From: Parvibaculum sp.
GTDB lineage: Bacteria; Pseudomonadota; Alphaproteobacteria; Parvibaculales; Parvibaculaceae
Length of the DNA: 64,000 nt
Assembly (NCBI GenBank): GCA_017642695.1
Contig: JAEPQD010000001.1
Location: 1,170,764 to 1,234,763, forward strand
Direction: 5' to 3'
Shown here: piece after piece, positions 1-64,000 of the stretch
How positions within the stretch are numbered: position 1 is the first letter of the stretch
Layout of the letters: every line of letters starts with the position of its first letter
Notes under the pieces: generated by a model
The model's database searches: none
Told to the model about the DNA's origin: nothing
What the model saw: the letters and a program-made list of their open reading frames with translations, nothing else
Position numbers and translations under genes: made by a program

Positions 1-345
1 GACTGCGTCATGCGCCTTCGCTGCTTCGAGGCCCGCCAGCAGGCGCTTCTTCAGGAGCGCCCGGTCTTCAAGGAACGGTCCCATCAGCGCCGAATTGTCC
101 CCCATCTCGTCGCCACGAACGCCCTTGCCGTAAACATCCATCGCAAAGGCCGTGTAGCCGAGTGCAGCCATCTGCTCGGTGCGTGCCCTTGTGCCCTGGT
201 TGAGGCCGCTCCAGTCATGCGCGACCAGCACGCTGGCATGCTTCCCGCCATCCGCTGGATGTGCGATGTAGGCTTCGAAAGTTGTATCGCCGTCGCTGTA
301 GTCGACATAGGCGGTTTTGATGTTCGCGGCCATGTTTCGCCCCAT
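1..345 (-). CDS. Dienelactone hydrolase family protein (3' part outside window)
   Basis: The reverse strand reads an open frame from an ATG at 345 to the window edge, giving 115 residues starting MGRNMAANIKTAYVDYSDGD. It runs on through a VLVAHDWSGLN segment typical of the oxyanion region of dienelactone hydrolases (alpha/beta hydrolases with a Cys-Asp-His triad), followed by the helix TRARTEQMAALGYTAFAMDVYGKG. The catalytic Cys would lie beyond position 1 and cannot be checked. A second ATG at 333 is also possible. The gene is divergent from the FMN oxidase at 522. Family assignment rests on the N-terminal pattern only; the substrate is unknown. Confidence 0.7.
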   Translation of the reverse strand, partial: MGRNMAANIKTAYVDYSDGDTTFEAYIAHPADGGKHASVLVAHDWSGLNQGTRARTEQMAALGYTAFAMDVYGKGVRGDEMGDNSALMGPFLEDRALLKKRLLAGLEAAKAHDAV

Positions 346-521
346 GAAAAGTTTGTCGATTCTTGAACGCAAGGCTAAGCGGGCTTCCCCGATCGATCCA
401 GCGAATTGGCGACACCTGCGCCGAACTCGTTTATGAAAGGGCGTCGCGAGGAGCCGCCGGCACAAGGTGCTGAAGCTCCGGAACATTCTTGAGGGCGCCG
501 CGCGCGTCGAGGCTGGTTTCG

Positions 522-1670
522 ATGAATCTTTCCAGGTGTCACAACTTCAGGGACTTCCGTGAGCTGGCGCGCCGACGCCTGCCGTCCCCCATCTTCCACT
601 ACATCGATGGTGCGGCGGACGACGAATTGACCTACCGGCGCAACACCGCGGCCTATGAGGCGTGCGATCTCGTCCCGAACATTCTCGCCGGGGTGGAGAC
701 GGTTGACATGTCGACCACCATCTTCGGCAAGAAGCTCGCCATGCCCGTCTATTGCGCACCGACGGCGCTGCAGCGGCTGTTCCACCCGGATGGCGAGCGG
801 GCAGTGGCGCATGCGGCCGAGAAATACGGCACCATGTTCGGCGTCTCCTCGCTCGGCACGGTGAGTGTGGAAGAAATCGGTGCGATGATCGAAACGCCGA
901 AGATGTTCCAGTTCTATTTCCACAAGGATCGCGGTCTCAACGACAGCATGATCGATCGTGCAAAGGCCGCGAAGTTCGACGTGATGGCACTCACTGTCGA
1001 CACGATCACCGGTGGTAACCGCGAGCGCGATCTCATCACCGGCTTCACCTCGCCGCCGCGCCTCACCTTCAAGAGCTTGTTCAGTTTCGCCGCGCGGCCG
1101 CGCTGGGCGGTCAACTATCTGACTCATCCGAAAATGGAATTGCCGCACCTGCAGGACCATGTGCAGGAGGGCACCAATCTTGCGACATCGATCGGCAGTT
1201 ATTTCTCGACCATGCTGGATCAGTCGATGAGCTGGAAGGATGCCGAGGCGATCCGCGCAAAATGGGGTGGACATTTTGCGCTCAAGGGCGTGATGAGCGT
1301 CGCCGACGCGAAGCGCGCGGTCGATATCGGCTGCACCGGCATCATGGTGTCGAACCATGGTGGGCGGCAGCTCGACGGCTCGCGCAGCCCCTTCGACCAG
1401 CTCGCCGAGATTGTGGATGCGGTGGGCGACAAGATCGACGTGATCTGCGAGGGCGGAATCCAGCGCGGCACCCACGTGCTGAAGGCTCTCTCGCTCGGCG
1501 CCAAGGCCTGTTCGGGCGGTCGGCTCTATCTCTATGCGTTGGCGGCGGCCGGGCAGCCGGGCGTCGAGCGCGCGCTCGGCCTGATGCGCGAGGAGATCGA
1601 ACGAGACATGAAGCTGATGGGCGCTCGCACCATTGCCGACCTCAACCGCGGCAACCTGCGTTTTCGCTAG
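522..1670 (+). CDS. FMN-dependent alpha-hydroxy-acid oxidase / L-lactate dehydrogenase-like
   Basis: A 382-residue TIM-barrel flavoenzyme of the family that oxidises 2-hydroxy acids (lactate, glycolate, mandelate) to 2-oxo acids using FMN. Family landmarks are visible: the N-terminal FHYIDGAADDE segment, the FMN/substrate Lys in HFALKGVMS (about residue 255) and the catalytic base in SNHGGRQLDGS (His about residue 279), followed by the phosphate-binding end GGIQRGTHVLKALSLGAKAC. The frame opens at a TTG (489), but the ATG at 522 gives the usual family N-terminus, so I prefer it; neither has a strong Shine-Dalgarno. It ends overlapping the convergent radical SAM gene by 4 bp. The exact substrate cannot be told from sequence. 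Confidence 0.88.
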   Translation: MNLSRCHNFRDFRELARRRLPSPIFHYIDGAADDELTYRRNTAAYEACDLVPNILAGVETVDMSTTIFGKKLAMPVYCAPTALQRLFHPDGERAVAHAAEKYGTMFGVSSLGTVSVEEIGAMIETPKMFQFYFHKDRGLNDSMIDRAKAAKFDVMALTVDTITGGNRERDLITGFTSPPRLTFKSLFSFAARPRWAVNYLTHPKMELPHLQDHVQEGTNLATSIGSYFSTMLDQSMSWKDAEAIRAKWGGHFALKGVMSVADAKRAVDIGCTGIMVSNHGGRQLDGSRSPFDQLAEIVDAVGDKIDVICEGGIQRGTHVLKALSLGAKACSGGRLYLYALAAAGQPGVERALGLMREEIERDMKLMGARTIADLNRGNLRFR

Positions 1671-2617
1671 GCTGAGCAGTTCGCCCCGCCAAGGACGCAG
1701 AATTTCGCGCAGTGGCGGTGGTTGAGCTTCACCGTGCCTAGGCTTTCGGCGAGCGTTGCCCCGGTCTCGAACTGCGGGTCGTCCGGTAGCAGCGTGCAGG
1801 CGACGACGGCGGGTGCCGCCGCGCCCTTCCGTTTAACGACCATGCGGCTCGTTGCGCACATCATCGCGCCGGGATCGACATCGAGAATGCCCCAGCAGGC
1901 GGTAGTGATCTCCGGCACATCCGCTTCCTCGTCCATCTCGGGAAAGAGTACGAGTGTCGACGGGTCGCCGCCGTCGAGCCCAATCCCTTCCTTTTCGAAA
2001 ATCGCGATATAGCCCGTACGCTCCGTCGCTTCGTCTTCGCCGGAAGTCGTACGCCCGGCAATGGCGAGCGCGAAGCCATTTGCCGCGAGCCACCTCAGTC
2101 CTTCCATCGTCTTCTGGAAACTGCCCGCGCCCCGCTCAGCATCGTGCAGCGCTTCCGTGTAATGGTCTAGGCTCACGCGGAGCGTCAGCGCCGCACCGTA
2201 GCGCTCGCGCAACTCCATAAGTCCCTGCCTGATCTTCGGCCGCATCATCGGCTGCATCGCATTGGTGAGGATCAGCACCTTGTGCCCCCGCGAAAGAGCG
2301 TCCGCCGCCATGGCAAGCATGTCGGGATTCATGAAGGGCTCGCCCCCCGTGAAGCCGATTTCGGGCAGGTCGCTTCCGGAGACACGCGCGAGCGCCGCCG
2401 CCTCGTCGAGGAAACGTGCTGCCTCCGCTGCCGATATGTAGGAAAGGCGGTCCTCGGTCGGGCTCGAATGGATATAGCAGTTCGCACATTCGATGTTGCA
2501 GAGCGTGCCCGTGTTGATCCACAGCGTCTCAAGCCGCCGGAAGGCGACGGAGGCGCGCGCCTCGCCTTTGGCGGTCACATCCGGATGGCTGAACTGTTGC
2601 GGTGCCGAAGTGTTCAT
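1667..2617 (-). CDS. Radical SAM protein
   Basis: 316 residues. The radical SAM cluster motif is CNIECANC with cysteines at 40, 44 and 47 (CxxxCxxC), followed by the GGEPF motif (in FTGGEPFMNPD) that contacts S-adenosylmethionine. The C-terminus has further cysteines (HCAKFCVLGGANC) that could ligate an auxiliary cluster, as in SPASM/twitch-type enzymes, but the spacing is not a standard SPASM pattern. No peptide precursor or obvious substrate gene is adjacent, so its reaction is unknown. It overlaps the FMN oxidase stop by 4 bp (tail to tail) and is divergent from the DUF2804 gene across about 85 bp. Confidence 0.85.
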   Translation of the reverse strand: MNTSAPQQFSHPDVTAKGEARASVAFRRLETLWINTGTLCNIECANCYIHSSPTEDRLSYISAAEAARFLDEAAALARVSGSDLPEIGFTGGEPFMNPDMLAMAADALSRGHKVLILTNAMQPMMRPKIRQGLMELRERYGAALTLRVSLDHYTEALHDAERGAGSFQKTMEGLRWLAANGFALAIAGRTTSGEDEATERTGYIAIFEKEGIGLDGGDPSTLVLFPEMDEEADVPEITTACWGILDVDPGAMMCATSRMVVKRKGAAAPAVVACTLLPDDPQFETGATLAESLGTVKLNHRHCAKFCVLGGANCSA

Positions 2618-2703
2618 GCGGCGAAGCTAGCATCCCGGCAAATCCTGACCATTCACAAATCCGGGAGGATCGCTACTCTGCGCGCAACGAGAAGAGGGAA
2701 ACG

Positions 2704-3723
2704 ATGCAGCATGAACTGACCGGCGGCGATCTTCTGGACGGTGAGGGCCGCCTTGCCGAGGCCGGCTGGGCGCGCGGGGAGGCGAAGCGGTACAGCCGCA
2801 GCGCCATCCGCGCGCCGTGGTATCGCATCAAGGAATGGGACTATTACTGCGTCCTGAACGATGACTACGGCTTTGCCTGTGTCGTCGCCGACAACGGCTA
2901 CATGGGCCTCCTGAACGCCGTGTGGCTCGATTTCGCGAAGCCCGGCGCGACCGAGGAAGGCATCATCCTGCCTTTTCCGCGCGGCCGCATGAAGTTGCCG
3001 GAAAGCGCCGATGCGGGCGACATCGTCCAGCATCATGCGAAGCTCGACATCGCCTTCCGCCATGAGCCGGGCGGCCGCAGGCTGACGCTCGACTATCCGG
3101 GCTTCGGAAAGGGGAAGGGTCTCAAGGCGGAAATCCACCTCGATCAGCCCGCGATGGACCGCATGACGATCGCGACGCCTTTCGCCGGTGCGCCCACGGC
3201 CTTCTACTACAATCAGAAGATCAACTGCATGCCGGCAGGCGGCAGCGTCACGGTCGGCGGGGAGACTTTCTCCTTCGAGCCGTCATCCGCTTTCGGCGTG
3301 CTCGACTGGGGGCGCGGCGTCTGGACCTATGACAATATCTGGTACTGGGGTTCGGCGTCTGGCGTCGCGGAAGGAAAGCCCTTCGGCTTCAACATCGGCT
3401 ATGGCTTCGGCGACACTTCGGCGGCCTCCGAGAACATGATCTTCTTCGATGGCCGGGCCCACAAGTTCGACCGGGTAACCTTCCACATCCCGGAAGGGAC
3501 CTTCGACGGCGCCCCCTGGTCGTTCACCAGCAACGACGGCCGCTTCGAAATGACCTTCGAGCCGATCATCGACCGGCACAGTGCCGTCGACCTGAAGCTG
3601 CTGCGCTCGATCCAGCACCAGGTCTTCGGCCGTTTCTCGGGCACGGCTGTACTCGACGACGGCAGGCGGATCGAGGTGAAGGACTTTCTGGGATTCGCCG
3701 AGGAAGTGCGCAACCGATGGTAG
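2704..3723 (+). CDS. DUF2804 domain-containing protein
   Basis: 339 residues. The ATG at 2704 is chosen because a purine-rich GAGAAGAGGG stretch precedes it; the open frame extends upstream to 2602 into the divergent promoter region, which is not coding. The protein shows the DUF2804 pattern of a two-lobed beta-rich fold: an N-terminal WYRIKEWDYYCVL segment and later FYYNQKINCMPAGG, GVLDWGRGVWTY and GFNIGYGFGDTS blocks. No signal peptide or membrane segment is seen. Its function is unknown; the fold resembles lipocalin-like hydratases of the CrtC/AttH class, which is inference only. Confidence 0.85.
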   Translation: MQHELTGGDLLDGEGRLAEAGWARGEAKRYSRSAIRAPWYRIKEWDYYCVLNDDYGFACVVADNGYMGLLNAVWLDFAKPGATEEGIILPFPRGRMKLPESADAGDIVQHHAKLDIAFRHEPGGRRLTLDYPGFGKGKGLKAEIHLDQPAMDRMTIATPFAGAPTAFYYNQKINCMPAGGSVTVGGETFSFEPSSAFGVLDWGRGVWTYDNIWYWGSASGVAEGKPFGFNIGYGFGDTSAASENMIFFDGRAHKFDRVTFHIPEGTFDGAPWSFTSNDGRFEMTFEPIIDRHSAVDLKLLRSIQHQVFGRFSGTAVLDDGRRIEVKDFLGFAEEVRNRW

Positions 3724-3778
3724 GTCAGACGCCGGGCTTGCGAAAACGCCGCCGAAACCGTAACTAATCTTGTGCCGG

Positions 3779-3852
3779 GCGGGTGTAGCTCAATGGTAGA
3801 GCAGAAGCTTCCCAAGCTTACGACGAGGGTTCGATTCCCTTCACCCGCTCCA
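3779..3852 (+). tRNA. tRNA-Gly (anticodon CCC)
   Basis: A 74-nt cloverleaf with encoded CCA. The acceptor stem GCGGGTG pairs with CACCCGC. The D arm is GCTC-AATGGTA-GAGC. The anticodon loop TTCCCAA at 3811-3817 gives CCC, and the T arm is GAGGG-TTCGATT-CCCTT. The outermost pair of the anticodon stem (G3806/A3822) is a mismatch. No flanking direct repeat or integrase suggests use as an integration site. Confidence 0.96.
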
Positions 3853-3944
3853 GTTTCCCTGCCGCGTCGATCCTGCCTTGCCGCCGCGAGAATTTCTCAC
3901 CGGATTCAACGGCTTGCGCGCCCGGCTGGCAGGCCGCTGAATAT

Positions 3945-3961
3945 TGACATATATAGTGTCA
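3945..3961. promoter_or_regulatory. Dyad operator candidate upstream of the tandem DsbA-like gene
   Basis: TGACA-tatatag-TGTCA is a perfect 5-bp inverted repeat with a 7-bp AT-rich centre, in a region otherwise GC-rich, 42 bp before the start codon at 4003. The left arm overlaps a TTGACA hexamer (3944-3949), so a dimeric repressor such as a TetR or MarR protein bound here could block a promoter. No regulator gene adjoins it, so the binding protein is unknown. Confidence 0.4.
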
Positions 3962-4002
3962 TAAATTTCAACGGCGGGTGACGCCGGGCGGGAGGAACAG
4001 GA

Positions 4003-5316
4003 ATGGTGAAGGCCTTTATCAGCCGCAACGCGTCGTCCCTCCTGACGAGCCGCGCCCTGCGCAACACGCGCCGCGCGCTTTTCGCGCTCCGCCGCCGGCT
4101 CACGGGTGGCACGCCCACGGTTCACTATTTCCATCAAGCGGACGATCCCTACAGCCATGTCGCGGTGCAGATGCTTGCGCCGCTGCGCGAGCGCTACCGC
4201 GTGGCGATCAAGGTCTGGCTCGTCGCGCCGCCGGACGAGGCGGCCGCACCCGAAATGGAGTTGCTGAAATCTTACGGACGTCGAGACGCGGCGCGTCTTG
4301 CCCGCGAATACGGTCTCGATTTTCCGGAAGGTGCGGCAGCGCCGGACCCCGCACTTGCCGCGCGCTGCACCGCACTTCTCGCGCAGGCGATCCGCAAGAA
4401 GAGTTTCACGGAAATCGCGGTCGCGTCCGGACGCGCGCTCTGGACGGGAGACGAAGCGGCGCTTTCAGCACTTGAAAAGGAACACGGCGCCGCCTCGGCC
4501 CGCGACACCGAAAGAGCCGTCGCTCGCGGTACGGCGAAGCGCAGGAAGCTCGGCCATTATCTGAGCGGCATGTTCTGCTTTGAGGGGGAGTGGTACTGGG
4601 GTGTCGACCGCCTTAACTATCTGGAGGAGCGTCTCGCGGAAGCGGGCCTCGATCGCGCAGCCGGAACGCCGATGCTCGCGCCCTGGCGTGACCTCGAGCT
4701 TGCGCCGCCGCCGGCGAGCACGCATTGCCCCGTCATCGACTACTGGTTCTCTTTCCGCAGCCCCTATTCTTGGATCTCCGTCCCGCGCATGCGGAAGCTC
4801 GCACGTCATTACAACGCCGACCTCCGGCTTCGCTTTGTGCTGCCGATGGTGATGCGCGGCCTTCCCGTGCCGGGGCGGAAGCGTCTCTACATCATGCTCG
4901 ACACGAAGCGTGAGGCGGAACGCGCGGGCATTCCCTTCGGCACGGTCGTGGATTCGGTAGGCGCCGGCGCAGAACGCGCGCTTGCCGTGCTCCACAAGGC
5001 GATCCCGCTCGGCAAGGGCGAGGAATTCGCGGAGTCGGGGTGCCGTGCCGTCTTCGCCGACGGCATTGACATCGCCTCCGACAGCGGCCTCATGCGTGCC
5101 GCGAAACGCGCCGGTCTCTCGCCGGAAACCGTGACGGAAGCGCTTGCCGACGAAAGCTGGCGCGATGCGGTGGAGGAAAACCGGCAGGCCCTCTTCGAGG
5201 CGGGGCTCTGGGGTGTGCCCTCCTTCCGGGTCGACGGCCTGCCCGCCCATTGGGGGCAGGACCGCTTCTGGGCGCTGGAGCAGGACATTCGCGCCTCTCT
5301 CGAGGCCCGTCCCTAG
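4003..5316 (+). CDS. Tandem DsbA / 2-hydroxychromene-2-carboxylate isomerase-like protein
   Basis: 437 residues, about twice the length of a single DsbA-fold HCCA isomerase, with two related halves. The first begins TVHYFHQADDPYSHVAVQML (near residue 45). The second begins PVIDYWFSFRSPYSWISVPRM (near 245) and ends with WGVPSFRVDGLPAHWGQDR, the cis-Pro GVPSF signature of the family. Both start motifs carry the F-x-x-x-D/S-P-Y-S pattern where this class keeps a serine or proline rather than the CxxC of true disulfide oxidoreductases. GGAGG stands 8 bp before the ATG. A role in glutathione-linked isomerisation or transferase chemistry is likely from the family; the substrate is unknown. Confidence 0.8.
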   Translation: MVKAFISRNASSLLTSRALRNTRRALFALRRRLTGGTPTVHYFHQADDPYSHVAVQMLAPLRERYRVAIKVWLVAPPDEAAAPEMELLKSYGRRDAARLAREYGLDFPEGAAAPDPALAARCTALLAQAIRKKSFTEIAVASGRALWTGDEAALSALEKEHGAASARDTERAVARGTAKRRKLGHYLSGMFCFEGEWYWGVDRLNYLEERLAEAGLDRAAGTPMLAPWRDLELAPPPASTHCPVIDYWFSFRSPYSWISVPRMRKLARHYNADLRLRFVLPMVMRGLPVPGRKRLYIMLDTKREAERAGIPFGTVVDSVGAGAERALAVLHKAIPLGKGEEFAESGCRAVFADGIDIASDSGLMRAAKRAGLSPETVTEALADESWRDAVEENRQALFEAGLWGVPSFRVDGLPAHWGQDRFWALEQDIRASLEARP

Positions 5317-5424
5317 GCGGGTTGGGACCGGCCATATGGTCCAAACGGGTCATGCGGGGCCCGCTCGGCCGAGCCATCATTCTTTCCGGACACCACCTTT
5401 CACCCTGATTCCGGGAGGGCGCAA

Positions 5425-5520
5425 ATGGGGCTGGCACGACATTTCGCCGTCGGGGCGCTTGGAACCCTGCTTGGCTTGTTTTTCTTCTTGGCAATAGCGG
5501 CGGGTTCGCTCCTCGTCTGA
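5425..5520 (+). CDS. Putative 31-residue single-pass membrane peptide
   Basis: A short frame, MGLARHFAVGALGTLLGLFF and onward, ends at a TGA at 5518-5520. A GGGAGG Shine-Dalgarno precedes the ATG by about 6 nt. Residues 8 to 30 form one hydrophobic helix preceded by Arg and His, the usual form of small membrane proteins. It lies between the tandem DsbA-like gene and the convergent DUF4412 gene. No family is recognised; such a frame can occur by chance, so the call rests on the ribosome-binding site and hydrophobic pattern. Confidence 0.4.
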   Translation: MGLARHFAVGALGTLLGLFFFLAIAAGSLLV

Positions 5521-5533
5521 GCGCCGCGCCGCT

Positions 5534-6157
5534 TCAGAAGGGCGGCGCGCCGGGGAAGCCGCCGCCGCTCATCATGCCCTGCATACCGGCTGGCATCTTC
5601 ATTGGCGTGACGCCCGCAGGCAGTTCGAAAAGCGAGGCCTCTTGGTCGCCGCGCTTCAGGTCCTTGAGGATCATGGAGAAGCTGCCATTCGCACTTTCGC
5701 CTTCGGCTTTAACGGGAATGCCGTCATCCGTCACCCACACAAGCGCATCGGTAATGCCGTTTTCTTCGTTCGGTTCGATGCGATAGCGCGTGGTGGCTTC
5801 GCCTTCGACGATGTCGCTGCCTTCTTCCGTTGCTTCGACGCCAGCGGCGATATTATCGAAGCCGTATTTTGCGGCCGCTGCCTCGTCCATTTCCATCGCC
5901 ATGTTCATGTCGGGCATGTACATGAGCAAACGGCCCTCCTCCGGCTTGACGATCGACACCTGGCGCATGCCCTGCATCGTCATCTCCCAACGCTCGTTGC
6001 CATTCTCCGAATAAAGCTTGCCGGAAATCTCGGTGCCGCCGGCCTTCACGATGCGTGTCGCGCTGTAGCCGGTCTGCGGCGGTGTGAGCGTCGTCGCGGC
6101 GGTGGGTAGGGCAATGAAAACACATGCCAGAACCGCAAGCAGATGCACGAAACGCAT
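5534..6157 (-). CDS. Exported DUF4412-type protein
   Basis: 207 residues. The ATG at 6157 is preceded by GGAGGAG and opens a signal peptide (MRFVHLLAVLACVFIALPTA, cleavage expected near ATT/TLTP), so the protein is exported. The mature part is beta-rich and Met-rich (MQGMRQV, MYMPDMNMAMEMD, MKMPAGMQGMM), with the DUF4412-like pattern of an outer-membrane lipoprotein-sorting-like sheet that holds a hydrophobic ligand or metal. The frame continues upstream to 6253 but that part lacks a ribosome-binding site. Function is unknown; the methionine clusters might bind copper, but there is no supporting neighbour. Confidence 0.75.
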   Translation of the reverse strand: MRFVHLLAVLACVFIALPTAATTLTPPQTGYSATRIVKAGGTEISGKLYSENGNERWEMTMQGMRQVSIVKPEEGRLLMYMPDMNMAMEMDEAAAAKYGFDNIAAGVEATEEGSDIVEGEATTRYRIEPNEENGITDALVWVTDDGIPVKAEGESANGSFSMILKDLKRGDQEASLFELPAGVTPMKMPAGMQGMMSGGGFPGAPPF

Positions 6158-6368
6158 TGGGTCTCCTCCTCCTGGTCTGCCCCCGCAGCGTTGCTTGGAC
6201 TCTAGCCTTCTTTGCCGCGCGGCGAAACGCTTTAGCCGGCATGGGTTGGTCATGTCGATGAGCTATGCAATGCTGCACGCGAAATCACATAACTCCACAA
6301 CAGCCGGACGGCGACCTCCTTCGCCGTCTTTCGTCCTTTTTATTCGATACCCCCGGAAGGAGAACGGA

Positions 6369-8354
6369 ATGGCCAACGAGGGAAGTGGCTCGAAAAAGCC
6401 CCGGTTTTTTGAGGCGAACGTTCCCGTGTTCGTCGGTTCCGCGGTGCTGATCTTCGCCGCTCTCGCTTTTGCCGTGCGCGACCCGGAAGATGCCTCGGCC
6501 ATCTTCGCGGCCATACAGTCATGGATCGTTCACGAGATGGGCTGGTTCTATGTCGCTTCGGTGGCGACTTTTCTCGTCTTTGCGATCGGTATTGCCGCAA
6601 GTTCCATGGGGACGATCCGCCTCGGACCGGACGATGCCTCGCCCGACTTCTCCACGACGTCCTGGTTCGCCATGCTCTTCAGCGCGGGCATGGGCATTGG
6701 CATCATGTTCTATGGCGTTGCGGAACCTGTTCTCCACTTCGCGTCGCCGCCGGTGGGCGAGGGAGGCACGGTGGAAGCTGCGCGCAAAGCGATGCAGCTT
6801 TCCTTTTTCCACTGGGGTCTTCACGCATGGGCGATCTACGCCGTGATGGGCCTCGCACTTGCCTATTTCTCGTTTCGGCGTGGACTGCCGCTCACGGTCC
6901 GCTCCGCGCTCTATCCCCTGATCGGCGACCGCATCTATGGCTGGATGGGGCATGTCGTCGACATCTTCGCCGTCTTCGGCACCATGTTCGGCGTTGCGAC
7001 CTCGCTCGGCCTTGGCGTCATGCAGGTCAATGCGGGCCTCAACTATCTGCTCGGTATCGAGATGGGTATCGACGTGCAGCTCGCGCTGATCGCAGGCATT
7101 ACGCTGCTCGCGACGCTATCCGTTGTTTCCGGCATCAACGCAGGCATCCGCCGTCTTTCCGAACTCAATCTGGCGCTTGCGATCCTTCTGATGGTCTTCG
7201 TGCTCGCGGTCGGCCCGACAGTTTTCCTCCTTCAGGCGACGATGCAGAACACCGGCGCCTATCTGAGCGAGATCGTGAGCAAGACCTTCACGCTCTATGC
7301 CTACCAGCCCAACGATTGGATCGGCGGCTGGACGCTCTTCTACTGGGGCTGGTGGATTTCCTGGTCGCCTTTTGTCGGCATGTTCATTGCGCGCGTATCG
7401 CGCGGTCGCACCATACGTGAATTCGTGATCGGCGTTCTGCTGGTGCCCTCCGGCTTCACCTTTCTCTGGTTCACCGTCTTTGGCAACACCGCGCTCGCCA
7501 TGCAGCTCGACGGCACGGCGCAGATGGTCGACGCCGTGCAGGCGGATGTTGCGGTCGCGCTCTTCCAGTTCCTTGGCCATCTCCCGCTTGCGTCCATCTC
7601 CATGACCATCGCGACGCTGCTTGTCGTTACCTTTTTTGTCACCTCGTCCGATTCCGGCAGTCTGGTCATCGACATCATCACCTCCGGCGGCGAACCTGAG
7701 CCGCCGGTCTGGCAGCGTGTCTTCTGGGCGCTGATGGAAGGTGTCGTTGCGGCGGTGTTGCTTCTCGCCGGCGGGCTCGCGGCGCTGCAGACCGGTGCCA
7801 TCGCGAGCGGCTTTCCTCTTGCGCTCATTCTTCTCGTGGTCTGCTATGGGCTTTTCACGGCGCTGCGCCACGAAATGCAGAGGCAGGAAAGCCTGCAGGC
7901 GGTCACGCCTTCGGTCGCCGGCCATCCGTCCATGCCGTGGAAACAGCGCCTCGGTGTCCTTCTCCATCAGCCGAGTCGCGCCCGCGCGCTCGCCTTCATG
8001 AAGGAAGCGGTCGCTCCCGCCCTGAAGGAAGTTGCAGAGGAGATTCGTGGACGCGGCCTTGTGGCGGATGTGGAGATCGGCGAGCGGGAGGCGGTTCTGA
8101 CGATCTCGCATGGCAGCGAGGACGAGTTCCACTATGGCGTGTCGTTGCGCAGCGTTCCCATACCGAGTTTCGCTATCACGGCGCTTGAGGGCGAACGCGA
8201 AGGGCCGGACAGGACATGGCGAGCCGAGGTCTCGCTTCGCGAGGGCGGACAACGCTACGACATACTTGGCTACACCAAGGACCAGGTAATCGCCGATTTG
8301 CTCGGCCAGTACGAGCGCCACATGCACTACCTGCATCTCCATGTCGCGAGCTAA
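6369..8354 (+). CDS. BCCT family betaine/choline/carnitine transporter
   Basis: 661 residues with about 12 membrane helices. The BCCT signatures are plain: GMGIGIMFYGVAEPVLHF near helix 3, and the Trp-rich WTLFYWGWWISWSPF followed by GMFIARVSRGRTIREFV in helices 8 and 9. These transporters take up quaternary ammonium compounds (choline, glycine betaine, carnitine) with Na+ or H+. The C-terminal 150 residues are a long soluble tail, as in BetT-type members, where the tail senses osmotic strength. GGAAGGAG precedes the ATG at 6369; the frame reaches back to 6084 but that part is the divergent promoter region. Substrate choice within the family cannot be fixed from the sequence. Confidence 0.93.
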   Translation: MANEGSGSKKPRFFEANVPVFVGSAVLIFAALAFAVRDPEDASAIFAAIQSWIVHEMGWFYVASVATFLVFAIGIAASSMGTIRLGPDDASPDFSTTSWFAMLFSAGMGIGIMFYGVAEPVLHFASPPVGEGGTVEAARKAMQLSFFHWGLHAWAIYAVMGLALAYFSFRRGLPLTVRSALYPLIGDRIYGWMGHVVDIFAVFGTMFGVATSLGLGVMQVNAGLNYLLGIEMGIDVQLALIAGITLLATLSVVSGINAGIRRLSELNLALAILLMVFVLAVGPTVFLLQATMQNTGAYLSEIVSKTFTLYAYQPNDWIGGWTLFYWGWWISWSPFVGMFIARVSRGRTIREFVIGVLLVPSGFTFLWFTVFGNTALAMQLDGTAQMVDAVQADVAVALFQFLGHLPLASISMTIATLLVVTFFVTSSDSGSLVIDIITSGGEPEPPVWQRVFWALMEGVVAAVLLLAGGLAALQTGAIASGFPLALILLVVCYGLFTALRHEMQRQESLQAVTPSVAGHPSMPWKQRLGVLLHQPSRARALAFMKEAVAPALKEVAEEIRGRGLVADVEIGEREAVLTISHGSEDEFHYGVSLRSVPIPSFAITALEGEREGPDRTWRAEVSLREGGQRYDILGYTKDQVIADLLGQYERHMHYLHLHVAS

Positions 8355-8397
8355 CGGGCCCTGTCTGGTAGAGGCGGCCGCTCATCGTCTATAAAGA

Positions 8398-8430
8398 CTG
8401 GCGGCGGGCGGATTGGCCGTCCGCCGCCAG
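8398..8430. terminator. Strong GC hairpin between the transporter and the acyl-CoA synthetase gene
   Basis: CTGGCGGCGGGCGG, loop ATTGG, then CCGTCCGCCGCCAG form a 14-bp stem with one mismatch. It lies 43 bp after the BCCT stop and 13 bp before the next start codon. There is no T-run after it, so it may be a factor-assisted terminator, an mRNA-end stabiliser, or a structure in the leader of the downstream gene. Confidence 0.45.
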
Positions 8431-8443
8431 CCGCCGGAGTGCC

Positions 8444-9973
8444 ATGAGCCCGTCCCTCTACACGTTGATCGAAGCGTCGTTCCCGGATGACAGGTCCCGG
8501 ATCGCGCTGGAAGCACCGGATCGGGTACATGGAACGGCCGAATGGTCCTACGCCCGGCTGGGAAACGCCGCTGCGAGGTATGCCGCGCTCTTTTCAGGGC
8601 TGGGCCTCGCCGTTGGCGATCGTGTTGCATTGAAGGTCGAGAAATCTCCCGAGGCCCTTGCGATCTATCTCGCCTGTCTGCGCGGCGGCTTCGTGTTCCT
8701 GCCGATGAATACGGCATACCGTCCTGACGAAGTCGATTACCTCGTCGGCAATGCCGAACCCGGGCTGGTGATATGCGATCCGTCGGCGGAGGAAAGCACG
8801 CGGGAGATTGCCGCACGCCACGGTGTGCGGCATGTGCTCACCCTCGATGCCGATGCGCGCGGCAGCTTCATCGACGCGGCGGCAAAGGTGACGGATGCGC
8901 TGCCGCCTGCCGCCTGCGGCGCCAACGATCTCGCGGCCATCCTCTATACCTCAGGCACAACCGGAAAGCCCAAGGGCGCGATGCTGAGTCACGGAAACCT
9001 CGCTTCGAACGGGATTGCGCTGCGCGATGCATGGCGTTTTACCGAAGATGACCTGCTGCTGCATGCCCTGCCGATCTTTCACGCTCACGGCCTCTTCGTC
9101 GCTTGCCATTGTGCGCTGCTCTCCGGCGCCCGGATGATCTGGCTCGGCAAGTTCGATCGCGACGCCGTGTTGCGCGAGTTGCCGCGCGCGACAGCTTTCA
9201 TGGGCGTTCCGACCTTCTATACGCGGCTTCTCTCGGGCGATGATTTCAACCGTAACCTGGTTGGCCACATGCGTCTCTTCACGTCCGGCTCGGCGCCGCT
9301 GCTCACCGAAACCTTCGAGGAATTCCGTGCCCGCACCGGTCATGCCATTCTCGAACGTTACGGCATGACCGAAACCGGCATGAATACGTCGAACCCTTAT
9401 GACGGCGAGCGCCGGGCGGGCACGGTCGGTTTTCCGCTGCCGGGCACGGACGTGCGTGTCGTATCGGATGAGGGAGAGCTTCTGGGGTCAGGCGAAGTCG
9501 GCGGCTTGCAGGTGCGCGGTTCCAATGTCTTCCGGGGCTACTGGCGGATGCCCGAAAAGTCGGCGGAGGAATTCACGGAAGACGGATGGTTCAGAACGGG
9601 TGATGTCGCGATGATCGACGCGGATGGATATGTCCATCTCGTTGGGCGCGCCAAGGACCTCATCATCTCTGGCGGGTTCAATGTATACCCGAAGGAAATC
9701 GAGGAGCTGGTGGACGATATGCCGGAGGTGCTGGAGTCCGCCATTGTAGGCGTTGCCCACGCGGATTTCGGGGAGGCAGGTGTCGCCGTCGTCGTGCTGC
9801 GGCCGAATCGGGAACTGGACGAGGCCGCTCTGCTCGCGCGCCTGAAGCAGAAACTCGCGAACTACAAGGTGCCGAAGCGGGCCTTCTTTGTGGAAAGCCT
9901 GCCTCGCAACACGATGGGCAAGGTTCAGAAGAACCTGTTGCGGGACACTTATTGCGACGCTTGCCGGTCTTAG
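8444..9973 (+). CDS. Malonyl-CoA synthetase-like acyl-CoA ligase
   Basis: 509 residues of the ANL (AMP-binding) superfamily. The P-loop is YTSGTTGKPKGAM (about residue 170). It also has the YGMTETGMNTSNPYDGERR motif, GWFRTGDVAMID, the hinge GRAKDLIISGGFNVYP and the C-terminal Lys motif PRNTMGKVQKN. The pattern TETGMNTSNPYDGERRAGTVG closely follows MatB malonyl-CoA synthetases, which make malonyl-CoA from malonate, ATP and CoA; Arg in GERR is the residue expected to hold the second carboxylate. No malonate decarboxylase or transporter gene is adjacent. The 3' end overlaps the convergent receiver gene by 4 bp. Confidence 0.85.
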   Translation: MSPSLYTLIEASFPDDRSRIALEAPDRVHGTAEWSYARLGNAAARYAALFSGLGLAVGDRVALKVEKSPEALAIYLACLRGGFVFLPMNTAYRPDEVDYLVGNAEPGLVICDPSAEESTREIAARHGVRHVLTLDADARGSFIDAAAKVTDALPPAACGANDLAAILYTSGTTGKPKGAMLSHGNLASNGIALRDAWRFTEDDLLLHALPIFHAHGLFVACHCALLSGARMIWLGKFDRDAVLRELPRATAFMGVPTFYTRLLSGDDFNRNLVGHMRLFTSGSAPLLTETFEEFRARTGHAILERYGMTETGMNTSNPYDGERRAGTVGFPLPGTDVRVVSDEGELLGSGEVGGLQVRGSNVFRGYWRMPEKSAEEFTEDGWFRTGDVAMIDADGYVHLVGRAKDLIISGGFNVYPKEIEELVDDMPEVLESAIVGVAHADFGEAGVAVVVLRPNRELDEAALLARLKQKLANYKVPKRAFFVESLPRNTMGKVQKNLLRDTYCDACRS

Positions 9974-10497
9974 CCCCCGCGGTCGCTCTCGCGCCGCTTG
10001 ACCGGAGCCTTGCCGTCGCGCCGCCGCCGGTCGGGGCCCGTAAAGGCGGTAGAACGCACGATGGCGCGCGGCCGCGTCAGAACGGTTTCGATCCGGTCGA
10101 TGAGCTGCTGTGCTGAAAAGGGCTTGGACAGAATTTCGGTGACGCCGGCGTCGCGAGCTTCGATGATGGCGCCGCGTTCGCGCTTGGTCGTGACATAGAT
10201 CACGGGGATGCCCACGAGGCTGTCTTCCTCCGCCGTCCGGATGGCGCGTACCACCGACAAGCCGTCGAGTGGCGGTTCGAGATCGTCCATGATGGCCAGG
10301 TCGATCTGGCCCCGCATCAGGGCGCTAAGGGCGTCTTCTCCGGTCCGGGCGCTGGTGATATTGCGCACGCCGACCCCGTTCAGGATGCCGCGGAGCATGT
10401 TCGCCATGTAGAGTGTGTCCTCGACGATCAGCACGCCGAGTTTGGCAAAGGCTTCGGGCCCGACTGTCGGGCGGCTGTTTTCGGCTTCTTGTGACAT
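9970..10497 (-). CDS. Single-domain response regulator (receiver)
   Basis: 175 residues starting at the ATG 10497, which has a GAGGAA ribosome-binding site. The receiver domain spans about residues 20-140: acidic pocket VEDT, phospho-acceptor region DLAIMDDLEPPLDGLS, Thr in YVTTK and Lys in ILSKPFS. There is no output domain, only a basic tail with PDRRRRDGK, a motif common in small alphaproteobacterial receivers. It lies 64 bp downstream of the MshEN-glycosyltransferase gene on the same strand, so the two may be co-transcribed. Its kinase partner is unknown. Confidence 0.85.
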   Translation of the reverse strand: MSQEAENSRPTVGPEAFAKLGVLIVEDTLYMANMLRGILNGVGVRNITSARTGEDALSALMRGQIDLAIMDDLEPPLDGLSVVRAIRTAEEDSLVGIPVIYVTTKRERGAIIEARDAGVTEILSKPFSAQQLIDRIETVLTRPRAIVRSTAFTGPDRRRRDGKAPVKRRESDRGG

Positions 10498-10561
10498 GCG
10501 GCTATCTTCCTCGCGCTTCCCGGTCGAAACTCGGTCCAATATGCGTGAAAGTCTTTAGCGA

Positions 10562-12487
10562 TTAGTTAGTGACGGTCGGTCCGGGCGGCTTTTCTGCGGG
10601 ATTTCCCGCAAGCTGGCCGGGCAGCATGCGGCTGATCCCGTGCTCCGTCTTTTCCCAGTGGAACGGCCTGGTGATGAGTTGCCATAGTGCCTTGTAGGCC
10701 GAAATCGAGATCAGCACCCAATAGGCCGGCATCATGAAGGCCTGCGCGAAAAGGGGCGGTAGGCCCCGCGCCAGCACGGCCGCCATTCCCGCCGCAATCG
10801 CCAGCGAGTAGCCGGAAACGAGAACCAGGAGGTTGAAGAGGGCGAGACCGGCATTGCTGCCGAAATCGGCGGGCATGCCGGTGGTGGCGAGGGCGAGGAG
10901 CATTGCGCCGTAAAACAGGGGATGTACCAGGTTTGACAGCGTGAAGCCGCCTATCAGCACCTGAAAGCCGAGAAACCCCTTGAACCCCAATGCCCTGTAA
11001 AGCCGGACGGGGTGACGCATGCGCACGAGATAGGTCTGCAGCCAGCCCTTGATCCAGCGTGAGCGCTGGCGGATCCAGTTCGGCAGGCTGCAATTGGCTT
11101 CTTCCTGCGTCGTGGAGAGAATGATGCCGCAGCGGTACCCCTGCAGGGCAAAGCGGATGCCGAGATCGGCGTCTTCCGTCACATTGTTCGGGTCCCATGC
11201 GCCTGCCTCGCGCAATGCGTCGGTGCGGAAATGCGTCGAGGTGCCCCCAAGGGGAATCGGCAGGCCGAGCCTCACCATCGTCGGCAGCAGCAGGTCGAAG
11301 AACGACGCATACTCGACGGCGAACTGCCGCGTCAGCCAGTTTTCGTTCCAATTGTAGTAGTTGAGCTGCGCCTGGACGCAGGCGAGCTTCTCGTCGCCAA
11401 GCTCGAAAGCCGCCACGGCCTTCTTCAACTGCTTTGGTTCCGGAGAGTCTTCGGCGTCGTAGATGACGAGGAACCGGCCCTTGGCGAAGGGCAGGGCGAA
11501 ATTGCACGCCTTCGGTTTCGTCTGGGGAAGGCTCGACGGTACCACAATGAACTCGAAGTGGTCGGGCAGCTTCAGGGTCTTGGCGGCTTCGAGCGTTTCG
11601 GAATCGCTCTCTTCGAAGATCAGTTTGATGTCGAGCTTGGAAGCGGGATAGTCCAGTTCCTGAAGCGCCCGCGCGAGAATGGGCAGCACGCGCGCCTCAC
11701 GAAACAGCGGCACCATTACCGTGTAGACGGGAAGTTCCGCATCGGGCGGCGCGCCGCTGTTCTCATAGGCGAGCTCCTCCGCCGTCGGCGGCGATAGCAG
11801 ACCCACGAAGATCGAGACGTAGCGAAGCGCCGCCACCGAGAGAAAAACCAGCCCGATGGCGATATTGGCAACGGCGAAAACGGTCGCCGGTGCCATGACG
11901 AGGGCGGCGAGAAGCAGGATCGTGCCGGCAATGAGCCAGACAGACTGGTTGCGCGAGAGCCGGAGAGCCGCGGAGCTTTCCGGCATGCGCCGTTGAAGGT
12001 CGAAAATCGCCCTCTCGGTGAGTTCGTTCGCAAAGTCTCGCGTTACGACCCGCGTGATGTCGCGCGGTGAGGCGACGAAGACGGGGCGGACGCGCCCCTC
12101 GTAGTCGGCGATCGCGGCGCGAGCCTTGTCCGGATGCCCCGCTACGTAGATCGTTTCGCCTGCGCGCCGCCGCCAGGGCAGGCAGGACTCGCGGAGGTAG
12201 AAGTCGAGTGCCGCTGGTTGCGCGAGCGAGCGGTCACGCGGTTCGGTCAGGAGATTGACGAACGGGAGGCCGCGCTGCGTACTGTAGAGTCTTGCAAGGT
12301 CGATCAATCTCAATGCACCGGTGCTGACCAGCACCCGGCCGATGGGCCCGCCCCAGTCGCGCTGGCGTTCCAGTGCGACGGTAAGCTTTTCGGGAAGCAC
12401 GAGCCCCGCCTCCACGGCCATTTCCCCGAGAAGCGGACGCGGGCTTTCCCGTCCCTTTCTCGGGCGCGCGCGCCTCGCGGGCGACAT
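10562..12487 (-). CDS. Glycosyltransferase family 2 with N-terminal MshEN-type domain
   Basis: About 641 residues from the ATG at 12487; the frame is open to a TTG at 12592, and a TTG at 12532 has a better GGGGGG ribosome-binding site, so the start is uncertain. The N-terminus holds two tandem 24-residue motifs (starting LLGEMAVEAGLVL and PIGRVLVSTGALR) separated by five residues, the layout of MshEN c-di-GMP-binding domains. Two membrane helices follow (LIAGTILLLAALVMAPATVF region). The GT-2 catalytic core comes next: EES, YDAEDSPEP, NVTEDADLG and QRSRWIKGW (QxxRW). Three or four C-terminal helices end the protein. It resembles NfrB/cellulose-synthase-like processive synthases that secrete a polysaccharide. 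The receiver gene follows and a solute-binding protein is divergent. Confidence 0.85.
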   Translation of the reverse strand: MSPARRARPRKGRESPRPLLGEMAVEAGLVLPEKLTVALERQRDWGGPIGRVLVSTGALRLIDLARLYSTQRGLPFVNLLTEPRDRSLAQPAALDFYLRESCLPWRRRAGETIYVAGHPDKARAAIADYEGRVRPVFVASPRDITRVVTRDFANELTERAIFDLQRRMPESSAALRLSRNQSVWLIAGTILLLAALVMAPATVFAVANIAIGLVFLSVAALRYVSIFVGLLSPPTAEELAYENSGAPPDAELPVYTVMVPLFREARVLPILARALQELDYPASKLDIKLIFEESDSETLEAAKTLKLPDHFEFIVVPSSLPQTKPKACNFALPFAKGRFLVIYDAEDSPEPKQLKKAVAAFELGDEKLACVQAQLNYYNWNENWLTRQFAVEYASFFDLLLPTMVRLGLPIPLGGTSTHFRTDALREAGAWDPNNVTEDADLGIRFALQGYRCGIILSTTQEEANCSLPNWIRQRSRWIKGWLQTYLVRMRHPVRLYRALGFKGFLGFQVLIGGFTLSNLVHPLFYGAMLLALATTGMPADFGSNAGLALFNLLVLVSGYSLAIAAGMAAVLARGLPPLFAQAFMMPAYWVLISISAYKALWQLITRPFHWEKTEHGISRMLPGQLAGNPAEKPPGPTVTN

Positions 12488-12782
12488 CGAGTCGGCCCGC
12501 AACGGGCCTGTGGGGCCGGTCGCCTTGTCTTCCAACTGCTTCCCCCCGGAAATTCCCAATCCTGGCTTGTCTTGGTATGCGGGACGCCTCAATTCTCCAA
12601 TAAATCGTAAAAAGAACGACGATTAACCTTAATAGACCTTAAGGATCAGAAGGGCATGGAGCTTGCTCTCCAGACAGGAAAGCGCCCGCTTTCCCGTCTG
12701 GAACGGATGGGGAGAGCGGTTCTGTGTCACAATGAAACGAACCGGCTGTGCTAGGAAGCTGGAGAGAAAATCGGGCGGGCCC

Positions 12783-13790
12783 ATGCGGTTTCTTCTCTAT
12801 CTGAATCTGGGGGCGATTGTCTGGCTGGCGGGGGCGCTCGTGCAGCTCTACGAAGGTACGCCACTCCCCTGGATCGATTCTGCTGCCGGTGAAACTGCCG
12901 CGATTGTCGAGACCGAAACGCCTCCAGGCTCGAGCTTGGCGCCGGAACCGGTGCGCCCCGCCGCACCCCTTTCCCTCGAACAGATCATGGCGTTGCAACT
13001 GCCGCTTCCCAACCCGGAGCGCATTGCGGAGCCTCTCTCGGCGGCACCCGGGCAGAGCGAACGGTCAGCCACGCGGCGGCGCCTCGTCTTCCTGACAGAA
13101 GGCGACTATCCGCCCTTCAACTATCGTGAGAACGATGGCGACCTTGCAGGTTTCGATGTCGAGCTGGCCCGGGCGCTGTGCAATCGGCTACAGGCCGAAT
13201 GCGAATTCACCCTGCGGCCTTGGCATGATCTCGTTCCCGCCCTGAAGCGGGGTGAGGGCGATGCCGTCATCGCCTCCATGTTGATCCCGGTACCGGGCCG
13301 CGAAAGTCCTGCGGCCGATGACGATGTCGTCTTCACCACAAGCTATTACTCGACCCCGGGGCACTTTGCTGCGCGGCGGAACTCGGTTCTTCCCGCCGCC
13401 ACGGCCTCGGCACTCGCCGGCCGGCGTATTGCCGTTCAGGCGGGCTCGGTTCATCAGGCCTTTGCGCTGACAAGGTTTCCGAATGCGACGCTGGTGCCCT
13501 TTGGCAGCGTCGAGCAGGCCCGCCAGGCGCTTGCGGAAGGCGAGGTCGATCTCGTGTTCGCGGATCGCAATGCGCTTCTGCGCTGGACCTCGGGCGAGGG
13601 GAATGATTGCTGCCGCCTCGTCGGCCCGAACTATGCCGCCCCGTCGTTTTTTGGCGAGGGCGCGGGCATTGCCCTGCGTGCGGAGGATGAGGCGTTGCGC
13701 GCCCGCATGAACGATGCGCTATCGGCTCTTGTGGCTGATGGAACCTATGCGCGGATCAGCGCCAGGTACTTCTCGGCCAGCATTTATTGA
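12783..13790 (+). CDS. Membrane-anchored family 3 solute-binding protein
   Basis: 335 residues. The N-terminus (MRFLLYLNLGAIVWLAGALV) is an uncleaved-looking membrane anchor, followed by a Pro/Ala/Glu-rich linker to about residue 100. The SBP_bac_3 domain begins VFLTEGDYPPFNYRENDGDL and keeps the amino-acid-binding pattern FDVELARALCNRL and later VFADRNALLRW. No ABC permease or ATPase is adjacent. The gene is divergent from the MshEN-glycosyltransferase, so it may act as a periplasmic accessory or sensor for that locus rather than in uptake; this is inference. An alternative ATG is at 12732. Confidence 0.82.
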   Translation: MRFLLYLNLGAIVWLAGALVQLYEGTPLPWIDSAAGETAAIVETETPPGSSLAPEPVRPAAPLSLEQIMALQLPLPNPERIAEPLSAAPGQSERSATRRRLVFLTEGDYPPFNYRENDGDLAGFDVELARALCNRLQAECEFTLRPWHDLVPALKRGEGDAVIASMLIPVPGRESPAADDDVVFTTSYYSTPGHFAARRNSVLPAATASALAGRRIAVQAGSVHQAFALTRFPNATLVPFGSVEQARQALAEGEVDLVFADRNALLRWTSGEGNDCCRLVGPNYAAPSFFGEGAGIALRAEDEALRARMNDALSALVADGTYARISARYFSASIY

Positions 13791-13798
13791 TCGCGCGA

Positions 13799-14335
13799 TC
13801 AGTTTTTTTCGCCGGCCGCTTCCGCCATCAGGTCGCGGGGTCTTCCGAAGAAGCGCGGTACGCCATGTCCTTCGTCGATATCGGCCCAGCGGTCGGCATC
13901 GAACTCGAACACGATGAACCCACCCGTGGGAACGCCGTGAGCAATGCGAAGGGCGGTCTCGTCCTCTGGATCCTCCGCGAGCGCCATAGCCAGTAGAACG
14001 AGCCCCGGATTGTGGCCGACGACAAGCAGCGTTTCTGCTGTGTCGGGCGCGTTGTGGATTGCCTCCATCATCACGTCCGGCATCGCATGGTAGAGCTCAT
14101 CGAGATAGCGCACGGGCACGTTCCCGAGCGCCGTGCAGAGCGGCGCGCAGGTAGCGGTCGCCCGCGCGGCGGTCGAGCAGAGAATGACGTCTGGCCGGTA
14201 GGGCGATTGCGCGATATACGCCGCCATGAAATCCGCCGCAGTCTCGCCGCGCGGGTTCAACGGCCGGTCAAAATCGTCTTTCGCCGGATCGCCCCAATCG
14301 GATTTTGCGTGGCGCAGCAGGCAAAGTCGTTTCAT
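13799..14335 (-). CDS. sixA: SixA-type histidine phosphatase
   Basis: 178 residues. It begins MKRLCLLRHAKSDW, the RHG-type catalytic motif LLRHAKS of SixA. It has the later GHNPGL motif with the second active-site His, and the usual ARATAT segment between. SixA enzymes remove phosphate from phosphohistidine, as on Hpt or PtsO domains. The frame extends to 14407 but the ATG at 14335 fits the family start. It begins one base after the stop of the sterol desaturase gene, so the two are very likely translated from one message. Confidence 0.88.
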   Translation of the reverse strand: MKRLCLLRHAKSDWGDPAKDDFDRPLNPRGETAADFMAAYIAQSPYRPDVILCSTAARATATCAPLCTALGNVPVRYLDELYHAMPDVMMEAIHNAPDTAETLLVVGHNPGLVLLAMALAEDPEDETALRIAHGVPTGGFIVFEFDADRWADIDEGHGVPRFFGRPRDLMAEAAGEKN

Positions 14336-14336
14336 G

Positions 14337-15185
14337 TCATTCGCTCCCCGCGCTTTTCTTTGCCGGGAGAGGCGCACCCCGGGAATGGTCCGAGAATGGA
14401 TTGACAAGGCTCCAGCCCAATCCTTCCGGCGCCGGCGCCGGATAGTCGGCGAGCCCGACCCGCATCGCCTCTTGTCCTTCGCGAGGGTTTGCCTTGTAGG
14501 TGCCGAACAGCCGGTCCCACAGCGAGATGCTGAAGCCGAAATTCATGTCGCATTCGTCACGATAGACCGAATGATGCACCCGATGCATGTCCGGCGTCAC
14601 GACAATCCGTCTGAGCAGGGCATCCGTCTTCTCGCCGATCCGCACATTGGCATGGTTGAACATCGCCGCTGCGTTCAGCACAATTTCAAACAGTATGACG
14701 GCAGCGGCGGGCGCTCCGAGAAGAGCAACGGCGGCCATCTTCAATCCCATGCTGATCAGGATTTCGAGCGGATGGAAGCGAACGCCGGTCGTGACGTCGA
14801 CATGCGGGTCGGCATGGTGGACACGGTGCATCCGCCAGAGAAAGACGGATTTGTGAAACGCGACATGCTGCGCATAGACGAGAAGATCGAGGGCGGCGAG
14901 AGAAAGAACGAAAGCGAGCACATAGGGAACGCCGAACCAGTGGAACAGGCCGAAGCCGCGCTGTTCGGCTTCCAGTGCAACGCCGGTTGCCAGCAGCGGC
15001 ACCGCGACGCGAAGCAACGCTGTGCCGATTGCCGCGAGTGCAAGATTCGTCGTCCAGCGCCGCATCCGCACGGCATTCACAATGCGCCTTGGAAGAGCAA
15101 ACTCCAGAGAGGCCATCAGCGCCAGCACACCCGCGAAGGCAGCGAGCCGGATCTGGGGTTCGTGAAACGTCAGCAAGTCGGGCAT
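14337..15185 (-). CDS. Sterol desaturase / fatty acid hydroxylase superfamily protein
   Basis: 282 residues with four or five membrane helices and the eight-histidine di-iron pattern: HVAFH, then HRVHH with HADPHVD, then a distal H in MFNHAN, and HRVHH again. These are integral membrane oxygenases that hydroxylate or desaturate lipids. The substrate could be a hopanoid, ornithine lipid or fatty acid; the sequence does not decide. It is the first gene of a unit with sixA (1-nt gap). The C-terminal tail ends PAKKSAGSE. Confidence 0.87.
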   Translation of the reverse strand: MPDLLTFHEPQIRLAAFAGVLALMASLEFALPRRIVNAVRMRRWTTNLALAAIGTALLRVAVPLLATGVALEAEQRGFGLFHWFGVPYVLAFVLSLAALDLLVYAQHVAFHKSVFLWRMHRVHHADPHVDVTTGVRFHPLEILISMGLKMAAVALLGAPAAAVILFEIVLNAAAMFNHANVRIGEKTDALLRRIVVTPDMHRVHHSVYRDECDMNFGFSISLWDRLFGTYKANPREGQEAMRVGLADYPAPAPEGLGWSLVNPFSDHSRGAPLPAKKSAGSE

Positions 15186-15337
15186 TCGGAGGTTCCGGAG
15201 CGTCCTCGGTGATTCGGTCCGGTTTCCGCTCCGGATCCTGTCATATGGGCGCTGCGACTATAATGCGGCTTCGGTCCGAAGAAAAAGGCCGCTCGTTCCT
15301 CTCTTGCGCTAGACTGGCAAGACCACGACGCACCGTC

Positions 15338-16123
15338 ATGCGAAGGGGCAGGGTCTTGTTCGGGCTGTTTCGATCCAGTGTCTTGGTTTGTCTGCTGCTG
15401 GGGCTTCCCGCTTCCGCATTCGCGCAGGAGGTCGGCGCGAGCGTCGACGCGGTGGCGACGGAAGCGGCCGCCGGCGCCGATAGCCGCCGGGCGCGCGTGC
15501 AAGGCGACGAGACCTTCCTGGCCGGCCACACCTGTATTGCCCCGGGGCCGGTTGCCGATACCGGCCCCATCGTTTGCGAAGCCCGCATCAACCCGGTTCT
15601 GCCGCCCTTCTATTTCGACATCGCCTGGCACATGGACGCGGAAATGGATGAGCGCGTCATCGATACCGTATCCATCCGGCGTCAGGGCGAGAACGAGCCG
15701 TTCCAGTCCTTCTCGGATGTAGGTTCCAGCGTCGTGCCGCAGATCGAGCACAATGGCTTCGAAACCATCGACGTGAATTTCGACGGTTATCTCGACTTCC
15801 GCCTTCTCGCGCAGACGACGGCGGGCCCCAACACGCTCTATCGCAACTGGCTCTGGTCTGAAGAGGAAATGCACTTCGTGGAAAGTGCTCCGCTCGATGC
15901 GATCGTTTCTCCCGAATTCGATGCCGACACGCAGGAGATCGTGAGCCGGTGGCGCTCCAGCGCCGCCGAAGGCGGCATCGACATTTACATCTGGGAGGAG
16001 GGTAAGCCGGTCCTGATTCACCGCGAGACCGACCGCTACAGCGGCGAAGGGCAATGCACGCGGCTCTTCTACGACAGGATCGGAGGACGGCTCGAGCAGA
16101 CGGGCGAGGGCGCCTGCTCGTGA
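15338..16123 (+). CDS. Exported protein, possible XAC2610-like beta-propeller type
   Basis: 261 residues. A signal peptide is clear (MRRGRVLFGLFRSSVLVCLL, then GLPASAFAQ and likely cleavage after AQ). Later there is VNFDGYLDFRLLAQTT, a pattern of calcium-binding-like D-x-D-G repeats as in FG-GAP or XAC2610 family proteins. The start at 15338 has no strong ribosome-binding site but alternatives upstream lie before the signal peptide. It sits alone, divergent from the sterol desaturase and convergent with the TerB-like gene. Function is unknown. Confidence 0.68.
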   Translation: MRRGRVLFGLFRSSVLVCLLLGLPASAFAQEVGASVDAVATEAAAGADSRRARVQGDETFLAGHTCIAPGPVADTGPIVCEARINPVLPPFYFDIAWHMDAEMDERVIDTVSIRRQGENEPFQSFSDVGSSVVPQIEHNGFETIDVNFDGYLDFRLLAQTTAGPNTLYRNWLWSEEEMHFVESAPLDAIVSPEFDADTQEIVSRWRSSAAEGGIDIYIWEEGKPVLIHRETDRYSGEGQCTRLFYDRIGGRLEQTGEGACS

Positions 16124-16127
16124 CGTT

Positions 16128-16538
16128 TCACACCGACATGTGCCGCGCCCGGGCTCCGCGCTCGATGGCGGCAGCGACGAGCTTGTCTATTTCGAGCGTG
16201 TCGCGCAGAAGCTGCAGCAGGCGCAGTTCTTCCGCGCCGATCGAGAGATCTGCCGCCGCGATCTCGACCGCCAGCGCATAGCCCGTCTCGCGCAGGTGCA
16301 GCGGCAGCGCGTCCTTCACCAGCCCGAACACCGCATCGAGACCGCCATCTTCCTGCAGGATCGCTGCGCATTCCTTCGCGACCGGGATCAGCCGTTCGGC
16401 GTTGAAGTCGCGAAAGGCAGGCAGCGTCTGGACGATGGTGCCGATATCGCGAAGCTCATTGTCGCTCATCGCGCGATCGACCGCGCTCATCGTCACCATG
16501 ATATAGATCAGGGCGTTTTCGTGGGGAATCGTCGACAT
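16128..16538 (-). CDS. TerB-like tellurite resistance family protein
   Basis: 136 residues, all-helical, with the TerB-like pattern: an acidic helix DRAMSDNELRDIGTI near the start, a middle LDAVFGLVKDALP, and a second similar half AVEIAAADLSIGAEELRLLQLL (A-D-x-x-x-x-x-E). TerB proteins occur in metal and stress-linked complexes at the membrane, but single-domain members like this one are of unknown role. No other ter gene is in the window. It follows the DinG-type helicase on the same strand (about 45 bp). Confidence 0.8.
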   Translation of the reverse strand: MSTIPHENALIYIMVTMSAVDRAMSDNELRDIGTIVQTLPAFRDFNAERLIPVAKECAAILQEDGGLDAVFGLVKDALPLHLRETGYALAVEIAAADLSIGAEELRLLQLLRDTLEIDKLVAAAIERGARARHMSV

Positions 16539-16582
16539 GTATCTTCCTCGGGCCTTCTTCGGGGCATTGGCTCGCCGCGACT

Positions 16583-19486
16583 TTAGGGATCGGTTGACGC
16601 CCCGGCAAGCGCCGCTTCGCCACCAAGGAAACGCCGCGATTCCGCGATGGCCTCGGCAAGACCTACCCGGTGAATTTCCGTGCCGGGCGGAAAGGCGGAA
16701 GTCAGACGTGTCGGCAGCCGGGAATCGAGCATCACGAAGACGCCCCGGTCGCTGGCGCGGCGGATCAGCCGGCCGAATGCCTGTTTGAGCCGCAATCTGG
16801 TGAGCATGTCGTCGTAGCGTGCCTTGCCGAACTGCTCGCGCCGCGCCTTGTGCAATATGTCGGGACGCGGCCAGGGCACACGGTCGAACACGATCATCCT
16901 GAGCGAGTCGCCCGGCACGTCCACCCCGTCGCGCACCGCGTCGGTGCCGAGCAGACAGGCATGGCGTTCCGCGCGGAAGATGTCGACCAGTGTGCCTGTG
17001 TCGAGTGCATCGATATGCTGCGCGTAGAGCGTGAGCCCCGCTTCTTCCAGGGGAGAGACGATCCGCTCATGGACGGCGCGCAGCCGGTGGATCGCGGTGA
17101 AAAGGCCAAGCGCGCCGCCATCCGCCGCGCGGAAGAGCTCGCGATAGGCGGATGCGACCTCGTCCAGGTTTGTCCGGCTCACATCGCGCACCACGAAGAC
17201 GCGTGCCTGCTTTCCATAGTCGAAGGGCGAAGCCATGAAGGCGCGCCTCGCGGGCAGCGCGAGATGCGACGCCCCCGTCCTGATCTCCGCGCTCTCCCAG
17301 CCGCCTTCCTCATCGTCTTCTTCCGGCAACTGGTCGCGCAGTGTTGCCGAGGTAATGAGCACGCCATGCGCCGGTTCGAGCACCGCCGCCGCAAACGGGA
17401 TCGACGGGTCGCGCCAATGCCGGTGCATGCCCGTATCGATCTCGCGTCCGAACAGCCGTTCTACGGAAAACCAGTCGACGAAGATTTCCGGTGTCGCCGC
17501 GCCGAGGCTCGCAAGCATGCTCCGCCAGGAGGGAATGAGCACACGCACGCGCCGCTCGATCCCGCGTGCCGCTGCATCGATGCGGATGCGTGTCGCCGTG
17601 TCGAGGTCTTCTGCCTCCGCGTCGAGCCGCGCACGTAGGCGGTCCGCGATCAGTTGAAGCGGCTGGGCGAGGCGTTTCAGCGCGTCATCCAGTGCATGAG
17701 CGGCTTCCGCCAGTCCTTCCACCGGCGGCTCCGTTTCGGCTTCAAGCGAAAAGACGGCGCCCGTTTCCTCCGCACGCGCATGCACCTGCTGACGTACCAG
17801 AGCGAGGAATTTCTCCGCCGCACCGCGCGGCTGGCCTTCGTTGATGCGCGTCGTCCAGCCGGGCGCGGGCAGGGCGGCAGCGGCGGAGAGCGCCGCGACA
17901 AGCGCCTCTTCCGCGAGTTGGTCGTCGGCGATGAGATCGCTGACGCGCTCGTCGAGCCCGCGTCCCCGTCTTCCCCGTTGTCCTTCTGCGCCCCTGATCC
18001 AGCGTCGCAGCTCCGCCGTTTCGAGGGCGGAAAGCGAGGCGGAAAAGGCGCTGTCCGCCGCATCGAAGATATGGTGCCCCTCGTCGAACACGAACCGCGA
18101 GCGCGCCTCGCGGCCGCTCGGCGCTTCGTCTTCCGCGCCGCCTGCGGCCTCCTCCGTTGCGGCGGGAGCGGGTGCAACCGGGCCCATCGCCTGATCCAGC
18201 GCCGCCTGCCGCATCACAAGCGCGTGGTTTGCGACCACGATCTCTGCGCGCCGCGCTTTCCGGATCGCCCGTTCGATGAAGCACTTCTTGTAGTGGGGGC
18301 AGGCGGTGTAGACGCATTCGCCGCGCCGGTCGGTGAGTCCCGTCCGCCCTGTCACGCCGCCGAGCCGTGCCGCAAGCCATGCCGGAAAGTCGCCGCCCAC
18401 CATGTCGCCGTCACGGCTTGCCATAGCCCAACGTGCGACGAGGCCGGCCGCGACCGCATTGCCGCTGAGCGCCGCCCGGTCCGCCATTTCCGCGAAGTTG
18501 AGCAGGCAGAGATAATTCTCGCGCCCTTTGCGGATGACTGCTTTTTCAGCCTTCTCCGCCGGGTCGGGATAGAGCCGCGTCAGTTCCTGGTCGAGCTGGC
18601 GCTGCAGGTTCTTCGTATAGGTCGAAATCCAGACCGTGCCCTTGTTCCGGTCGGCCCACAGACTTGCGGGCGCGATATAGCCGATCGTCTTGCCGATGCC
18701 GGTGCCAGCCTCCGCAATCACGACATGGGGCTCGCCTGCGCGTTCGCGAGGGCGGAAAGCCTCGGCGGCGACGCCTGCAAAGGTAACCTGCCCCGGCCGG
18801 TCCTCGGCGTCCGCGCCTGCAAGCTCCGCAAGCCGCGTCTCCGCTTCCGCAACGCTCACCGGCAGCGATCCGGCGGGTGGCCGCGGTGAGCGTTCTTCCC
18901 ATTCGGGCAATTCATTCCATATGTCGAAGCCGCGCGACGCGGGTGGCTTGCCGTCCCTTCCCAGCGCATCGCCGAGCGCCGCAACGACGCCTGGCCCCCA
19001 GGCCCATCCCGCTTCCGCCATCCGGTAGGCAGTGCGCGCGGCGGAGGGGCGGCCGGGCAGGCGCGGATCCTGAAGCCGCATCAGCATTTGCGCCGCCGCC
19101 TCGCGCAGCATCATCGCCTGTTCCTCCGGCGTCTCTCCCGCCTCGATCCCGAGCGCGCGCGCCAGGCCGTCGGCTGTCGGCAGGCAGGGTTCGGCCGGAT
19201 GAGCGAAAGCGAAGAGTTCCATCAGGTCGAGGACCTGCGGTCCCGGTTCGCGAAAGGCGCGCCCCCGGGCGACCCGTCGTGCCGTGAACCCCGCATGCAC
19301 CAGCATCACCGGCTCGCGCTCGATCCGCTTCAGTGCCTCCTCCGGTGAGAGCTCCTCGATCTCCCCGTCCGCGCTCACGCAAACGGCGCCGCCTCCTGGA
19401 CCGCGCGCAGGCACCATGGCGGCAGCATCGGGAAGCATCGGCCCGCCGCGGGGCGCGGGCGAATCGTCGTGAGGGAGGTCGGACAT
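16583..19486 (-). CDS. dinG: DinG-family ATP-dependent DNA helicase
   Basis: 967 residues of an XPD/DinG-type superfamily 2 helicase. Walker A is EAGTGIGKT (258-267) and Walker B is DEGH (468-471). Four iron-sulfur ligand cysteines can be placed at 327, 391, 396 and 402 (CVYTACPHYKKC), typical of 4Fe-4S helicases. The C-terminal motifs are LFTAIHRLRAVHERI, LLGTDAVRDGVDVPGD and QAFGRLIRRASDRG. The first 200 residues lie before the helicase and look like a degenerate DnaQ-type exonuclease fold (VLDLMELFAFAHP, then LARALG). DinG unwinds DNA with 5' tails and RNA-DNA hybrids. It is a single gene facing the sensor kinase, with TerB downstream. Confidence 0.9.
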   Translation of the reverse strand: MSDLPHDDSPAPRGGPMLPDAAAMVPARGPGGGAVCVSADGEIEELSPEEALKRIEREPVMLVHAGFTARRVARGRAFREPGPQVLDLMELFAFAHPAEPCLPTADGLARALGIEAGETPEEQAMMLREAAAQMLMRLQDPRLPGRPSAARTAYRMAEAGWAWGPGVVAALGDALGRDGKPPASRGFDIWNELPEWEERSPRPPAGSLPVSVAEAETRLAELAGADAEDRPGQVTFAGVAAEAFRPRERAGEPHVVIAEAGTGIGKTIGYIAPASLWADRNKGTVWISTYTKNLQRQLDQELTRLYPDPAEKAEKAVIRKGRENYLCLLNFAEMADRAALSGNAVAAGLVARWAMASRDGDMVGGDFPAWLAARLGGVTGRTGLTDRRGECVYTACPHYKKCFIERAIRKARRAEIVVANHALVMRQAALDQAMGPVAPAPAATEEAAGGAEDEAPSGREARSRFVFDEGHHIFDAADSAFSASLSALETAELRRWIRGAEGQRGRRGRGLDERVSDLIADDQLAEEALVAALSAAAALPAPGWTTRINEGQPRGAAEKFLALVRQQVHARAEETGAVFSLEAETEPPVEGLAEAAHALDDALKRLAQPLQLIADRLRARLDAEAEDLDTATRIRIDAAARGIERRVRVLIPSWRSMLASLGAATPEIFVDWFSVERLFGREIDTGMHRHWRDPSIPFAAAVLEPAHGVLITSATLRDQLPEEDDEEGGWESAEIRTGASHLALPARRAFMASPFDYGKQARVFVVRDVSRTNLDEVASAYRELFRAADGGALGLFTAIHRLRAVHERIVSPLEEAGLTLYAQHIDALDTGTLVDIFRAERHACLLGTDAVRDGVDVPGDSLRMIVFDRVPWPRPDILHKARREQFGKARYDDMLTRLRLKQAFGRLIRRASDRGVFVMLDSRLPTRLTSAFPPGTEIHRVGLAEAIAESRRFLGGEAALAGASTDP

Positions 19487-19556
19487 CGCCGCGCAGTATA
19501 GCGATGCGCGGCTTCAAAGATATTGCCGGGAAGGAACGGCGAGGGAATGCGCCGCC

Positions 19557-21443
19557 TCAGGCGGCGAGGCTCGGATAGGCCTTGGCGAGCGCGCGCCAGG
19601 TCGCCGTGATCTTCTGCTGCAGCCGGGGCACTGAACTCATGGCCGCGTCTGCTTCACCCTGACTGAGCGCGGTGTCGATGTTCTCCGCAACGGTCGATAC
19701 GGCGGTAAGCCCGATGTCTGTTGCCGCAAGCCGCAGCTCCCGGGCGTGTTTCCCCAGCATCTCCTCATCGCGCAATATGCGTGCCTTCTCGATCTCCCGG
19801 TGGATTTCGAGGACCCGTTCGAGACCCGCCACCAGGTGATCGGTAATGTGCTGCCCGCCGATCCGTTGCTCGAGTTCGTAGAGAAGATCGAGGTCGATCA
19901 GCCGTTCCGGCTTGCCGCTGCGTGCGGGCCGCCCTTCGGCGCGCAGCGTGGCGAAATAGGCGGCCGCCCCGCCCGGTTCCGCCGGCAGCAGGAACCAGAA
20001 GGTGCTGCCTTGTCCCGGCGTGCTGTCGACGCCGATATGGCCGCCCATCATGCTGACCAGCCTCTCACTGATCGGCAGCCCGAGCCCGACGCCTGCCGTT
20101 TTTCCTGCGAAGCGGAAGTCTTGCGCGTCGGCGCCCTGCGCGAAGGCTTCGAATATTCTCTTGCGTGCGCTTTCCGACAGACCGGGTCCCGTATCGTTCA
20201 CCGAAAAACGGAATACGGTTTCACCCTCGGGTGTCTTCAGCGAAGCAATGCGAACCACCACGCCGCCCTGATAGGTGAACTTGATCGCGTTCCCGATCAG
20301 ATTGGTGAGTACCTGCTTAAGCCGGTCGGGATCGGCGATCATGTGGTCCGGCAGGTCCATGCTGACATCGAGTTCGAGCGACAGCCCGCGCGCAACGGCC
20401 TGGTGCCGCGTCATGCGTACGATACTGCCGGCAAGATCGGCGGGATCGAAGCTTCGCGGCTTCAGCTCCATCGAATGCGCCTCGATTTCCGAAAAATCGA
20501 TCATGTCATCGAGCAGCCGTCGCAGGAGTTGGCTGGTCTCCTCCATCGACGCTGCGATTTTCATCTGCGTATCGCTTGTCGCCTCGTCGGCGAGATAGAT
20601 CGCCATGTTGCGCAACCCGTCGAGCGGCGCGCGCACCTCGTGGCTGATGATATCGAGAAATTCCTGTTTCGCCTGCATCGCGGCGCGCGCCCGCGTTTCC
20701 GCTTCTTCGGAATCGCGGCGCCTCTGTTCGCTTGCGGCATGCGCGCGCGCCATGCGTTCGACCAGATCGGCGTTCTCGAACCTGAGCCGGAAGGCCTCGC
20801 GATATCCCTCGTTGATACGCCGGGTCCACCCGGTAACGGTCGCGAAGAACATTGCCGCGAGAACCACCGTCGCAATGGAGAGCGGGTCCGCGCGCCACAG
20901 CAGCATGACGACGACCGGCAGGCTCGCGGCCAGTCCGTAATAGATGATCGCGGGCGGATAGTTCGCACGTGAAACAGCGGTCGCCATGATGAGCGAGGCG
21001 AGCACCAGAAGGTAGAAGATCTCATGGGCGAAGCTCGAACCGGGCAGCCACAGGATTGCTCCCGCCGCCCAGGTGGAGCCACTGACGATCGTGACGAGCG
21101 CGTAGCGATGGGCCCATTTCTTGGCGTTCGGCACCGCGTCCGGATCGGCGCGGAAACCGGCGCGCACACGGTCGAACAGGAACTGCGCAATCAGCTGGAT
21201 CGCGGCGACCACCGCCGTCGCCCAGATGGGCGCCGTCTCGTAGAAGGCGAGCCCGACGACCGCGATGCCGCCGAATATCGTCCAGCGGCTGGCCTCGCCG
21301 AGCGACATCAGCAGCTTCACCTGCTCGGCGTCGATCCTCGTTTCGATGGGATAGGCCCGGCGCATGGTGCCGAGCGGAAGAATGACTTCTTCCTCTGCGG
21401 CTGGCACGTCCTCGGTGGGGTTATCCGGTGTCGGTGTGGTCAA
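19557..21443 (-). CDS. Membrane sensor histidine kinase with degenerate C-terminal Hpt domain
   Basis: 628 residues from a TTG at 21443 (GGAGAG 9 nt upstream); the ATG at 21365 is the alternative. About five to six membrane helices lie between residues 55 and 205, followed by a coiled coil. The HisKA domain has phospho-acceptor His 268 in ISHEVRAP, the N box is near 381-389 (LIGNAIKF), and there are DTGPGL and GVGLGLPIS ATP-lid motifs. Residues 515-620 are helical and resemble an Hpt domain, but the position of the phospho-His is Arg 568 in HARELRLAATDIG. The same frame stays open to 23357 opposite lysS; that part is not coding. No partner receiver gene is adjacent. Confidence 0.85.
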   Translation of the reverse strand: MTTPTPDNPTEDVPAAEEEVILPLGTMRRAYPIETRIDAEQVKLLMSLGEASRWTIFGGIAVVGLAFYETAPIWATAVVAAIQLIAQFLFDRVRAGFRADPDAVPNAKKWAHRYALVTIVSGSTWAAGAILWLPGSSFAHEIFYLLVLASLIMATAVSRANYPPAIIYYGLAASLPVVVMLLWRADPLSIATVVLAAMFFATVTGWTRRINEGYREAFRLRFENADLVERMARAHAASEQRRRDSEEAETRARAAMQAKQEFLDIISHEVRAPLDGLRNMAIYLADEATSDTQMKIAASMEETSQLLRRLLDDMIDFSEIEAHSMELKPRSFDPADLAGSIVRMTRHQAVARGLSLELDVSMDLPDHMIADPDRLKQVLTNLIGNAIKFTYQGGVVVRIASLKTPEGETVFRFSVNDTGPGLSESARKRIFEAFAQGADAQDFRFAGKTAGVGLGLPISERLVSMMGGHIGVDSTPGQGSTFWFLLPAEPGGAAAYFATLRAEGRPARSGKPERLIDLDLLYELEQRIGGQHITDHLVAGLERVLEIHREIEKARILRDEEMLGKHARELRLAATDIGLTAVSTVAENIDTALSQGEADAAMSSVPRLQQKITATWRALAKAYPSLAA

Positions 21444-21555
21444 TGTTCTGGCTCTCCGGGCATACCGCCACAATACGCTACAACATGGCTTTCCCGGACA
21501 GGCGGCCGGGCACTCGGACCCCGCTTGCCACCCGTCTTGCGGCTTGCGCGCCGCA

Positions 21556-21584
21556 TTGACTGGGGGATGGCCAAAGCATAGGGT
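21556..21584 (+). promoter_or_regulatory. Candidate promoter of lysS
   Basis: TTGACT at 21556-21561 and TAGGGT at 21579-21584 are separated by exactly 17 bp, a good housekeeping-sigma pattern. Transcription would begin near 21591, giving a leader of about 40 nt. A second TTGACA lies at 21593 but has no good -10 partner. Confidence 0.4.
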
Positions 21585-21632
21585 CCGCGCGCTTGACAAA
21601 GCCTTAAGCCAATATTTCCAGGTACAGATTAG

Positions 21633-23291
21633 ATGTCCGCCGGTCCCGCCGCCATAAATTCGTCCGATCTCCTTGAGGCCGCCCGCGTCAGCAAGGCCTG
21701 GCCGTTCGAGGAAGCGCGAAAACTGGTGGCTCGCCTTGAAAAGAGTGGCGAGACCAACCCGGAAGTCCTTTTTGAAACCGGGTACGGACCTTCGGGGCTG
21801 CCCCATATAGGCACGTTCGGCGAGGTCGCGCGCACGACCATGGTGCGCCGCGCCTTCGAGCTGTTGATGCCGGGCGTGAAGACGCGTCTTCTCTGCTTCT
21901 CGGACGACATGGACGGGATGCGCAAGATCCCGGACAACGTGCCGGATCGCGCCTTCCTGGAGCCCTATCTGCACATGCCGTTGACCTCGGTGCCGGACCC
22001 GTTCACGAACGAGTATCCCTCGTTCGGCCATCACAACAACGCGATGCTGCGGCGCTTCCTCGACACGTTCGGCTTCGAATACGACTTCGCGAGCGCGACG
22101 GAATACTACAAGTCGGGCCGCCTCGACCCGATCCTGAAGCGTGTCGCCGAGTGCTATGACGAGATCATGGCGATCATGCTGCCGACGCTTGGTCCGGAGC
22201 GGCGCGCGACCTACTCGCCTTTCCTGCCGATCTCGCCCAAGACCGGCCGCGTGCTCTACGTACCGCTGAAGAAGGTCGATGCTGCGGCGGGCACCATCAC
22301 TTTCGACGACGAGGACGGCGAGGAAACCACGCTTCCCGTCACCGGTGGTCACGTGAAGCTCCAGTGGAAGCCGGACTTCGGCGCGCGCTGGGCGGCGCTG
22401 GGCGTCGACTTCGAAATGTTCGGCAAGGACCACGGGCCGAACATGGGCGTCTATGACAGCATCTGCAAGGCGCTGGGCGGCCGTCCGCCGGAGCATTTCG
22501 TCTACGAGCTTTTCCTCGACGACAAGGGCGAGAAGATTTCGAAGTCGAAGGGCAACGGTCTGACCATCGACGAATGGCTGACCTATGCGCCGACCGAGAG
22601 TCTCGCGCTCTACATGTTCCAGCGTCCGCGCCAGGCGAAGAAGCTCTACTTCGACGTCATCCCGCGCGCCGTCGACGAATATTACCAGCACCTCGCGGCC
22701 TATCCGCGTCAGGACTGGAAGGAACGTCTCGGCAATCCGGTCTGGCACATTCACGGCGGGAACCCGCCGGAGATCGAACTGCCGGTTTCCTTCGCGCTGC
22801 TGCTCAATCTCGTCAGCGCCTCTCATGCGCATGACAAGGACGTGCTGTGGGGCTTCATCTCGGCCCACGTGCCCGGCGTGACGCCTGAGAACCATCCCGA
22901 ACTCGACCGCCTCGTGGCCTATGCGATCCGCTACTTCGACGACTTCGTGAAGCCGGCAAAGGTGTTCCGTGCGCCGGACGAGGTCGAGGTAGCGGCGCTT
23001 GAGACGCTCTCGGAGAAGCTCGGCACGCTCGCGCCCGATGCGGACGGTGCGACGATCCAGAACGCCCTGCTTGATGTGGCGCGCGCCATCGAACGTTATC
23101 AGGATCATACGAAGAAGAGCCCGGAAGGCGGTCCCGGCGTCTCCGTTGCCTTCTTTCAGATGATCTATCAGGTGCTGCTCGGTCAGGAGCGTGGGCCGCG
23201 CTTCGGTTCGTTCGTTGCCCTCTACGGTATCGACAACACGCGCGCGTTGATCGGCCGCGTGCTGGCGGGCGAGGATCTCTCGCAGGGCTAG
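21633..23291 (+). CDS. lysS: Lysyl-tRNA synthetase, class I
   Basis: 552 residues. This is the class I form: the HIGH-type motif is [11 protein letters not shown] (57-60) and the KMSKS-type motif is [10 protein letters not shown] (301-305). It charges tRNA-Lys. Class I LysRS is typical of archaea, spirochaetes and most alphaproteobacteria and is unrelated to the class II LysS of Escherichia coli. The Rossmann catalytic domain is followed by a helical anticodon-binding region. The gene stands alone, divergent from the sensor kinase. Confidence 0.96.
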
Positions 23292-23398
23292 GCTGCGGAA
23301 ATTCGCCGCCGGCTTCCGGGTAATGCGGTGTCCTGCCATTGCAGGCACGGGCGCCATGGCCGAACATGCGTCCCTGTTCGACCCTTCGGAGGCATCGG

Positions 23399-24934
23399 GT
23401 GACCCGGTCAGCGAATTGGTATGCGCGGCGGTTGTTCGCGCTCGGCATGTTGCTCGTGCTGGGGGCCTGCGTCGCCGTACCCGAATGGCGTTCGGAACCT
23501 GCAGAGGGCTCTCCGCACGCTCGGTGCCTCGCGCTCATTCGTGGCATGGACAAGGCCGTGGCCGCGCAGGGCGTCGGCGATGCCGGTGCCGCTCGCATCA
23601 AGACGTTCCCCTTTCTCCGCATCGACCGTTTCCTGGCGAGTTTTCGCCATGAACTTTCTGCGCCCGGCGCTTTCGAGGATTGGGTGGATCATCTGCGCTG
23701 GCTCGACGCGAGGGCACGGGAGATCGAAGCATCGAACCTGCCGGCAGAAACGCGCGCATCTCTCGCCGCGCAGCACGGCGTCGCCGAACCCGAAGACCTC
23801 GCCGCCGCCGCCAACCGCTGCGGCGATCTGTTGCTGAAGGTGGAGGTCATGAACGGACCGGCGGCGGCGCGCGAGGCGCTCGTCCGTGCCGCCGTCCCGC
23901 CCAGCCACTACAACAATTGGGTGCGCGCCGCAGGCCTCTACCCGATCACGAATCTCGGTGCCGTCGTCGGCTATGCGCGGTGGAAGGACGAGAACACCGG
24001 TTCCTTCGCGCTTCCCTATGAGCCGCCGGCGTCGTCTGAAAACATCGTTGCCTATGCGCCTGCCGCGCTCTCCGATGCCGCGGAAGCCTCGCGCATCGTC
24101 CGCAAGGCGCCTCGCACCGCCCTCGGCCTCCCGAAATTCTCCCCCGGCGACGTCGCGCACCTGACCGCTACCTTCGCGCCCGTCTTCGAAATCGAAACGC
24201 ACGGTGATGATGACCGTCTCGGTACGCCTGTCTGGCGCCGCGAGGATGGAGAACTGCTCCCCGCCGTCGATGTGTCCCGTCCGGTTGCCTCCACCCGTCT
24301 CGTCTACACGCGCTTCGGGGGCAGGGTGCTGCCGCAACTGGTCTACACGGTCTGGTTTCCCGCCCGGACGCTTCAGGGAAGGTTCGATCTTCTCGGCGGC
24401 CGCATCGACGGCTTCATCTGGCGCGTGACGCTCGACGAAAACGGCGAACCGCTTATCTATGACACGATCCATCCCTGCGGCTGCTACCATATGTTCTTCC
24501 CCGTCGCGCCGCTTGCGCGCATGCCGGTGCCCGAGGACCGCGACACGCGCGAAGCTCCGCTCGTGCCAAAAGAGGCGCCCCGGCTCGCGCCCGGCGAGCG
24601 GATTCATCTCCGTCTCGCAAGCGTCAGTCACTACCTGCTCAATCTCGGCGCTCGAAGGCCGGCTGCGACACCTTCGACCTATGAGCTCCAGTCCGTATGG
24701 GCATCTCCGGACTTCGGCGCGCGTTCCCTGCCCATGCCGGAAGGGGGCCGCCGCAGTTTCTACGGACCTTCGGGTATCGTACCGCATACGGAGCGTCTGG
24801 AACGCTTCACGCTCTGGCCGCTCGGCATCGAAAGTCCCGGCGCCATGCGCCAGTGGGGCACGCACGCCACCGCCTTTGTCGGCGAAGCGCATTTCGACGA
24901 ACCTTTCCTGATCGGCAGGGCCTTCGCGAGATGA
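23399..24934 (+). CDS. Lipoprotein of unknown function
   Basis: 511 residues from a GTG at 23399 that has GGAGG six bases upstream; the frame also runs back to 23339, within the end of the intergenic gap. The N-terminus is a lipoprotein signal (ARRLFALGMLLVLGAC, lipobox LGAC), so the protein is attached to a membrane. The rest is soluble, with conserved-looking blocks HYNNWVRAAGLYPITNLGAV, FGGRVLPQLVYTVWFPAR, IDGFIWRVTLDENGEP and IYDTIHPCGCYHMFFP; the HPCGCYH motif could bind a metal. I do not recognise a named family. It overlaps the TPR gene by ATGA, so they are translationally coupled. Confidence 0.8.
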   Translation: MTRSANWYARRLFALGMLLVLGACVAVPEWRSEPAEGSPHARCLALIRGMDKAVAAQGVGDAGAARIKTFPFLRIDRFLASFRHELSAPGAFEDWVDHLRWLDARAREIEASNLPAETRASLAAQHGVAEPEDLAAAANRCGDLLLKVEVMNGPAAAREALVRAAVPPSHYNNWVRAAGLYPITNLGAVVGYARWKDENTGSFALPYEPPASSENIVAYAPAALSDAAEASRIVRKAPRTALGLPKFSPGDVAHLTATFAPVFEIETHGDDDRLGTPVWRREDGELLPAVDVSRPVASTRLVYTRFGGRVLPQLVYTVWFPARTLQGRFDLLGGRIDGFIWRVTLDENGEPLIYDTIHPCGCYHMFFPVAPLARMPVPEDRDTREAPLVPKEAPRLAPGERIHLRLASVSHYLLNLGARRPAATPSTYELQSVWASPDFGARSLPMPEGGRRSFYGPSGIVPHTERLERFTLWPLGIESPGAMRQWGTHATAFVGEAHFDEPFLIGRAFAR

Positions 24935-25758
24935 GGGTCATGCGCGCGGCAATTCTTCTCTGCGCGGCGCTGTTGTGTGTCGCACCGGCTGTCGCGCTCG
25001 ACCGCGATCTCGCCGCGGCGCAGGCGGCTTTCGATAGCGGCGCCTTCGGCCGCGCCGCCTTGCTTGCCCGCAAGGTTCATACAGGTGAAGGCGATGCGCT
25101 CGCCTCGCGCGCGGAAATGGTGCGCGGCGATTTCATCTCCACCGGCGAAGCGCGCCTCGCACATTTCGAAGCGGCCCTTCGCGACGGCCGCCGCGCCGTT
25201 GCGCGCGCGCCGGACAGGCCCGAGGCGCATCTCGCCGTCGCTGTGGCGCTCGGCCTCGTCGCGCGGCGGGAAGGCAGCATGGCGGCGCATTTCGGCGGCA
25301 TGGCGAGCGAAGCCCGGAACCATATCGACCGCGCGCTCGCCCTCAATCCGGACAACGCATGGGCCCATGCCGCGCTCGGCGGATGGCATCTGGAAATTGC
25401 CTATGAGGGCGGGCCGCTCGGCAGCGTCGTCTATGGGGCTTCGGCCGAAGCAGGTATCGCTGCCTATGAACAGGCTCTCGTCCTCGATCCCGCCAACATG
25501 TCCATCGCCTGGCAATATGCCTTCCAGCTTGCCGGCTTTGGCGGTCCGGACCGTCTCGCCCGTGCCTCCGAACTGATCGGCGGCATTGTCGAGCGCGAGC
25601 CGCATACGGCGCTCGAAACCCTGCTTCGCGACGCCGCCCTCGAGCTGAAACAGGCGCTCGATAGCCGCGACACGGCGGCGGTCTCCCGCATCGTCGCCCT
25701 TCGTCTCGGCCGCGCGGAGCGCCAGGATCGGCCACCCGCCGCTCCCGGCAAGAGATAG
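24931..25758 (+). CDS. Exported TPR-repeat protein
   Basis: 275 residues. The ATG at 24931 overlaps the stop of the lipoprotein gene (ATGA), though the frame is open back to 24697 inside that gene. A signal peptide is visible (MRVMRAAILLCAALLCVAPA). Helical repeats follow, with TPR-like units DRALALNPDNAWAHAALGGW and YEQALVLDPANMSIAWQYAF. Such proteins usually hold partners together in the periplasm; the coupled lipoprotein is the natural candidate. Confidence 0.82.
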   Translation: MRVMRAAILLCAALLCVAPAVALDRDLAAAQAAFDSGAFGRAALLARKVHTGEGDALASRAEMVRGDFISTGEARLAHFEAALRDGRRAVARAPDRPEAHLAVAVALGLVARREGSMAAHFGGMASEARNHIDRALALNPDNAWAHAALGGWHLEIAYEGGPLGSVVYGASAEAGIAAYEQALVLDPANMSIAWQYAFQLAGFGGPDRLARASELIGGIVEREPHTALETLLRDAALELKQALDSRDTAAVSRIVALRLGRAERQDRPPAAPGKR

Positions 25759-25761
25759 CAG

Positions 25762-26397
25762 CTACTGGCTCGCCCAGACGATCCGCGCCATCCACAGGAT
25801 GTCCTGCGGCTTCAGCACGCGGTCTTCATGTGCCGGGTTGAAGGAATGAAGTTCCACCCGGGTTTGCGTCTGCCGCGCCAGCACCTTCGCCATCACTTCG
25901 CCCGCAATCGTCTTCACCACCACGCGATCGCCGCGCCGGACTTCCGCCGCGGGCGACACCACGATGATGTCGCCCTCGCGGTAGAAGGGCTCCATGCTGT
26001 CGCCGGTAACCTCCAGCGCATAGGCGTGTTCGTCCTTGATGTCGGGAAAGGCCGTCTCTTCCCAGCCGCCGCCGACGGGAAAGCCCGCATCGTCGAAATA
26101 GCCGCCTGAACCCGCCTGCGCGAGCCCGATCAGTGGCACGCGGTTTCGCACCCGCGCCGCGCCGCCTTCGGGCAGCAGCAGGTCTTCGGGATCCGCTCCC
26201 GTTGCCTGCAGGATGCGCGACAGGCTCTCCGTGTTCGGCCAGCGCGGTCGTCCGGCCGCCGTCACGCGCTTCGACTTGTTGAAGGTCGTGGGGTCGAGGC
26301 CCGCCGCCTTGGCGAGGCCCGACACGCTCATGCCGTGGCGTGCCGCCAGCGCGTCGATGGCGGCCCAGATTCGGGCATGAGAAAGCGGGCGGGGCAT
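25762..26397 (-). CDS. LexA-like S24 family transcriptional repressor
   Basis: 211 residues. An N-terminal helix-turn-helix (MSVSGLAKAAGLDPTTFNKS, about 23-42) is followed by a peptidase S24 domain. The catalytic Ser is S134 in TGDSMEP and the Lys is K171 in EVMAK, 37 residues apart as in LexA. An Ala-Gly pair in GLAQAGSGG (about 92-99) is the probable self-cleavage site. Repressors of this type are inactivated by self-cleavage when RecA filaments form, or in some cases by other signals. It is not lexA itself, because the DNA-binding part is Cro/XRE-like. It is convergent with the TPR gene and divergent from the DUF952 gene, whose unit it may control. Confidence 0.87.
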   Translation of the reverse strand: MPRPLSHARIWAAIDALAARHGMSVSGLAKAAGLDPTTFNKSKRVTAAGRPRWPNTESLSRILQATGADPEDLLLPEGGAARVRNRVPLIGLAQAGSGGYFDDAGFPVGGGWEETAFPDIKDEHAYALEVTGDSMEPFYREGDIIVVSPAAEVRRGDRVVVKTIAGEVMAKVLARQTQTRVELHSFNPAHEDRVLKPQDILWMARIVWASQ

Positions 26398-26516
26398 GAC
26401 CGGTGTTCGTCCTCCGCGGGGGCAGCCCGCAGGATGGCACAGGATTTAGTTCCTATCCATAGTCTTGTAGCCGGGGCGGGCCCTCGCTAAAGTGCGCCCG
26501 CATCGGGAGACCCGCC

Positions 26517-26888
26517 GTGTCATCGAGTACCAGCCTCATCTACAAGATCGTCAGTGAACACGAATGGGTGGCCGCCGAGGCGGAAGGCCGCTTCATCGGC
26601 TCCGCCGTCGACATCGACGACGGCTTCATCCATTTCTCCACCGCCGAACAGGCACCGGAAACGGCTGAGCGCCATTTCGCCGGCCGCAAGGGGCTTCTTC
26701 TGGTCGCCGTCGAGGCAGAAGCGCTCGGCGAAGCGCTTAAGTGGGAGCCGTCTCGCGGCGGTGCGCTGTTTCCCCATCTCTACGACGTGCTCTCCGTCGC
26801 CGCGGTCGCCCGCGTCGATCCGCTGCCGCTCGATGATAGCGGTGCGCATGTTTTCCCTTCTCATGTGACGGACGGAGTGGAAAGCTGA
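26517..26888 (+). CDS. DUF952 domain-containing protein
   Basis: 123 residues from a GTG at 26517 with GGGAG upstream. The DUF952 pattern is complete: IYKIVSEHEW, DDGFIHFSTAEQ, and ALKWEPSRGGALFPHLYDVL. These small proteins resemble ADP-ribose-binding or glutathione-transferase-like domains, but their role is unknown. The gene is 5 bp before pyrD, so it is the first member of a unit DUF952-pyrD-arsC. Confidence 0.88.
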   Translation: MSSSTSLIYKIVSEHEWVAAEAEGRFIGSAVDIDDGFIHFSTAEQAPETAERHFAGRKGLLLVAVEAEALGEALKWEPSRGGALFPHLYDVLSVAAVARVDPLPLDDSGAHVFPSHVTDGVES

Positions 26889-26893
26889 ACCGC

Positions 26894-27952
26894 ATGGATC
26901 TTTTCCCGCTCGTCCGCCCCTTCGCCAGCATCGTCGATCCCGAAACCGCGCACCGCCTGACAATTCGCGCGCTCCGCATGGGCCTCGGCCCGAGCCAGCA
27001 TGCTTCCGACCCGGTCTCGCTCGGCATCGATCTTTTCGGCCTGCACTTCGAGAATCCTGTCGGCATCGCCGCCGGTTTCGACAAGAACGGTGAAGTGCCG
27101 GATGCCATGCTCGCGCTGGGCATGGGCTTCGCCGAGGTCGGCACGGTGACGCCGCTGCCGCAATCCGGCAATCCGCGCCCGCGCATCTTCCGTCTGCCGG
27201 TTCACCGCGCCGTCATCAATCGTCTCGGCTTCAATAATGAAGGCCACGCCGTGCTGAAGAGACGCCTCCTCGCGCGCCGCCGCCGCCCGGGCATCGTCGG
27301 CGTCAATATCGGTGCCAACAAGGACGCCGCCGACCGCGTTGCCGACTACGAGGCGGGCATCCGCGTCTTCGACGGGCTCGCCGCCTATTTCACGGTGAAC
27401 ATTTCATCGCCCAACACGCCGGGCCTGCGCGCCCTGCAGAACAAGGCGGAGCTGCAGGGCCTGGTTGCGCGCGTCCTCGCCGCCCGCCGCACGGATCGCG
27501 TGCGCCCGACGCCGGTTCTTCTCAAGATCGCGCCGGACCTCAACGAGGAAGAACTCAACGACATCGCCGAGGTTGCCCTCGCCGAAGGTCTCGACGGTCT
27601 CATCGTGTCCAACACCACCATCGCCCGCGAGGGTCTCGTTTCCGGTGTTCACGCGGGCGAGACCGGCGGCCTCTCCGGCGCGCCGCTCTTCACCATGTCG
27701 ACCGGTGTATTGCGCGAGATGTACCGCCTGACCGGAGGCCGTATTCCGCTTGTCGGCGTCGGCGGCATCATGTCGGGCGACGACGCCTATGCGAAAATCC
27801 GCGCCGGCGCGTCCCTCGTTCAGCTTTACTCCGCGCTCACCTATGAAGGTCCCGCCCTCGTCTCCCGCATCAAGCAGGGGATCGCCGCCCGCCTTGCAGC
27901 GGACGGCTTCGCGCATCTGAAGGATGCCGTCGGCGCGGACGTCGAACTCTAG
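26894..27952 (+). CDS. pyrD: Dihydroorotate dehydrogenase (quinone), class 2
   Basis: 352 residues. It oxidises dihydroorotate to orotate in pyrimidine synthesis, passing electrons to membrane quinone. The class 2 layout is seen: an amphipathic N-terminal helix region (MDLFPLVRPFASIVDPETAH), GIAAGFDKNGEVPDAM, the catalytic-Ser block VNISSPNTPGLRALQ, LKIAPDLNEEEL and the phosphate-binding GVGGIMSGDDAYAKIRAGAS. The gene lies 5 bp after DUF952 and 12 bp before arsC on the same strand. Confidence 0.95.
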   Translation: MDLFPLVRPFASIVDPETAHRLTIRALRMGLGPSQHASDPVSLGIDLFGLHFENPVGIAAGFDKNGEVPDAMLALGMGFAEVGTVTPLPQSGNPRPRIFRLPVHRAVINRLGFNNEGHAVLKRRLLARRRRPGIVGVNIGANKDAADRVADYEAGIRVFDGLAAYFTVNISSPNTPGLRALQNKAELQGLVARVLAARRTDRVRPTPVLLKIAPDLNEEELNDIAEVALAEGLDGLIVSNTTIAREGLVSGVHAGETGGLSGAPLFTMSTGVLREMYRLTGGRIPLVGVGGIMSGDDAYAKIRAGASLVQLYSALTYEGPALVSRIKQGIAARLAADGFAHLKDAVGADVEL

Positions 27953-27964
27953 AAAGGCAAGCTC

Positions 27965-28315
27965 ATGGCCCGTCCCACCATCTATCACAACCCGCGCTGC
28001 TCGAAATCGCGCCAGACACTTGCGCTTATCGAAGAGCAGGGCATCGAGCCGCTCGTCGTCGATTATCTGAAGGCCCCGCCGAGCGCCGCCGAGCTTCAGG
28101 CGATCCTGAAGAAGCTGAAGCTGAAGCCGCGCGATCTCATCCGGAAGGGCGAGGCCGTCTACAAGGAACTCGGCCTCGACAACGGGAAGCTGACGGACGA
28201 GAAGCTCATCCGCGCGATGACGGAAAACCCGATCCTGATCGAGCGTCCCATCGTCGTCGTCGGTTCGAAAGCGAAGATCGGCCGTCCGCCCGAAGGCGTG
28301 CTCGACATTCTCTAG
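27965..28315 (+). CDS. arsC: Arsenate reductase, glutaredoxin-coupled ArsC type
   Basis: 116 residues with the thioredoxin-fold ArsC pattern: catalytic Cys 12 in NPRCSKSRQTL, and the later ENPILIERPIVV segment. It reduces arsenate to arsenite using glutathione and glutaredoxin. A ribosome-binding AAAGG stands before the ATG. No ars operon repressor or arsenite pump is beside it. Within the family YffB/Spx-like members look similar, so the arsenate role is likely but not certain. Confidence 0.85.
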   Translation: MARPTIYHNPRCSKSRQTLALIEEQGIEPLVVDYLKAPPSAAELQAILKKLKLKPRDLIRKGEAVYKELGLDNGKLTDEKLIRAMTENPILIERPIVVVGSKAKIGRPPEGVLDIL

Positions 28316-28318
28316 CGG

Positions 28319-29647
28319 TCAGGCGAGCGCCCGCCTGAGCCTCGGATAGTAGAAGCCGAGCGAGGCGGCCCGCGTCAGGTTGAAGCCGGTCAGCGCCGCC
28401 CAGAGCCCGTGATTGCCGTAGGGAAGGAAGAGCCACCACAGCGCGAGGAAGATGCCGCTCGAGACGAGCGCCGCATTTCGCATCTCGGTGCTGCGCGTCG
28501 CGCCGATGAAGATGCCGTCGAGCTGGTAGCACCAGACCGACAGCACCGGCAGCACCGCCGCCCAGGCGAGATAGACCCGCGCTGCCGCCCGCACCTCGGC
28601 ATCGATGGTGAGGAAGTCGATCACGGCGCCGCCGAAGAGGAAGATGCCAGCCGTCAGCACGAGTGAAATCCCCGCCGCCCAGCCGGTCGAGAGCTTCGCC
28701 GCCATGTCGAACTGGCGGAGGCTCCGCCCGCCCGTCGCCTTGCCGACCAGCGTTTCGGCGGCTAGCGCGAAGCCGTCGAGGAAGAAGGCGCTCACCGTCA
28801 CGAATTGCAGCAGGATCGAGTTGACCGCGAGCGTGACATTGCCTGCTTCCGCGCTCTTCGCCGTGAACCAGGCAAACGACAACAGCAGCACGATGGTGCG
28901 GATCATGATGTCGCGGTTGACGGCGATGGTCCGTGCGAGCCGCGCCGCGTCGAGGAGCCGTGCTCTTGTCCACTGGCCGGGATAGGCGCCGAGCGCGCGG
29001 GCCGCGAGCGCGAGGCCGAGCGCCGCCGCCGACACTTCCGCGATCAGCGTACCCGCCGCGATCCCCGCCACGCCCCAGCCGAGGCCGAGCGCGAGCCAGA
29101 CATTGAAGAAGACGTTCACCAGGTTGAGAAAGACCTGTAGCACCAGCGCGACCTTCGCGCGGCCGAGCCCGATGAACCAGCCGGCAAGCGCGTAGTTCGC
29201 GAGCGCGAAGGGCGCGCTCCAGATGCGGATGTCGAAATAGCCGCGCGCGAGCCGCTCCACCTCCGGTCCGCCGTCGAGAAGCCGGAAGGCGACGAGCGCG
29301 ATGGGCCACTGCAACGCGATGAGACCGGCCCCGATCGCCCCCGCGATCAGAACGGCGCGTCCGAGCGCCGCGCGGATTTCCTCGCCGTCGTCAGCGCCTT
29401 CCGCCTGCGCCGTCAGCCCGGTCGTTCCCATCCGCAGGAAACCGAAGGTCCAGTAGACCATCGTGAAGATCAGCGCGCCGAGCGCCACCGCGCCGATATA
29501 TTTCGGGTCGCCCATCCGCCCCATCACCGCGGTATCGGCAAAGCCGAGCAGCGGCGTCGAGATATTGGAAATGACGATGGGAATGGCGATGGCGAGCACG
29601 GTCCGGTGCGAGACCTGCCGGCTCTTGCCTGCCTGTGCGTCGCTCAT
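28319..29647 (-). CDS. MATE family efflux transporter (DinF-like)
   Basis: 442 residues with twelve hydrophobic helices in two similar halves. The N-terminus (RTVLAIAIPIVISNISTPLLG, then FADTAVMGRMGD) is the MATE signature. The subfamily is closest to DinF-type exporters. Such pumps expel cationic drugs or metabolites using Na+ or H+. Its ATG overlaps the stop of the upstream thioesterase gene by 4 bp, forming a three-gene unit. The end is 3 bp from the convergent arsC stop. Confidence 0.9.
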   Translation of the reverse strand: MSDAQAGKSRQVSHRTVLAIAIPIVISNISTPLLGFADTAVMGRMGDPKYIGAVALGALIFTMVYWTFGFLRMGTTGLTAQAEGADDGEEIRAALGRAVLIAGAIGAGLIALQWPIALVAFRLLDGGPEVERLARGYFDIRIWSAPFALANYALAGWFIGLGRAKVALVLQVFLNLVNVFFNVWLALGLGWGVAGIAAGTLIAEVSAAALGLALAARALGAYPGQWTRARLLDAARLARTIAVNRDIMIRTIVLLLSFAWFTAKSAEAGNVTLAVNSILLQFVTVSAFFLDGFALAAETLVGKATGGRSLRQFDMAAKLSTGWAAGISLVLTAGIFLFGGAVIDFLTIDAEVRAAARVYLAWAAVLPVLSVWCYQLDGIFIGATRSTEMRNAALVSSGIFLALWWLFLPYGNHGLWAALTGFNLTRAASLGFYYPRLRRALA

Positions 29648-30096
29648 GACCCGGCGGGATCGTCCGCCGGCTTCAGCAGGAAATGGCCATGCGCAGCCGC
29701 GATGGGCCGCGAGCGATCGTCCTGCCAGGCTTCCGCCCGCACGGTGGCGACGCGCCGTCCCTGTTTGGTGATCTCGGCGCGGCCGTAAGTATCCACGGGC
29801 TTGCCGGAGCGCAGATAGTCGATCGTGAGCCCGATGGGCTTCGGCAGCGCGCTGCCCGCCGCATCGCCTTCGGAAAACTCGAAGGCGAGCTGTGCGATGG
29901 CCGTCGTTTCGAGAAAGGCGCCGATGGTGCCGCCATGAAGCGCGGGCAGCACCGGATTGCCGATCAGCTCTTCCTTGAAATGCATCACGGTCGTGATCTC
30001 GTTGCCGCGCTGGTCGACCGTAATGCCGAGAAAGCGTGCATAGGGGATCGCCTGCATGAGCGCATTGATGTCGGGCGGCGTCTTCTTCTCGCTCAT
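29644..30096 (-). CDS. PaaI-family hotdog thioesterase (second of a pair)
   Basis: 150 residues. The hotdog-fold motif NPVLPALHGGTIGAFLETTA carries the HGG core of PaaI-like acyl-CoA thioesterases, with FLE placed for the catalytic acidic residue. The ATG at 30096 overlaps the stop of the upstream thioesterase (ATGA). The longer frame to 30285 is inside that gene. The enzyme likely hydrolyses aryl- or acyl-CoA thioesters; the substrate is unknown. Confidence 0.87.
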   Translation of the reverse strand: MSEKKTPPDINALMQAIPYARFLGITVDQRGNEITTVMHFKEELIGNPVLPALHGGTIGAFLETTAIAQLAFEFSEGDAAGSALPKPIGLTIDYLRSGKPVDTYGRAEITKQGRRVATVRAEAWQDDRSRPIAAAHGHFLLKPADDPAGS

Positions 30097-30614
30097 GCCT
30101 TCCCGTCCTTGTTCTTCTCGAGAAACTTGATCGCCTCCGCCGCCGCTTCCGGCGAGATCGGCATCGGCACCGCGCGATTGGCCGCCAGCATGAAGGTGCC
30201 GACGCAGGTCGCGATCGGGTCGTCCTCGTCCGTGTGATAGGCCGTGCCGCGTACGAAGGCGATGTTCGTCGTCACCTTGTAGCAATGCGTATGAGCGGTG
30301 AGGTCGAGTTTCGGCGTCGCGGGTTTCATGTAGTCGATCCGCAGGTCGAGCGTCGCGATCGACATGCGGGCGGGGAGCGCCAGCTGCACCGCGATGCCGC
30401 AGGCATTGTCGAGAAGCGAGGTGATGACGCCGCCATGGATCACGCCCGTTTGCGGGTTACCCACCAGCTTTTCGTCATAGGGCACAGACAGCCAGGCCTC
30501 GCCGCGCTTCGCGTTGACGACGTTCATCCCGAGCGCCCGCGCGTGAGGCACATGCTGGATCAGCACGTCCTTCATCAGCGCAATATGTTCCTCGGAAATC
30601 TGGTCTTCAGACAT
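30093..30614 (-). CDS. PaaI-family hotdog thioesterase (first of a pair)
   Basis: 173 residues with the PaaI pattern NPQTGVIHGGVITSLLDNAC (HGG core and the acidic D in LLDNA) and a strand LDLRIDYMKPAT. It is the first gene of a thioesterase-thioesterase-MATE unit in which each stop overlaps the next start by 4 bp. The two thioesterases share the fold but differ in length and tail, so they could form a heteromer or act on different CoA esters. It is divergent from the PAS gene. Confidence 0.88.
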   Translation of the reverse strand: MSEDQISEEHIALMKDVLIQHVPHARALGMNVVNAKRGEAWLSVPYDEKLVGNPQTGVIHGGVITSLLDNACGIAVQLALPARMSIATLDLRIDYMKPATPKLDLTAHTHCYKVTTNIAFVRGTAYHTDEDDPIATCVGTFMLAANRAVPMPISPEAAAEAIKFLEKNKDGKA

Positions 30615-30746
30615 GCCGCCCTCGCATCATGGGCCCCTAATAGCGCCATCGCCCGCTTGTGAGTCAACCGGCTTTTCCGTGCTGCCGGAAGGGTTGCACG
30701 GGGTGAATCGGAGGCAGACAATGCGCTGGGGTCAGGGAGGACCGCC

Positions 30747-31214
30747 ATGCTGGTCGCCGAGGGAGGATTGACGCCGCTCGAGGATCTGGATGCGCTCTGG
30801 CAGCCGCTCCCGAGCCTCATTGCCTATTGGGAGCGCAAGCGCAGCGCGCGCCTGATGCCGGCTCCGCGCGACATCGACCCGGTCGAAATTCCCCGCCTCA
30901 TGCCCTGGCTCACCATCGCGGATGTCACCTACGATCCGCTCGACTTCCGCTACCGTCTCGTCGGCACGCGCATCGTCGAGATGGGCGGCATCGACCGCAC
31001 GGGCGGCTCGCTCCGCGAGGGGCATGAAGGCGAACGCCTGGAAGAGCGTCTTGCCGCGCTCCGGGATCTGCTTGCGAAAAAGGGGCCGGTTGCGCTTGCC
31101 GGCCGGCTCGACTGGCTCGGCCGCGGCTACCGGAAGTTCCAGTGCGTGCACCTGCCACTGTCGGATGACGATGAAACCGTCACGCGGCTTGTCGCAGCGT
31201 ACGCCTTCGATTGA
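30747..31214 (+). CDS. PAS-domain protein (PAS_5 type)
   Basis: 155 residues that are almost entirely one PAS-like domain: LPSLIAYWERKRSARLMPAP, then the DIDPVEIPRLMPWLTIADV block and FRYRLVGTRIVEMGG, which match the alphaproteobacterial PAS_5 family. There is no kinase, cyclase or DNA-binding part. It may bind a small ligand and work through protein contact. The gene is alone between the thioesterase unit and the monooxygenase. Confidence 0.82.
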   Translation: MLVAEGGLTPLEDLDALWQPLPSLIAYWERKRSARLMPAPRDIDPVEIPRLMPWLTIADVTYDPLDFRYRLVGTRIVEMGGIDRTGGSLREGHEGERLEERLAALRDLLAKKGPVALAGRLDWLGRGYRKFQCVHLPLSDDDETVTRLVAAYAFD

Positions 31215-31264
31215 CGGCGTTATCTGCGCGTTTCTGGACCCGCCCCCGGGCCTTCCTGTAGTTT

Positions 31265-31291
31265 CTCCGGATTGATATTTCACATCCGGAG
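31265..31291. promoter_or_regulatory. Inverted repeat covering the monooxygenase ribosome-binding site
   Basis: CTCCGGAT, an 11-nt spacer, and ATCCGGAG form a perfect 8-bp inverted repeat. The right arm contains the CCGGAG ribosome-binding sequence 8 nt before the ATG at 31300. As RNA it would hide the site; as DNA it could be an operator. Confidence 0.4.
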
Positions 31292-31299
31292 TTCGAGTG

Positions 31300-32727
31300 A
31301 TGACCGCACGTGAGAAGGCGGGGACGTCCCGCGCCATGCCGAAGGCCTGCATCATCGGCGCAGGCTGCAGCGGCTTTTCCACCGCCAAGGCGCTGCAGGA
31401 TCGCGGCATCCCCTTCGACATTTTCGAGATGTCGGACACGATCGGCGGCAACTGGGCCTACAGGAACAAGAACGGCATGTCGGCCTGCTACGAGTCGCTC
31501 CACATCGACACGTCGAAATACCGCATGCAGTTCGAGGACTTTCCGATCCCCGACGAATTTCCGGATTTCCCGCATCACTCGCAGGTCCTGCAGTACTTCA
31601 ACGACTACGTCGACCATTTTGGCTTGCGCGAGAAGATCGAGTTCAACACGGCGGTCACGCATTGCGAGCGCACGGCGGAGGGTCTCTGGCGCGTCACCAT
31701 CGACCGCTCCGGTGCGGGCGGTCCCTCGTCCGAAACCCGCGAATATGACGCGCTCTTCGTCTGCAACGGCCATCACTGGGACCCGCGCTGGCCGACGCCC
31801 GCCTTCGAGGGGAATTTCGAAGGCGTCGAGATGCATGCTCATTCCTATCTGACGCCCTTCGAGCCCGTGGATATGCGCGGCAAGAACATCGTCGTCGTCG
31901 GCATGGGCAACAGCGCGATGGACATCGCCTCCGAGCTTTCCCAGAAGCCGATTGCGAAGAATCTCTGGGTCTCGGCGCGGCGCGGTGTCTACATCTTCCC
32001 GAAATATATCGGCGGCCGTGTTGCCGACAAATCCTCGCTTCCCCACTGGGTGCCGCTCCGTCTCCAGCGCTGGCTGGCCGCGAAGGCGCTGAAGCGCGCG
32101 GTCGGCAACATGGAGGATTACGGTCTGCCGAAGCCGGATCACAAGCCGCTCGAGGCGCATCCCTCCGTATCCGGAGAATTCCTCACGCGCGTCGGCTGTG
32201 GCGACGTGAAGATGAAACCCAATATCGAGCGTTTCGAAGGCCGCTCCGTTCGCTTCGCCGACGGGTCGGCGGAAGACGTCGATGTCATCGTCTATGCGAC
32301 GGGCTACAACGTCTCCTTCCCCTTCCTCGATGCCTCGGTCGTCGAGGTGAAGGACAATCACCTGCCGCTCTTCAAGCGCGTGATGAAGCCCGGCATTCCG
32401 AACCTCTTCTTCATGGCGCTGGCGCAGCCGCTCCCCACCCTCACCAATTTCGCCGAGCAGCAGGCCCGCTGGCTCGCCGCCTATCTCGCGGGCGACTATG
32501 CGCTGCCGTCGAAGGCGGAGATGGAACGCGTGATTGCCGAGGACGAGCATCGGTTCATCGGCCACTTCTACGACAGCCCGCGCCACAAGATGCAGGTCGA
32601 TTTCAACATCTATTGCCACGACCTGAAGAAGGAGTGGAAGAAGGGCGAAAAACGCGCCCGGGCCGCGGGCAACCCGCTTCCCGTGCCGCCCCGGGCTGGT
32701 GCCGGGCTGCCGCGGGCGGCCGACTAA
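31300..32727 (+). CDS. Flavin-containing monooxygenase
   Basis: 475 residues. There are two Rossmann motifs, an FAD site IIGAGCSGFSTAKAL near residue 20 and an NADPH site VVGMGNSAMDIASEL. Between them is the class B monooxygenase fingerprint FxGxxxHxxxY as FEGVEMHAHSY. It uses NADPH and O2 to oxidise N, S or ketone substrates. The Y rather than W-P ending places it nearer N/S-oxygenating FMOs than classic Baeyer-Villiger enzymes. The start is the ATG at 31300, directly after an in-frame GTG. The neighbouring TetR and HSL-type hydrolase on the same strand suggest a catabolic set. Confidence 0.9.
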   Translation: MTAREKAGTSRAMPKACIIGAGCSGFSTAKALQDRGIPFDIFEMSDTIGGNWAYRNKNGMSACYESLHIDTSKYRMQFEDFPIPDEFPDFPHHSQVLQYFNDYVDHFGLREKIEFNTAVTHCERTAEGLWRVTIDRSGAGGPSSETREYDALFVCNGHHWDPRWPTPAFEGNFEGVEMHAHSYLTPFEPVDMRGKNIVVVGMGNSAMDIASELSQKPIAKNLWVSARRGVYIFPKYIGGRVADKSSLPHWVPLRLQRWLAAKALKRAVGNMEDYGLPKPDHKPLEAHPSVSGEFLTRVGCGDVKMKPNIERFEGRSVRFADGSAEDVDVIVYATGYNVSFPFLDASVVEVKDNHLPLFKRVMKPGIPNLFFMALAQPLPTLTNFAEQQARWLAAYLAGDYALPSKAEMERVIAEDEHRFIGHFYDSPRHKMQVDFNIYCHDLKKEWKKGEKRARAAGNPLPVPPRAGAGLPRAAD

Positions 32728-32774
32728 CCATATGAAAAACAAGGTTTTTTCGAATCGGTGCGATGGCCAAAAAG

Positions 32775-32802
32775 TTGACGATTATCGTCATTTGGCTAGA
32801 GT
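32775..32802 (+). promoter_or_regulatory. Promoter with overlapping dyad operator for the TetR gene
   Basis: TGACGAT-T-ATCGTCA at 32776-32790 is a perfect palindrome with 7-bp arms. It overlaps the -35 hexamer TTGACG (32775-32780); TAGAGT at 32797-32802 is a -10 at 16-bp spacing. This is the arrangement expected for self-repression by the TetR protein encoded 118 bp downstream. Confidence 0.6.
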
Positions 32803-32878
32803 GTATTCAGTGCAGTGAGTCTGGGTGCCGGACGAACGGGGCGGGGCAGCCCCTGATCGGCGACGCTCTGGAGGGAAG

Positions 32879-32923
32879 ATGAAAATGATGGAGACCCCTT
32901 TCGGGGCAGGCGGCGGCGCATGA
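32879..32923 (+). CDS. Putative 14-residue leader peptide overlapping the TetR start
   Basis: ATG at 32879 with a strong GGAGGGAAG ribosome-binding site encodes MKMMETPFGAGGGA and stops at TGA 32921-32923, which overlaps the TetR ATG at 32920 (ATGA). The TetR start itself has no other ribosome-binding site, so translation of the leader may feed the regulator by coupling. It is also possible that the true regulator start is elsewhere. No family is recognised. Confidence 0.35.
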   Translation: MKMMETPFGAGGGA

Positions 32924-33579
32924 GCACCGGCGTCAAGGACGTGCCGTCCGACGAGGACAGGAAGAAGGCGCCGGGCAAGCGCGAGCTCACCAAGCATAAC
33001 AACCGCGAGGCGATCCTCGATGCCGCGCGCACCGTCTTCGCCGATCTCGGCTACGGCGCGACATCCGTGCGCGACATCATCCGCAAGACGGGCCTCGCAT
33101 CCGGTACTTTCTACAATTACTTCAAGAGCAAGGAAGAAGTCTTCGAGGCGCTGATGGACGAGGGCATGCGCCGCATCCGTCCGCGCCTGCGCGCCGAGCG
33201 TATCCGTTCGCGCACCTTCGAGGATTTCATCCGCAACGCCTACCGCACCTATTTCGATTATCTCGCGACCGACCGCGTGACCTTCCAGGTCATGCGCCGA
33301 AATCCGAACACGGTGCGCGTGCGCATGGACTCGCCCGAGATCATCGCCGGCTTCGAGGAGATCCGCGAATATATCGAGGAAGACATAAGGAACGGCACTC
33401 TGCCGGATGTCGATGCGGAATATCTCATGGCCGCCGTCGTCGGCATCGCCATGGAGATCGGCGACCGTATGCTGCGTCGTCCCGAAATGGACCCTGACCA
33501 CGCCTCCGCCTTTGCGACGGCGCTGGTGCTGAACGGCTTCCGCGCCCTGCCGCACAAGGGCGAAACGGGAGCGCCCTGA
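32920..33579 (+). CDS. TetR family transcriptional regulator
   Basis: 219 residues. The DNA-binding domain is plain: NREAILDAARTVFADLGYGA, TSVRDIIRKTGLASGTFYNYF and KSKEEVFEALMD (about 27-75), after a basic disordered start. The ligand domain is all-helical and ends near PHKGETGAP. A perfect dyad over the promoter suggests autoregulation. Its likely targets are the flanking monooxygenase and the HSL-type hydrolase 27 bp downstream, but this is inference. Confidence 0.92.
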   Translation: MSTGVKDVPSDEDRKKAPGKRELTKHNNREAILDAARTVFADLGYGATSVRDIIRKTGLASGTFYNYFKSKEEVFEALMDEGMRRIRPRLRAERIRSRTFEDFIRNAYRTYFDYLATDRVTFQVMRRNPNTVRVRMDSPEIIAGFEEIREYIEEDIRNGTLPDVDAEYLMAAVVGIAMEIGDRMLRRPEMDPDHASAFATALVLNGFRALPHKGETGAP

Positions 33580-33606
33580 CGGGCCTTCCGAAGGAGAAAA
33601 ACAAGA

Positions 33607-34632
33607 ATGAGCCTTCAGAAATTCATCGTCCGCACCCTGCTGAAACTGCCTGACGGCATTCTCGTGAAGATGTCGGGCGGCAAGCCGCTCGCGATAGACG
33701 GCCGCATTCTCGATGCCCGTGCGCAGCTTCTCGCCGTGCAGGGCGCGCGCCAGCCATCCATCACCACGCTCGACCCCGCGACCGCGCGCAGCGCCACCTC
33801 GGAAGGCTTGAGCCTGCTCGACGGCGCGCCGCGCTCCGGCGTCGAGGTGCAGCCTCTCCATGTGCCGGGCCCCGGCGGTCCGCTCGATGCGCGCCTCTAT
33901 CTGCCGGCGGGCAGCACCGGTCCGCTGCCCGGCCTCGTCTTCTTCCATTTCGGCGGCTGTGTCATCGGCGATCTCGATACCTGCCACACCTTCTGCAGCA
34001 TGATCTCGGACATCGCGGGCATCGCCATCCTGAACGTCGCCTACCGTCTTGCGCCGGAGCACAAATATCCGGCCCAGGTGCATGATGCCGTCGCGGCCTA
34101 TCAATGGGCGCAGGCGAATGCCGAGGATCTCCGCATGATCCCCGGCCGCATCGGCGTCGGCGGCGACAGCGCGGGCGGCTATCTCTCCGCCGTCGTCGCG
34201 CAGGAAGCGAAGCGTCAGGGCTTCGCGGCGCCCGCCGTCCAGCTTCTCATCTATCCGGTGACGGACTGGGGCTGGAAGGGCGGTTCCATGGAAAGCTGCG
34301 CCGACGTCTACCCGCTCACCGCCGAAATCATGGAGTGGTTCGGCGCCCATTACCTGAACGCGCCCTCGGAAGCGGACGATGTCCGCGTCTCGCCGATGAA
34401 GGAGCCGGACCTTTCGGGCCTCGCCCCTGCCATCGTCGTCACGGCCGGTTTCGATCCGTTGCGCGATCAGGGCAAGGCCTATGCGGACAAGCTGAAAGCG
34501 GCGGGCGTCTCCGTGACTTACGCCTGCGAGGATTCGCTGCCCCATGCCTTCACCGCCATGACCGGCGTCATCCCCGCCGCCAATGCCGCCTGCGAAAAGA
34601 TCGCGCGAGATGTCGGCGCGGCGCTCCGCTGA
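33607..34632 (+). CDS. HSL-type alpha/beta hydrolase (esterase/lipase)
   Basis: 341 residues. The hormone-sensitive-lipase pattern is visible: the nucleophile Ser in GVGGDSAGGYLSAV, Asp in TAGFDPLRDQ, His in SLPHAFTAM, and the YRLAPEHKYPA motif. The oxyanion-hole motif, normally HGGG, reads FFHFGGCVIGD (HFGGC), an unusual form. The gene follows the TetR gene by 27 bp with an AAGGAG site, so they share a message. Probable ester hydrolysis of a compound linked to the monooxygenase pathway is an inference. Confidence 0.88.
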   Translation: MSLQKFIVRTLLKLPDGILVKMSGGKPLAIDGRILDARAQLLAVQGARQPSITTLDPATARSATSEGLSLLDGAPRSGVEVQPLHVPGPGGPLDARLYLPAGSTGPLPGLVFFHFGGCVIGDLDTCHTFCSMISDIAGIAILNVAYRLAPEHKYPAQVHDAVAAYQWAQANAEDLRMIPGRIGVGGDSAGGYLSAVVAQEAKRQGFAAPAVQLLIYPVTDWGWKGGSMESCADVYPLTAEIMEWFGAHYLNAPSEADDVRVSPMKEPDLSGLAPAIVVTAGFDPLRDQGKAYADKLKAAGVSVTYACEDSLPHAFTAMTGVIPAANAACEKIARDVGAALR

Positions 34633-34699
34633 CGCGAAAAATCTCAGAACCGTTCGCAGATAGCTTTCTTGCCGCCTGCGATATCGCGTGCTAATTCCA

Positions 34700-34882
34700 C
34701 ATTGTCCTTAGGGGAGTAGCCGCCCTCCACTACGAGAGGGGCGGACGTCAACAAACTCGGAGCCTGAGCGATCCCAGACGAAGTGGAATCCGGTTCGTCG
34801 TCCGGGATCGCGCAAACGAAAAACTCCGTGGCGTCCGCGCTCAGCACCCGCTGAACTGGCGAGACCTTTGGCTCACGCGCTG
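34700..34882 (+). ncRNA. yybP-ykoY manganese riboswitch
   Basis: The region before the TMEM165/GDT1 gene carries the conserved core of the yybP-ykoY class in order: CCTTAGGGGAGTAGCC at 34706-34721, then GTCAACAAACTCGG (34747-34760), then CTGGCGAGACCTTTGG (34856-34871). The outer stem pairs the AGG of the first block with CCT of GAGACCTTTGG, leaving the internal loop GGGGAGTAGC/GAGACC that binds Mn2+ in known members. The stretch between the second and third blocks varies between members. The class is found upstream of Mn2+ exporters, including GDT1-type proteins, which matches the gene that follows. Exact ends are not fixed. An 88-codon reverse frame here is therefore considered false. Confidence 0.88.
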
Positions 34883-34940
34883 CCTTTGCCGGGCGGCCGC
34901 GGTGGGTCATTGGTGTCGCGCCCGGCAGCGGAGTCATCTC

Positions 34941-35516
34941 TTGGAAGCCTTCCTCGTTTCTCTCGGTGCCGTCGCCATCGCCGAAATCGGCGACAAGACG
35001 CAATTGCTCGCGCTCATCCTCGCCATCCGCTTCCGCGCGCCGGTTGCCGTCATCGCAGGCATCTTCGCCGCCACCGTCGCAAACCATGCGCTCGCCGCCT
35101 TCGCCGGCACGCTCGTCGCGGACTGGCTGACGCCGGAAATTCTCGCCTGGGTACTCGGCCTCTCCTTCATGATGATGGGGTTCTGGGCCTTGATCCCCGA
35201 CGAACCGCCCTCGGAGGACGAGGCGAAGGCGCCCTCCCGCTACGGTCCTTTCATTGCAACGGTGATTGCCTTCTTCCTCGTGGAGATGGGCGACAAGACG
35301 CAACTTGCCACCGTCGCGCTCGGCGCGCGCTACGAGGCGCTCGTCCCCGTCGCGCTCGGCACGACCTTCGGCATGATGGTGGCGAATGTTCCCGTGGTTC
35401 TCTTCGGCGAGGCGGCGGCGAAACGCGTGCCGCTCGCCCTCATGCGCTATGCCGCCGCCGCTATCTTCATCATGCTCGGCCTGGCCGGCATCGCCTCGGC
35501 GCTTTCCTATTCCTGA
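34941..35516 (+). CDS. TMEM165/GDT1 family (putative Mn2+ exporter)
   Basis: 191 residues with six or seven membrane helices in two repeated halves. Each half bears the family motif E-x-G-D-K-T: EIGDKT at 15-20 and EMGDKT at 115-120. The TTG at 34941 (GGAG 8 nt upstream) gives the usual start, MEAFLVSLGAVAIAEIGDKT; a GTG at 34902 adds 13 residues that do not fit the family. GDT1 members export Mn2+ (and Ca2+ in eukaryotes). The upstream yybP-ykoY riboswitch supports induction by manganese. The stop overlaps the convergent hydrolase by 10 bp. Confidence 0.93.
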   Translation: MEAFLVSLGAVAIAEIGDKTQLLALILAIRFRAPVAVIAGIFAATVANHALAAFAGTLVADWLTPEILAWVLGLSFMMMGFWALIPDEPPSEDEAKAPSRYGPFIATVIAFFLVEMGDKTQLATVALGARYEALVPVALGTTFGMMVANVPVVLFGEAAAKRVPLALMRYAAAAIFIMLGLAGIASALSYS

Positions 35517-36385
35517 TCGGAGCGCAGAAACGTGATCAGCATGTCGTTGATGGGCTTCGGCTCCTCGCGCAGCACCCAGTGCGTCCTCTCGCCGAAGAAG
35601 AGCGTGCCGCCGCGCTCGCAGAGCTCGATGCTCTTCTTCGCGAGCGACACATCCGCGAATTCGTCCTTCTCGCCCCAGATGAGCAGCACCGGCACCTCGA
35701 TCCGCTGGACGGGCGCGGAGAGATCCTTCTTCAGCAGCGCCCGGTACCAGTGGATCATGGAGGTGAGCGCTTTCGGTTCGCGCCACGCCTTGCGGTACTG
35801 CTCCCACTCTGCCTTGTCGAACGCGCCCTCGCGCGCGGAGGCTTCCAGCGCCTCGATGAGACCCGAAAAATTCTTCCTCCGCATCATCCATTCGGGCAGG
35901 CCGCGCAAGCGGAACATCTTCACATAGCGGCTCTTCCGGCGCTGTTCCTTGTCGGTGAACATCGCCTGCTTCCAGATCGCGGGGTGCGGCGCGTTGATCA
36001 CCGCCGCCTTTTCCATCTGCGCGGCCCTTGTCGAGCAGAGCCACCAGGCGACGCTCGCGCCCCAGTCGTGGCCGACGACGCGAAGCTTCTCCTCGCCGAA
36101 ATGCCGCCCGAGGTCGATGACGTCCTGCGCCAGCTCGTCGAGGTCATAGGCCTTCACGCCGCGCGGCTTGCCGCTTACGCCATAGCCGCGCTGGTCGGGC
36201 GCGATCACGCGGAAGCCTGCCTTCGCAAGCGCCGGCATCTGGTGGTGCCAGCCGAGGCAATTGTCGGGAAAGCCGTGCAGCAGCAGGACGAGCGGTCCGT
36301 CCTCGGGCCCCATCTCCGCGTAATGCAATGCGATCCTGTCGAGATGCGCGACGCCGAAGCGCGCATCCTCCATGCCGGTCTTCAT
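35507..36385 (-). CDS. Epoxide hydrolase-type alpha/beta hydrolase
   Basis: 292 residues. The oxyanion motif is LLHGFPDNCLGW, the nucleophile is Asp 107 in VVGHDWGAS, and the catalytic His is near 269 in ERTHWVLREEP. An Asp nucleophile in GHDWG marks epoxide hydrolases and haloalkane dehalogenases; the HGFPD motif and cap region point to epoxide hydrolase. No signal peptide is visible, so it should be cytoplasmic. It is divergent from the quinone oxidoreductase gene. Confidence 0.88.
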   Translation of the reverse strand: MKTGMEDARFGVAHLDRIALHYAEMGPEDGPLVLLLHGFPDNCLGWHHQMPALAKAGFRVIAPDQRGYGVSGKPRGVKAYDLDELAQDVIDLGRHFGEEKLRVVGHDWGASVAWWLCSTRAAQMEKAAVINAPHPAIWKQAMFTDKEQRRKSRYVKMFRLRGLPEWMMRRKNFSGLIEALEASAREGAFDKAEWEQYRKAWREPKALTSMIHWYRALLKKDLSAPVQRIEVPVLLIWGEKDEFADVSLAKKSIELCERGGTLFFGERTHWVLREEPKPINDMLITFLRSDQE

Positions 36386-36512
36386 CTCTTTTCCGTCCTC
36401 CGGGGCTTCCCCTGCGTGAGCCCCATTCTAGTCCGGAGCATGGCGAAGTTGGGGCCGCACCTCTATGCTTTGACGCAAATGAATTTGCCATAAGCGTTGC
36501 GGGGAGAAAGCC

Positions 36513-37487
36513 ATGCGTGCCATGCGTGTGCACGAACTATCGGAAAATATCGATGTGCTCAGGATGGACGAGGTGGAATTGCCGCCGCCGGGGCCGGGCG
36601 AGGTCCGCCTGAAGCTCCGCGCCTGCTCGGTCAATTTCCCGGACATCCTGATGGTGCAGGGGAAATACCAGTTCAAGCCCGAGCTTCCCTTCTCGCCGGG
36701 CATGGAAGGTGCGGGCACCGTCGCGTCGGTGGGCGAGGGCGTGACGAGGCTGAAACCAGGCGACCGTGTGGTCGCGGGGCTGCGCGTCGGCGGCTTCGCG
36801 GAGGAAGTGAACGTGCCTGAGGCCGCCTGCCGCCCGATCCCCGGCGCGATGGATTTCGCCGAGGCCGCCGCCTATCCCGCCGCCTATCTCACGGCCTATG
36901 TCGCGCTTGTCTGCCGCGGCCATCTGCAGAAGGGCGAGACGCTTCTGGTGCACGGGAGCACAGGCGGCGTCGGCCTCGCCGCCGTCGAAATGGGCAAGCT
37001 TCTCGGCGCGACGGTGATCGCGACCTCGGCTTCGGACGAGAAGCTGAAGGTGGTGAAGGCGCGCGGCGCCGATCACGTGCTGAACGTCACGCAAGGTTTC
37101 CGCGAAAAGGTGAAGGAGCTCACCGGCGGGCGCGGCGCAGATGTGATCTACGATCCCGTCGGCGGCGACGTCTTCGACGAAAGCGTGCGCTGCATCGCCT
37201 GGAACGGCCGCCTCCTCATCATCGGTTTCACCAGCGGCCGTATCCCCTCCGTCTCCGTCAACATGCCGCTCATCAAGGGCTTCTCCGTCGTCGGCGTCCG
37301 CGCCGGAGAATACGGCCGCCGCGATCCGGAAGCGGGCCGCGCCAACATCGAGGCGGTCGACCGCCTCGCCGCCGAAGGAAGGATCAAACCTTACATCTGC
37401 GCCCGCTTCCCGCTGGAGCGCGCGGTCGACGCCATGCGCATGCTTCAGGAGCGCAAGGCCGTCGGCAAGGTCGTGATCGAGATGTAG
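36513..37487 (+). CDS. NADPH:quinone oxidoreductase-family protein (zinc-free MDR)
   Basis: 324 residues of the medium-chain dehydrogenase family without the structural-zinc cysteines. The N-terminal GroES-like part contains CSVNFPDILMVQGKYQFKP and GMEGAGTVASVGEGV. The cofactor domain contains LLVHGSTGGVGLAAVEMGK, then GRGADVIYDPVGGDVF. These enzymes reduce quinones or enoyl-CoA-like substrates with NADPH. The ATG at 36513 has GGGGAGAAAG just upstream. The 3' flank carries three palindromic repeats. Confidence 0.92.
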   Translation: MRAMRVHELSENIDVLRMDEVELPPPGPGEVRLKLRACSVNFPDILMVQGKYQFKPELPFSPGMEGAGTVASVGEGVTRLKPGDRVVAGLRVGGFAEEVNVPEAACRPIPGAMDFAEAAAYPAAYLTAYVALVCRGHLQKGETLLVHGSTGGVGLAAVEMGKLLGATVIATSASDEKLKVVKARGADHVLNVTQGFREKVKELTGGRGADVIYDPVGGDVFDESVRCIAWNGRLLIIGFTSGRIPSVSVNMPLIKGFSVVGVRAGEYGRRDPEAGRANIEAVDRLAAEGRIKPYICARFPLERAVDAMRMLQERKAVGKVVIEM

Positions 37488-37494
37488 AAAACAA

Positions 37495-37648
37495 ATGTCA
37501 TTGCCGGGCTTGACCCGGCAATCCAGGGCGGTTTGCACTGCGCTAAAATAAAAATTGTCACCCCGGCACTTGTTGCCGGGGCCCAATCCACGTCAGCCGC
37601 GCGCCGCGCCGCCAATGGATCCCGGGCATGAAGCCCGGGATGACATCT
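37495..37648. repeat. Cluster of three palindromic intergenic repeats
   Basis: Three hairpin units lie in the gap between the convergent oxidoreductase and SDR genes: TTGCCGGG-CTTGA-CCCGGCAA (37501-37521), CCCCGGCA-CTTGT-TGCCGGGG (37561-37581), and ATCCCGGGC-ATGAA-GCCCGGGAT (37619-37641). Units 1 and 2 are preceded by TGTCA, while unit 3 is followed by ATGACA, so it is reversed. Similar TGTCAT-GC-stem repeats are common between genes in Rhizobiales. They may also stop both converging transcripts; a T-run follows unit 3. Confidence 0.75.
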
Positions 37649-37670
37649 TGTTTTTGTGCGAGAAACCCCT

Positions 37671-38558
37671 CTAGACGCTCCGCTTCGCCTTGTCCTTGTC
37701 GTTTGCGCCGCGGATCATCTCGCGCATCTTGTCCCATTCCTCGTCGGAGAGTTTCGAGAGCCGCGAGAAATTGCCGCCGCCCGCCGAGAAGCCGCCGCCG
37801 TCGATGGCGATGGTCTGCCCGGTGAGATACTCGCAGCCATCCGCCATCAGGAATGTCGCGAGGTTCTGCAATTCGCTCATCTGCCCCACGCGCCCCATCG
37901 GGATGCCCTCGCGCGAGCCTTCGCCGTCGGTCGACTGGCCGGGCGACAGCCGCGCCCAGGCGCCCTCGGTCGGGAAGGGGCCGGGCGCGATGGCGTTGAG
38001 CCGGATGCCGTAAGGCCCCCATTCGGCGGCGAGCGATTTCGTCATGATGTTGACGCCCGCCTTCGACATCGCGCTCGGCACGGTGAACGGTCCGCCGTTC
38101 CATATCCATGTCGTCAGGATCGAGATGACGCTGCCCGGTACCTTGTCGCGGATCCAGCGCGTGCCGATCGCATGCGTCACGTAGAACGAGCCGTGAAACA
38201 CGATGCCCGCAATGGCGTCGAAGCCGCGCGAGGAAAGGTCCTTGGTTGGCGAGATGAAATTGCCGGCGGCGTTGTTCACGAGGCCTGTCAGCGGTCCCTC
38301 CGCCCAGATTTCCTCGACCATCTCGTCCACGGCCTGCGCCACGCGAATGTCGACGCTGTGCGTCTTCACGGAACCGCCGTGCTTGTCCATCAGCTCCTTC
38401 GCCGTGTCGTCGAGTACCTGCTTGCGCCGCCCGCAGATATAGACCTCGGCGCCGAGCCGGAGATAGTCCTCGGCCATTTCCTTGCCGAGGCCCGTGCCGC
38501 CGCCCGTCACCAGGATGCGCTTGCCCTTGAGCAGTCCGTCACGAAACATCGAAGCCAT
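37671..38558 (-). CDS. SDR oxidoreductase, 2,4-dienoyl-CoA reductase-like
   Basis: 295 residues, starting at the ATG 38558 with GGAGGGAAAG ahead. The Rossmann motif is LVTGGGTGLGKEMA; the NNAAGNF block and IDGGGFSAGGGNF end follow. The catalytic region reads FTVPSAMSKAGVNIMTKSLA, so the usual Tyr of YxxxK is replaced, as in mitochondrial-type 2,4-dienoyl-CoA reductases. These remove double bases of unsaturated fatty acids during beta-oxidation using NADPH, which fits the beta-oxidation operon elsewhere in the window. The start lies just before a divergent-free gap to DUF6460. Confidence 0.87.
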   Translation of the reverse strand: MASMFRDGLLKGKRILVTGGGTGLGKEMAEDYLRLGAEVYICGRRKQVLDDTAKELMDKHGGSVKTHSVDIRVAQAVDEMVEEIWAEGPLTGLVNNAAGNFISPTKDLSSRGFDAIAGIVFHGSFYVTHAIGTRWIRDKVPGSVISILTTWIWNGGPFTVPSAMSKAGVNIMTKSLAAEWGPYGIRLNAIAPGPFPTEGAWARLSPGQSTDGEGSREGIPMGRVGQMSELQNLATFLMADGCEYLTGQTIAIDGGGFSAGGGNFSRLSKLSDEEWDKMREMIRGANDKDKAKRSV

Positions 38559-38653
38559 CTTTCCCTCCGCTGACATGTTTTGCGGGCGAGATTAGCTCGT
38601 CATCGGTGCTTCGTCTCGTCTTTCGGTTTGACGCAAGGGAAGGGTGGGACGGC

Positions 38654-38926
38654 TTATTCCTTCTTGTCGCGCGCCGTCAGCACGCTCCAGAGCCGCACCG
38701 CGACGAAGATCGGAATGACGACCACGGCGCCGAGCAGCAGGTACTGCACCGACCAGTCGATGGCATCGAACCCCATCGCCCATATCTGCGCAATGGTGTC
38801 GATGAAGTCGCGCCAGAGGTCGATCGGCTTGATGCCGAACACGGCGAGCACCACGCCCACCGCGATGGAAGCGATGGCGAGCTTGAAAAGCGTGGGCAGG
38901 ATGGGCCCGCCGAAAAAACGATCCAT
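38654..38926 (-). CDS. Small membrane protein, DUF6460 type
   Basis: 90 residues with two membrane helices (LFKLAIASIAVGVVLAVFGI and YLLLGAVVVIPIFVAVRLW) separated by a Trp-rich amphipathic stretch WRDFIDTIAQIWAMGFDAID. This matches the small alphaproteobacterial DUF6460 family. Its function is unknown. It follows the MscS gene on the same strand with about 100 bp between. Confidence 0.75.
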   Translation of the reverse strand: MDRFFGGPILPTLFKLAIASIAVGVVLAVFGIKPIDLWRDFIDTIAQIWAMGFDAIDWSVQYLLLGAVVVIPIFVAVRLWSVLTARDKKE

Positions 38927-39032
38927 GTCCGTCTTTATCCTTCTTGTCGCCGAGCCTCTCGCGGCCGGGCTGCCGCATTGTAGCCCACGCGGCAGCGTTA
39001 GTCCGCCGCCGAGTTGTAATCCTGCGGCGAGC

Positions 39033-39869
39033 CTAGTCCGCCGCTGAATTATAAACAGTCCGCACCGGGAACGGGATGGTGATGCCGCCTTCGTCGAAGC
39101 GCTCCTTGATGCGCCGCGTCAGGTCGAATTTCGTGGGCCAGTAGTCCGCATTCATCACCCACACGCGCACCACGATATCGACCGCACTGTCGCCGAGATT
39201 GATGACGCCGATAAAGGGCTCCGGATCGGCGAGGCAGCGCGGCTCCGCTTCCAGCTCGCGCCGGATGATGTCCATCGCCTTGCCGATATCGTCGCCATAG
39301 GAAATGCCGAAGGTCATGTCGAGGCGGCGCTGCGGGTGATAGCTGTAATTCGTGATCGGCCGTCCCCAGACATCGCTGTTCGGCACGATGATCTGGACAT
39401 TCTCGGGCGTCGCGAGTTCCGTCGTGAAGAGCGAGAGTTCCTTCACCGTGCCGGCGACGCCGCCCACTTCCACATAATGCCCCGCGCGGAACGGCCGGAA
39501 GATCAGCAGCATCACGCCTGCGGCCACGTTCGAGAGCGTTCCCTGCAGCGCAAGGCCGACCGCGAGACCGGCCGCGCCCAGAACGGCGATGAGGCTCGCC
39601 GTCTGCACGCCGAATTTCGCGAGCACCGCGAGGATCGTGAAGATCAGCACGAGATAGCGCACGATGTTGCCGAAGAAGCTCTTCAGCATCTCGTCCATGC
39701 TCGGCCAGCGCCCCAGCCCGCGCATCGTCCAGGTCCTGAGCCGCCCGGCAAACCACAGGCCGGCGATCAGGATGATGATGGCGATCACCATATTGACGCC
39801 GCCCTCGAGAAGCTGCGGCAGGAGAACGTCCATCTGCTCCCGGATGGAAGGCGGCAATTGATCGAGCAT
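39033..39869 (-). CDS. Small-conductance mechanosensitive channel (MscS family)
   Basis: 278 residues with ATG at 39869 after GAGGAGA. Three N-terminal helices are followed by the pore helix with the Gly/Ala-rich pattern GAAGLAVGLALQGTLSNVAAGVMLL, then the beta domain (FRAGHYVEVGGVAGTVKEL). The pore and middle domain are typical MscS. It opens under membrane tension to release solutes. The frame reaches 39914 without a ribosome-binding site. Its last 7 codons (YNSAAD-stop) are repeated just downstream. Confidence 0.92.
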   Translation of the reverse strand: MLDQLPPSIREQMDVLLPQLLEGGVNMVIAIIILIAGLWFAGRLRTWTMRGLGRWPSMDEMLKSFFGNIVRYLVLIFTILAVLAKFGVQTASLIAVLGAAGLAVGLALQGTLSNVAAGVMLLIFRPFRAGHYVEVGGVAGTVKELSLFTTELATPENVQIIVPNSDVWGRPITNYSYHPQRRLDMTFGISYGDDIGKAMDIIRRELEAEPRCLADPEPFIGVINLGDSAVDIVVRVWVMNADYWPTKFDLTRRIKERFDEGGITIPFPVRTVYNSAAD

Positions 39870-39977
39870 GCGGGGGGTCTCCTCGGATTTGCTGCTGGGG
39901 AGGCGCAGTTTCACATGGCAAGCAATCGATTTGAACCGCAGAAAAGGGCCATTTTCGGGCGCAACGCTCTTCTGTGT

Positions 39978-40673
39978 CTAGTTTCCGAACGCGGCGGCGC
40001 GTGCGAGCCCGCGAAGATCGAGCACTTCGATCGCGGCATAATGCAGCCTGATCAGCCCGCGCTTTTGCAGCGCCTGCAGGATGCGATGCACGGATTTGCG
40101 TTCGAGCCCCGTCATGTCGCCGAGCTGGGACTGGGTCAGCCGCACATGCCGGCCTTGTGCTTCGGCTCCCCGCGAGGCCAGCGCGTGCAGGCGCGCGGCG
40201 ACCCGCGGGGAGGGCGGCAGGGCAAGCACGTCGGCAAGCGTCCGCACCGTGTCCTGGATGAGCTCCAGGTTCAATGCGGAGAAGGAAAGCCAGGCATCGG
40301 GAAAGTCCGCAACGAAGCGCGTCAGCGAGCTGCGCGGAACGGCAAGCGCCTTCACGGGCCCGTCGGCCGCTGCGGTCACGAGCCGTTGCGTGCCCGGCAG
40401 CAACCCGATCTGTCCGAACCACTTGCCCGGACCGGCCAGGTCGATCAGGGCGCTGCCCTCGTCGGCAACCGCCGCGGTTAGGTGAACGCTGCCGGACAAA
40501 ATGCCGAAGAGACCGCCCGCTTCGTCCTCTGTGCCGTAGAGCCAGTCGCCGTCCAAAAAGGACATCTCGACGGATTGTTCGAGAAGCCGCCGCCGGAAAC
40601 CGGCCGGTTGCCTCGCAAACCAGCCGGAAGGCGCGGCGGCGATCAGCCGTTTTTCGGTGGTTTCTGCGGTCAT
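39978..40673 (-). CDS. Crp/Fnr family transcriptional regulator
   Basis: 231 residues from the ATG at 40673. An N-terminal cyclic-nucleotide-binding fold (LDGDWLYGTEDEAGGLFGIL, then LAGPGKWFGQIGLLPG) leads by a long helix to an HTH_Crp domain (LTQSQLGDMTGLERKSVHRILQ). There are no N-terminal cysteines for an FNR iron-sulfur cluster, and the cAMP-binding residues are not conserved, so its signal is unknown. It is divergent from the DUF1254 gene and may control it. Confidence 0.88.
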   Translation of the reverse strand: MTAETTEKRLIAAAPSGWFARQPAGFRRRLLEQSVEMSFLDGDWLYGTEDEAGGLFGILSGSVHLTAAVADEGSALIDLAGPGKWFGQIGLLPGTQRLVTAAADGPVKALAVPRSSLTRFVADFPDAWLSFSALNLELIQDTVRTLADVLALPPSPRVAARLHALASRGAEAQGRHVRLTQSQLGDMTGLERKSVHRILQALQKRGLIRLHYAAIEVLDLRGLARAAAFGN

Positions 40674-40759
40674 TTCAAAATGTACCCCTGGGGACAATCT
40701 TCTTCAACCGCCGGCCCTAGTGTCCGCGTCGCCGAAGCAGGTATGAAAGGACAAAGGGA

Positions 40760-42172
40760 ATGAAGAAGTCGGTTCACCTGGTGGCGGGCCTTGTGGCCGC
40801 CGCTCTCATGTCGGGCAGTGCGGTCGCTTCACCGGCCGCGCCTTTCGAGAAAAACGAGATTCAGGCAGCGGCCGATGAGGCTTATGCCTATTTCTATCCG
40901 CTCATCACCATGGATGTGACGCGGACGGTCATGACCAACCTGCCCGCGGGCATGGTGGAGGGGCTTGGGCCGGTCAACGCGTTTCACCATCGCCGGAGCT
41001 ATCCGGATGCCGAGGCCCGCACGGTTGTCCGCCCGAATTTCGATACGCTTTACTCGCTCGCCTGGCTCGATCTGAGCGAAGGTCCCCTCATCGTCTCCAT
41101 GCCCGCGACCGATGGGCGCTACTACATTCTTCCCTTCTACGACATGTGGACGGAAGTGTTCGCCGCGCCGGGATGGCGGACCAGCGGCACGGAAGCCGCA
41201 GACTGGGCCCTCGTTCCCCCGGGCTGGCAGGGCGAACTTCCGGACGGTGTGCGCCGGATCGACGCCCCGACGACGGATCTGTGGATTATCGGCCGTATAC
41301 AGACGAACGGTCCTGCGGACTACGAAAACGTTCACGCCATTCAGGACAGGATGGCGATTGTGCCTCTCGCGCATTGGGGGTCGCCGGACTGGCGTCCCGC
41401 TGCCGTCACTCCCGACGCCGGTGTCGACATGAAGACCGATCCGATGCAGCAGGTGCATGATATGCCGGCGGCGGCCTATTTCGCGCGAGCGGGCGAACTG
41501 CTCGGGAAGCATTCGCCGCACCCGACCGACTGGGCCGTTCTGGAACGCATGCGGCGGCTCGGGCTCGAAGCCGGCAAGCCCTTCGACATCGCCGCGCTCG
41601 ATCCGGACGTGCGCGCTGCCCTCGAGGCCGCCCCCTCCCGCATGCAGGCGCTCATGAAAGAAGCGCGGGCCGGCATCGGCGACATGCGCAATGGCTGGTT
41701 GATCGGCCGTTCCGGCTTCGGCGTCTACGGCAACGACTATCTGAAGCGCGCGATCATAACGATGCTCGGGCTCGGCGCGGTTTCGCCGGAGGATGCCATA
41801 TATCCGATGAACCTTGCCGATGCGGACGGGCAGCCGCTAACCGGCGAGCGGGATTATGTGCTGCATTTCGAAAAGGAGGACCTCCCTCCGGCAAACGGGT
41901 TCTGGTCGGTAACGATGTACGACGAAGAGGGCTTTCAGGTCGCAAACCCGATCGACCGCTTCGCGATTGGCGACAGGGACGCTCTGACCTTCAACAAGGA
42001 TGGTTCACTCGACCTCTACCTGCAGCACGAGAACCCCGGCAAGGACAGGGAATCGAACTGGCTGCCCGCGCCAGCGAGCGGCAAGCTCGGCGTGACCATG
42101 CGGCTCTTCGGGCCCGCGCCGGAAGTGGTCGACGGGCGCTGGGCGCCGCCGGCCATCCGGCGGGTCCAGTAG
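40760..42172 (+). CDS. Exported DUF1254/DUF1214 protein
   Basis: 470 residues with a signal peptide (MKKSVHLVAGLVAAALMSGS, then AVASPAA). The DUF1254 part begins YAYFYPLITMDVTRT and includes RPNFDTLYSLAWLDL. The DUF1214 part near the C-terminus has FWSVTMYDEEGFQVANP and DLYLQHENPGKDRESNWLPA. AAGGGA precedes the ATG. The family occurs in many soil bacteria; its role in the periplasm is unknown. It is divergent from the Crp/Fnr gene. Confidence 0.88.
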   Translation: MKKSVHLVAGLVAAALMSGSAVASPAAPFEKNEIQAAADEAYAYFYPLITMDVTRTVMTNLPAGMVEGLGPVNAFHHRRSYPDAEARTVVRPNFDTLYSLAWLDLSEGPLIVSMPATDGRYYILPFYDMWTEVFAAPGWRTSGTEAADWALVPPGWQGELPDGVRRIDAPTTDLWIIGRIQTNGPADYENVHAIQDRMAIVPLAHWGSPDWRPAAVTPDAGVDMKTDPMQQVHDMPAAAYFARAGELLGKHSPHPTDWAVLERMRRLGLEAGKPFDIAALDPDVRAALEAAPSRMQALMKEARAGIGDMRNGWLIGRSGFGVYGNDYLKRAIITMLGLGAVSPEDAIYPMNLADADGQPLTGERDYVLHFEKEDLPPANGFWSVTMYDEEGFQVANPIDRFAIGDRDALTFNKDGSLDLYLQHENPGKDRESNWLPAPASGKLGVTMRLFGPAPEVVDGRWAPPAIRRVQ

Positions 42173-42224
42173 CGTGTCTGTACCGGCGAGGCGAATGAGG
42201 GTTCGCCTCCGTTCGGGGAGGGGG

Positions 42225-42259
42225 AGAGGTGGCGTCCCGGCGGGGGCGCCGCCTCTTTT
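42225..42259 (+). terminator. Possible intrinsic terminator after the DUF1254 gene
   Basis: AGAGGTGGCG pairs with CGCCGCCTCT (one G-T pair) over a 12-nt loop, followed by a short T run (42256-42259). A smaller stem, GAGGCGAA-TGAGGG-TTCGCCTC at 42189-42210, lies just before it. Both are between the DUF1254 stop and the helicase start. Confidence 0.45.
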
Positions 42260-42298
42260 GCCCTCTCCCAATCACGCGCACGCTGCTACCCTCCCTCC

Positions 42299-44839
42299 AT
42301 GTCGGCCCCTCTCCACGCGCGCGAACTGTCGGCGCTCCCCCCTCTCTTCGCCCGCTGGTTCGCCTCCCGCGGCTGGCGCCCCCGCGCGCATCAGCTGGCG
42401 CTGGCCGCCCTCGCAGCGGAAGGGAAATCCGCGCTCCTGATCGCGCCGACGGGCGCGGGCAAGACGCTGGCGGGCTTCCTGCCGAGCCTGCTCGATCTCG
42501 CCTCTCGTCCCACGCCGAAAAAGCGCGCGCTTCACACGCTCTATATCTCGCCCCTGAAGGCGCTCGCCGTCGACGTGAAGCGCAATCTCGAAATGCCCGT
42601 CGCCGAAATGGGCCTCGACATTTCCATCGAGACCCGCACCGGCGACACACCGCAGAACCGCCGCCAGCGCCAGCGCCGCGAGCCGCCCGACATATTGATG
42701 ACGACGCCGGAGCAACTGGCGCTGCTTCTCTCCTATCCGGACGCGCAGGAATTCTTCGGCTCGCTCGCCCATCTCGTGCTGGACGAGCTGCACGCGCTCG
42801 CGAATTCGAAGCGCGGCGATCTCCTTGCGCTCGGCCTCGCGCGTCTGGCGACGCTCGCGCCGGGTCTCCGCCGCACCGGCCTTTCGGCGACCGTCGCCGA
42901 GCCCGATGCGCTGCGCCGCTATCTGATGCCGCAGCCTCCGGAAGGTGAAGCCCTGAGCGAGATCGTCGTCGCGCCGCCCGGCGCGTTGCCGGAAATCTCG
43001 GTGCTGACGCCTGCCGGTTCGGAGAACGAGGAGGTTCGCATCCCCTGGTCGGGCCATTCCGCGCGCCACGCGCTCCCCGCCGTCTACGACGCGATCCGTG
43101 CGAACCGCACCGTCCTCGTCTTCGTCAACACGCGCTCCCAGGCCGAATTCGTCTTTCAGGAATTGTGGCGCCTCAACGAGGACGCGCTCCCGATCGCGCT
43201 TCATCACGGCTCCCTCTCGGCGGAAGCGCGCCGCAAGGTCGAGGCCGCCATGTCGGCCGGCACGCTCCGCGCCGTCGTCTGCACCTCGACGCTCGACCTC
43301 GGCATCGACTGGGGCGAGGTCGATCTCGTGGTGAACATGGGTGCGCCGAAAGGCGCGAGCCGCCTTCTCCAGCGCATCGGCCGCGCGAACCACCGCCTGG
43401 ACGATCCCTCGCGCGCCGTGCTCGTCCCCGCCAACCGTTTCGAGGTGCTCGAATGCGAGGCCGCCCGCGCCGCCGCCCTCGAAGGCGCGCAGGACGGCAT
43501 GGTCTCGCGCACCGGCGCGCTCGACGTGCTCGCACAACACATTCTCGGCTGCGCCTGCTCCGCGCCCTTCGACCCCGAAGAGCTTTACGGTGAAGTCCGT
43601 TCCGCCGCGCCCTTCCGTTCCCTCACGCGCGAGGATTTCGGCAAGGTGGTCGATTTCGTCTCGACCGGCGGCTACGCGCTGAAGAATTACGACCGCTTCG
43701 CGCGGCTCCGCCCCAATGCGAAGGCCGAAGGCGATCTGCGTCTCCGCGCCGCATCGCCCGCCGTCATCCAGCAATACCGCATGAATGTCGGCACCATCGT
43801 CGAGGCGCCCATGCTGAAGGTGCGGATGATCAAGCGCGGCGGGCGGCGTCCCATTGGCGCGATGGGCGGGCGTTATCTCGGCGAGATCGAGGAATATTTC
43901 ATCGACCAGCTTGTCGCCGGCGACACCTTCCTCTTCGCGGGCCACATCCTCCGCTTCGAGGGCCTTGCCGAAACGGAGGCGCTCGTCACGAAGTCGAACG
44001 ACCCTTCGCCCATGATCCCGTCCTATTACGGCGGCAAGTTCCCGCTCTCGACCTATCTCGCCGCCCGCGTGCGCCGCCTCTTCGCGCATCGCGAGGAGTG
44101 GCAGACCTTGCCCGCGCCCGTCCGCGAGTGGCTGGAGATACAGGCATGGCGTTCCGTGCTGCCGGGCGAGACGAACCTGCTGGTCGAGTGTTTCCCCCGC
44201 GCCGACAAGTTCTATCTCGTCTGCTATCCCTTCGAGGGCCGCCTCGCGCACCAGACGCTCGGCATGTTGCTGACGCGCCGTCTCGACCGCGCGGGCGCCC
44301 GGCCCCTGGGTTTCGTCGCCTCGGAATATTCGCTCGCCATCTGGTGCCTGCGCGATCCGGGGCTCATGCATGAGCGTCACGAACTGCCCCTCGGCGAACT
44401 CTTCGCCGAAGACATGCTTGGCGACGACCTCGACGCCTGGCTCGCCGAGTCGAGCTTGCTCAAGCGCACTTTCCGCGACTGCGCCATCATTTCCGGCCTC
44501 ATCGAGCGCCGCTATCCGGGCATGGAGAAGTCGGGCCGTCAGGTCACCTTCTCGTCGGACCTCATCTACAACGTGCTCCGCGAGCACGAGCCGGATCACA
44601 TCCTGTTGCGTGCCACCTATAACGACGCCGCGACGGGCCTTCTCGATGTCGGCCGCGTCGCGGAAATGCTGAAGCGCGTGAAAGGCCGCATCCTCCTCAA
44701 GCGTCTCGACCGCGTCTCCCCGCTCGCCGTCCCCGTCCTTCTCGACATCGGCAAGGTCTCGGTCGACGGCGAGGCGAACGAGGCGCTACTCTCCGAAGCG
44801 GCGGACGATCTGATCGCGGAAGCGACAAGACTCGTTTGA
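42299..44839 (+). CDS. Ligase-associated DNA damage response DEXH-box helicase (Lhr-like)
   Basis: 846 residues. Walker A is APTGAGKT (49-56), Walker B is DELH (162-165), and the superfamily 2 motifs TGLSATVAEPDALRRYL, TLDLGIDWGEVDLVVN and QRIGRANHR are clear. The C-terminal half is the Lhr-type winged-helix plus DUF4026/Lhr core region. The neighbour pdeM about 100 bp downstream is the usual partner of this family, which is normally linked to an exonuclease and an ATP-dependent DNA ligase. Those two are not in the window. It should unwind damaged or hybrid DNA. Confidence 0.93.
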   Translation: MSAPLHARELSALPPLFARWFASRGWRPRAHQLALAALAAEGKSALLIAPTGAGKTLAGFLPSLLDLASRPTPKKRALHTLYISPLKALAVDVKRNLEMPVAEMGLDISIETRTGDTPQNRRQRQRREPPDILMTTPEQLALLLSYPDAQEFFGSLAHLVLDELHALANSKRGDLLALGLARLATLAPGLRRTGLSATVAEPDALRRYLMPQPPEGEALSEIVVAPPGALPEISVLTPAGSENEEVRIPWSGHSARHALPAVYDAIRANRTVLVFVNTRSQAEFVFQELWRLNEDALPIALHHGSLSAEARRKVEAAMSAGTLRAVVCTSTLDLGIDWGEVDLVVNMGAPKGASRLLQRIGRANHRLDDPSRAVLVPANRFEVLECEAARAAALEGAQDGMVSRTGALDVLAQHILGCACSAPFDPEELYGEVRSAAPFRSLTREDFGKVVDFVSTGGYALKNYDRFARLRPNAKAEGDLRLRAASPAVIQQYRMNVGTIVEAPMLKVRMIKRGGRRPIGAMGGRYLGEIEEYFIDQLVAGDTFLFAGHILRFEGLAETEALVTKSNDPSPMIPSYYGGKFPLSTYLAARVRRLFAHREEWQTLPAPVREWLEIQAWRSVLPGETNLLVECFPRADKFYLVCYPFEGRLAHQTLGMLLTRRLDRAGARPLGFVASEYSLAIWCLRDPGLMHERHELPLGELFAEDMLGDDLDAWLAESSLLKRTFRDCAIISGLIERRYPGMEKSGRQVTFSSDLIYNVLREHEPDHILLRATYNDAATGLLDVGRVAEMLKRVKGRILLKRLDRVSPLAVPVLLDIGKVSVDGEANEALLSEAADDLIAEATRLV

Positions 44840-44880
44840 TGAAGGCCGACTCGATTTATAAGAAGGCATCGACATCTGGA

Positions 44881-44942
44881 CCACCCTCCCCCTGTGGGAG
44901 GGTCGAAATTCGCCCCGCGAATTTCGGGGAGGGGTAAGTGGC
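44881..44942. repeat. 62-nt palindromic repeat, copy 1 (contains the pdeM ribosome-binding site)
   Basis: The element begins CCACCCTCCCCCTGTGGGAG, holds two nested inverted repeats (CTCCC-CCTGT-GGGAG and CGAAATTCG-CCCC-GCGAATTTCG) and ends GGGGAGGGGTAAGTGGC. A second, about 85% similar copy is at 45697-45758. The GGAGGGG near its end stands 6 nt before the GTG start codon of pdeM, so the repeat supplies that gene's ribosome-binding site. Confidence 0.8.
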
Positions 44943-45672
44943 TTACGCAGACACGCAGGCAAGGAAGAGAGAAGAGGGCATCCGCGCGACCGCCCATCCC
45001 TCGCTCCGCGTCTGCGGTGCGCGTTTCGACCTCATGCCCGAAGGTGCGGCATGGCTGGCCGCCGAGCGCCTGCTCGTCGTCGCGGATCTTCATTTCGAGA
45101 AGGGCTCCGCCTTCGCGGAGCGCGGCATCGCGCTGCCGCCTTACGACACCCGCGCCACCATCGCCCGCCTCGAAGCTCTCGTCGCGCGTCTGAAGCCCGA
45201 TACGCTCGTCGCCCTCGGCGACAGCTTCCACGACATGACGGCCGCAGAGCGCATGTCGCCGGAAGACGGCGCGCGCCTCGCGCGCCTTTCCCGTTCGCTC
45301 GACTGGATATGGATCGCGGGCAATCACGATCCGGTCCCGCCCCGCGCCTTCGGCGGCGCCGTCATGGAAGAGCTTCGCGTCGGTCCGCTCACCTTCCGCC
45401 ATGAGCCGCGCGCCGCGCCCGCGACGGGAGAGATCGCCGGCCACCTTCATCCGTGTGCGGCGGTTCGCGTGCGCGGCCGTCGCCTCCGCCGCCGTTGTTT
45501 CGCCTCCGACGGCACGCGCATGATCATGCCCGCCTTCGGCGCCTATGCCGGCGGCCTCAATGTCCTCGACACCGCTTACGACGATCTGCTGCCGGGCTTC
45601 GACTTCCATGCCTGGATGATGGGCGCGCGCACGGTTATCCCCGTTTCTGCCCGCCGCCTTGAAGCCGATTGA
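44938..45672 (+). CDS. pdeM: Ligase-associated DNA damage response endonuclease PdeM
   Basis: 244 residues of the calcineurin-type metallophosphoesterase fold. Metal-binding motifs are VVADLHFEKGSAFAERG, ALGDSFHD, WIAGNHDP and AGHLHP. This matches PdeM, the small nuclease paired with the Lhr-like helicase next door. The start is taken as the GTG at 44938 with GGAGGGG upstream, both inside the 62-nt repeat. The catalytic domain begins about residue 20, so a slightly later start would also be possible. Confidence 0.88.
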   Translation: MAYADTQARKREEGIRATAHPSLRVCGARFDLMPEGAAWLAAERLLVVADLHFEKGSAFAERGIALPPYDTRATIARLEALVARLKPDTLVALGDSFHDMTAAERMSPEDGARLARLSRSLDWIWIAGNHDPVPPRAFGGAVMEELRVGPLTFRHEPRAAPATGEIAGHLHPCAAVRVRGRRLRRRCFASDGTRMIMPAFGAYAGGLNVLDTAYDDLLPGFDFHAWMMGARTVIPVSARRLEAD

Positions 45673-45696
45673 GGAGAAAAAAACTTCTCCCCGATT

Positions 45697-45758
45697 CCAC
45701 CCCCCCCTGTGGGAGGGTCAAAATTTGCGCCCGCAAATTTTGGGGAGGGGTAAGCGGC
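45697..45758. repeat. 62-nt palindromic repeat, copy 2
   Basis: It begins CCACCCCCCCCTGTGGGAGG, continues with AAAATTTGCG-CCC-GCAAATTTT as its second stem, and ends TTGGGGAGGGGTAAGCGGC. It has the same length and order as the copy at 44881-44942, in the same orientation, and the two flank pdeM. The AT stem differs by paired changes, so the stem is kept while sequence drifts. No transposase or target-site duplication is visible. Confidence 0.8.
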
Positions 45759-45863
45759 AGAATGAGACGGCAAAACCGGGAGTAACTTTTCCCAATCGCT
45801 CTTCATGACGTTTCAATGACGGTTCGATGACGGTCGCCCGAAAACGGGCCGCTTTATCCCCGT

Positions 45864-46634
45864 TCAGCCGAAAGTGGCGAGCACCGGAAACGTCTCCAGC
45901 AGGAAGATCGCGAGCCGCTCGAAGGTCCCCGTCAGCATCATCAGGCCCGTGCCCGCAAGCAGCACACCCGCCGCGATTTCGACCTTGTGCATGTGCTTGC
46001 GAAACCGTCCCGCGAAGCTCAGAAAGCCGCGCACCGCGAAGGCGGCGGCAAGAAACGGAATGCCGAGCCCCAACGAATAGACGGTGAGAAGCGACACGCC
46101 GGCCGAAAGACTTTCCTGCGCTGCCGCGATGGTCAGGATCGTCGCAAGGATCGGTCCGATGCACGGCGTCCATCCGAAAGCGAAGGCGAGCCCGAGCAGA
46201 TAGGGACTCGCGAACTGCATCAGCGGACTGCGTTCGCCTTCGCCGCTTCCCGCGATATGGAAGCGCGCCTCGCGGTCGAGAAAGGCAAGCCGGAAAAGCC
46301 CCATGTAATGAAGCCCGAACACGATGATGATCCCGCCCGCGATGCGCGAGAGAATATCCTTGTGCTGAACGATGAGCGGATTTATGGCGGATGCGCTCGC
46401 GCCGAGTGCGACGAAGATGGTGGTGAACCCGAGCACGAAACCCACGGCGCCGAGCGCGACGCGTTGCGTCAGCCCCTCGGAGGCAAGCGGTTTGCCCTGC
46501 GCATCCTCGCGTGTCAGTTCCTCCAGCGACGTGCCCGCGATGAAGCACAGATAGGCGGGCACCAGCGGCAGAACGCAGGGCGAGAGAAAACTGATGAGCC
46601 CCCCAAGCGCGGCGGCAAGATAGCCTACATCCAT
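45864..46634 (-). CDS. ccdA: Cytochrome c biogenesis protein CcdA
   Basis: 256 residues with six membrane helices and the two redox cysteines: FLSPCVLPLVPAYLC near residue 20 and GWTPCIGPIL near 157. CcdA carries electrons from cytoplasmic thioredoxin across the membrane to periplasmic thiol proteins used for cytochrome c maturation or repair. It follows the TIGR02186 gene on the same strand with 13 bp between, so it probably belongs to a TauE-TIGR02186-CcdA unit. Confidence 0.93.
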   Translation of the reverse strand: MDVGYLAAALGGLISFLSPCVLPLVPAYLCFIAGTSLEELTREDAQGKPLASEGLTQRVALGAVGFVLGFTTIFVALGASASAINPLIVQHKDILSRIAGGIIIVFGLHYMGLFRLAFLDREARFHIAGSGEGERSPLMQFASPYLLGLAFAFGWTPCIGPILATILTIAAAQESLSAGVSLLTVYSLGLGIPFLAAAFAVRGFLSFAGRFRKHMHKVEIAAGVLLAGTGLMMLTGTFERLAIFLLETFPVLATFG

Positions 46635-46647
46635 TGCGACAGTCCGG

Positions 46648-47439
46648 TCATTGCCTGTTCATCACGGCGGAAGCGAGCCAGCCCGCAAGGGCGGCGATGA
46701 GCACCGCGATCAATCCATAGAGCAGCGGATCGCTATGCGCCATGCGGAAGAGAAACCGCTCCGCGCCCCGCTTGTCGATATAGAGCGGCGAGGAAATCGT
46801 GTCGACAATCTCGCCTTCCTGCAACAGATAGACCTTCGCCGTGTAGAGCCCAACCGGCACATTGGCGGGAATGTCGATGGTCGCCCGGAAGAGCGTCTGC
46901 CCGAGAAAGGTCACGCCGCCCGGCAGGCTCGTGTAAAGCCCGTTCCGCCGCTGGTTGCGGATGAGCGCTTTCCAGAAAGCGTTTTCTTCGTCCGGCGGCA
47001 GGATCTGCAGCGTGCCGTCTATGGCCCGCGCCGTCGGCATGCCGGGATTGATGTTCTCGATACCGATGCGCAATGCCTTCAGCGTGTCGGGGTTGGCGGT
47101 CACCTCAAGCGGCCGTGTGCTCGCGATCGCGTAGTAGCCGGGCACTGTCGGGTAGGTAACGGAATCGTGGTTGATCCAGATGCCCGCGATCGGTTCCTTG
47201 CGGCGCACCGTCATCGGTCTTGTCGGCCCCTGCACCACGACCACGATGTCGCGGTTGAGCGCGCGTGAGCCGGGCGTGCGTGCCTCGACCGCGCCGAAGA
47301 GAAGAATCTGCGTGCCGGTGAAGTTCGAGCGGATCGCGATCTGGTGCTCGGAAAGATCGGTGACAAGCTGGTCCGCGCGCGTCGCCGTCGCGGCGGCGAG
47401 CACCGCAAGCATGATGAGCGCTGTCCTGACGACCCTCAT
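46648..47439 (-). CDS. TIGR02186 family membrane-anchored protein
   Basis: 263 residues with a signal peptide (MRVVRTALIMLAVLAAATAT, then RADQLV) and a C-terminal membrane helix (LLYGLIAVLIAALAGWLAS). The body, including TDLSEHQIAIRSNFTGTQIL and AGIWINHDSVTYPTVPGYYA, matches TIGR02186, a family nearly always beside a TauE/SafE gene. Its ATG overlaps the stop of the TauE gene by 4 bp. A role as the periplasmic partner of the exporter is an inference from this constant neighbourhood. Confidence 0.9.
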   Translation of the reverse strand: MRVVRTALIMLAVLAAATATRADQLVTDLSEHQIAIRSNFTGTQILLFGAVEARTPGSRALNRDIVVVVQGPTRPMTVRRKEPIAGIWINHDSVTYPTVPGYYAIASTRPLEVTANPDTLKALRIGIENINPGMPTARAIDGTLQILPPDEENAFWKALIRNQRRNGLYTSLPGGVTFLGQTLFRATIDIPANVPVGLYTAKVYLLQEGEIVDTISSPLYIDKRGAERFLFRMAHSDPLLYGLIAVLIAALAGWLASAVMNRQ

Positions 47440-48359
47440 TGCTCCGCTTCCACTTCGACGACGGAGTAGGGATCGGCGGGCGTGCTGATGAGGTCGTAGC
47501 CGAGCCGCATCCCGATCAGCAGCAGGATCGCCGCCAGCAGTGCGCGCAACTGCTCGGCAGGCATCTTTTCCGCCGCGCGCACGCCGTACTGCGCCCCGAT
47601 CACGCCGCCGACGACAAGCAGGAAGCCGAGCACGATGTCGACCGCCTGGTTCTCCAGCGAGTGCATCACGCCGGTCAACGCCGCGACGAAGACGATCTGG
47701 AAGAACGAGGTGCCGATCACGACATTGGTCGGCATGCGCAGAATGTAGATCATCGCCGGAATGAGGATGAAGCCGCCGCCCACGCCCATGATCGCCGCCA
47801 GCGTGCCGACGAAGTAGCCGACAAGAATGGGCGGGATCACGCTGATATAGAGCTTCGAGCGGCGGAAGCGCATCTTGAAGGGCAGGCCGTGGATCCAGCT
47901 GTGATGTCCGCCACGCCGCCTTGTCACACTGCCGCCGCGCGCCGCGCGGATGGCCTGCACGCTTTCCACCATCATCATCGCGCCGATGACGCTCAGAAAC
48001 ACGACATAGACGACCGAGATGGTGAGGTCGATCTGGCCGATCGCCGCCAGAAGCTTGAAGAGATAGATGCCGCTCAGCGAGCCGAGAATGCCGCCTGCCA
48101 GCAGCACCCCTCCCATCTTGAAGTCGATGGATTTGCGCGCAAAATGCGCCAGCGCGCCGGTAACGGAGGACGCGACGATCTGCGTCGCTTGCGTGCCGAC
48201 GGCGACCGCGGGTGGAATGCCGAGAAAAATGAGCAGCGGCGTCATCAGGAAGCCGCCGCCAATGCCGAACATGCCCGAGAGAAAGCCGACAGCCGCGCCC
48301 ATGGCGAGAATGGTCAGGACGCTGACCGGCAACTCGGCGATCGGGAGATAAATCTGCAT
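47436..48359 (-). CDS. TauE/SafE family sulfite/organosulfonate exporter
   Basis: 307 residues with eight or more membrane helices in two repeats: GAAVGFLSGMFGIGGGFLMTPLL in the first and GTLAAIMGVGGGFILIPAMIY in the second. Both carry the G-G-G-F motif of the TauE/SafE family, which exports sulfite or sulfonates. It is the first gene of a unit with TIGR02186 (4-bp overlap). In an organism that breaks down sulfonated compounds sulfite removal would be expected, but the window shows no desulfonation genes. Confidence 0.9.
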   Translation of the reverse strand: MQIYLPIAELPVSVLTILAMGAAVGFLSGMFGIGGGFLMTPLLIFLGIPPAVAVGTQATQIVASSVTGALAHFARKSIDFKMGGVLLAGGILGSLSGIYLFKLLAAIGQIDLTISVVYVVFLSVIGAMMMVESVQAIRAARGGSVTRRRGGHHSWIHGLPFKMRFRRSKLYISVIPPILVGYFVGTLAAIMGVGGGFILIPAMIYILRMPTNVVIGTSFFQIVFVAALTGVMHSLENQAVDIVLGFLLVVGGVIGAQYGVRAAEKMPAEQLRALLAAILLLIGMRLGYDLISTPADPYSVVEVEAEQ

Positions 48360-48480
48360 GTCGCGCGCGGCTCCGGCTGGCGGAGACCTTCAGGGCGGAG
48401 AAGCCACCCTATGGAGGAAAAGGTCGCAAATTGGGGTAGCACGTCCCCCGGCCGATTCCTAGCGTGCCCGCGCCTTTGGT

Positions 48481-50367
48481 CTAGCTGAGCCGCGCTTCAA
48501 GCGACGCGAGCGTTTCGCGCGTCACCGTCCCTGTCGTCTCCAGCCCTTCTGTCAGCTGGTATTCGAGTATCGCGTCCCGCGTACGCGGGCCCATCAGCCC
48601 GTCGGGCGAACCCGCGTCATAGCCGAGCCGGTTCAGCAGCTCCTGCACGCGCGCGATATCGGCTTTCGTCGCCGAGCCAGTGCTGCTGCCTTCAAGCGAT
48701 GAAACGTCCCACTGCTTCAGCGAACTCATATCGCCATTTGCAAGTGGGTCGGGCGTCTTCGCGCTCCACGTGGCGGAGGCGACTTTCGCCTTGGCAAGGT
48801 CTTCAGCACTCAGTTCCGTGGCAATGGCGTCGCGCTTTGCCGCCGCGCCCTTGTCGCCGCCCTTCGCTGCAATATCGAGCCACTTGTAGGCCTCGACGGG
48901 GTTCTTCTCGATGCCCAGTCCGCGTTCGTTCAGGATCGCGAGATTGTACTGGCTGTCACCAAGCCCGTAATTCGCGGCCTGGTTGAACCAGCCCGCCGCA
49001 GTCTTGAAATCCTGCGCCGTGCCGCGTCCCTCGGCATGGATGACGGCGAGATTGTGCATCGCCTTCACATTACCGCTCTTCGCCGCCTTCTCGTACCACT
49101 CGCGGGCGAGGCCGTCGTTCTGGCTTACGCCGCGGCCCTTCTCGTACTGGGTGGCCAGCCGGTATTGCGCGGCGGCAAGGTCCTGTTCGGCCGCGCGCTC
49201 GAACCATTTCGCCGCTTCGCCCATGTCCTGCGTCACGCCCTCGCCATTCGCGTAGCGTTGGCCGACTTCATATTGTGCCGCCGCGTCGCCGCGCTGCGCG
49301 GCATCCATCAGCGTCACCTTCTCGGGCTCGACCGGTGCCGTTTCGACCGGTGTCGACGGCGACGGTGTCAGCGACGGTGCAGGCGTCAGCGTGGCCGTGC
49401 CCGCCGGTTCTCCGGATGACGGTTTCGCAGCCGGCTGCGTCGAGGGCACGATGGCCTCGTCGGGTGCCGTCGTGTCTTTGCCTGTAGAGGGCGACGCCGG
49501 AGCCGTCGCTCCGTTTTCCGTTTCGCTGGCACCGGCGTCTTCCGGACTGGCCTCCGGATTTTTCGTTGTCTCTGGAAGTGTGAGGGGGGCGGTGCGCTCG
49601 GCTGCGGGGGGCAGCGGCGCCGGTCCATCCTTCAGCATCACATAGGCGCCCGCGAGAACGGCAAGCAGCATGAAGCTCGCCGCCACGCCCAGAATGAGTT
49701 TCCGACTGCGGCCTTCGCCATCGCGCTCCGCGGAGAAGCGGGCGGAAGACTCCGCATAGCCGGAACCGGACGTGCTGCCGTAATGGGGTTCCTGCCGTGC
49801 GCTGCCGCCGCCTTGTGCAGCGGCCTGCGCCGCGCGCCGCGCTGCCGCAAGAAAATCGTTTGCGGCCCGCTCGCCGGCATTCTGTGGCGGTTCGACGGGG
49901 TCGGGCGGGATCACGCCGTCGTCGATCTCTCCGCGCATCTGCGTGCCGTCCCGATAGTCGGCGTGATCGTCGTCATCGGGTTCGGCCGCGAAAGGCGGCG
50001 GCGCCTCTTCGTAGTTCTCCGGTTCGCGCGGCGTCCGTTCGAAGGGGGGCGGCGCCTCGTAGCGCGCTTCTTCGTAAGGCGGCGGTGCGGCCACGCTCGA
50101 AGCGCGCCGCTCGCTCTCATAGCCGCGGTCCCAGTCGTTCGGTCCGAAGGACGGCCCCAGATTGTTGCCGATCCCCGGCGACATCATCGGCGGTGCATCG
50201 AAACTCGGCAGGCCGAAACCGGGTCCGGCGGGTGGAAAACCTGCCGCCACGCTGCCGGCATTGAGCTGCGGCGACAACGTTGCCTTTGCCTTGACGGCCT
50301 TCGTTTCCTTTTCGAGATGGTTCAGGCGGCTCGTCATGCGCTCGATCATCGCCTGCAGCGATGTCAC
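48481..50367 (-). CDS. PodJ-like polarity factor, C-terminal half (Sel1 repeats, peptidoglycan-binding)
   Basis: 628 residues from a GTG at 50367 that overlaps the stop of the upstream frame (GTGA). The order is a short coiled coil (residues 5-28), a long Pro/acidic region, a single membrane helix at 223-245, a Pro/Thr linker, Sel1/TPR-like repeats (353-510, for example AAQYEVGQRYANGEGV and KAMHNLAVIHAEGRGT) and a C-terminal peptidoglycan-binding domain (570-626, IARVQELLNRLGYDAGSPDG). This is the architecture of alphaproteobacterial PodJ-type localisation factors, which span the inner membrane with the coiled coil inside and the wall-binding end outside. The missing N-terminal half is the next frame, so the two may be one gene. 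Confidence 0.85.
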   Translation of the reverse strand: MTSLQAMIERMTSRLNHLEKETKAVKAKATLSPQLNAGSVAAGFPPAGPGFGLPSFDAPPMMSPGIGNNLGPSFGPNDWDRGYESERRASSVAAPPPYEEARYEAPPPFERTPREPENYEEAPPPFAAEPDDDDHADYRDGTQMRGEIDDGVIPPDPVEPPQNAGERAANDFLAAARRAAQAAAQGGGSARQEPHYGSTSGSGYAESSARFSAERDGEGRSRKLILGVAASFMLLAVLAGAYVMLKDGPAPLPPAAERTAPLTLPETTKNPEASPEDAGASETENGATAPASPSTGKDTTAPDEAIVPSTQPAAKPSSGEPAGTATLTPAPSLTPSPSTPVETAPVEPEKVTLMDAAQRGDAAAQYEVGQRYANGEGVTQDMGEAAKWFERAAEQDLAAAQYRLATQYEKGRGVSQNDGLAREWYEKAAKSGNVKAMHNLAVIHAEGRGTAQDFKTAAGWFNQAANYGLGDSQYNLAILNERGLGIEKNPVEAYKWLDIAAKGGDKGAAAKRDAIATELSAEDLAKAKVASATWSAKTPDPLANGDMSSLKQWDVSSLEGSSTGSATKADIARVQELLNRLGYDAGSPDGLMGPRTRDAILEYQLTEGLETTGTVTRETLASLEARLS

Positions 50368-51485
50368 GCCTCGCGATCGCGGCCTTCGCTCGCCGACAGG
50401 TTTTCGCCGATCCCGGCAATCGCCTTCTCGACGGTCTGCGCCGCTTCCATCGTCAGCCGCTCATTATGTTCGAGCCGCTGCGCCATCTGTTCGAAGCGGT
50501 GGGCAAGTGCCTCCGGTACTTCGGTCCGGTGCGAGCGGTCGAGGTCTTCGAGCTTCCGCGCAATGTTCGTAACCGAATTCTCGAAGGTCTTCACTGTCTC
50601 GTCGGTACGGCTCTCTGTGCGCTCGAGACGTTCGGCCATCTTTTCGAGATTGCTCTGCAGCCGCTCGATGGCTGCGCGCTGGTTCTCGGCCGACGATTTT
50701 TCCTCGATAGCCTTCAGTGCCGCTTCCACGGCCTGCGGGCCGATGCCGCTGACGCCGTGCTCCATCTTTTCGAGCCGGTTCGCGAGCTGCATCAGCGTGC
50801 TTTCAAGGGCCTGGGCGCGCTTCTTCGCTTCCTCGCGTTCGGCTTCCTGTTCGGCATTCTCGACGCGGTTCGACAGAGAGGCCAGCGTCTCGCGGATTTC
50901 GCCCAGCGTGTCGTCGGTGCGCCGTTCGGTCGTTTCCAGATGGTCGACGACGGCGTTCACGGCTTTCTCAAGCGTCTGGATCGTGCGCTGGTCTTCCGGT
51001 CGCATGCCGCCGCGCCCGCGTTCGGCACGTTCCATGCGTTCCCCGAGCATCTGGAGCTTCCGCTCCAGCGGATCGATCGTCCGGCTTTCCGAATATCTCT
51101 CGCCCATGTCGTGCTCCGGCTGTTCGATGCGTTCGGCGAGCTGGCTCACCGTCGCTTCGAGCTTGCGCGTCATCTCCGCCGTGCGCCGCTCGCTGTTGTC
51201 GACGCGCTGCACGAGTTCCCGCACGGCTTCCGCCACCGGTCCAAGGTCGATCTTGGGTTCGGGTACGGAGGCCTGTGGAGCTCTGTGCTCCGGCTCCGAG
51301 TACCGGTTCTGCATCGCCGGCGGCTCCTGTTGCCCCACTTCGTCGGTGCCCGTGTCCATGATCACCTGGTTCAACCAGGCGCCGAGCGTCACGCCCGCCC
51401 GGCGTGCGGCCTGCTTGGCCGCTTCTCGCGCCTCGGGCTCAATACCCTTGACGCTCCATGGAACCCCCGATCGCATCCGAATCAC
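50364..51485 (-). CDS. PodJ-like polarity factor, N-terminal coiled-coil half
   Basis: 373 residues. The beginning MRSGVPWSVKGIEPEAREAA and the following AARRAGVTLGAWLNQVI are the usual start of PodJ-like proteins of this order. The rest is heptad-rich coiled coil made of repeated units such as RLEKMEHGV, LEKMAERLERTESRTDETV and RFEQMAQRLEHNERLTME. It ends at a TGA (50366-50364) overlapping the GTG of the C-terminal half, one base out of frame. A frameshift within GATCGCGAGGCGTGACATC would join them. The start could also be the ATG at 51476. Confidence 0.8.
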   Translation of the reverse strand: MIRMRSGVPWSVKGIEPEAREAAKQAARRAGVTLGAWLNQVIMDTGTDEVGQQEPPAMQNRYSEPEHRAPQASVPEPKIDLGPVAEAVRELVQRVDNSERRTAEMTRKLEATVSQLAERIEQPEHDMGERYSESRTIDPLERKLQMLGERMERAERGRGGMRPEDQRTIQTLEKAVNAVVDHLETTERRTDDTLGEIRETLASLSNRVENAEQEAEREEAKKRAQALESTLMQLANRLEKMEHGVSGIGPQAVEAALKAIEEKSSAENQRAAIERLQSNLEKMAERLERTESRTDETVKTFENSVTNIARKLEDLDRSHRTEVPEALAHRFEQMAQRLEHNERLTMEAAQTVEKAIAGIGENLSASEGRDREA

Positions 51486-51710
51486 TATGCCCGTTAACCC
51501 TCAGGCCAGTATAAACCGCGCTATCTGGTATTTCTAAACGCAGACTGACCCTAAATCTTGTCACGGCTCTTCTTGTCGCCGCCGGCGCGCGTGGATGCGG
51601 CGGGACGTGCTGTTTCAGCACACCAATAAAGCGGCAAGGTCGGTAAATACCGCGTTAACCCGCGGCCCTAAGTGCGCGCCATGCCGATATTTTTTTGCGA
51701 GGGGGTTCGA

Positions 51711-52784
51711 TCAGGCGCCGTTCCGCAGCCGGAGCATCTCGGCGTCGCTCCAGCGCGACCAGTCCCGGGCTTTTGCGAGATAGGCATCGTGCGAGGCGGC
51801 AACCCGGGCGGCAAGCTCGCTTGCCTCCGCCAGTTCCGCCATCACTTCGCCCGCCACCTTCGTCATCTCGGCTGCGACGGGGTCGGGCCACCGCCTGAGT
51901 TCGGCCCCGCCGCCGGCCGTCAGCGCCGCAAAGGCCTCGATGTTGTGGAAAGTGAAATCGGCCAGCGTCTCGGCGGCCGTTGCCAGCGCCGCACCGCGCA
52001 CGATCTGCTGCAGGTCGTCCGGCAGCGCCTCGAATTTTTCCCTGGATACGATCAGCTCGAGTGCGGGCCCTGCCTCATGGAAGGCGGGCAGGTAATAGTA
52101 CCGCGCCACCTTGTCGAGCCCGAAGGCCGTGTCGTTCCAGGGGCCCACCCATTCGGCCGCGTCGATCGTGCCGTTCTTCATCGAACTGAAGATTTCGCCG
52201 GGCGGCGTCAGCACCACACTCGCGCCGAGGCGCCGCATTACCTCACCGCCGAGCCCCGCGATCCGGAACCGCAGCCCTTTGATGTCGTCGAGTGCATTGA
52301 TCTCACGGTTGAACCAGCCGCCCGCCTGAACGCCACTCGACCCGGCATAGAAAGGCAGCACACCGAAGGGCCGATAGGCTTCCTCCCACAGCGCCTGTCC
52401 GCCGCCGAATTGCAGCCAGCCCGACATCTCCGGCGCCATCAGGCCGAAGGGAACGCCGGTAAAATAGTGGAAGACCGGATTTTTGCCCTGCCAGTAGTAA
52501 GGCGTTCCGTGCCCCATTTCGCAGACACCCTGCGATACCGCATCGAAGACCTCGAAGGGCGGCACGATCTCGCCCGCGCCATAGAGCTTTACGGTCAGCC
52601 TCCCGCCGGACATTGCGCCGATCCGGTCGGCAAGGCGCTGTGCATTGACGCCGACACCGGGCGCGCCTTTCGGCCACGCCGTCGCCATCTGCCACTGGAT
52701 AGCGTCAGCCGTCCGCGCGGAAGTGGCAAGGGCAGGCAGCGCGATCGCGCCTGCCGCTGCGCCGAGAAAGTCTCTGCGTTTCAT
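51711..52784 (-). CDS. TRAP transporter substrate-binding protein (DctP type)
   Basis: 357 residues. A Tat-like signal (MKRRDFLGAAAGAIALPALA) sends it to the periplasm. The mature chain has the TRAP pattern TAWPKGAPGVGVNAQRLADRI, GTPYYWQGKNPVFHYF, DIKGLRFRIAGLGGEVMRRL and NGTIDAAEWVGPWND. The last Trp-Asp pattern resembles the TakP group that binds 2-oxo acids. No TRAP membrane subunits (DctQ/DctM) are nearby, so it must pair with a transporter elsewhere. Confidence 0.9.
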   Translation of the reverse strand: MKRRDFLGAAAGAIALPALATSARTADAIQWQMATAWPKGAPGVGVNAQRLADRIGAMSGGRLTVKLYGAGEIVPPFEVFDAVSQGVCEMGHGTPYYWQGKNPVFHYFTGVPFGLMAPEMSGWLQFGGGQALWEEAYRPFGVLPFYAGSSGVQAGGWFNREINALDDIKGLRFRIAGLGGEVMRRLGASVVLTPPGEIFSSMKNGTIDAAEWVGPWNDTAFGLDKVARYYYLPAFHEAGPALELIVSREKFEALPDDLQQIVRGAALATAAETLADFTFHNIEAFAALTAGGGAELRRWPDPVAAEMTKVAGEVMAELAEASELAARVAASHDAYLAKARDWSRWSDAEMLRLRNGA

Positions 52785-52851
52785 CTATGTGGTCCCCCGG
52801 AGAATCTGTCGCGCGAGCATGTCACCTCGCGCGCATCTCCGGCAACGGTCT

Positions 52852-53409
52852 TCACGGACCGGAGAAGACCTGCACCGCGATGATCCGATTGCCGCTCCGC
52901 GCAATGCCTATGCCGCTCTTCGTCATCTCCGCGGCTTGCATGTTCTTGCGGTGGGACGGGCTCTTCGCCCATTTATCAACCAGCGTTTCGGCCAGTGCCT
53001 GGTCGCTCATCGAGGCATAGCTGGGCCCTTCGACGACCTGGATGTTTTCGGAGACCCGGCCATTGAAGTCCGGATCAAGCGCCAGCAGCCGCTCGCGCGG
53101 GCCCTGGCCATCCGGATTGTGGTGTCCGAAAAAACCGCGAAGCTGCATGTCTGCCGCGTGCACGCTTGCGGCCCTTTGCAACATCGCATCGGCGGAGAGC
53201 GCGTTGACGCCCTTCCCGGCCCGGAAATCGTTCACGGCTTTCAGGATCGCCCGGCCGAGCGGCGTCTCGCTCCGGGCGGCGGCGCTCGCTTCCGCCGGCA
53301 GGCTCGCCGTGCTGACTTCCTGCGGTTTCATGGACGATCCGCCACTGGCGCATGCGGCAAGCAGCGTGCATGTGATCAGAAGGGTGGCGGTCGCCGCGAT
53401 GCGCTGCAT
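52852..53409 (-). CDS. CAP-domain (SCP/PR-1) lipoprotein
   Basis: 185 residues with a lipoprotein signal (ATLLITCTLLAAC, lipobox LAAC). The CAP domain from about residue 50 keeps the landmarks: LKAVNDFRAGKGV, HAADMQLRGFFGHHNPDG, SENIQ and WAKSPSHRKNM, the two His and two Glu placements of the cavity. These secreted proteins may bind lipids or metal; the role is not known. GGAGAGAAA precedes the ATG. It is divergent from the MerR regulator. Confidence 0.9.
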   Translation of the reverse strand: MQRIAATATLLITCTLLAACASGGSSMKPQEVSTASLPAEASAAARSETPLGRAILKAVNDFRAGKGVNALSADAMLQRAASVHAADMQLRGFFGHHNPDGQGPRERLLALDPDFNGRVSENIQVVEGPSYASMSDQALAETLVDKWAKSPSHRKNMQAAEMTKSGIGIARSGNRIIAVQVFSGP

Positions 53410-53490
53410 GGATTTCTCTCCGGCCGGCTTTCTGTTGCCGCTAATAGAGCATTGGCGGCACCCATCGCCAAAAAAGATTTCGCGACCTCA

Positions 53491-53519
53491 TTGACGCTTA
53501 CGTCAACGTCAACTAGAGT
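53491..53519 (+). promoter_or_regulatory. MerR-type promoter/operator of the beta-oxidation regulator
   Basis: TTGACGCTTACGTCAACGTCAA at 53491-53512 has end arms TTGACG/CGTCAA as an inverted repeat. It overlaps the promoter: -35 TTGACG (53491-53496) and -10 TAGAGT (53514-53519), 17-bp spacing. It is close to the TTTACGTAAACG-type operators described for LiuR-like MerR regulators of acyl-CoA catabolism. Confidence 0.65.
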
Positions 53520-53637
53520 GCGGTCCACTTTCATAAAAATGGCTGAAAACAGCCGAAAATCCGGGCTTCAAACACGATCGAACGGTGCCGCCGCAACCCG
53601 GTTTGCCGCATCCGTTCGCCAGTCAGGGAGAAAGTTC

Positions 53638-54165
53638 ATGGAACAGCAGCTTCACGTCGCCTCGGGCGCCGCGGCGCAGCGCAACGGCCTCGATCGGGGC
53701 GAGTGCGCCGGTGTCACCTTCTCGATCACCGAACTCGCCGACGAATTCGGCCTCACCACCCGAGCCATCCGTTTCTATGAGGACAAGGGCCTTCTGACAC
53801 CCGAGCGCAGGGGCCAGACCCGCGTCTACCATCCGCGCGATCGCGCCCGGCTGACGCTGATCGTGCGCGGCAAGAACGTCGGTCTCGCCCTGTCCGAGAT
53901 CAAGGAAATCCTGAGCCTCTACGACCTTCACGACGGCTGCGAGACGCAGAACCGTGTCGCCGTCGACAAGTTCCGCAAGCGCATCGCCCAGCTCACCGAG
54001 CAGCGCACGGAGATCGACCTTCAGATCAGGACGCTGGAGGAAAGCTGCGCCCGCCTCGAAGCGCAGATCGAGGAACAGGTGAAGGAAGCCCGGAAATCCG
54101 GTGTGGCGGCGAAGGCGGAAGCAAAGCCGGCGAAGACGAAGAAGCCCGAAAAGGCTATCGTTTGA
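53638..54165 (+). CDS. MerR family regulator, LiuR-like
   Basis: 175 residues. The MerR DNA-binding domain is clear: TFSITELADEFGLTTRAIRFY, EDKGLLTPERRGQTRVY, then RARLTLIVRGKNVGLALSEIKEIL. It is followed by a dimer coiled coil and a Lys/Ala-rich tail. This subgroup lies beside fatty-acid or branched-chain degradation genes. AGGGAGAAAG precedes the ATG. The acyl-CoA dehydrogenase gene follows in the same direction by 53 bp, so the regulator probably controls the whole unit down to 60703. A longer frame back to 52645 is antisense to neighbours and not coding. Confidence 0.92.
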   Translation: MEQQLHVASGAAAQRNGLDRGECAGVTFSITELADEFGLTTRAIRFYEDKGLLTPERRGQTRVYHPRDRARLTLIVRGKNVGLALSEIKEILSLYDLHDGCETQNRVAVDKFRKRIAQLTEQRTEIDLQIRTLEESCARLEAQIEEQVKEARKSGVAAKAEAKPAKTKKPEKAIV

Positions 54166-54218
54166 GGTAACCGCGCCTCCCGTCCCCGGGGGGCGTCTTA
54201 CCTGCCGGAGGATCGTCC

Positions 54219-56012
54219 ATGCCGACCTACAAAGCGCCGCTGCGCGAATACCGTTTCCTGCTCAACGAGCTGTTCGACTTCTCGCAATACGCGAATCTTC
54301 CAGGCTTCGCGGATGCACCAGCCGATCTGGTGGACGCGATCCTCGAGGAGGCTGCGAAGCTGACGGAAGAAGTGCTGCTGCCACTCAACCAGGTCGGCGA
54401 CCGTGAGGGCTGCAAGCTTGAAAACGGCGTGGTAACGACGCCGACGGGCTTCAAGGAGGCCTACAAGTTGCTTGTCGACGGCGGCTGGCCCGCGCTCGTC
54501 GCGGACACGGAGTATGGCGGCCAGGGACTGCCGAATGCGCTCGGCGTCATCTTCAACGAGATGGTCTCTTCCGCCAACATGGCCTTCGGCATGTATCCGG
54601 GCCTCAGCCACGGCGCCTATTCCGCGCTTTCGCAGCACGGCACGCCGGAGCAGAAGGAAAAATACCTGCCGAAGCTCGTGACGGGCGAATGGACCGGCAC
54701 GATGAACCTCACCGAGCCTCATTGCGGCACCGATCTCGGCCTTCTGCGCTCCAAGGCCGTGCCGGTAGGCGACGGCTCCTACAAGATCAGCGGCCAGAAG
54801 ATCTTCATTTCCGCAGGTGAGCACGACCTCGCCGAGAACATTCTCCATCTCGTTCTCGCCCGCATCGAAGGCGCTCCGGCGGGCGTAAAGGGCATCTCGC
54901 TCTTCCTTGTCCCGAAGTTCCTCGTCAACGACGACGGCTCGCTGGGAAACCGCAATGGCGTCTCCTGCGGCTCGCTCGAGGAGAAAATGGGCATTCACGG
55001 CAACGCAACCTGCGTGCTGAACTACGACGAGGCCATCGGCTGGCTTGTCGGCGAGGAGCACAAGGGGCTGCGTGCCATGTTCACGATGATGAACGAAGCG
55101 CGCCTCGGCGTCGGTCTGCAGGGCCTCTCCCAATCCGAGGTCGCCTACCAGAACGCCGTGACCTACGCACTCGAGCGTCTGCAGGGCCGTTCGCTCACGG
55201 GCCCAAAGGCGGAGGACAAGCCCGCCGACCCGCTTATCGTTCATCCCGACATCCGCCGCATGCTGCTCGACATCAAGTCCTTCAACGAGGGTGCCCGCGC
55301 GCTTCTCGTCTGGACGGCGTTGCATGGCGACCTTTCGCATCGTTCGGACGATGAAAAGACGCGCGAATTCGGCGATGACATGATGGCGCTGCTGACGCCC
55401 GTCCTGAAGGGATACTTCACGGATCGCGGTTTCATGAATGCAGTCGACGCTCAACAGGTCTATGGCGGCCACGGCTATATCGGCGAGTGGGGCATGGAGC
55501 AGTTCGTGCGAGATGCCCGCATCGCCATGATCTACGAGGGCGCGAATGGCGTTCAGGCGCTCGATCTCGTCGGTCGAAAGCTGGCGCAGAACGGCGGCCG
55601 CGCCGTCTTCGCCTTCTTCAAGGCGGTGGACGACTTTGTGGCCGCGAACGGGAACGACGAGAAGTTGAAGCCCTTCGTTGAACCGCTCGCCCGCGCCCGC
55701 AAGGACCTCGAGGCCGCCACCATGTGGTTCATGGAGAACGCGCTCGAAAACCCGGATCACGCCGGTGCGGGCTCGACGCCCTACATGCACCTCTTCGGGG
55801 TCACGGGCATCGCTTTCATGTGGGCGATGATGGCCCGGGTCGCGAATGACAAGCTCGCCGCCGCAAAGGATGGCGACAAGGCCTACTACGAAACGAAAAT
55901 AAAAACCGGCCGCTACTACATGGATCATGTGGTGCCCGAAACGGCGACGCATCTCGCGCGTATCCGTCACGGCGCTGACCCCATGATGGCGCTGGCCGCC
56001 AACGAATTCTGA
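54219..56012 (+). CDS. Acyl-CoA dehydrogenase (597-residue type)
   Basis: The protein is longer than the usual 380-residue dehydrogenase, with an extra C-terminal helical region after about residue 460. The FAD and substrate motifs [18 protein letters not shown] and the catalytic Glu 440 in [16 protein letters not shown] are plain. It introduces the first double bond in fatty acyl-CoA oxidation, passing electrons to ETF. GGAGGAT precedes the ATG. It is the first enzyme of the unit dehydrogenase-dehydrogenase-thiolase-bifunctional enzyme. Confidence 0.94.
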
Positions 56013-56037
56013 CAGAACGTCTCAGGGAGTGCGACGA

Positions 56038-57189
56038 ATGGATGCCCAATACAAATCGCCTTGGCTCAACGAGGAATTGCAGATCCTCCAGAGCGCGGTC
56101 GCCAAGTTCTACGAAAAGGAATTCCAGCCTCATGTCGAGCGCTGGGACGATCAGGGTTGCGTCGACCGCGATGCCTGGCTGAAGGCGGGCGAGGCGGGCA
56201 TTCTCTGCGCCTCCATCAAGGAGGAATATGGCGGCGGCGGCGGCAATTTCGGGCACGAGATGGTGATTGCCGAAGAACAGGGCCGCGCCGGCATTTCCGG
56301 TTTCGGCAATTCGGTGCATTCGGGCATCGTCGCGCATTACATCCAGTCCTACGGCACCGAAGAGCAGAAGAAGAAGTGGCTGCCGAAAATGGCGACCGGT
56401 GAAATCGTCGGCGCCATCGCCATGACGGAACCGGGCACGGGTTCCGACCTTCAGGGCGTGAAGACGACCGCGAAGAAGTCCGGCAACCAGTATGTCGTGA
56501 ACGGCCAGAAGACCTTCATCACCAATGGCCAGCAGGCCAATCTCGTCTGCGTCGTCGCGAAGACCGATCCCTCCGCAGGTGCCAAGGGCACCTCGCTCAT
56601 CATGGTCGAGACCGACGAGGTCGAGGGCTTCCGCCGCGGCCGCAACCTGAAGAAGATGGGTCAGAAGGCGCAGGATACGTCCGAGCTGTTCTTCGATGAG
56701 GTGAAGGTCCCGACCTCGAACCTCCTCGGCACGGAAGAAGGCAAGGGCTTCATTCAGCTCATGCAGCAGCTGCCGCAGGAACGCCTCATCATCGCGGTCC
56801 AGGCCTGCGTCGCGATGGAAATGGCCCTCAAATACACGGCCGATTATGTGAAGGAGCGCACCGCCTTCGGCCAGCGCATCCTCGACTTCCAGAACACCCA
56901 GTTCAAGCTTGCCGAATGCAAGACGGAAGCTACCATCGCTCGCGTGTTCACCGACGACTGCGCGGTGAAGCTGCTCGACGGCAAGCTCGATCCGACCACC
57001 GCCGCAATGGCCAAGTGGTGGACCACGCAGAAGCAGAACGAGATCGTCGACACCTGTCTGCAGTTCTTCGGCGGTTACGGCTACATGATGGAATACCCCA
57101 TCGCGAAGCTCTACACCGACGCCCGCATTCAGAAGATCTACGGCGGCACAAACGAAATCATGAAGATGCTCATCGCCCGCACGCTCTGA
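56038..57189 (+). CDS. Acyl-CoA dehydrogenase (long-chain/isovaleryl type)
   Basis: 383 residues with normal family length. It shows the flavin motifs [17 protein letters not shown] and FITNGQQA, and [16 protein letters not shown] near the end. The C-terminal motif has Gly, not Glu, at the usual catalytic place (YGGTNE), while Glu 248 in LPQERLIIA occupies the position of the base in the long-chain and isovaleryl enzymes. The start is the ATG at 56038; an in-frame GTG at 56029 directly follows GGGAG. It lies 25 bp after the first dehydrogenase gene. Confidence 0.92.
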
Positions 57190-57235
57190 CCGCGCGCGTT
57201 GCCGAGAGAAACAAAGTCCCCCAGGGAGACATCAG

Positions 57236-58441
57236 ATGACCGAATGTTTTGTCTATGACACCGTCCGCACGCCCCGTGGCAAGGGCAAGAAGGACGGCGC
57301 GCTGCACGAAGTGACGGCGCTCGAACTTTCCACGCAGACCCTGAAGGCGATCCGCGACCGCAACGATCTCGACACATCGAAGGTCGATGACGTCGTGCTC
57401 GGTTGCGTCGACCCGGTCGGCGAGCAGGGAGGCGACATCGCCCGCATCGCGGTGCTGAACGCCGACTATGCGCAGACGACCGCCGGTGTGCAGATCAACC
57501 GCTTCTGCGCTTCCGGCCTCGAAGCGACCAACATGGCGGCGGCGAAAGTCATGTCCGGCGAGGCCGACATGGCGATCGGCGGCGGCGTCGAGTCCATGTC
57601 GCGCGTCGGCATGGGCGCGTCGGGCGGTTCCTGGTCGACCGATCCGGGCATCGCCTTCAAATCCTACTTCACGCCCCAGGGCATCGGCGCGGACCTCATC
57701 TGCACCAAATACGGCTTCTCCCGTGCCGATGTCGACGCTTATGCCGTCGAAAGCCAGAAGCGCGCGAAGAATGCATGGGACAAGGGTTATTTCTCGAACT
57801 CCGTCATTCCGGTGAAGGACATCAACGGCCTCACCATCCTCGACCATGACGAGCACATGCGCCCCGACGCGACCATGCAGTCACTCGCCTCGCTCCAGCC
57901 CTCTTTCGCCTCCCTCGGCGAGTTCGCCTTTGACGGCGTCGCGCTCGAACGCTACCCGGAAGTGGAAGAAATCAATCACTGCCACCACGCGGGCAACTCC
58001 TCCGGCATCGTGGATGGCGCCTCTGCCGTTCTCGTCGGCAACGAGGCGACCGGCAAGGCGATGGGCCTGAAGCCCCGCGCCCGCATCCGCGCCATGGCCT
58101 CCATCGGCTCCGAGCCGTGCATCATGCTGACGGGCCCGGCCGACGTCTCCCGCAAGGTGCTGGCCAAGGCCGGCATGAAGCCGGAAGACATCGACCTCTA
58201 TGAGTTGAATGAAGCTTTCGCCTCCGTCGTGCTCCGCATGATGCAGGCGCTCGACATCCCGCACGAGAAGATGAACGTGAACGGCGGCGCCATCGCCATG
58301 GGCCATCCGCTCGGCGCGACCGGCGGCATGATTCTCGGCACCGTGCTCGACGAGCTCGAACGCCGCGATCTCAACACCGCGCTCATCACGCTCTGCGTCG
58401 GCGCGGGCATGGGTACCGCCACCATCATCGAACGCGTGTGA
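57236..58441 (+). CDS. fadA: Acetyl-CoA C-acyltransferase (thiolase)
   Basis: 401 residues with all thiolase landmarks: nucleophile Cys 91 in [10 protein letters not shown], His 357 in [14 protein letters not shown], and Cys 387 in CVGAGMG. It cleaves 3-ketoacyl-CoA with CoA in the last step of beta-oxidation. AGGGAGA precedes the ATG. It is 46 bp after the dehydrogenase and 9 bp before the bifunctional enzyme gene, so the last two are a compact pair. Confidence 0.95.
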
Positions 58442-58450
58442 GGTAGAAAC

Positions 58451-60703
58451 ATGACAACTTACGAAAACTTCAAGTTCGAGGTCGATGGCGACGGCATCGC
58501 GCTCGTCACCTGGGACATGCCGAACCGTTCGATGAATGTGCTCTCCCAGAGTTCGATGGGCGACATGGCTTCGATCATCGAAAAGATCGTGTCGGACGAC
58601 GCCATCAAGGGCGCCGTCCTCACCTCCGGCAAGGATGCGTTCTGTGCCGGCGCGGACCTCTCCATGATGGGCGGACAGGCGGGCGGTTCGGGTGAAGGCT
58701 CGAAGGAAGACCGCGTCAAGGCGATGTATGAGGGCAACCTCAAGTTCAACATGCTGCTGCGCTCGCTCGAGACTTGCGGCAAGCCCGTGGCCGCCGCGAT
58801 CAACGGCACCGCGCTCGGCGGCGGTCTCGAAGTCACGCTCGCCTGCCACTACCGTGTGGTGAGCAACAAGCCGAAGACGCAGATTGGCCTGCCCGAAGCG
58901 AAGGTAGGTCTTCTTCCCGGCGGCGGCGGCACGCAGCGCCTGCCGCGTCTCATCGGCGCACAGGCGGCATTGCCTCTCATTCTGCAGGGCACGGCGCTCA
59001 CGCCGGAAAAGGCCGTTAAGGCCGGCATCTGCCACAAGCTTGTCGAGCCCGGCGAGGAAGTCGCGGCCGCCAAGGCATGGCTCAAGGAAGGCCTCGCCCA
59101 GGAAAAGATCAAGCTCGGCAAGAAGGGCCCGGAGGTCTATCCGATTTCCGTGCAGCCCTGGGACATGCCCGGCTACAAGATTCCGGGCGGCGATCCGCAC
59201 GGCAAGGGCGGCGGCCAGGTCTTCACCATCGGCAATGCCACGCTGCACAAGCAGACGCATGGCAACTTCCCGGCGCAGCGCTACATCATGTCCTGCGTCT
59301 ATGAAGGCCTGCAGGTGCCGATGGAAGCGGGCATCCGCATCGAGACGCGCTACTTCACGAAGCTGCTGATGGATCCGCGCTCCAAGGCGATGATCCGTTC
59401 GCTGTTCCTCTCCATGCAGGAACTCGCCAAGGGCGCGCGCCGTCCGGCGGGCGTCGCACCGTTTCAGGTGAAGAAGCTCGGCATTCTCGGCGCCGGCATG
59501 ATGGGCGCGGGCATTGCCTACGTCTCCGCCCAGGCCGGGATGGAAGTCGTGCTTCTCGACACCGATCAGGCGAATGCGGAAAAGGGCAAGGCCTATTCCG
59601 AAAAGCTCCTGAAGAAGGCGCTCGAGCGCGGCAAGACCACTGAGGAGAAAGCGGGCAAGCTCCTCGGCCTCATCACGCCGACGACGAATTACGACGACCT
59701 AAAGGGCTGCGATCTCGTCATCGAGGCGGTCTTCGAGAACCGCGACATCAAGGCGGAAGTGACGAAGAAGTCGGAGCCCATGCTCGCCGAAGGCGGCATA
59801 TACGGCTCCAACACCTCGACGCTGCCGATCACCGGTCTCGCGGAAGCCTCGGCGAAGCCGGACAACTTCATCGGCATCCATTTCTTCTCGCCCGTCGACA
59901 AGATGCAGCTCGTCGAAATCATCATGGGCAAGAAGACGAGCGACGAGACACTCGCCAAGGCAATGGACTACGTGAAGCAGATCCGCAAGACGCCGATCGT
60001 CGTCAACGACAGCCGCGGTTTCTACACGTCCCGCTGCTTCGGCACTTATGTGGGCGAAGGCATCGCGATGCTGGGCGAGGGCGTGCCCCCGGCCATGATC
60101 GAGAATGTCGGCAAGATGACCGGCATGCCGATGGCGCCGCTCGCGCTCAATGACGAAGTTGCGCTCGACCTCGCCTACAAGGTGCGTGAGCAGACGAAGA
60201 AGGACCTCGGCGACAAATATGTCTCCGGTCCCGCGGACGGGTTGCTCGAGGAAATGGTCGTGAAGATCGGTCGCGTCGGCAAGAAGGCCGGCAAGGGTTT
60301 CTACGATTACCCGGCGGACGGCAAGAAGAAGCTCTGGCCGGGCCTTTCCGACCTCGTCGGCAAGAGCCTCGATCCGGAATCGCTTGAGGTGCAGGAGCTG
60401 AAGAACCGCTTCCTCTACATCCAGGCGCTCGAAGCGGCGCGCTGTTTCGAGGAAGGCGTCGTGACGGACGTCCGCGATGCGGATGTCGGTGCGATCCTCG
60501 GCTGGGGCTTCGCGCCCTGGACCGGCGGTCCGCTCTCCCTCATCGACATGGTCGGCGCCAAGGAGTTCGTCGAAGCCTGCGACAGGCTCGCCCAGAAATA
60601 CGGGCCGCGCTTCACGCCGTCGAAGCTCCTTCGCGAGATGGCCTCGAAGGGCGAAACCTTCTATGGCCGCTTCGCCCCGAACAAGGAGAAGGCCGCCGCC
60701 TGA
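58451..60703 (+). CDS. fadJ: Bifunctional enoyl-CoA hydratase / 3-hydroxyacyl-CoA dehydrogenase
   Basis: 750 residues. The crotonase domain (about 1-200) keeps CAGADLSMM and both acids, Glu 127 in GGGLEV and Glu 149 in GLPEAKVG. The NAD-binding part begins near residue 338 with LGILGAGMMGAGIAYVSA and has catalytic His 477 in GIHFFSPVDKMQLVEI. A C-terminal helical 3HCDH domain contains FAPWTGGPLSLIDMVGA. It performs the hydration and oxidation steps of beta-oxidation and pairs with the thiolase. A terminator follows the gene. FadB and FadJ forms are hard to tell apart here. Confidence 0.95.
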   Translation: MTTYENFKFEVDGDGIALVTWDMPNRSMNVLSQSSMGDMASIIEKIVSDDAIKGAVLTSGKDAFCAGADLSMMGGQAGGSGEGSKEDRVKAMYEGNLKFNMLLRSLETCGKPVAAAINGTALGGGLEVTLACHYRVVSNKPKTQIGLPEAKVGLLPGGGGTQRLPRLIGAQAALPLILQGTALTPEKAVKAGICHKLVEPGEEVAAAKAWLKEGLAQEKIKLGKKGPEVYPISVQPWDMPGYKIPGGDPHGKGGGQVFTIGNATLHKQTHGNFPAQRYIMSCVYEGLQVPMEAGIRIETRYFTKLLMDPRSKAMIRSLFLSMQELAKGARRPAGVAPFQVKKLGILGAGMMGAGIAYVSAQAGMEVVLLDTDQANAEKGKAYSEKLLKKALERGKTTEEKAGKLLGLITPTTNYDDLKGCDLVIEAVFENRDIKAEVTKKSEPMLAEGGIYGSNTSTLPITGLAEASAKPDNFIGIHFFSPVDKMQLVEIIMGKKTSDETLAKAMDYVKQIRKTPIVVNDSRGFYTSRCFGTYVGEGIAMLGEGVPPAMIENVGKMTGMPMAPLALNDEVALDLAYKVREQTKKDLGDKYVSGPADGLLEEMVVKIGRVGKKAGKGFYDYPADGKKKLWPGLSDLVGKSLDPESLEVQELKNRFLYIQALEAARCFEEGVVTDVRDADVGAILGWGFAPWTGGPLSLIDMVGAKEFVEACDRLAQKYGPRFTPSKLLREMASKGETFYGRFAPNKEKAAA

Positions 60704-60725
60704 TCCGGCGCCGGTTGCGGAACGG

Positions 60726-60754
60726 AAACGCCCCGCCCTTGGCGGGGCGTTTTC
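60726..60754 (+). terminator. Rho-independent terminator of the beta-oxidation unit
   Basis: ACGCCCCGCC, loop CTT, then GGCGGGGCGT followed by TTTTC form a 10-bp perfect stem with a T-run, 22 bp after the stop of the bifunctional enzyme gene. The preceding AAA allows it to work in the opposite direction as well. Confidence 0.9.
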
Positions 60755-60773
60755 ATGTGTGCGGGCAGAAGAA

Positions 60774-60801
60774 GGCGCGGCTCTCCCGAAGGAGCCGCGC
60801 C
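60774..60801. terminator. Second hairpin between the convergent genes
   Basis: GGCGCGGCTC and GAGCCGCGCC-like arms (GGCGCGGCT/AGCCGCGCC) form a 9-bp stem with a short loop near 60783-60791. There is no T-run. It may protect the 3' end of either convergent message. Confidence 0.4.
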
Positions 60802-60959
60802 GAAGGTGGTGAGGGATGCTGACTTTGGGCTGCAAAGCCGGTTGGCCGTCCGCGGAAGCTCGTGAAGGATCGCGGGGGCAGGGGCTTCTGCTGCCGTGCC
60901 GGTTCTTGTTGTTGGCCGGGGGAGCGGGCCTTGCAGGGCCGCGCTCCCCGTAACCCTTG

Positions 60960-62807
60960 TCAGAACGCGTAGGACAGGCTCGCCGAGATGAAGTCCCGGT
61001 CCTGTGTATAGTTCTGGAAGTCGTTGCCGAACGAATTTGTGTAGCTGAGTTCGGCCGACCAGACACGCCGGAGGCTCGCCTCGATGCCCACCGTCACTGT
61101 CTTCCTGTCTTCCATGAAGCCAGGGCCGATACTGCCCGCCGATGTGCCGAGCCCGTGCTGCCACTGGATGTTGGGCGTCAGCGTCCAGGGTGTGTTGAAG
61201 GCGTTGTTGTAGTCCGTGGAGGCGATCAGCCTGTAGCCCCAGGAAAACGAATCCGCATGGACGAGAGGCTGTGCCGGATTGTAGAGCGCCGCCTGCACCG
61301 TCGGGTTGGGATGCGTGATCTCCGACCCGCGTCCGCCATTCAGAACCGATAGCCGGGCATCGCTGATCGAAGGCAGGTACTGGAAACCGACATTCGTCAC
61401 GAAGGTCACGAGGTCGGAATTCAGGAACTGAGGAATGCGCGTCGATGGGTTGAGGATGGTGATCGTCGAGAGCTGTCCGGTGATCACATCCTCACGGAAA
61501 TAGCCCTTCGGGAAGGCGCCCGGTGTCTGGTCATAGGGAAGTTGCGATACCGGCAGACCGGTTCCGTTTTCCACCCAGTGCGCCCCGAGAATCTCGCCGG
61601 ACGAAATCTGGAACGGCGTGTTCCATGAGTAGAGCGCCTCGCCGGCCAGCGTCGATCCGGCGACCGTCGTCGCGAAGCTCGTGCCGACATACTTGATGTC
61701 TTCGGGGTAGGCCGAGCGGTAATACTGCGTGCCGAGACCGCAAGAGGGTGCCGGTGCGCAGAGCGCGCCGTCGATCGCGGGAGGTGCACCGTTGCTGTAT
61801 TCGAGGAACGGTACCTTCGAGTGATAGTTCACGAAATAAGCGGCGAGTTCCGTTCCGCGATTGAGCCAGTCGGCCCAGTAGCTGACCTTCGCGCCATACT
61901 GTCCCTGGTCGTTCGGCATGTCGCCACGCGCCCGGTAAAGCGTGCCCGGCCCGTTCGGGTTCGGCTGTTCCGGAACCACGGTATTCACATAGCGGCCGCC
62001 CGGCCCGAAAATATCGTTGCTGGCGAAGAACGTGCCGACGGCGTCGAGTTCCGTCTTCCGCCAGTTGAAGGCGTAGAAGGCTTCCGCGCTGAAGCCGGCC
62101 GGCAGCAGCATGTTCACATAAACGCTTTCCTCCGGCAGCAGCGCCTCGCGCAGTTCCGCGCCCGGTGTACGGATAGCCGCGACATCGAATGAATTGAACT
62201 GGTTGATGCCGCCCTGGATGGCGAGGCTCTCGCCCCAGTTGATGACCTGTTTGCCGACACGCAGCGTCGTCGCCTGGTTGCCGACGTCGAAATTCGCGAA
62301 CACGAAGGCATCGAGCAGGTCGACGCCGCGCGCCGAATTGCGGGCGTCGTCGCCGCGAAGCGAATCCGTGAGCGGGCGGCGTCCGAAGCGCGTGGTATTC
62401 TGTCCCGCTTCTTCGTAGATCGCGTGGTCGTAATAGGCCCGGAGCCGCATGAAGGCGCCGAAGTTTTCCCAGCGCGCCTCGAAATCGGAGACGATCTTCA
62501 CCGGCGCCGACGCGACATCCCATTGTTCGAAATTGATGTTGCCGTCATCCGTGTTGATGTTGGCGGACTGTCCCTTGCCGTCCGGGCAGCCGCCATTCAG
62601 CACCGAGACATACATGCAGTCCTGCCCGGATGCGCGCACTGTCACGCCCATCGAGGCGATCGAGTCGACGGACAGCGACACGTCGCCGATATTGTACTCG
62701 ATGGCATTGGCGGGGCTCGCCGCCGTCAGCGCCGCAAGCGCCGCACCGGCTATCCATGCCGGCAGATGGCCTCCTCCTTTTCGGATGGTCATTCCTTGGT
62801 ACTCCAT
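60960..62807 (-). CDS. DUF1302 family protein (outer-membrane barrel type)
   Basis: 615 residues from the ATG at 62807; an ATG at 62792 would begin directly at the signal peptide (MTIRKGGGHLPAWIAGAALA). The mature chain is beta-rich with alternating strands and ends in Phe (ISASLSYAF), as outer-membrane barrels do. Conserved blocks such as RVGKQVINWGESLAIQGGIN and YSTQ-free FYAFNWRKTELDAVG match DUF1302. Members are linked to uptake or breakdown of hydrophobic compounds in Proteobacteria, which suits a location beside beta-oxidation genes. It is convergent with them and lies across two hairpins. Confidence 0.88.
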   Translation of the reverse strand: MEYQGMTIRKGGGHLPAWIAGAALAALTAASPANAIEYNIGDVSLSVDSIASMGVTVRASGQDCMYVSVLNGGCPDGKGQSANINTDDGNINFEQWDVASAPVKIVSDFEARWENFGAFMRLRAYYDHAIYEEAGQNTTRFGRRPLTDSLRGDDARNSARGVDLLDAFVFANFDVGNQATTLRVGKQVINWGESLAIQGGINQFNSFDVAAIRTPGAELREALLPEESVYVNMLLPAGFSAEAFYAFNWRKTELDAVGTFFASNDIFGPGGRYVNTVVPEQPNPNGPGTLYRARGDMPNDQGQYGAKVSYWADWLNRGTELAAYFVNYHSKVPFLEYSNGAPPAIDGALCAPAPSCGLGTQYYRSAYPEDIKYVGTSFATTVAGSTLAGEALYSWNTPFQISSGEILGAHWVENGTGLPVSQLPYDQTPGAFPKGYFREDVITGQLSTITILNPSTRIPQFLNSDLVTFVTNVGFQYLPSISDARLSVLNGGRGSEITHPNPTVQAALYNPAQPLVHADSFSWGYRLIASTDYNNAFNTPWTLTPNIQWQHGLGTSAGSIGPGFMEDRKTVTVGIEASLRRVWSAELSYTNSFGNDFQNYTQDRDFISASLSYAF

Positions 62808-62831
62808 TTTCCGTCCCCTGAACGGGGACAA

Positions 62832-63460
62832 CCCTCACCTTGCAGCGGGTCCGGACGGGCCGGTGCTGCACCTCGTGCTCGCCGGGACGAAGGGAAGGCT
62901 GGGCGTGGAAGGCGGGCATGGCCGCCCGGTTCCGCCACCGGGGGTCCGGCCATCCGCACGCCGTTCCCCGGAGGGAACGATTGAGACGTGAACGGACGAT
63001 CCGGCTTTGCTTGTGAAGTTCCTCCCCTTCGCCGGTTCGCCGTCTCTCCCGTGACGGTCCGCCTCTTGGACGCGTGTTCCTCCTCGCGGAGAAATGCGAA
63101 CCGGACTGCAAGCGCGGTCCGACTTTCGTCATATGGAATAGGTGATGCAAGTATAATTGAAATATACTTATATTATTTACTCAGTTATCATTGATTACGG
63201 AAAGAACAATAGCCTCAATGTTTTGGCATTCCTGACATGTATATTTATTTCCCGGCTTGGATTTGTGCATATTGATTGCCGAAACTTGGAGATAAGGGAG
63301 TCCGTCCCTGCGTAAGGCTGCTTTCCGGCGGCATAAGAGGGCCTCAGGCCGGACTGAGCGCGGAATCCGGCCCGGTAAGCCCGATTCGGGCGTCTTTGAT
63401 GGCAGAAAATGCGTGTTCTTTGTCATTTCCGCCACGCGGACCCCGGCCTAGTCTGGTGCC
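62832..63460. other. Long intergenic region with an AT-rich core
   Basis: 629 bp between divergent DUF1302 and GlxA-type genes without a supported gene. Most is GC-rich, but about 63125-63290 is strikingly AT-rich (for example ATTGAAATATACTTATATTA at 63157-63176). A 29-codon reverse frame at 63181-63270 (MHKSKPGNKYTCQECQNIEA and on) has a CxxC motif but no ribosome-binding site. I see no clear promoter elements that could be placed with confidence. Confidence 0.6.
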
Positions 63461-64000
63461 ATGACCAGCGCGACCTCAAAGCCCCGGAAGCCCGCAACGC
63501 CCCGCCGCATGATGATGCTCGTCTATGACGCGGCCCAGATCCTCGACATAGCCGGACCCGTCCAGCTCTTCTCCACAGCCGTCGATCCGGCGACGGGCAA
63601 GCCCGCCTACGAGATCGAACTCGTGGCGGAGGAACGCGGCCCCGTCGCCACGACCTGCGGCCTCGTCCTCCGTGCAAACCGCGCGCTCGCCGATGTCTCG
63701 CCTTCCGACCTTGCCAGCCTCGATACCTTCATGGTGTCGGGCGGCGAGGGGTCGCGCGCGGCGATGGAGGATGAGCGCCTCCTCGCCTTCGTGCGCAAGG
63801 CGGCCGCGCGCGCCTCCCGCACTGTCTCCATCTGCACCGGCTCGGTCATTCTCGCGGCCGCGGGTGTGCTCGACGGTCGCCGCGCGACGACGCACTGGGC
63901 CTATGCGCCTGCGATGCGAAAGCGCTTCCCGAAAGTTTCCGTGGAAGACGACGCGATCTACATCCGCGACGGCAACATCTGGACGTCGGCCGGTGTCACC
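63461..64000 (+). CDS. GlxA-family regulator (DJ-1/PfpI domain; 3' part outside window)
   Basis: 180 codons are open from the ATG at 63461 to the window end. After a basic start (MTSATSKPRKPATPRRMMML) the DJ-1/PfpI-like domain is clear: LVYDAAQILDIAGPVQLFST, FMVSGGEGSRAAMEDERLL, and SICTGSVILAAAGVLDGRRA with a Cys at the nucleophile elbow (SICTGS), followed by TTHWAYAPAMRKRFP. In GlxA-family proteins this is joined to a C-terminal AraC helix-turn-helix, expected beyond 64000. The regulated genes are unknown. Confidence 0.88.
   Translation, partial: MTSATSKPRKPATPRRMMMLVYDAAQILDIAGPVQLFSTAVDPATGKPAYEIELVAEERGPVATTCGLVLRANRALADVSPSDLASLDTFMVSGGEGSRAAMEDERLLAFVRKAAARASRTVSICTGSVILAAAGVLDGRRATTHWAYAPAMRKRFPKVSVEDDAIYIRDGNIWTSAGVT

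Follow-up and report, generated by a model that had tools for sequence, protein, structure and literature searches.

A yybP-ykoY riboswitch with a palindromic repeat in arm P3 upstream of a GDT1/UPF0016 transporter gene in Parvibaculum sp.

The window analysed here is a whole stretch of 64,000 nucleotides from Parvibaculum sp. (contig JAEPQD010000001.1 of assembly GCA_017642695.1). It contains an element of the RF00080 family, which precedes a metal-homeostasis gene of the same orientation, and a reverse open reading frame overlaps this element. The features of the locus are the following:

34644-34910, minus strand: antisense frame of 88 codons, no gene on present evidence (no Pfam match, disrupted in relatives)
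34699-34935, plus strand: Mn2+ riboswitch, aptamer and platform (RF00080, cmscan)
34706-34719, plus strand: 5' strand of P1 with L1, CCTTAGGGGAGTAG (direct reading)
34746-34758, plus strand: L3 block of arm P3, CGTCAACAAACTC (direct reading, aligned to the RF00080 consensus)
34767-34823, plus strand: dispersed palindromic repeat in the apical loop of P3 (covariance model R1)
34861-34874, plus strand: 3' strand of P1, GAGACCTTTGGCTC (RF00080 alignment, direct reading)
34886-34895, plus strand: 5' strand of predicted hairpin S2, TTGCCGGGCG (helix compared with shuffles, leader alignment)
34904-34914, plus strand: predicted anti-P1 strand, GGGTCATTGGT, the alternative partner of the P1 3' strand (duplex compared with shuffles)
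34919-34928, plus strand: 3' strand of predicted hairpin S2, CGCCCGGCAG, with 12 nt between its end and the start codon (helix compared with shuffles)
34928-34933, plus strand: likely Shine-Dalgarno sequence GCGGAG (direct reading)
34941-35516, plus strand: GDT1/UPF0016 divalent cation transporter gene, 191 codons, TTG start (PF01169)

The element at 34699-34935 was recognised by cmscan as a Mn2+ riboswitch (RF00080, yybP-ykoY) with 45.9 bits and an E value of 4.2e-9 for the 64-kb window, which is 0.9 bits over the gathering score of 45. The earlier note had assigned it to the yybP-ykoY class and asked for this very search, and the match over the cut-off agrees with the assignment. No other RF00080 match at E <= 10 is present in the 3.6-Mb assembly, which is 95% complete. 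The three conserved blocks that had been noticed in the letters do occur in the given order at 34706-34719, 34746-34758 and 34861-34874; the first two are those which we take to be P1 with L1 and the L3 part of P3. The sequence GGGGAGTA is retained in 27 of 27 loci from the order Parvibaculales.

The protein encoded downstream was likewise described correctly as a GDT1 transporter with two motifs: it matches PF01169 in two stretches with 138.2 bits, and its motifs are EIGDKT (34983-35000) and EMGDKT (35283-35300). The best named matches of the protein come from Parvibaculum, with 80, 75 and 73% identity; a second GDT1 gene was not found in the assembly, and a search by sequence at E <= 0.01 gave no solved structure. 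The gene most likely starts at TTG 34941, because a start codon situated 42 nt upstream of the first motif is kept in all 27 order loci. The longest frame would start at GTG 34902, which is less likely on the same grounds. Among the neighbouring genes (31297-38576) there are an FMO-like monooxygenase, a TetR regulator, two alpha/beta hydrolases, a zinc-type dehydrogenase and an SDR enzyme, with no evident metal gene. Elsewhere in the window, tRNA genes for Gly (ccc, 3779-3852) and Glu (ttc, 24783-24867) are located, the latter being detected by ARAGORN only, with no Rfam tRNA match over the cut-off.

The arrangement is common among the relatives. RF00080 was detected at E <= 0.001 in 27 of 40 order genomes (over the cut-off in 15 of the 40), and GDT1 motifs follow the riboswitch in 27 of 27 order loci. 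In the sample of 289 alphaproteobacterial genomes the family is matched in 38 at E <= 1e-4 and in 29 over the cut-off. Class loci were retrieved from 30 genomes, one of them the window's own; the 29 others, out of 37 other matching genomes, carry behind the riboswitch a GDT1 gene (25 loci, by motif), an MntP gene (3 loci) or a Na/Ca exchanger gene (1 locus, the last two by Pfam). The latter case is L035, where an RF00080 element precedes a gene of the Na/Ca-exchanger family at 1320-2501 and neither GDT1 nor MntP. In the stretch covered behind the riboswitch, L006 and L008, which belong to another genus of the same family, and L037, L038 and L048 of the class showed a single E-x-G-D motif; these are possibly single-motif or differently spelled members of GDT1.

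The job suggested for the locus in the earlier note was manganese-induced export, and this is supported by the RF00080 match over the cut-off, by the identity of the GDT1 gene and by the same order of the two in 27 of 27 order loci. The Mn response of the exporter is here predicted from the class of the riboswitch. The pairing of a Mn2+ riboswitch with a UPF0016 exporter is already documented. As a review states, the UPF0016 gene is under yybP-ykoY control in 328 of 333 screened bacterial strains that have a member of the family (PMC7380456). In Vibrio parahaemolyticus, the TMEM165-family gene mneA lies behind a yybP-ykoY element and is described as Mn-induced, its reads passing the riboswitch with no pronounced drop reported (PMC13274385). 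This gammaproteobacterial system resembles the present one in having the same riboswitch class ahead of the same transporter family. Since the pairing is in print (PMC7380456, PMC13274385), the central point of the earlier note is an ordinary one.

The region between the aptamer and the gene holds two helices which are suggested to form the expression platform. Hairpin S2 contains the anti-P1 strand in its loop, and this is why the form with P1 and S2 and the form with the anti-P1 hairpin would be mutually alternative. A pseudoknot in which the anti-P1 hairpin and S2 exist simultaneously was considered and set aside by reasoning, as the connecting stretch seems not long enough to reach across the anti-P1 stem (for example, in L026).

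Both helices were compared with 200 dinucleotide shuffles per leader (p <= 0.05) in 52 leaders: 27 from the order (two of them duplicates, which were kept), 24 from the class and that of E. coli mntP. The class leaders L039 (no start codon found) and L035, L047, L050 and L055 (gene other than GDT1), as well as the E. coli alx leader, were left out of the counts. S2 is better than the shuffles in 43 of the 52 leaders and the anti-P1 duplex in 46, the window's own p values being 0.010 and 0.005, respectively; for the 51 alphaproteobacterial leaders the numbers are 43 for S2, 45 for anti-P1 and 38 for both. The distance from the end of S2 to the start codon is 9-17 nt in 52 of 52 leaders, the 3' strand having been sought only 32 to 7 nt upstream.

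In the 25 distinct order leaders, 94.1% of the anti-P1 cells are paired. Their alignment, in which several rows seem to be out of place at S2 (this would lower the counts), gave 88.1% of paired cells compared with 84.3% after shuffling; slid registers gave 26.9-51.3%. The covariation score was 0.205 compared with 0.140 after shuffling. The numbers of paired and changed cells and the covariation score were reached by 0 of 500 shuffles. The other two of the five pair measures were reached by shuffles: the six pairs changed on both sides by 11 of 500, one slid register giving a higher number (7), and the count of pair types by 69 of 500. We consider that the recurrence of these alternative helices suggests translational control.

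The leader of E. coli mntP has counterparts of both helices: its anti-P1 strand is also located downstream of P1, and 12 nt likewise separate the 3' strand of its second helix from the start codon. It differs from the Parvibaculum leader in that it precedes an exporter of another family (MntP), its S2-like helix does not exceed the shuffles (p 0.345), and 127 nt separate the P1 3' strand from the start, compared with 81 nt here. No intrinsic terminator was found between the aptamer and the start, the sole terminator-like site of region 34600-35600 being located inside the gene (35484-35500); a platform based on such a terminator was rejected for this leader. In the same region no sigma-70-like promoter was found, which says little for this organism.

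We suppose that the locus represents a yybP-ykoY Mn2+ riboswitch exerting translational ON control over a Mn2+ exporter of the GDT1/MneA type, in which the palindromic repeat of the P3 arm is a tolerated insertion; the probability of this reading is estimated at about 0.82. In the yybP-ykoY class, the short P1 helix gains stability when Mn2+ binds between L1 and L3. When Mn2+ is present, P1 would prevent its 3' strand from pairing with the anti-P1 strand further downstream, the form with P1 and S2 would result, and the exporter would be translated. When Mn2+ is lacking, the P1 3' strand and the anti-P1 strand would form a long hairpin, resulting in low expression. Because no intrinsic terminator is found in the leader, the control is most likely exerted at the translation start, possibly with the participation of Rho as in E. 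coli mntP. For that gene it is reported that the ribosome-binding site is inaccessible without Mn, and that Rho termination occurs in the riboswitch region, where Mn allows transcription and translation to be coupled again (PMC11647493). We infer the ON direction, in which Mn2+ would favour the P1 and S2 form and this form would be the active one, from the behaviour described for mntP (PMC11647493) and from the nature of the gene product.

The accessibility folding does not support this direction. Blocking only the P1 3' strand, with 12 nt of the gene included, made the Shine-Dalgarno window less open in 24 of the 27 leaders from the order and in 17 of the 24 from the class, and more open in E. 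coli mntP; this setting, taken alone, favours OFF control. The same aptamer may indeed be wired as an OFF switch, in which Mn2+ would stabilise P1, S2 would extend into the Shine-Dalgarno region and translation would fall. The folded leaders offer some ground for it: S2 does extend into the Shine-Dalgarno window (for example, in L005, L015 and L023), and the location of the anti-P1 strand in the S2 loop makes the two hairpins alternative under this wiring as well. However, the lean shrinks when more coding sequence is included: leaders becoming less and more open are in the ratio of 14:13 in the order and 16:8 in the class at 30 nt, and 14:13 and 15:9 at 60 nt, with almost no change in E. coli mntP at either length. 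It is gone when both states are forced, the ribosome site being more open in the P1 and S2 form in 24, 25, 21 and 25 of the 52 leaders at the four coding lengths. Moreover, the similarly wired mntP of E. coli is reported to be off without Mn (PMC11647493), and an exporter repressed by its own substrate makes little sense. We consider OFF control improbable, at roughly one chance in ten, and retain translational ON control as the preferred reading.

The only unusual part of the system, and a mildly unusual one, is the inserted repeat; the rest is of a known kind. The locus resembles the yybP-ykoY family in scoring over the cut-off, in the ordered L1, L3 and P1 blocks and in preceding a gene of a Mn-exporter family, and differs from it in the 57-nt repeat placed in the apical loop of P3, where the Rfam alignment passes over 61 bases and the consensus has 4. 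A covariance model, R1, was built from 13 copies of the repeat, three of which come from riboswitches, including the one at 34767-34823 (L157, almost identical to L156, was excluded); the score of 75.6 bits (E 2.1e-20) which this model gives at 34767-34823, like those of the other riboswitch copies, is consequently not independent. In the 13 copies 98.6% of the cells are paired and the covariation is 0.252 compared with 0.089 after shuffling, neither value being reached by any of 500 shuffles, in a structure that was itself written from the consensus of the copies; the number of pair types was reached by 150 of 500 shuffles.

Searches of different stringency give a different picture of the repeat's distribution. 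With a 71-nt query and a 40-nt pattern, only this copy is found in the own genome, and high-identity searches of 27 genus and 289 class genomes return riboswitch copies only, those of the genus being in three genomes. A looser pattern of the core reveals 14 places in 12 of the 27 genus genomes; three are the riboswitch copies, and in the others the flanks share the layout while the arms differ. Model R1 extends this further: at E <= 0.01 it detects copies in at least 23 of the 27 genus genomes, with at least 21 in one of them (150 candidates scored per genome) and at least five in the own genome, and at E <= 1e-5 in at least 24 of the 289 class genomes (19 candidates scored per genome). The looser pattern and the covariance model rule out an extension peculiar to a single locus and point to a dispersed family.

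The insert matches no Rfam family up to E 1 and no plasmid record at E 0.01. No printed name for the repeat was found in the searched open-access literature, whether by core sequences or by searching on RIME-type repeats. By description, not by sequence, it can be likened to the rhizobial RIME, Sm-repeats and AB/C palindromes, which are presented as repeats scattered between the genes of an alphaproteobacterium and conserved in their secondary structure (PMC2573895). We found no precedent in the searched open-access literature for a repeat within an aptamer arm. The nearest one seen is the pneumococcal BOX, a small dispersed repeat described as co-transcribed in a riboswitch leader (PMC3049150) and noted in a MITE review as well (PMC10969869); there, BOX is placed between two T-box riboswitches, whereas here the repeat is inside the arm of the aptamer.

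Among 56 riboswitch loci (L001-L027 and L030-L058), R1 is matched at E <= 0.01 only in L001, L023 and L025. These carriers make up 3 of the 22 Parvibaculum riboswitches and belong to separate lineages: on the GDT1 gene tree with 22 genus rows the insert needs three changes, and a clade of the three carriers, a group named before the tree was made, is rejected with p-AU 2.5e-131. Their insert-free close relatives are L005, the pair of L004 and L013, and L014 (support 92/89, 100/99 and 90/89, respectively). The three riboswitch copies share the arms GCGATCCC and GGGATCGC and have the same site and orientation; no further copy with these arms was found in the 27 genus genomes using the 40-nt pattern with up to three mismatches. 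The insert may originate from independent insertions of the same variant, from one old insertion followed by several losses, or from transfer of the leader by recombination.

These data lend something to the idea that the repeat is a domesticated module, such as a protein- or RNase-binding hairpin or a pause site, which tunes the Mn2+ switch and whose allele was passed between Parvibaculum lineages by recombination. The arms unique to the riboswitch copies, their identical placement, and the sharing of one allele by carriers which the gene tree refuses to group would be consistent with such a history. We nevertheless regard domestication as unlikely, about as much so as OFF control, and treat the repeat as a tolerated insertion.

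The repeat might, on the other hand, have damaged or detuned an aptamer that still folds, leaving the gene nearly constitutive. The insert adds a strong hairpin and more than doubles the P3 arm (98 nt here compared with 45 nt in the sister L005), and the carriers score 11-19 bits under their insert-free close relatives: 45.9 compared with 57.3 bits for L001 and L005 (-11.4), 38.6 compared with 57.6 for L023 and L004 (-19.0), and 34.2 compared with 47.0 for L025 and L014 (-12.8), part of each difference being the cost of the long insertion itself. However, L1, L3 and the stem of P3 are intact; in all three carriers this stem and the L3 loop still fold around the repeat, and insert-free members of the genus can also be low (40.9 bits in L018 and 39.8 bits in L022). 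A detuned aptamer is, in our opinion, somewhat less probable still than OFF control or domestication, and a working switch which tolerates the insertion remains the preferred interpretation.

The earlier note had also pointed to the 88-codon reverse frame over the element and called it false, and was right in both respects; by its suggestion, the frame might conceal the element from automatic annotation. The frame, at 34644-34910 on the minus strand, is the tail of a 466-codon frame with a GTG start. It gave no Pfam match, and in tblastn against 26 order relatives no match runs through it uninterrupted by a gap, a stop or a frame change; on these two results it was rejected as a gene. That the element is a chance resemblance or an antisense coding region is hardly credible: the reverse frame is open across it, but the RF00080 score (E 4.2e-9) and the matches in 27 of 40 order genomes rule out a chance match, the alternative helices recur across the leaders, and the reverse frame is disrupted in relatives.

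The main finding is one more alphaproteobacterial case of the well-described pairing of a Mn2+ riboswitch with a UPF0016 exporter. The recurring two-state platform in the alphaproteobacterial GDT1 leaders, with its counterparts in mntP, provides definite helices to mutate. Riboswitches that have the repeat in the arm and others that lack it form a natural series, which could show how much foreign RNA an aptamer tolerates.
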